Shown here: positions 1-14,543 of the stretch, piece by piece
Layout of the letters: each line of letters starts with the position of its first letter
Numbering within the stretch: position 1 is the stretch's first letter
From: Pyrinomonadaceae bacterium
GTDB taxonomy: Bacteria > Acidobacteriota > Blastocatellia > Pyrinomonadales > Pyrinomonadaceae
Assembly (NCBI GenBank): GCA_013812565.1
Contig: JACCTF010000289.1
Span: 1 to 14,543, forward strand
Reading direction: 5' to 3'
Length of the DNA: 14,543 nt
Made by a program: the position numbers and the translations under genes
The notes under the pieces: model-generated
Told to the model about the DNA's origin: nothing
The model's database searches: none
The model's input: the letters and a program-made list of their open reading frames with translations, nothing else

Positions 1-940
1 GACGAACAAACGGCGGAAACTCTCGACGGCAAATCTCCTCTGCCAGTTCGCAGCGCGGCGCAAAGGGGCATCCCGGCGGAAGATGTGCCGTGTCGGGCGG
101 AAAACCCGGAATCTGGTAGAGTTCGCCTCGGTCGGCGGTCGGATCAGGCACACAGCGCAGCAACCCTTTGGTATAAGGATTTCCGGGACGAGCGAAAAGC
201 TCGCGCGTCGGGGCCTTCTCGAAAACATTGCCGGCATACATAACAATGATGTTATCAGCCATTCCTGCCACCACTCCGAGATCATGCGTGATGAGCATAA
301 CGCTCGCCCCCGTCTCGATCTTCAACTTCTTAATCAGTTCGAGAATCTGCGCCTGAATCGTCACATCAAGCGCCGTCGTCGGCTCATCGGCGATCAGCAA
401 CTCGGGCTGACACGACAAGGCCATCGCGATCATCACACGCTGGCGCATCCCGCCGGAGAACTCGTGCGGGTAGCTGCGGTAGCGCGCGGGCGCATCCGGA
501 ATGCCGACCGTCTCAAGCATCTCGATGGCGTGCGCGCGGGCCTGCGCTTTAGTATGACCGAGGTGTAGCTCGGTTATCTCCGTCAACTGCTTTGAGATGG
601 GCAGGAACGGATTAAGCGAGGCCATCGGATCTTGGAAGATCATGCTGATCCGCTTGCCGCGAACCCGGCGCATCTCGCTCGCTGACAGTGCAAGCAGGTC
701 TTGCCCGCCGAAGATCACTTCGCCTGAGATGATTCGTCCAGGTGGCTCCGAAATCAGGCGCATGATGGAAAGGTTTGTCACGGACTTTCCCGACCCCGAC
801 TCGCCGACGATGCCGAGGGTCTCGCCACGCCGTAGATCGAAACTGACTCCATCGACCGCCTGCACCGTGCCATCATCGGTTTCGAAATAGGTTCGAAGAT
901 CGCGAACGGAAAGAAGCGTCTCCGTGTTATAGCCGTACAA
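1..940 (-). CDS. oppD: Oligopeptide/dipeptide ABC transporter ATP-binding protein, 3' end cut by window edge
   Basis: This is the cytoplasmic ATPase that powers the oppBC peptide importer encoded just upstream. The reading frame runs off the left edge after about 313 codons. Walker A is GESGSGKS (residues 46-53). The ABC signature is FSGGMRQR (from residue 161), Walker B is LLIADEP (D185, E186), and a THD switch histidine follows. The C-terminal oligo_HPY region contains Cys263, Cys291, Cys297 and Cys304, the last three within a GCPFAPRC-type stretch; in related DppD/OppD proteins such a Cys set binds a 4Fe-4S cluster. The start is TTG at 938-940: a TAG stop in the same frame (944-946, also the oppC stop) lies one codon upstream, no earlier start is possible, and an AAGGGGG Shine-Dalgarno-like run lies 6 bases upstream. 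The 3-base gap to oppC implies translational coupling. Whether dpp or opp is the better name depends on the substrate, which cannot be read here. Confidence 0.93.
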   Translation of the reverse strand, partial: MYGYNTETLLSVRDLRTYFETDDGTVQAVDGVSFDLRRGETLGIVGESGSGKSVTNLSIMRLISEPPGRIISGEVIFGGQDLLALSASEMRRVRGKRISMIFQDPMASLNPFLPISKQLTEITELHLGHTKAQARAHAIEMLETVGIPDAPARYRSYPHEFSGGMRQRVMIAMALSCQPELLIADEPTTALDVTIQAQILELIKKLKIETGASVMLITHDLGVVAGMADNIIVMYAGNVFEKAPTRELFARPGNPYTKGLLRCVPDPTADRGELYQIPGFPPDTAHLPPGCPFAPRCELAEEICRREFPPFVR

Positions 941-943
941 GGT

Positions 944-2044
944 CTACCCCCTTCGCATCTGCGGATCAAGTGCGTCGCGAAGTCCATCGCCTAAGAAGTT
1001 CAGAGACAAGAGCGTAAGGGCCATCGTCACACTGGGAAAGATCAACTGCCACGGAAAGATCGCCATGTTCTGTATGCCTTCGAAGGCAAGGCTACCCCAG
1101 GAAGTTAGCGGCGCTTGCACGCCGAAGCCGAGGAAAGACAGAAAGGCTTCTTGCAGCATCACCTGCGGAACGGTCAACGTGGCGTAGACGATTACAGGAC
1201 TGAGCGCGTTTGGCACGAGATGCCGAAAGATAATCTTTGTTGGTGAAACTCCGGTGGCGCGGGCGGCCAGTATAAATTCTTGATTCTTCAACGAGAGGAC
1301 TTGCCCGCGCACGATCCGCGCCATTGTCAACCAGGAGACCGCGCCGAGCGCGAGGAATAAAAGCAGCAGTCGTCCGTGCGGCGTCTGCCCGCTAAACATC
1401 GCGAGCAGGACGATCACCACCATCATGTACGGGATGGCATAAAGCACGTCAACGATGCGCATCATCACATCGTCCGTGCGTCCATCGAGGTAACCGGCGG
1501 TTGCGCCATAGGAGACGCCGATGATAAGCGAAACAATCGTCGAGATTATTCCGACTGTCAAGGAGACCCGCCCCCCGAACAGCACACGCGCGAGGATGTC
1601 GCGCCCGGTTGTGTCAGTTCCCATCGGGTGCTTCCACGAAAACGAGCCGTCCGTGTCAGTAAACGGCGGAAACGATTTGATGAGGCTCGCTTCACTCGGT
1701 ATGTAATCATGTGTATATCCGGTCGTAGCTTTGATGATCAACGGACCAACAAGCGAAGCGCACGCAATCACCAGCAAAAACACCATGCCGAAGACCGCCA
1801 ACCTGTTTCGCCGCAAACGCCGCCAGGCATCCCTCCACAAAGATTTTCCGGCAACCGCTTCAATCTCCGCCTCATTCGAATATACGTCGCCCTCGCCAAT
1901 CGCTAATTCAGATGTTGTGTGAATGGTGTTTCCGCGGCGGGCACGAACGGGCGGCTCAGGCGGAGTGCCTAAGCTGGTCAGCGCCGGTTTCAGTTTGTCC
2001 AACCCGACTTCATTAGTTTGAATTGGAGATGGTTCATCTTTCAT
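944..2044 (-). CDS. oppC: Oligopeptide/dipeptide ABC transporter permease, OppC type
   Basis: This is an inner-membrane permease that pairs with OppB to form the peptide channel. The frame could open further upstream at 2137, but that would overlap oppB by 89 bases. The ATG at 2042-2044, 4 bases after the oppB stop, gives a 366-residue protein that begins MKDEPSPIQ. The preferred start has no clear Shine-Dalgarno sequence, so translation is probably coupled to oppB. The first ~70 residues are a hydrophilic, Pro/Glu-rich cytoplasmic extension, longer than in E. coli OppC (about 300 residues). An OppC_N segment (WRDAWRRLRRNRLAVFG) and the first membrane helix follow. A periplasmic loop with GTDTTGRDILARVLFGGR precedes the binding-protein-dependent permease domain. 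The EAA loop that docks on the ATPase is visible as FILAARATGVSPTKIIFRH. Confidence 0.93.
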   Translation of the reverse strand: MKDEPSPIQTNEVGLDKLKPALTSLGTPPEPPVRARRGNTIHTTSELAIGEGDVYSNEAEIEAVAGKSLWRDAWRRLRRNRLAVFGMVFLLVIACASLVGPLIIKATTGYTHDYIPSEASLIKSFPPFTDTDGSFSWKHPMGTDTTGRDILARVLFGGRVSLTVGIISTIVSLIIGVSYGATAGYLDGRTDDVMMRIVDVLYAIPYMMVVIVLLAMFSGQTPHGRLLLLFLALGAVSWLTMARIVRGQVLSLKNQEFILAARATGVSPTKIIFRHLVPNALSPVIVYATLTVPQVMLQEAFLSFLGFGVQAPLTSWGSLAFEGIQNMAIFPWQLIFPSVTMALTLLSLNFLGDGLRDALDPQMRRG

Positions 2045-2048
2045 CTGA

Positions 2049-2969
2049 TCAGTACCGAATGCGCGGGTCAATGTAGGCGTAGGCGATGTCAACGAGAAGG
2101 TTAAAGATGAGAATCGTGATCGACATGAATGCGACAATGCCGATGATCAGCGGTTCGTCGCGGTTAAGGTTGGCGTTGATAAAGTAGTTACCTAAACCGG
2201 GAAGCGCAAAGATGCGTTCGATAACCACTGTGCCGGTAATCAGAAAGGCAAGCGCCGGGCCGGTGTATGAGACGACCGGCAGCAGTCCGCCGCGCGAAGC
2301 GTGTCTGAAGATCACTTGGCGCTCCGGCAAACCTTTGGCGCGTGCGGTGCGGATGTAATCGGCGCGCAAGACTTCGAGCATACCCGCGCGCGTGAGGCGG
2401 GCGATATAAGCCATGTAAGCGACCGAGAGCGTCACGACCGGCAGCACCAGATTCCAGCTTAGGAATCCGCCCCACCTGGCGGGCGGTAACCAGTAGAGGG
2501 TGAGTGAAAACAGCAGCACCAGCACGGGGCCGAGAACGAAGTTTGGTAACGAGATGCCAAGAATTGCGAGAGCCATTGAAGCGTGGTCGAGTGTGGTGTT
2601 CTGCTTCATGGCCGCAAGCATTCCCGCGCTCACCCCGACGATAAGCGCCGACAGGTAGGCGAGCAGTCCCAGTGTGGCCGACACTGGAAGCGTTCGCAGG
2701 AGGATCTGATTGACGGATTGCCCTCGATATTGTAATGAGTCGCCGAAGTCTCCGCGCAGGGTGTTACCCATCATTTTCCCGTACTGCACGTACCACGGTT
2801 TGTCCAGTCCATACTTCTCGCGGATGTTCTTCTCAATCGCCGCAGGCAGTCTCCGTTCGCCCGTATAGAAGTTGCCGGGCGCAAGCCTGATCAAAACCCA
2901 TGTGATGGTCACCACAAGCAGAACCATCGGCACGACAATGATCATTCGACGGATGATGAAAGAAAGCAT
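2049..2969 (-). CDS. oppB: Oligopeptide/dipeptide ABC transporter permease, OppB type
   Basis: This is the second inner-membrane permease of the importer, 306 residues, the usual length for OppB/DppB. It starts with the family's first membrane helix (MLSFIIRRMIIVVPMVLLVV), followed by the conserved RLAPGN segment. A periplasmic region contains EKYGLDKPWYVQYG and GDFGDSLQYRGQSV, both typical of OppB. Several membrane helices and an EAA docking loop, YIRTARAKGLPERQVIFRHA (about residues 205-224), follow. The C-terminus is DPRIRY, close to the usual DPR(I/V)RY ending. The upstream signal is weak (AAGAGAAA about 6 bases before ATG). The gene is separated from oppA by 108 bases holding an inverted repeat, so expression relative to oppA may be attenuated. 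It is followed after 4 bases by oppC. Confidence 0.94.
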   Translation of the reverse strand: MLSFIIRRMIIVVPMVLLVVTITWVLIRLAPGNFYTGERRLPAAIEKNIREKYGLDKPWYVQYGKMMGNTLRGDFGDSLQYRGQSVNQILLRTLPVSATLGLLAYLSALIVGVSAGMLAAMKQNTTLDHASMALAILGISLPNFVLGPVLVLLFSLTLYWLPPARWGGFLSWNLVLPVVTLSVAYMAYIARLTRAGMLEVLRADYIRTARAKGLPERQVIFRHASRGGLLPVVSYTGPALAFLITGTVVIERIFALPGLGNYFINANLNRDEPLIIGIVAFMSITILIFNLLVDIAYAYIDPRIRY

Positions 2970-2991
2970 TTAAGTTTCTCTTAAGAACTTA

Positions 2992-3068
2992 GCTACAAAG
3001 GCACAGAGAATAAATACTGGATTAAATGAAGTCTTTTTTTATTTGTTAAATCTCTGTGTCTCTGTGGC
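2992..3068. repeat. Imperfect inverted repeat between oppA and oppB (CACAGAGA type)
   Basis: The left arm (2992-3009, gctacaaaggcacagaga) and right arm (3051-3068, tctctgtgtctctgtggc) are reverse complements at 15 of 18 positions, with 41 AT-rich bases between them. Read as minus-strand RNA, one of the three mismatches becomes a G-U pair, so an 18-position stem can form between oppA and oppB. The TCTCTGTGTCTCTGTGGC wording resembles short dispersed repeats that I recall from many environmental genomes; that match is from memory. It could stabilise the oppA message or reduce read-through into the permease genes. Confidence 0.7.
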
Positions 3069-3077
3069 ACATCATCA

Positions 3078-5114
3078 TTACTCAGTCATCTGTGGCATAC
3101 CGCGATCCCACTTCGCCGGATCGTGCTCGATGTAAACAAACTTCCAGGCATGCATCGCTCCCAGAGTTGGATATAGACCTTTGACGTATGGCTTCTTCAT
3201 CCAATTCGTCCGTTCACTTTGAAGCGGAAGCATCGGTTGCTCCTCAATTAGGTAAGCTTCGGCCTCCGCCAGTAGTTCATAACGTCGTCGCGGATCAAGC
3301 GTTCGATTTGCTTCATCGATTATTTGGTCATACTTCGGGTCCGTCCAACCGGTGCCGCTTCCGTTGTTTGGCGTATGAAATAGAGTGAGGAAGGTGAATG
3401 GATCCATGTAATCCGCCCCGTAAGAGCCGCGTGCAAAACCTTTGTAATCCAGTCTATTACGCAGCGCGTCAAACGTGCTGTTCTCCATGTTCTTGATCGT
3501 CACGGTGATCTGTAGATTCTGCTTCCACTGCGCCTGGAGAAACTCGGCAATTACTCTGTTGTTCGGATTTGTGTTGTAGGTTAGCTCCACTTGATCGGTG
3601 GGAAACTTCTCCGGATCAAAGTTACCTTCGTTGTCTCTATAACCGGCATCGGCCAAGAGATGGCTTGCTCGCTTCGGATCAAACTTATCGCCTTTGGGTT
3701 GTGGGTATCCGGGGAAGATGCCTTCGGGGGTGAAGGCGGTTAAGGGTTTTGACGTTCGTCGCAGTGCGGCGAGCGCGTCTTTGTCGATTGCCATGTTGAA
3801 AGCTTTGCGCACGCGCTTGTCCGTCATCGGAGGCTTCGTCGTATTGATCCAGTAGTAAGCTATGGCCGCCTCCGGCGCGTCCATATAATCTTTGAGTGTT
3901 CGGATCTGATCTATCCAACCGTATGGAACCGTGTGGTTATACACCGCATCAAGTTCGCCTGCTTTGTAAAGATTCATTATCGTCATGTTCTCTTCCAGCG
4001 GGAAGAAGCTGATTTGATCAAGCTTGACGATGGCGGCATCCCAGTAGAGTGGATCGCGGACAACGGTCAGTTCGTTGTAGGGTTTCCATGTTTGAAGCTT
4101 GAACGGGCCGCAAGAGACGATCTTGCCGGGCTGCGTCCACGCTGCTCCATGTTTCTCAATCGCCTTACGCGGGACAACGCGGAATAAGTGAAGCGGTAAC
4201 ATCTCGATAAAAAAGGGCGCGGTCTGCGTGAGCGTGATACGCAGAGTGTATTCATCAACGGCTTCAACGCCGATGTCTTCTGCTTTAACGGGGACTAACT
4301 CTTTACCGGAGAGCGCGGCTTTCAAGCCGGGATTACTTTCGAGCGCTTTCGCTCTAGCCTGCTCAGCGCCGGGCAAAACGAACCGCGTCGGTGATCTGAT
4401 AAAGCGGTGAAAACTCGTATCAATTGCTATTGCATTCTCAGCATCATACAGCGCTGGCCGTGGCTGCTGTAATCCACAGTGAGCGCTGGGACTGGATGCT
4501 TCCGAAGGTAAAGCGATTGATGGAGTATCCGATTGTTTATGTTGTACGGGTGCTTCGGTTTTTGCAACCGTCTTTGCAGAATCAAGGCTGAAATCTTCTT
4601 CGAGAAGAAACTCACCCGTCGCAGGATCGCGCACGAAGACGCCGCCCTCGTTATAGCTTTGCGCATATTTTATGTAGTAAGCGAAACTAGCATTGCGCGC
4701 CGCCAGTTGTGGTGAGATGGCGCGGCGAAAGCTGTAGACGAAATCATCTGCTGTTATCGGATCATTATCGGACCAACGAGCGTTACGGCGCAGGTGAAAA
4801 ACAAACTCGGAGTGATCCTTGTTCGCCTCCCACCGCTCGGCGATAGCAGGAATCGGCTTCATCGTCTTCGGATGATACTCAACCAATCCTTCAAAGAGCG
4901 CCATGATAATGCGATGTTCGAGTTGGTTAGTAGGAATATGTGGATCAATAGACCCTGGCTCGGCGCCCGAAGTGTAGCGCAGAATCCGACCTTTTGGCGG
5001 CTCTGTTTTTCCAAAGAACTCGACGTTCCCGGCCTGGCTAACAGAGCAAGCAACCAGCGGCGAGAGAATCGCGAGCGTAGCTATGAATCGAAACCAATTA
5101 ACAGCAAGCTTCAT
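3078..5114 (-). CDS. oppA: Peptide ABC transporter substrate-binding lipoprotein, family 5 (OppA type)
   Basis: This is the periplasmic, membrane-anchored receptor that captures peptides for OppBCD. The frame is open to 5183, but the ATG at 5112-5114 is preferred: AAGGAG lies 7 bases upstream and a proper lipoprotein signal follows. That gives 678 residues with lipobox LVAC at Cys23. SBP_bac_5 hallmarks are visible: GAEPGSIDPH, ALFEGLVEYHPKT, FHLRRNARWSDNDPITADDFVYSFRR, a central RKAFNMAIDKDAL and a C-terminal region with DEANRTLDPRRRYELLAEAE. Compared with E. coli OppA (about 543 residues) there is an extra segment of roughly 115 residues near positions 157-275, containing Ser/Pro/Ala-rich sequence. 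The gene is the first of the oppABCD set and lies about 490 bases downstream of a second, related binding-protein gene. The exact peptide range is unknown. Confidence 0.92.
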   Translation of the reverse strand: MKLAVNWFRFIATLAILSPLVACSVSQAGNVEFFGKTEPPKGRILRYTSGAEPGSIDPHIPTNQLEHRIIMALFEGLVEYHPKTMKPIPAIAERWEANKDHSEFVFHLRRNARWSDNDPITADDFVYSFRRAISPQLAARNASFAYYIKYAQSYNEGGVFVRDPATGEFLLEEDFSLDSAKTVAKTEAPVQHKQSDTPSIALPSEASSPSAHCGLQQPRPALYDAENAIAIDTSFHRFIRSPTRFVLPGAEQARAKALESNPGLKAALSGKELVPVKAEDIGVEAVDEYTLRITLTQTAPFFIEMLPLHLFRVVPRKAIEKHGAAWTQPGKIVSCGPFKLQTWKPYNELTVVRDPLYWDAAIVKLDQISFFPLEENMTIMNLYKAGELDAVYNHTVPYGWIDQIRTLKDYMDAPEAAIAYYWINTTKPPMTDKRVRKAFNMAIDKDALAALRRTSKPLTAFTPEGIFPGYPQPKGDKFDPKRASHLLADAGYRDNEGNFDPEKFPTDQVELTYNTNPNNRVIAEFLQAQWKQNLQITVTIKNMENSTFDALRNRLDYKGFARGSYGADYMDPFTFLTLFHTPNNGSGTGWTDPKYDQIIDEANRTLDPRRRYELLAEAEAYLIEEQPMLPLQSERTNWMKKPYVKGLYPTLGAMHAWKFVYIEHDPAKWDRGMPQMTE

Positions 5115-5121
5115 CAACCGG

Positions 5122-5127
5122 CTCCTT
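5122..5127 (-). promoter_or_regulatory. Shine-Dalgarno sequence deciding the oppA start
   Basis: AAGGAG on the minus strand lies 7 bases before ATG 5114. The alternative ATG at 5183 lacks both this signal and a sensible signal peptide. Confidence 0.8.
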
Positions 5128-5391
5128 ACACCGTTGTTACAAAGGGGCGGCAACTCACTTCGATCCGTATCGGCTCCAACCATAGAACCTCATCATTGAA
5201 GCATGGCATGTTCGAGTATCACGGCAACCGCGTAAACGTCTGCGGCTGGTGGTGTGAGGATATGAGGAGTGAATTAAATGCGTGTAACTAAAGCGCCGTC
5301 ACGTTACCACGCACAAGGTTTTCGATCAAGATTGTCTTTGACCTCCTCTGTGTGCCCGTGTGCACTGCTCTTTGTTGCTATAGACTTCCGT

Positions 5392-5544
5392 GAAAAAGAA
5401 CAAGCCACGAACTAAACAAATGAGCACGAACTGCTTGATCGAGAGCGCATGTCACAAGATGGTAGCTATTGTTGCAACGCCAATTGCTTCCGATAGTTCT
5501 ATTCGTGTTGCTTCGCGGTTCATTCGTGGCTGAATTGCTTTTCT
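5392..5544. repeat. Imperfect long inverted repeat (CACGAA type) upstream of oppA
   Basis: The left arm, about 5392-5430, contains gaaaaagaacaagccacgaa and then gagcacgaac. The right arm, about 5501-5544, contains attcgtgttg, cattcgtggc and gcttttctt. Its reverse complement lines up with the left arm through GAAAA, AGCCACGAA and the outer ...CACGAA block, with small gaps. The arms enclose about 70 bases. The ATTCGTGTT / ATTCGTGGC wording resembles dispersed non-coding repeats that I recall from acidobacterial and other environmental genomes, but this is from memory. The alignment is by eye and the arm ends are approximate. Confidence 0.45.
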
Positions 5545-5605
5545 TAAATGCTATGCCTTGGCAAGCAGAACAAGCATGCATCTGTTTGTTGGAGGCTGGG
5601 AAGCA

Positions 5606-5707
5606 TCACCCGCTGCGACCAACATGAACCGTGCCTGGATCAATGGGCGGCGGCTGCCAAGACAAATCTATCCGTACATCCTTCAGGGAAGTAGCATTAA
5701 GCAGGTT
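5606..5707 (-). other. Out-of-frame C-terminal remainder of the second binding protein
   Basis: The codons from 5707 down to the TGA at 5606-5608 encode 33 residues that begin NLLNATSLKDVRIDLSWQPP, the style of ending seen in family-5 binding proteins (…LKDVRID..W). The segment is shifted by one base relative to the upstream frame: GAC (5710-5712) is followed by only two bases before AAC (5705-5707). A single missing base explains it. Confidence 0.75.
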
Positions 5708-7536
5708 AGGTCAAAGCCTGTGACGTAAGGCTTGACGAGCGTGAAGGACGAAGCGAAATACAAAGGAAAGCCTGGAAGATCCACGAGTGCCTGTGCTTCG
5801 GTTAAAACAGAGGGTGATGGCGATAGTAGTGTTTGAGGAAGCGCCGCCTGTTCGCTGTCTTCCTTTTTTGGCGAACCATCTCCCGGCATGAATGGGGTCT
5901 CTATAGTCGCCTCTGCTTTCTCTACGCCGTCCGCCTTGTTTGTTTCACGGATCAGCTTCTTAGCGCCGAACATGATGAGCATGTTGGTTGTCTCATCGGT
6001 TGTTTGCATTACTAGGCTGCGGCGCGCGACATCGTAGTCACCCTTCTGAAGCGCCGCTTCATATTGATCCCAGCTTTTTACAATCACTTCGGTCTCTATC
6101 TGCAAAACGCTACGCCACATCCCCGCCACCGCTTCGGCCACCGTCCGCTGCTGATCGTTACGGTTGATCAGCAATCTGATGCGCGGAAAGCCGCGCCCTT
6201 CCGGGTAACCGGCCTCCGCGAGCAGCCTTCGCGCACCATTAGCATCGTATGCAAGCGCCTTCACGTTTTCTCCGCTCGCACTTCGGTTATCCGCTATCAC
6301 GCTTGGCAAAAAACTTTTTGCCGCTTCGGTCGCGCCGCCCAGTTTATCCGCGCTCAAACGGTCGCGATCAATCGCAATGGCAAGCGCCTCGCGTATGCGC
6401 CGGTCAGTGAACGGCGCGCACGCTGTGTTGAAGGCGTAGTAGGTGAGCGCGCCATAGGTTGCGCGCTTAAAGTCTCGGTAGGTGGCTAATAGTTTCAGGG
6501 CCAGTGGTTCAAAGGCAGCGTTTGTCACAACATCCACTTCACCAGCGCGGTATGCGGCGAGTGCTGCCTCGGCGCTCGCCGCATCCACGAAACGCACACG
6601 CTCAAGCGCCACTGTTTTCCTGGCCCAGTAATTTTGCACGCGCTCAAGGATGACGCTGTTGGGTGTCACTTGACTTAATTGAAAAGCGCCGTTGGATATA
6701 ATCTGCGGCGTCACATTTTGAACGCTTTCAATCGGCGCTTGTTTGGATTCGGCAATAAAATTTTCTGGAGACGGATTAACTGCTGCGCTTGCTTGATGTA
6801 CCGGGCGAAAAACAGGATGTGCCACAAGCGTCGGGAAGTTGTTATCAGCACCCCGCAGACGCACGCGCAGGAGGTGCGGACTGACGGCTTCTGCGCCGAA
6901 TTGCCCGGCTTCTTCTGAATGGATTTGAGCTAACAACTTCGCTTCTGGTTTGGTTAACTCTTTTTCATTCGCATCTTCGCTTTCATCAGAGCTTCCGGCA
7001 CGTTGTTCCTCTCTTGCCACTCGCGCCTGCAAAGTTTCTGCGGTGTCGAGCGGCGCACCTTCGATACTCCTCAACAGTTGCGCATGTGGGGCCAGACGGC
7101 CGAGTTGTAGCGTGCGCTGCCAAGAGCGCACAAAATCATGCGCCGTGACCGGGTCGCCGTTAGACCAACGTGCATCTCGGCGAAGATGAAATGTCCACAC
7201 ACGCTTATCAGCCGAAGACTCCCAACGCGACGCGACGGCGGGCACCGGCGCAAGACTCTGCGGATCGTAATCGGTTAATCCCTCAAACATCGCGCGCACG
7301 GCATCTATGTCAGGTGATACGGCGGCCAGGGCCGGATCAAAGATTTGCGGCAATCCGCCGTTACTCCACCGGAGTTCGTTCGCGCGCGGCACGGTGACGC
7401 GACCGTAGAATCGTTCTCCCTCGTCAACGGAAAAACATCCACCGCTCACAAGCGTTGCGGCAACCGCCAGCGACACGACAAACCGGGGCCGCCATCTTCG
7501 ACAACTTTTACTTCGTACCGATTTCCTCTGCGTCAT
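5683..7536 (-). CDS. Family-5 substrate-binding lipoprotein with C-terminal frameshift
   Basis: This is a second OppA/DppA-like periplasmic receptor, 617 residues as read. It has a basic N-terminus, a hydrophobic stretch and a lipoprotein-like VSGGC site (Cys34), although Ser at -3 is not ideal. SBP_bac_5 features include FDPALAAVSPD, RAMFEGLTDYDPQSLAPVPAVASRWE, FHLRRDARWSNGDPVTAHDFVRSWQR and REALAIAIDRDRL. Acidic, low-complexity inserts occur around residues 165-200 and 540-575. The last residues as read (LTCLMLLP) do not fit the family. After GFD (GAC at 5710-5712) a one-base change restores a typical ending, NLLNATSLKDVRIDLSW..., reaching a stop at 5606-5608. The gene therefore carries a frameshift near 5708, or the assembly has an error there. 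It starts 3 bases after the coaE stop, so it is probably co-transcribed with folD-coaE. Its partner permease may be the downstream OppBC, but this is not shown. Confidence 0.88.
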   Translation of the reverse strand: MTQRKSVRSKSCRRWRPRFVVSLAVAATLVSGGCFSVDEGERFYGRVTVPRANELRWSNGGLPQIFDPALAAVSPDIDAVRAMFEGLTDYDPQSLAPVPAVASRWESSADKRVWTFHLRRDARWSNGDPVTAHDFVRSWQRTLQLGRLAPHAQLLRSIEGAPLDTAETLQARVAREEQRAGSSDESEDANEKELTKPEAKLLAQIHSEEAGQFGAEAVSPHLLRVRLRGADNNFPTLVAHPVFRPVHQASAAVNPSPENFIAESKQAPIESVQNVTPQIISNGAFQLSQVTPNSVILERVQNYWARKTVALERVRFVDAASAEAALAAYRAGEVDVVTNAAFEPLALKLLATYRDFKRATYGALTYYAFNTACAPFTDRRIREALAIAIDRDRLSADKLGGATEAAKSFLPSVIADNRSASGENVKALAYDANGARRLLAEAGYPEGRGFPRIRLLINRNDQQRTVAEAVAGMWRSVLQIETEVIVKSWDQYEAALQKGDYDVARRSLVMQTTDETTNMLIMFGAKKLIRETNKADGVEKAEATIETPFMPGDGSPKKEDSEQAALPQTLLSPSPSVLTEAQALVDLPGFPLYFASSFTLVKPYVTGFDLTCLMLLP

Positions 7537-7539
7537 ACT

Positions 7540-8160
7540 CTAAAGCGCCTGCGTCGGGGTAGCTGCTTGTCGCAGTTTTTCGTAAACCTCAGATGTTTGT
7601 CTTCGCGTGTCCTCAAAGCCATCCGAGGTGTCAATCAAGTAATCAGCGTAGCGCATCTTCTCTTCCTGCGGCATCTGAACCCTAATGCGTCTTTCGGCCT
7701 CTTCGCGTGACAAGTTGCTGCGCTTCATCAACCGTTGCAACTGAATCTCCGGGCGGCAGTGAACAACAATCAGTTTATCAAAGCGCCGACACCCTCCCGA
7801 TTCGATCATTAACGCGGCATCAACGATAGCGACCCCTTCGGGATCTTCTATCTCCCTGCATTCGAGCCACGCGTCTTGTGCTTTAATGATGAACGGATGA
7901 AGAATTGAATTTAGCAGAAGCCGATTACGCTCATCGGCAAAAACTACCGCCGCTAACCGTGCGCGATCAAGCGTTCCATCCGCTTGCAGTACGTCAAGCC
8001 CAAAGTTTTCTATAATTGCACGGAGACCTGGCGTTTCCGGTGCAACTACCTCGCGGGCTGTCGTGTCGGCATCCGTGACATGGCAACCTAGTTCTGCCAG
8101 CGTCGCAGCGACAAATGATTTACCGACGGCAATCGAGCCTGTGAGTCCGACTTTCAACAT
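7540..8160 (-). CDS. coaE: Dephospho-CoA kinase
   Basis: The enzyme phosphorylates the 3'-hydroxyl of dephospho-CoA with ATP, the last step of coenzyme A synthesis, in the cytoplasm. The protein has 206 residues, the usual length. The N-terminal P-loop is GSIAVGKS (residues 8-15) within VGLTGSIAVGKS. A DADTTAREVV segment follows, then the HPFI region and VDAALMIESG. The C-terminal RIRVQMPQEEKMRYADYLIDTSDG stretch matches the CoaE pattern R..Q...K...AD.(V/I)I. The frame is open upstream to 8217, but that leader (LPTAFCLLSC) is translation of the adjacent heptamer repeat, so the ATG at 8158-8160, directly before the conserved N-terminus, is chosen. The upstream signal is weak. The gene lies between folD (107-base gap) and the binding-protein gene (3-base gap), likely in one operon. 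Confidence 0.95.
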   Translation of the reverse strand: MLKVGLTGSIAVGKSFVAATLAELGCHVTDADTTAREVVAPETPGLRAIIENFGLDVLQADGTLDRARLAAVVFADERNRLLLNSILHPFIIKAQDAWLECREIEDPEGVAIVDAALMIESGGCRRFDKLIVVHCRPEIQLQRLMKRSNLSREEAERRIRVQMPQEEKMRYADYLIDTSDGFEDTRRQTSEVYEKLRQAATPTQAL

Positions 8161-8183
8161 CTCAAGAACAGTGACTCGGACTA

Positions 8184-8278
8184 AGCAGGAGAGAAGGCAG
8201 AAAGCAGTAGGCAGCACGGAAGCAGATGGGTTGTTTTCTGCCTACTGCTTTTTGCCTACTGCCTTCTCTATTCCTGCT
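8184..8278. repeat. Heptamer-based palindromic repeat overlapping the folD stop
   Basis: A perfect 14-base stem (8201-8214 aaagcagtaggcag with 8238-8251 ctgcctactgcttt) encloses a 23-base loop. Further out, 8191-8200 pairs with 8259-8268 across a 7-base bulge (ttgccta, 8252-8258), and 8184-8190 pairs with 8272-8278 across a 3-base bulge. The bulge equals one repeat unit: the right arm reads as consecutive variants of a heptamer (ctgccta, ctgcttt, ttgccta, ctgcctt). The right arm includes the last folD codons and the TAG at 8268-8270. Translations such as LPTAFCLL from this repeat are familiar to me from acidobacterial genomes; that is recall. It could act as an mRNA stability or attenuation hairpin between folD and coaE. 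Confidence 0.85.
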
Positions 8279-9236
8279 CGTCACCTGTCACTTTTATCCC
8301 TCGTCGCATGCGTGCGGCCTTGACAGTGTTCTGCATCAGCATCGCTATTGTTAGTGGGCCAACGCCGCGGGGCACCGGCGTTAATCGTCCGGCGACTCCT
8401 TCAACTTCGGCTGGATGCACATCCCCAACCAACGTGTATCCCCGCCGCTTGATAATCTCAACACGCTTAGCAGCATCGTCTCCGAACAGAGCGCGGGCTT
8501 CCCCCTCATCCGTAACTTTGTTCATGCCGACATCCACGACGGCTGCACCCGGTTTAATGTGTTCGCCGCGAACAAGGGCAGCGCGACCAATCGCGACAAT
8601 GAGGATGTCTGCTTGCCTGGTCATCGCGGCGAGGTCGCGCGTCCGTGAGTGGCAAATTGTGATTGTGGCATTGCGCTGCAAAAGTAGCTGACTCATCGGT
8701 CGGCCAACGATGTTGCTGCGCCCGACGACACAAGCGTTCATGCCACTGATGGCAACTCCTGAACGTTCGAGAAGTTCGATGATTCCAGCAGGCGTGCACG
8801 GCACCAGCCCAGGCTGGCCTAAGGCAAGGCGACCGACATTGATCGGATGAATTCCGTCGACATCTTTTGCTGGATCAATTGCCTCGATCACACGTAATTC
8901 ATCAACGCCCGGCGGCAGGGGCAACTGCACAAGGATGCCGTCAACATCGTCGCGCTTGTTCAGTGTTCCGACTAGATCAAGCAGATGTTCGGTGGTTGTC
9001 TCTGCGGCGAGAACATGAGGTTCCGAACGGAGTCCGAGCGCTTCGCAGGCGAGCACTTTATTGCGCACATAAATTGTCGACGCCGGATCATCTCCGACCC
9101 GCACGGTCGCCAAGCACGGGCGAACATTAGACTCCTGCTGGAGACGCACAACCTCTGCGGCCACCTCGCGCTTGATCTCTTCGGCGATACGTGCGCCGTC
9201 TAAAACTTCTGCTCGTTGATCAGTTGTTTTTTCCAT
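8268..9236 (-). CDS. folD: Bifunctional methylenetetrahydrofolate dehydrogenase / methenyltetrahydrofolate cyclohydrolase
   Basis: This cytoplasmic enzyme interconverts 5,10-methylene-, 5,10-methenyl- and 10-formyl-tetrahydrofolate, using NAD(P). The protein has 322 residues, longer than typical FolD (about 285), with extra residues at both ends. The catalytic pair is Y56 and K60 in TIYVRNK. GILVQLPLP lies at 100-108 and KDVDGIHPINVG at about 124-135. The Rossmann nucleotide site is VVGRSNIVGRPM (170-181). VGDVH and the substrate-loop signature follow, here PVPRGVGPLT where most family members have PVPGGVGPMT. The final GDEQE and stop fall inside the palindromic repeat at 8184-8278, so the C-terminal tail may have been altered by that element. 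The gene is first in the folD-coaE-binding-protein run. No strong Shine-Dalgarno sequence is seen before ATG 9236. Confidence 0.96.
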   Translation of the reverse strand: MEKTTDQRAEVLDGARIAEEIKREVAAEVVRLQQESNVRPCLATVRVGDDPASTIYVRNKVLACEALGLRSEPHVLAAETTTEHLLDLVGTLNKRDDVDGILVQLPLPPGVDELRVIEAIDPAKDVDGIHPINVGRLALGQPGLVPCTPAGIIELLERSGVAISGMNACVVGRSNIVGRPMSQLLLQRNATITICHSRTRDLAAMTRQADILIVAIGRAALVRGEHIKPGAAVVDVGMNKVTDEGEARALFGDDAAKRVEIIKRRGYTLVGDVHPAEVEGVAGRLTPVPRGVGPLTIAMLMQNTVKAARMRRGIKVTGDEQE

Positions 9237-9524
9237 CTCTGCTTCGCGTACAACCCTTCAGCGCGCATCCTAGCATACATCCCGTCAGGCTCGTTATTGA
9301 CGATTCCGAGGGATCAACAGCCATTCTTTGCCCGGCTCAACGGCTTATTAAACCTTAACAATCACGCGTAATCTATGGGGGTCTTGCGGGTGAGTTTGTT
9401 TTTGCCTGCTCGTTCTATTCGACTCGCCCAATGTACAGAGAGGTGCTTCGGGGGCGCTCAGCTTTGTTAATAATTTTGATCATTTGCCGCTTTACGGAAC
9501 CGTCGATAATCGCAATGATTTCGT
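9237..9524. other. Intergenic region between folD and the receiver gene
   Basis: This 288-base stretch presumably holds the folD promoter and the end of the receiver transcript. No convincing promoter hexamer pair, RNA gene or terminator was seen. Confidence 0.5.
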
Positions 9525-9941
9525 TTACAAAGCAGGCGAAGCGACGCGAGATTCAAGGGAAGGAACCTGCGACTGTGTTGCTAGCAACTGCTTGATTGCA
9601 TCAACCATCTTTGTGATGCCCAATGGTTTCTTGAGAAAGATATTGGCCCCGGCCGCAAGCGCTTCATGCTTGCAGTCGCTTGCTGTAAACATAATGATGG
9701 GCGTGTCGCGATGCTTAAAGGAAGTTCGTGCGCTGCGCACGAGGGTGAGTCCGCTTGCGTGTGGTAATTGGTTATCCAAAATTAGAAGGTCGTACTGCTT
9801 ACCGCTCTTGATCTGCCTGCAAGCTGCCGCGCCATCACGGCACACATCCGTCTGCCAACCTTCAAGTTCCAACATCTGTTTGACGGTGAGCAGCACCAGA
9901 TCATAGTCATCAACGTAGAGGATCTTAACTTTTGGTAGCAC
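9525..9941 (-). CDS. Stand-alone receiver-domain response regulator
   Basis: This is a CheY-like phosphoacceptor protein, 138 residues, with one receiver domain and no output domain. The acidic pocket is D11 and D12, the phosphoacceptor is D56 (LLILDNQLP), the switch threonine is T86 (IIMFTAS), and the conserved lysine is K105 in LKKP. A short hydrophilic tail of about 18 residues follows. The start codon is GTG at 9939-9941, with AAAGGA about 9 bases upstream. No histidine kinase is encoded in the window. The gene lies about 400 bases downstream of the TPR-sigma54 activator on the same strand, which has no receiver domain of its own, so a functional link is possible but unproven. Confidence 0.9.
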   Translation of the reverse strand: MLPKVKILYVDDYDLVLLTVKQMLELEGWQTDVCRDGAAACRQIKSGKQYDLLILDNQLPHASGLTLVRSARTSFKHRDTPIIMFTASDCKHEALAAGANIFLKKPLGITKMVDAIKQLLATQSQVPSLESRVASPAL

Positions 9942-10345
9942 GTCTATATATCCTTTGCTTCAGTTTATGGGGACATCGCGTCTGAACTTGCCAAACCCGC
10001 TGGCGAATTCACGCGTCACACAAACCGCAATCGACGTTCCTTTGAACAGTAGAACTAGACTTACTGTACGCGCACCAAGATCGACACATGATTTAGGAGG
10101 CTAAAGAATTGAAGAAGGTGAATTGACACTACGGCTATGCCATCAATCAGCAGCAGCAATAATCTAAGAGGTGGAACAAATTACACGGTGCTCCGCTCTA
10201 TCCTTCGACTTAAACCGTTGATGTTGGTGAGTTTACACAGGCACGCAAGATTTCTTGCGGGATGCATAGATTTGTGGTTTCTAACACTCCCGCTTTTGAT
10301 GAAGTTCGTTGGTAGAGGATTATGGGCAATGGTTTGTTGAACGGT
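9942..10345. other. Intergenic region between the TPR activator and the receiver gene
   Basis: There are 404 bases without a supportable gene. A perfect plus-strand AGGAGG (10095-10100) lies 8 bases before TTG (10109), which opens only LKKVN and a stop (10124-10126). A plus-strand frame at 10137-10340 (67 codons) follows, without its own ribosome site or family resemblance. A perfect 7+2+7 palindrome, cgcaagatttcttgcg (10244-10259), lies about 90 bases beyond the activator stop. No T-run follows it on either strand, so it is not called a terminator. Confidence 0.5.
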
Positions 10346-12628
10346 TCATCGCTTGCCGCAGCCTTTCATAAGCTTCGCTTTGTCGGGCCGCAACCCTTGA
10401 TGTCGCGTGTTGAGCATGAAGGACAATGTTTGATGATTGCGGATACCCAGCAGACGCGCCGCCCGTGTGATGCTGCCGATGCTCGCCCGTAACGCACGCT
10501 CAATCAACTGTCCTTCAAAACGCTGAACCTCCTGCGCCAAGTCACAGCCACGCCAAGCGTTAGCCGGGTCCCCGTCGGTTGTTTGTCTTAACGCCAACGT
10601 TTCTACGGCCTCCTCAGAAATCACGTCACCGCCATGACTCGTCAACATTGTTCGCTCGATGAGCGTGCGTAATTCGCGTGCGTTGCCACGCAGTTCTAAT
10701 CTCTGTAGCGCCTCTAGACTCTCGGCGGTCCACTCAACACGGCGACCGTATTTCGTCTCCATCATGCCGATAAAGTGCTTGGCGAGCGCGCCGATGTCCG
10801 CTGGACGCTCGCGTAGCGGCGGAATCTCTATGTGGAATGGTGTGAGCCGATGAAACAGATCTTCGCGAAAGCGTTTGGCAGCCAAAAGTGTCGGAAGATC
10901 ATGGTTAGTGGCAGCGATGATCCGCACATCAACGTGCTCCGGCATGCCGCTGCCCAGTGGGCAGATCTCACCATGTTCAACCAAGCGCAGAAGCTTCGCT
11001 TGATTACTCCAGCGCAGTTCGCCGATTTCATCCAAGAATAGCGTGCCGCCTGCGGCTTCGCGCACCGCTCCCAGATGATCTTCAACCGCATCAGTAAAGC
11101 TTCCCTTCCCGTGACCAAACAACTGTGATTCGAAGAGCGTGTCAGAGAGCGTCGCACAATTGATGGCGACAAACTTGCCCGAACGACCGCTACATTGGTG
11201 GATAATACGGGCCAACACCTCTTTGCCTGTGCCGGTTTCGCCTCTCACGAGCACCGTCTGGTCGGTCGCCGCGACGCGTTCGACAAAGCGTAGAAGCTCG
11301 GCCGTTTCCTCCGCCTGATGCACAAAGTCTGGTGTACTCTCGCTTGCCAACTTCGCGCGCCTGTTTCTGGCGGTAATTAAGTACCGCGCACACTGGTACA
11401 ATCGCTCTCGCGTCTCGCGGTGTTGTGATGATGACAGTAACCGGTCCGCCCGCTCGTACTGTTCTTGCATCTCATCAATTGTAAGATGCTTCCTTAATTC
11501 CTCAACAAGCGTGAGGGCGGCGCGCCCCGCCCCTTCCCGGTCTCCCGCCTGTTCCGCCTTCACGGTCGCCCGTTCGAGCGCAGCGCGGGCGGGCGTGTAA
11601 CGATTGAGTCGCGCCAGCGCCGTGCCATATGTCGCGAGAGCCTCTGCTAATAGCGCGTGCTGATCACCTTGCTCGAGCGTGTGTACCGCCGCTCGTATCA
11701 CTCTCTCCGCTTCAAAGTTCTGGCCCTGCGCTAACAAATTCCTGGCTCGCGTCTCGTCCACTTGGGCACAATGCACGTTGTCCTTGAGACTGACGAACAA
11801 ACGGCGAGCCTGGTCCAGATGATCATCCGCTTCGATGTATCTTCCGGCGGCAAGGTGGAGGAGGCCCAAGTTGTTTTCAATCGCCGCGCGGAACCGCAAA
11901 TGTCCGGCCTGCTCGAAGTGAAAGCTTGCTGCGGCGTACTCGATCAAGGCACGGTCTATGAAATCCTCGCGTTGTTCTGAAGCTCCGAGATTCTTCAGCA
12001 CCGTTGCCAGCGTAGTGTGGAATTTGCCCTTGAGTGTATGATCAGCGCTCGCTTCGACCGGGGGGGCAGCCTCTGTCAGGATGCGCAAAGCGTCATTCAA
12101 CCTATTGGCCGCTCGCTCGACTTCGGCGCTACGTAACAGAGCCAGCGCCTTCAACTCCAGGTCTGCTTCGGCAAGTTGATTGAGCGCCTCGCCTAGTATA
12201 ATCCGCGCTTCGTCAAAGGCTCCCTCACGCCAGTAACACCAGGCAATCTCGATCTGAGCTTCGGCCGCTTTCCTCTCATCGCCAAGCGACTTGAAAATAG
12301 TCGCGCTTTCAGTGATAAGATTCTTTGCCGTTTCCTGCGCGCCTGTGATCTGACCCGCGCTGCCGATCCACCCCGACAAAGAGCCGATGCGCAACAACAC
12401 TTCGGCTGACGCCCGCTCATCCAGATTACCGAGCGCGGGGCGCTCACCAATGCGCCCCCACAGATCGCCCATTGCGCCGCGTGCTGCTTCGTAGTTACCG
12501 GCCTGTTCCAACTCCTTCGCAAGCGCACAACGAAGCTCTGCACGCTCATTGGAAGTGAGAAATGAATCATTAACCTGGTGAAGCAATCCAATTGCTTGAT
12601 CCGTGTCAGCCTTCACTATTTTTGCCAT
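10346..12628 (-). CDS. Sigma54-type AAA+ transcriptional activator with N-terminal TPR sensor region
   Basis: This is a 760-residue cytoplasmic regulator, probably an enhancer-binding protein that remodels sigma54 RNA polymerase. Residues ~20-420 are helical TPR-like repeats, for example AEAQIEIAWCYWREGAFDEA (123-142), IENNLGLLHLAAGRYIEADD (250-269) and YGTALARLNRYTPARAALER (334-353). The AAA+ domain has Walker A GETGTGKE (463-470), Walker B FLDE (D533, E534), RIIAATNHD, arginine-finger region FREDLFHRL and sensor II GNAREL. The sigma54-contact loop, normally GAFTGA, reads GSFTDA (509-514). A Fis-type helix-turn-helix lies at about 719-740 (TRAARLLGIRNHQTLS). There is no receiver, GAF or PAS domain, so the TPRs are the likely sensor, for a protein or peptide. 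It is divergent from the GDIGVG-repeat protein gene 218 bases away. The ribosome signal (AAAAAGG, 10 bases before ATG) is modest. Confidence 0.92.
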   Translation of the reverse strand: MAKIVKADTDQAIGLLHQVNDSFLTSNERAELRCALAKELEQAGNYEAARGAMGDLWGRIGERPALGNLDERASAEVLLRIGSLSGWIGSAGQITGAQETAKNLITESATIFKSLGDERKAAEAQIEIAWCYWREGAFDEARIILGEALNQLAEADLELKALALLRSAEVERAANRLNDALRILTEAAPPVEASADHTLKGKFHTTLATVLKNLGASEQREDFIDRALIEYAAASFHFEQAGHLRFRAAIENNLGLLHLAAGRYIEADDHLDQARRLFVSLKDNVHCAQVDETRARNLLAQGQNFEAERVIRAAVHTLEQGDQHALLAEALATYGTALARLNRYTPARAALERATVKAEQAGDREGAGRAALTLVEELRKHLTIDEMQEQYERADRLLSSSQHRETRERLYQCARYLITARNRRAKLASESTPDFVHQAEETAELLRFVERVAATDQTVLVRGETGTGKEVLARIIHQCSGRSGKFVAINCATLSDTLFESQLFGHGKGSFTDAVEDHLGAVREAAGGTLFLDEIGELRWSNQAKLLRLVEHGEICPLGSGMPEHVDVRIIAATNHDLPTLLAAKRFREDLFHRLTPFHIEIPPLRERPADIGALAKHFIGMMETKYGRRVEWTAESLEALQRLELRGNARELRTLIERTMLTSHGGDVISEEAVETLALRQTTDGDPANAWRGCDLAQEVQRFEGQLIERALRASIGSITRAARLLGIRNHQTLSFMLNTRHQGLRPDKAKLMKGCGKR

Positions 12629-12693
12629 AATAAACTAACCTTTTTAGTGCTAACATAGGCAATCTCCCCATTGAAACAACCGATCCTCGCCAC

Positions 12694-12722
12694 TTGTAAG
12701 TAGAAGAATCTGATTCTTTAAT
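12694..12722 (+). promoter_or_regulatory. Putative promoter with operator-like palindrome for the GDIGVG peptide gene
   Basis: TTGTAA (12694-12699) and TTTAAT (12717-12722) are spaced by 17 bases and match the -35/-10 consensus at 4 and 5 of 6 positions. The spacer and -10 edge contain a perfect 7+1+7 palindrome, aagaatctgattctt (12704-12718), placed where a bound repressor would block polymerase. The predicted leader would be about 118 bases. Confidence 0.35.
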
Positions 12723-12738
12723 TCACCCCGTATATGAC

Positions 12739-12801
12739 GGGAACTCTGGTGCAGAGAGTCCCTACTTAATCGGGGGCATCTAGCTGGCTAGTCTCTGCGC
12801 C
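12739..12801 (+). promoter_or_regulatory. Leader with two mutually exclusive hairpins before the GDIGVG peptide gene
   Basis: Hairpin A: 12739-12747 (gggaactct) pairs with 12755-12762 (agagtccc), with one bulged A. Hairpin B: 12748-12757 (ggtgcagaga) pairs with 12792-12801 (tctctgcgcc), with nine Watson-Crick pairs plus one G-U, enclosing a small ctagc-tg-gctag hairpin. Bases 12755-12757 are needed by both, so only one can form. It fits no riboswitch class that I recognise. Confidence 0.35.
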
Positions 12802-12822
12802 TGGTAACAAACATTAACCAGG
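12800..12822 (+). promoter_or_regulatory. Short hairpin in the leader of the GDIGVG peptide gene
   Basis: CCTGGT (12800-12805) and ACCAGG (12817-12822) form a 6-base stem with an 11-base loop, ending 13 bases before the AGGAG ribosome site (12836-12840). Its 5' end overlaps the last two bases of hairpin B. Confidence 0.4.
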
Positions 12823-12846
12823 AATTACTCATTTCAGGAGAAAACA

Positions 12847-13131
12847 ATGAAGCAATTGCGACGAATCTTTGCAGCCACCGTTATAACCTGTGCGCTTACC
12901 TCGTCAACGTTTGCGGGCGACATCGGCGTTGGAAGATCAACTGCAGGCGATATTGGCGTCGGCCAAGCAGTAGCAGCAGGCGACATCGGCGTTGGCCGGG
13001 TGGCCGCGACCGGTGACATCGGAGTCGGAAAAGCAGAAGCCCGTGAGGGATTTAATAGCCAGAGCAGTTCCAGTGAATTTATTCTGACAGCCATGCTAAA
13101 TACTCTGCAAAACTTGTTGCCTTTGTTTTAG
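12847..13131 (+). CDS. Secreted small protein with four GDIGVG repeats
   Basis: This protein has 94 residues and belongs to no named family that I can assign. Residues 1-23 are a signal peptide (MKQLRRIF..., hydrophobic core, cleavage expected after TFA), so the mature form begins exactly at the first repeat. Four repeats follow at residues 24-65: GDIGVGRSTA, GDIGVGQAVAA, GDIGVGRVAAT and GDIGVGKAEA. Each hexapeptide is followed by R, Q or K and then an Ala-rich spacer. A hydrophilic Ser-rich linker (EGFNSQSSSSE) and a hydrophobic helix (FILTAMLNTLQNLLPLF) close the protein. AGGAG lies 6 bases before ATG. The gene is divergent from a TPR-sigma54 activator. The product may be a precursor of short repeated peptides, a surface or envelope repeat protein, or a self-assembling peptide; the sequence does not decide. 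Confidence 0.85.
   Translation: MKQLRRIFAATVITCALTSSTFAGDIGVGRSTAGDIGVGQAVAAGDIGVGRVAATGDIGVGKAEAREGFNSQSSSSEFILTAMLNTLQNLLPLF
12916..13041 (+). repeat. Four in-frame GDIGVG coding repeats
   Basis: The units are 12916-12945, 12946-12978, 12979-13011 and 13012-13041 (30, 33, 33 and 30 bases). The six-codon core encodes the same hexapeptide in all four. Every base difference in the core (GGC/GGT/GGA, GAC/GAT, ATC/ATT, GTT/GTC) is at a synonymous third position, while the spacer residues vary. Confidence 0.95.
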
Positions 13132-13481
13132 CCGTGTGTATAAGCATTAACTGGGTGGCTTAGTTTTCAATGCGACCCCCATAGTTAATACTTAGCAATA
13201 CTCTAATCTCACCACGTGGTGCTTATGCATCGCGTATATCTCGCCGTGATTTCAATCTCCGGGCGGTTGAGGTTTCGTGTATCTTGTACTCTTGTATTCT
13301 GACAATCAACAGTGAATGCTTTAAATCTTAACCGGCGGATTATTAGGCACACATCCTACATCCATTCTTCCGGTAAAATCAACATTGGATTTTGTCTCGT
13401 TGGATTTTGTCTCGGCGCTCCTGGCCTTCGTTGGGTGATAGGTCTTGACGCCTTAATTTATATCTACCAAAGATTTTCGGG
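13132..13481. other. Intergenic region between the GDIGVG peptide gene and the SCO gene
   Basis: There are 350 bases with no supportable gene. The region includes a perfect 12-base palindrome, caccacgtggtg (13210-13221), and a perfect tandem 15-base duplication (13385-13414). No T-tailed hairpin follows the upstream gene. A 25-codon frame at 13225-13302 has no ribosome site and is not called. Confidence 0.55.
13385..13414 (+). repeat. Tandem 15-base duplication
   Basis: ttggattttgtctcg occurs twice without interruption (13385-13399 and 13400-13414), about 70 bases before the SCO gene start. A recent slippage duplication is the simplest explanation. Confidence 0.9.
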
Positions 13482-14411
13482 ATGAACACAGACCTTCATA
13501 CAACATCAAACAAACTTCGTGTGCGGCGTCAACAAGTCATGTCGTTTATCGGCGTTACCATCCTCTACATTGGACTGACGGCCTGCGCTGCTTCGCCCGA
13601 GCGTTCATCACATGAACAGCGCTACGAATTGACCGGCAAAGTTGTCTCGGTTGACAAGGCCGAGCGGCGCGTGGTCGTAGCGCATGATGAGATAACCGGG
13701 TTCATGGACGCGATGATTATGCCCTTCACTTTAAAAGAAGCGGAAGCCCTTGACGTGATCGCACCGGGCGACCGTTTGTCGGCGACATTAGTGGTGGACG
13801 GCGAAAAGTCATGGCTCGAAAATCCGGCGATTACTAAAGCGGATTCGTCAAGCGGAAGTGCGGGAAGCATCAATGAAGCTATCGAACCGAGTCCGGGCGA
13901 TGCAGTACCCGATCTCTCGCTTGTTAACCAAGACGGTAAACCGATTCGCTTCCACGGGTTCCAAGGGAAGGCGCTCGTCGTCACTTTTATCTACACGCGC
14001 TGTCCGCTGCCGGAATACTGCCCGCTGATGAGCAGCAACTTCGCCGAGATAGATCAGCTATTGCGCCACAACCCGCAAGTCCGTGAGCGAACGCATCTGC
14101 TTAGCATCAGCGTTGATCCCGCGCACGATACGCCGCAAGTGCTGCGTCGCTACGGCGCAGCGTATGTGGGAGATAAGAACAATCGGGTGAGTTTTGCCGA
14201 CTGGGAGTTTGCAACCGGCACACCGCAGGAAGTTCAGCGGGTGGCACAGTTCTTCGGATTAAGTTATTACACGGAAGGTGATCAGATTGTGCATTCGCTT
14301 CGCACGGTGGTCATCACGCCGGAAGGCAAAATCTTCAAAATTTACAAAAATAACGAGTGGAAACCCGCCGACGTGATACGCGATCTCGAAAGCTTAATCA
14401 CACAGAAGTGA
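13482..14411 (+). CDS. SCO1/SenC-family copper lipoprotein with N-terminal CusF-like domain
   Basis: This is a periplasmic, membrane-anchored copper-handling protein of 309 residues. SCO proteins deliver copper or reducing equivalents to cytochrome oxidase CuA sites. The N-terminal signal ends in lipobox LTAC (Cys35). Residues ~46-110 resemble the CusF-type copper-binding domain (YELTGKVVSVD, H68, then GFMDAMIMPF with M75, M78, M80). Residues ~140-305 form the thioredoxin-fold SCO domain (VPDLSLVNQDGKPIRF, VVTFIYTRCP, LLSISVDPAHDTPQVLRRYG). The copper site has Cys174 and Cys180 in RCPLPEYCP, spaced C-x5-C where canonical SCO has C-x3-C, and the distal ligand His271 (VHSLRTVVI). The start is uncertain: ATG 13482 has only a weak GGG upstream, and the ATG at 13539 (residue 20) would leave a shorter signal. 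No oxidase genes are present in the window. Confidence 0.9.
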   Translation: MNTDLHTTSNKLRVRRQQVMSFIGVTILYIGLTACAASPERSSHEQRYELTGKVVSVDKAERRVVVAHDEITGFMDAMIMPFTLKEAEALDVIAPGDRLSATLVVDGEKSWLENPAITKADSSSGSAGSINEAIEPSPGDAVPDLSLVNQDGKPIRFHGFQGKALVVTFIYTRCPLPEYCPLMSSNFAEIDQLLRHNPQVRERTHLLSISVDPAHDTPQVLRRYGAAYVGDKNNRVSFADWEFATGTPQEVQRVAQFFGLSYYTEGDQIVHSLRTVVITPEGKIFKIYKNNEWKPADVIRDLESLITQK

Positions 14412-14480
14412 CGGGTGACAAGAAGAATCAACGTGGAAAAGTTCGCAGATGCAAGTTAAGCCAGTAGAATGACAAACGTC

Positions 14481-14543
14481 TCACTCCTTAAGTTTTTTCA
14501 CAGCTTCCGTCAAAGCTGGAACCACCTCGAACAGATCTCCGAC
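14481..14543 (-). CDS. etfA: Electron transfer flavoprotein alpha subunit, C-terminal end only
   Basis: Only the last 20 codons and TGA are inside the window. They encode VGDLFEVVPALTEAVKKLKE, which matches the strongly conserved EtfA ending (VGDLFEVVPALTEEL.K). EtfA carries FAD and, with EtfB, passes electrons from dehydrogenases to the quinone pool. The gene is convergent with the SCO gene, 69 bases apart, with no obvious hairpin terminator between them. The identification rests on a short but characteristic stretch. Confidence 0.75.
   Translation of the reverse strand, partial: VGDLFEVVPALTEAVKKLKE

Follow-up and report, generated by a model that had tools for sequence, protein, structure and literature searches.

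The yeast alpha-factor is made as a multi-copy pheromone precursor and is sensed by a GPCR, while in temperate phages the arbitrium (AimR-AimP) and Rap-Phr modules use a TPR receptor and a secreted peptide for lysogeny control. Bacterial RRNPP systems (Rap-Phr, NprR-NprX, PlcR-PapR and PrgX) place a TPR receptor gene beside a gene encoding a Sec-type propeptide, and the accessible portions of two accounts (PMC6540685, PMC3601965) present the intracellular sensing of re-imported peptides via TPR receptors as Gram-positive and mainly a matter of Firmicutes. The pairs described here share with RRNPP the receptor and propeptide cassette and the presence of many paralogues with different peptides. 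They differ in architecture, RRNPP receptors having a C-terminal TPR region and an N-terminal HTH or Rap helical bundle whereas here the TPR domain is N-terminal and the outputs, which include Fis-HTH, AAA, REC, hybrid histidine kinase, GGDEF-EAL and LexA-like modules, are C-terminal. They also differ in having multi-copy precursors and in their hosts, which belong to the Acidobacteriota and not to the Firmicutes. The pairs are without description in the open-access literature searched (for example in the portions consulted of PMC5900883 and PMC7298970), a search to which most subscription journals and bioRxiv were external.

The window locus

The window, i.e. the whole stretch of 14,543 nucleotides that was analysed, comes from a Pyrinomonadaceae-family MAG (Acidobacteriota). 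A sequence-only reading had claimed that it contains a divergent pair consisting of a TPR regulator and a precursor with a signal peptide, and this was confirmed: the two genes are 218 bp apart and the precursor contains four exact copies of GDIGVG. The features are as follows:

9525..9941, minus strand: separate receiver (REC) protein, encoded downstream of the regulator
10346..12628, minus strand: TPR receptor/regulator, 760 aa, with the domains TPR_12 (in several stretches), Sigma54_activat, AAA_lid_14 and HTH_8
12629..12846, no strand: divergent intergenic region, 218 bp
12704..12718, no strand: weak candidate operator, the perfect palindrome AAGAATC-T-GATTCTT
12847..13131, plus strand: repeat-peptide precursor, predicted secreted, 94 aa
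12847..12915, plus strand: predicted Sec signal peptide, residues 1-23 (ending STFA, followed by G), its signal-peptidase site assigned from the sequence by the AxA rule
12916..12933, plus strand: GDIGVG copy 1, at the predicted mature N-terminus, residues 24-29
12946..12963, plus strand: GDIGVG copy 2, residues 34-39
12979..12996, plus strand: GDIGVG copy 3, residues 45-50
13012..13029, plus strand: GDIGVG copy 4, residues 56-61
13084..13128, plus strand: conserved hydrophobic C-terminal tail, LTAMLNTLQNLLPLF

The precursor starts with MKQLRRIFAATVITCALTSSTFA, a signal peptide conserved in the family, which GDIGVG follows directly. The intergenic palindrome of the window is AAGAATCTGATTCTT; in many relatives the palindromes are TCTTGCAAGA-like. 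In the regulator, the TPR domain (approximately residues 1-420) is followed by a sigma54-type AAA+ domain with a GSFTDA loop and by HTH_8. Modelled with AlphaFold, residues 1-420 (mean pLDDT of 95.2) display the superhelical TPR domain that is a feature of RRNPP receptors. The model is most similar to peptide-binding TPRs, LGN complexes coming first, followed by RapI, phage Rap with pheromone, and NprR; RapI and NprR are thus among the closest bacterial structures, as would suit an RRNPP-like receptor, with the proviso that the eukaryotic LGN outscores Rap and that superhelices of TPR units are widespread. Profile searches also matched NprR (5dbk, E 8e-5; 4gpk, E 2e-4) and RapI (E 1.5e-3), with generic TPRs, among them designed TPRs and kinesin light chain, scoring higher. 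A fold search against BFVD was uninformative, its top rows being mostly giant-virus TPRs.

Linkage of the two genes in relatives and in phage-like contigs

A lack of co-occurrence in relatives had been set beforehand as a refuting outcome; it was not seen, the pair being kept in both directions. Firstly, among the matches listed in TPR profile searches, a divergent small secreted ORF lies beside 150 of 160 assessable TPR homologues: 96/99 in the main set, 32/38 in a further set and 22/23 in a distant set. Secondly, 26 of 27 precursor genes from five genomes adjoin a TPR gene, at a distance of up to about 1.2 kb. The distant set had been intended as a negative control and, because it too had the pair, a new control was built: a strict detector found the pair at 92/96 regulators and at 0/101 control ORFs of the same loci, and was positive in 1 of 480 shuffles. 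The loci are not all independent, 89 of 92 TPR domains remaining at 5% distance. The hosts of the 80 listed of 101 loci are all Acidobacteria(ota), Blastocatellia, Pyrinomonadaceae, Pyrinomonas or Chloracidobacterium.

These counts are defined as follows. The TPR profile (A1) derives from 12 loci originally found via the peptide and matched more than the 150 places listed; of these 150, 140 and the window were taken in, 8 were left out and one was partial. Excluded before counting were three TPR fragments of less than 300 aa (L086, L148 and L149), the contig-edge loci L085 and L159 and, in the further set, four ORFs at contig or stretch edges together with a second TPR ORF in L358 that extends as far as the stretch end. 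The automatic rule overlooked seven of the 150 positives, which were accepted by eye: L132, L341 and L345 have a non-ATG start, L134 is cut by the contig end, and in L357, L359 and L360 the start lies just beyond the permitted distance or upstream length. A false candidate at L092 was set aside by hand. The precursor was not found at L119, L145 and L150 of the main set, at L329, L334, L353, L355 and L356 of the further set, and at L263 of the distant set; L352 was scored negative, its short ORF having the right mature part without a full signal peptide. For the distant set and the viral loci, looser rules and by-eye choice were used.

Five IMG/VR contigs carry pairs, and all five TPR relatives on viral contigs keep theirs. 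The pair lies near an integrase gene in L297 and near an S24/UmuD-like gene in L300. Like the arbitrium and phage Rap-Phr modules, these loci combine a TPR receptor with a predicted secreted peptide gene in phage-like contigs; unlike them, the pairs had no match in named phage records (one query), and in L298 the surroundings of the pair are head and packaging genes, with terminase on one side and portal on the other. No new contigs came from further viral scans, for which the LexA-like alignment, L300, L301 and L298 served as queries. The best ten matches listed in a plasmid search were generic sigma54 regulators or unannotated proteins, none covering 80% of the query.

Private hexapeptides and modular outputs

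The repeats in the window precursor exceed chance, and its four GDIGVG copies all differ from one another in their coding DNA. Among 114 unique precursors (three further ones without the expected start were left out), the hexamer at the mature N-terminus recurs exactly in 35 and does not in 79, the 35 comparing with null means of 0.005 when the remainders were shuffled and 0.12 when they were swapped. Each pair has an almost private hexapeptide, and up to six copies are present in the histidine-kinase class (GTISTT, GTITGS, GNITSR). Synonymous-site differences occur in 59 of 62 copy pairs, amounting to 169 synonymous differences in 372 codons versus 228 expected under independent codon choice; the repeated peptides thus stay identical despite strong synonymous divergence. 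At L361 and L357, most copies are DNA-identical, indicating that recent duplication does occur. Since repetition within a precursor points to the likely signal, many pairs of receptor and signal could be read from genomes, and the predicted signal sequences are directly synthesisable and testable.

The arrangement resembles that of the yeast alpha-factor in providing several identical short peptides per exported precursor (export being predicted here). It differs in being bacterial, in the proposed partner, an intracellular TPR protein and not a GPCR, and in lacking a general basic residue after the unit. Processing near the following R/Q/K, as the sequence-only reading had supposed, is not general and was rejected as a rule, K, R or Q being found directly after the hexamer in 25 of 161 cases.

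The same TPR domain is combined with variable outputs: Fis-HTH, HTH with receiver, AAA with HTH, LexA-like, hybrid histidine kinase (six proteins), GGDEF-EAL (one protein), or none. Of 124 relatives, 38 have a TPR-HTH regulator that carries a fused REC domain, and an AAA domain is present in 23 of 124 classified regulators. The S24/LexA-like label was assigned from weak similarity (NCBIfam LexA, E 0.086) and by eye, with no Pfam S24 match. In L300, the partner is a short TPR-only protein that Pfam shows without a DNA-binding domain.

Window-type regulators resemble NtrC-family sigma54 activators (bEBPs) in their AAA core and Fis-type HTH but differ from them in three respects. Firstly, AAA is absent from most family members. 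Secondly, the L1 loop of the window AAA domain reads GSFTDA in place of GAFTGA, and none of the 18 readable L1 loops, the window's included, is GAFTGA (8 GSFTDA, 3 GSFTGA, 3 GSFAGA and 4 others); of the 23 AAA rows, several of which are partial, Walker A could be read in 20 and Walker B in 17. Thirdly, a simple scan, scored so as to require GG and GC and confined to the intergenic regions of pairs, found no -24/-12 site with up to 3 mismatches in 94 such regions, including that of the window, and gave no support to sigma54 control of the precursor. Thus, neither sigma54 dependence of the pairs nor sigma54 machinery as an essential part of the system is supported. The rpoN gene is present in 14 of 15 genomes.

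Peptide sensing and its alternatives

We propose, with a probability of about 0.7, that repeat peptides, once exported, are taken back into the cell and recognised in the TPR groove, i.e. that the pair is an RRNPP-like cassette outside Firmicutes. The precursor would be exported by Sec and cut by signal peptidase, so that the mature protein would begin with the first hexapeptide copy; further copies may be freed by other proteases. The free peptides, with a sequence private to the cassette, would return to the cytoplasm, most likely via an Opp-type importer, where the neighbour-encoded regulator would bind them in the concave groove of its TPR domain. Binding would then alter the output domain, in the window an AAA+/Fis-type HTH that probably acts on the shared divergent promoter, creating feedback; in relatives, the outputs under peptide control would be a plain HTH, HTH with receiver, hybrid histidine kinase, GGDEF-EAL or LexA-like module. 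Peptide sensing by the TPR protein, the part of the sequence-only reading that gains support, draws on the modular outputs, the concerted hexapeptides, the occurrence in phage-like contigs and a suggestive covariation. Changes in the hexamer go along with TPR columns (max r 0.41-0.47, p 0.003), and of the top 15 columns 9-10 lie in A helices, which suggests that the hexapeptide covaries with these helices; the overall Mantel correlation between hexamer and TPR is weak (r 0.11, p 0.02), and in the control with the signal peptide there is likewise an A-helix shift (p 0.003-0.007) and, at two of three settings, a column above chance (max r p 0.017-0.12).

Clustering of 317 ORFs neighbouring the pair yielded no family common to different paralogue classes, and thus neither a protease nor an importer shows linkage to it. 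SBP_bac_5 is present in 22/22 genomes, in some of which no pair was found, and oppABCDF is reported for strain K22 in the part of PMC4644332 consulted. By-eye naming of the neighbours gave a PpiC-like gene at 14 loci and a DNA ligase at 12; an SCO1/CusF gene is found at 6.

It is unlikely, in our view, that the small protein is instead a secreted effector (surface, antimicrobial or envelope) controlled by a TPR protein that answers another cue. Secreted, repeated, hydrophobic-tailed small proteins can indeed be structural or antimicrobial, the divergent layout is typical of a regulator and its target, and control of the precursor gene would agree with the palindromes found between the two genes. 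But with six hybrid histidine kinases and a GGDEF-EAL protein among them, the partners are not simply promoter-binding regulators of a structural gene, and the TPR-only protein of L300 points the same way; across the family it is the sensor that is constant and the DNA-binding part that is not, and hexamers that are nearly private and concerted are not what this reading would lead one to expect.

Alternatively, the signal could be the conserved hydrophobic C-terminal tail, with the repeats serving processing, solubility or another purpose. cCF10-type pheromones are hydrophobic. The tail correlates in distance with the TPR domain (partial Mantel r 0.50, p 0.001) far more closely than the hexamer does, and the tail could therefore be the ligand. 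Between close regulators, it is also the most similar part of the precursor (0.30), the signal peptide being as variable as the hexamer (0.66 versus 0.62). This similarity cuts both ways, as close paralogues with nearly the same tail could hardly be distinguished by it. Since, in addition, changes in the tail, once corrected for TPR distance, follow none of the TPR columns (max r p 0.39-0.65), and hexamer identity within a protein and diversity between pairs would be left unexplained, we regard a tail signal as quite improbable. Finally, binding of the precursor by the TPR protein before export, as a cytoplasmic antagonist or export gauge, would make re-import unnecessary and would suit a pair without a linked importer and the degree of covariation that the signal region shows with the TPR A helices, but it accounts neither for the position of the repeats in the mature part nor for their being identical within a precursor yet different between pairs, and we give it very little credence.

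With re-imported hexapeptides as the preferred signal, one Acidobacteria family of soil bacteria, together with some phage-like DNA, seems to carry many private peptide-signal systems. We lean towards a still broader picture, that of a large, modular and diversifying peptide network in a Gram-negative phylum, in which an N-terminal TPR domain is set on many outputs, each cassette has a private multi-copy hexapeptide, a genome may hold up to eight cassettes or more, and temperate phages have captured some of them in arbitrium-like fashion. If true, this would be a large version of TPR-peptide sensing in Acidobacteriota, which are common soil bacteria, and the cassettes in phage-like contigs would make lysis-lysogeny signalling of soil phages testable. 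A cultured host exists in Pyrinomonas methylaliphatogenes K22, for which the predicted signal is GEMGTG.

The TPR-precursor pair within the window

The window corresponds to contig C747 in a MAG of 5.3 Mb, taken to belong to the Pyrinomonadaceae (Acidobacteriota), and contains the following features.

Features of the window
2-7536, minus strand: Opp-like ABC operon encoding an ATPase, two permeases and two large binding proteins (binding proteins match SBP_bac_5; others assigned by eye)
9525-9941, minus strand: stand-alone receiver, resembling the REC domain fused to TPR-HTH regulators elsewhere
10346-12628, minus strand: TPR regulator (TPR repeats, sigma54-type AAA domain and HTH_8)
12847-13131, plus strand: small precursor ORF of 94 aa, predicted from the sequence to be secreted
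13482-14411, plus strand: fusion of a CusF copper-binding domain with SCO1/SenC (domain match)

The 94-aa ORF has no match in Pfam or NCBIfam. In it, a predicted Sec signal peptide is followed by four GDIGVG units, joined by short linkers, and then by a hydrophobic tail. The receiver, compared with the fused REC domains, would represent a gene split or fusion inside the module. Six loci carry a gene resembling that of the CusF-SCO1/SenC protein, on the side of the peptide gene.

Conservation of the pair in Pyrinomonadaceae

The sequence-only reading had proposed co-occurrence in relatives as a check, and the pair is indeed kept, whether approached from the TPR or from the precursor side. Weak relatives of the precursor in other genera were detected in 20 of 60 genomes (E <= 0.1, own genome counted), and among the loci fetched for these matches a divergent TPR homologue is also present at 13 besides the window's, among them another pair from the window's genome (contig C60, hexamer GDISGD). 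A1, a profile built only from the TPR domain, matched 62/119 family genomes at E <= 1e-40, covering 26/29 genera; the matches listed reach 8 in a single genome. An automatic rule placed a divergent signal-peptide ORF at 94/101 loci (100 fetched loci and the window); with L132, whose ORF starts with GTG, and L134, truncated at the contig end, added beyond that rule, the count is 96 of the 99 loci with enough DNA. Forty further loci yielded 32 of 38 assessable, five of these by eye, and in 18 genomes whose TPR matches are all distant (E 8e-65 to 7e-39) a looser rule found the ORF beside 22/23. Under a stricter rule, the ORF accompanies 92/96 regulators versus 0/101 other long ORFs of the same loci and 1/480 shuffled regions. 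Conversely, a precursor profile run on five genomes gave 27 matches. Of these, 26 adjoin a TPR gene, in some cases as tandem precursors, and the remaining match is weak (E 0.004).

In wider searches the matches fell in one family: of the 162 genomes covered at class level, all 62 with a match are Pyrinomonadaceae, as are the 6 of 396 that passed E 1e-66 in a phylum draw, and matches to a profile of the LexA-like type are likewise restricted to this family (62/162 genomes).

Several loci depart from the simple arrangement. One 32.7 kb contig (G034:C53) carries a paralogue array of four TPR-peptide pairs (L331, L336, L346, L350), and two or three tandem precursor genes per receptor occur at L343 (G009:C17), L161 (G009:C22) and L062 (G028:C33). 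No adjacent precursor was found for the TPR-HTH regulators of L119, L329, L355 and L356, which share a like C-terminus (FRHHQTFVALLNNRHK type) and are possibly orphan receptors. At L358, L361 and L363, a second TPR ORF lies close to a TPR-histidine-kinase-REC gene; the family also has TPR-HTH proteins that bear REC, and a phosphorelay is possible.

Hexamer identity, variation and covariation

The first hexamer lies at the predicted mature N-terminus, and 115 precursors contain 105 different hexamers, which often follow the pattern G-[DEN]-[IMT]-x-[TSG]-[GP]. The first hexamer recurs exactly in 35/114 unique precursors versus 0.12 when remainders are swapped among precursors, and with <=1 change in 43/114 versus 1.3; the other 71/114 have no second copy even at <=1 change. 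Copies are most numerous in the histidine-kinase class (GTISTT x5, GTITGS x6, GNITSR x5, GDISG x5). Synonymous differences separate 59/62 copy pairs (169 in 372 codons versus 228 under free codon choice), so the copies are mostly not recent duplications. The majority of copies in L361 and L357 are DNA-identical, so recent duplication occurs too.

Regulators less than 30% apart already show a mean hexamer distance of 0.62 (0.51 for 30-40%, and 0.72-0.76 above that), but their tails remain similar (0.30). Signal peptides vary as much as hexamers in this range of regulator distance (0.66), and thus variability does not by itself set the hexamer apart; its special property is identity within one precursor.

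Covariation with the TPR domain was assessed on nearest-neighbour regulators, corrected for TPR distance, with permutation p-values and with A and B helices assigned by us from a structure model. Hexamer changes follow those at particular TPR columns (max r 0.41-0.47, p 0.003), including N213, H286, W130, C287, A249, T206 and K212; of the top 15 columns, 9-10 belong to A helices and 1-2 to B helices (p 0.007-0.04). Tail changes tracked no TPR column in the same test (p 0.39-0.93). In the signal-peptide control the mean shifts to A helices in a like manner (p 0.003-0.007), the top 15 gives a weaker result (p 0.09-0.19) and max r has p 0.017-0.12, so the hexamer-TPR covariation is suggestive only. 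Whole-region partial Mantel correlations with the TPR domain were 0.11 for the hexamer (p 0.02), 0.50 for the tail (p 0.001) and 0.005 (n.s.) for the signal peptide.

A candidate receptor-signal pair

With a constant TPR sensor, exchangeable outputs, a near-constant secreted precursor neighbour and a near-private, often repeated hexamer, the TPR protein is best read as a receptor and the precursor hexamer as its signal. Import via Opp is plausible, given binding proteins in 22/22 genomes tested and the Opp-like operon ~3 kb from the pair in the window; comparison of neighbour genes across loci revealed no importer linked to the pair outside the window. TPR position and phylum, among the tested features, place the pair outside RRNPP, though it would work like an RRNPP system.

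No -24/-12 site was found in the intergenic regions scanned. TCTTGCAAGA-like palindromes (>=9/10), often ~33 bp from the regulator start, are present in 16/34 HTH8, 3/20 AAA and 1/35 REC regions, versus shuffle expectations of 0.05, 0.1 and 0.3, respectively, which are optimistic because the motif itself was derived from these regions. The window's intergenic region has none, carrying instead the palindrome AAGAATC-T-GATTCTT.

Scanning IMG/VR with A1 returned five TPR relatives, all with a divergent secreted small ORF (5/5, by eye). In L298 the pair is flanked by terminase on one side and by Mu-type portal, head and protease genes on the other, and the neighbours in L299 are alike by eye. Near the pair are an integrase in L297, an S24/UmuD-like gene and NinB in L300, and an ERF protein in L301. 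The TPR proteins of L300 and L301 are short, and Pfam finds TPR only in that of L300.
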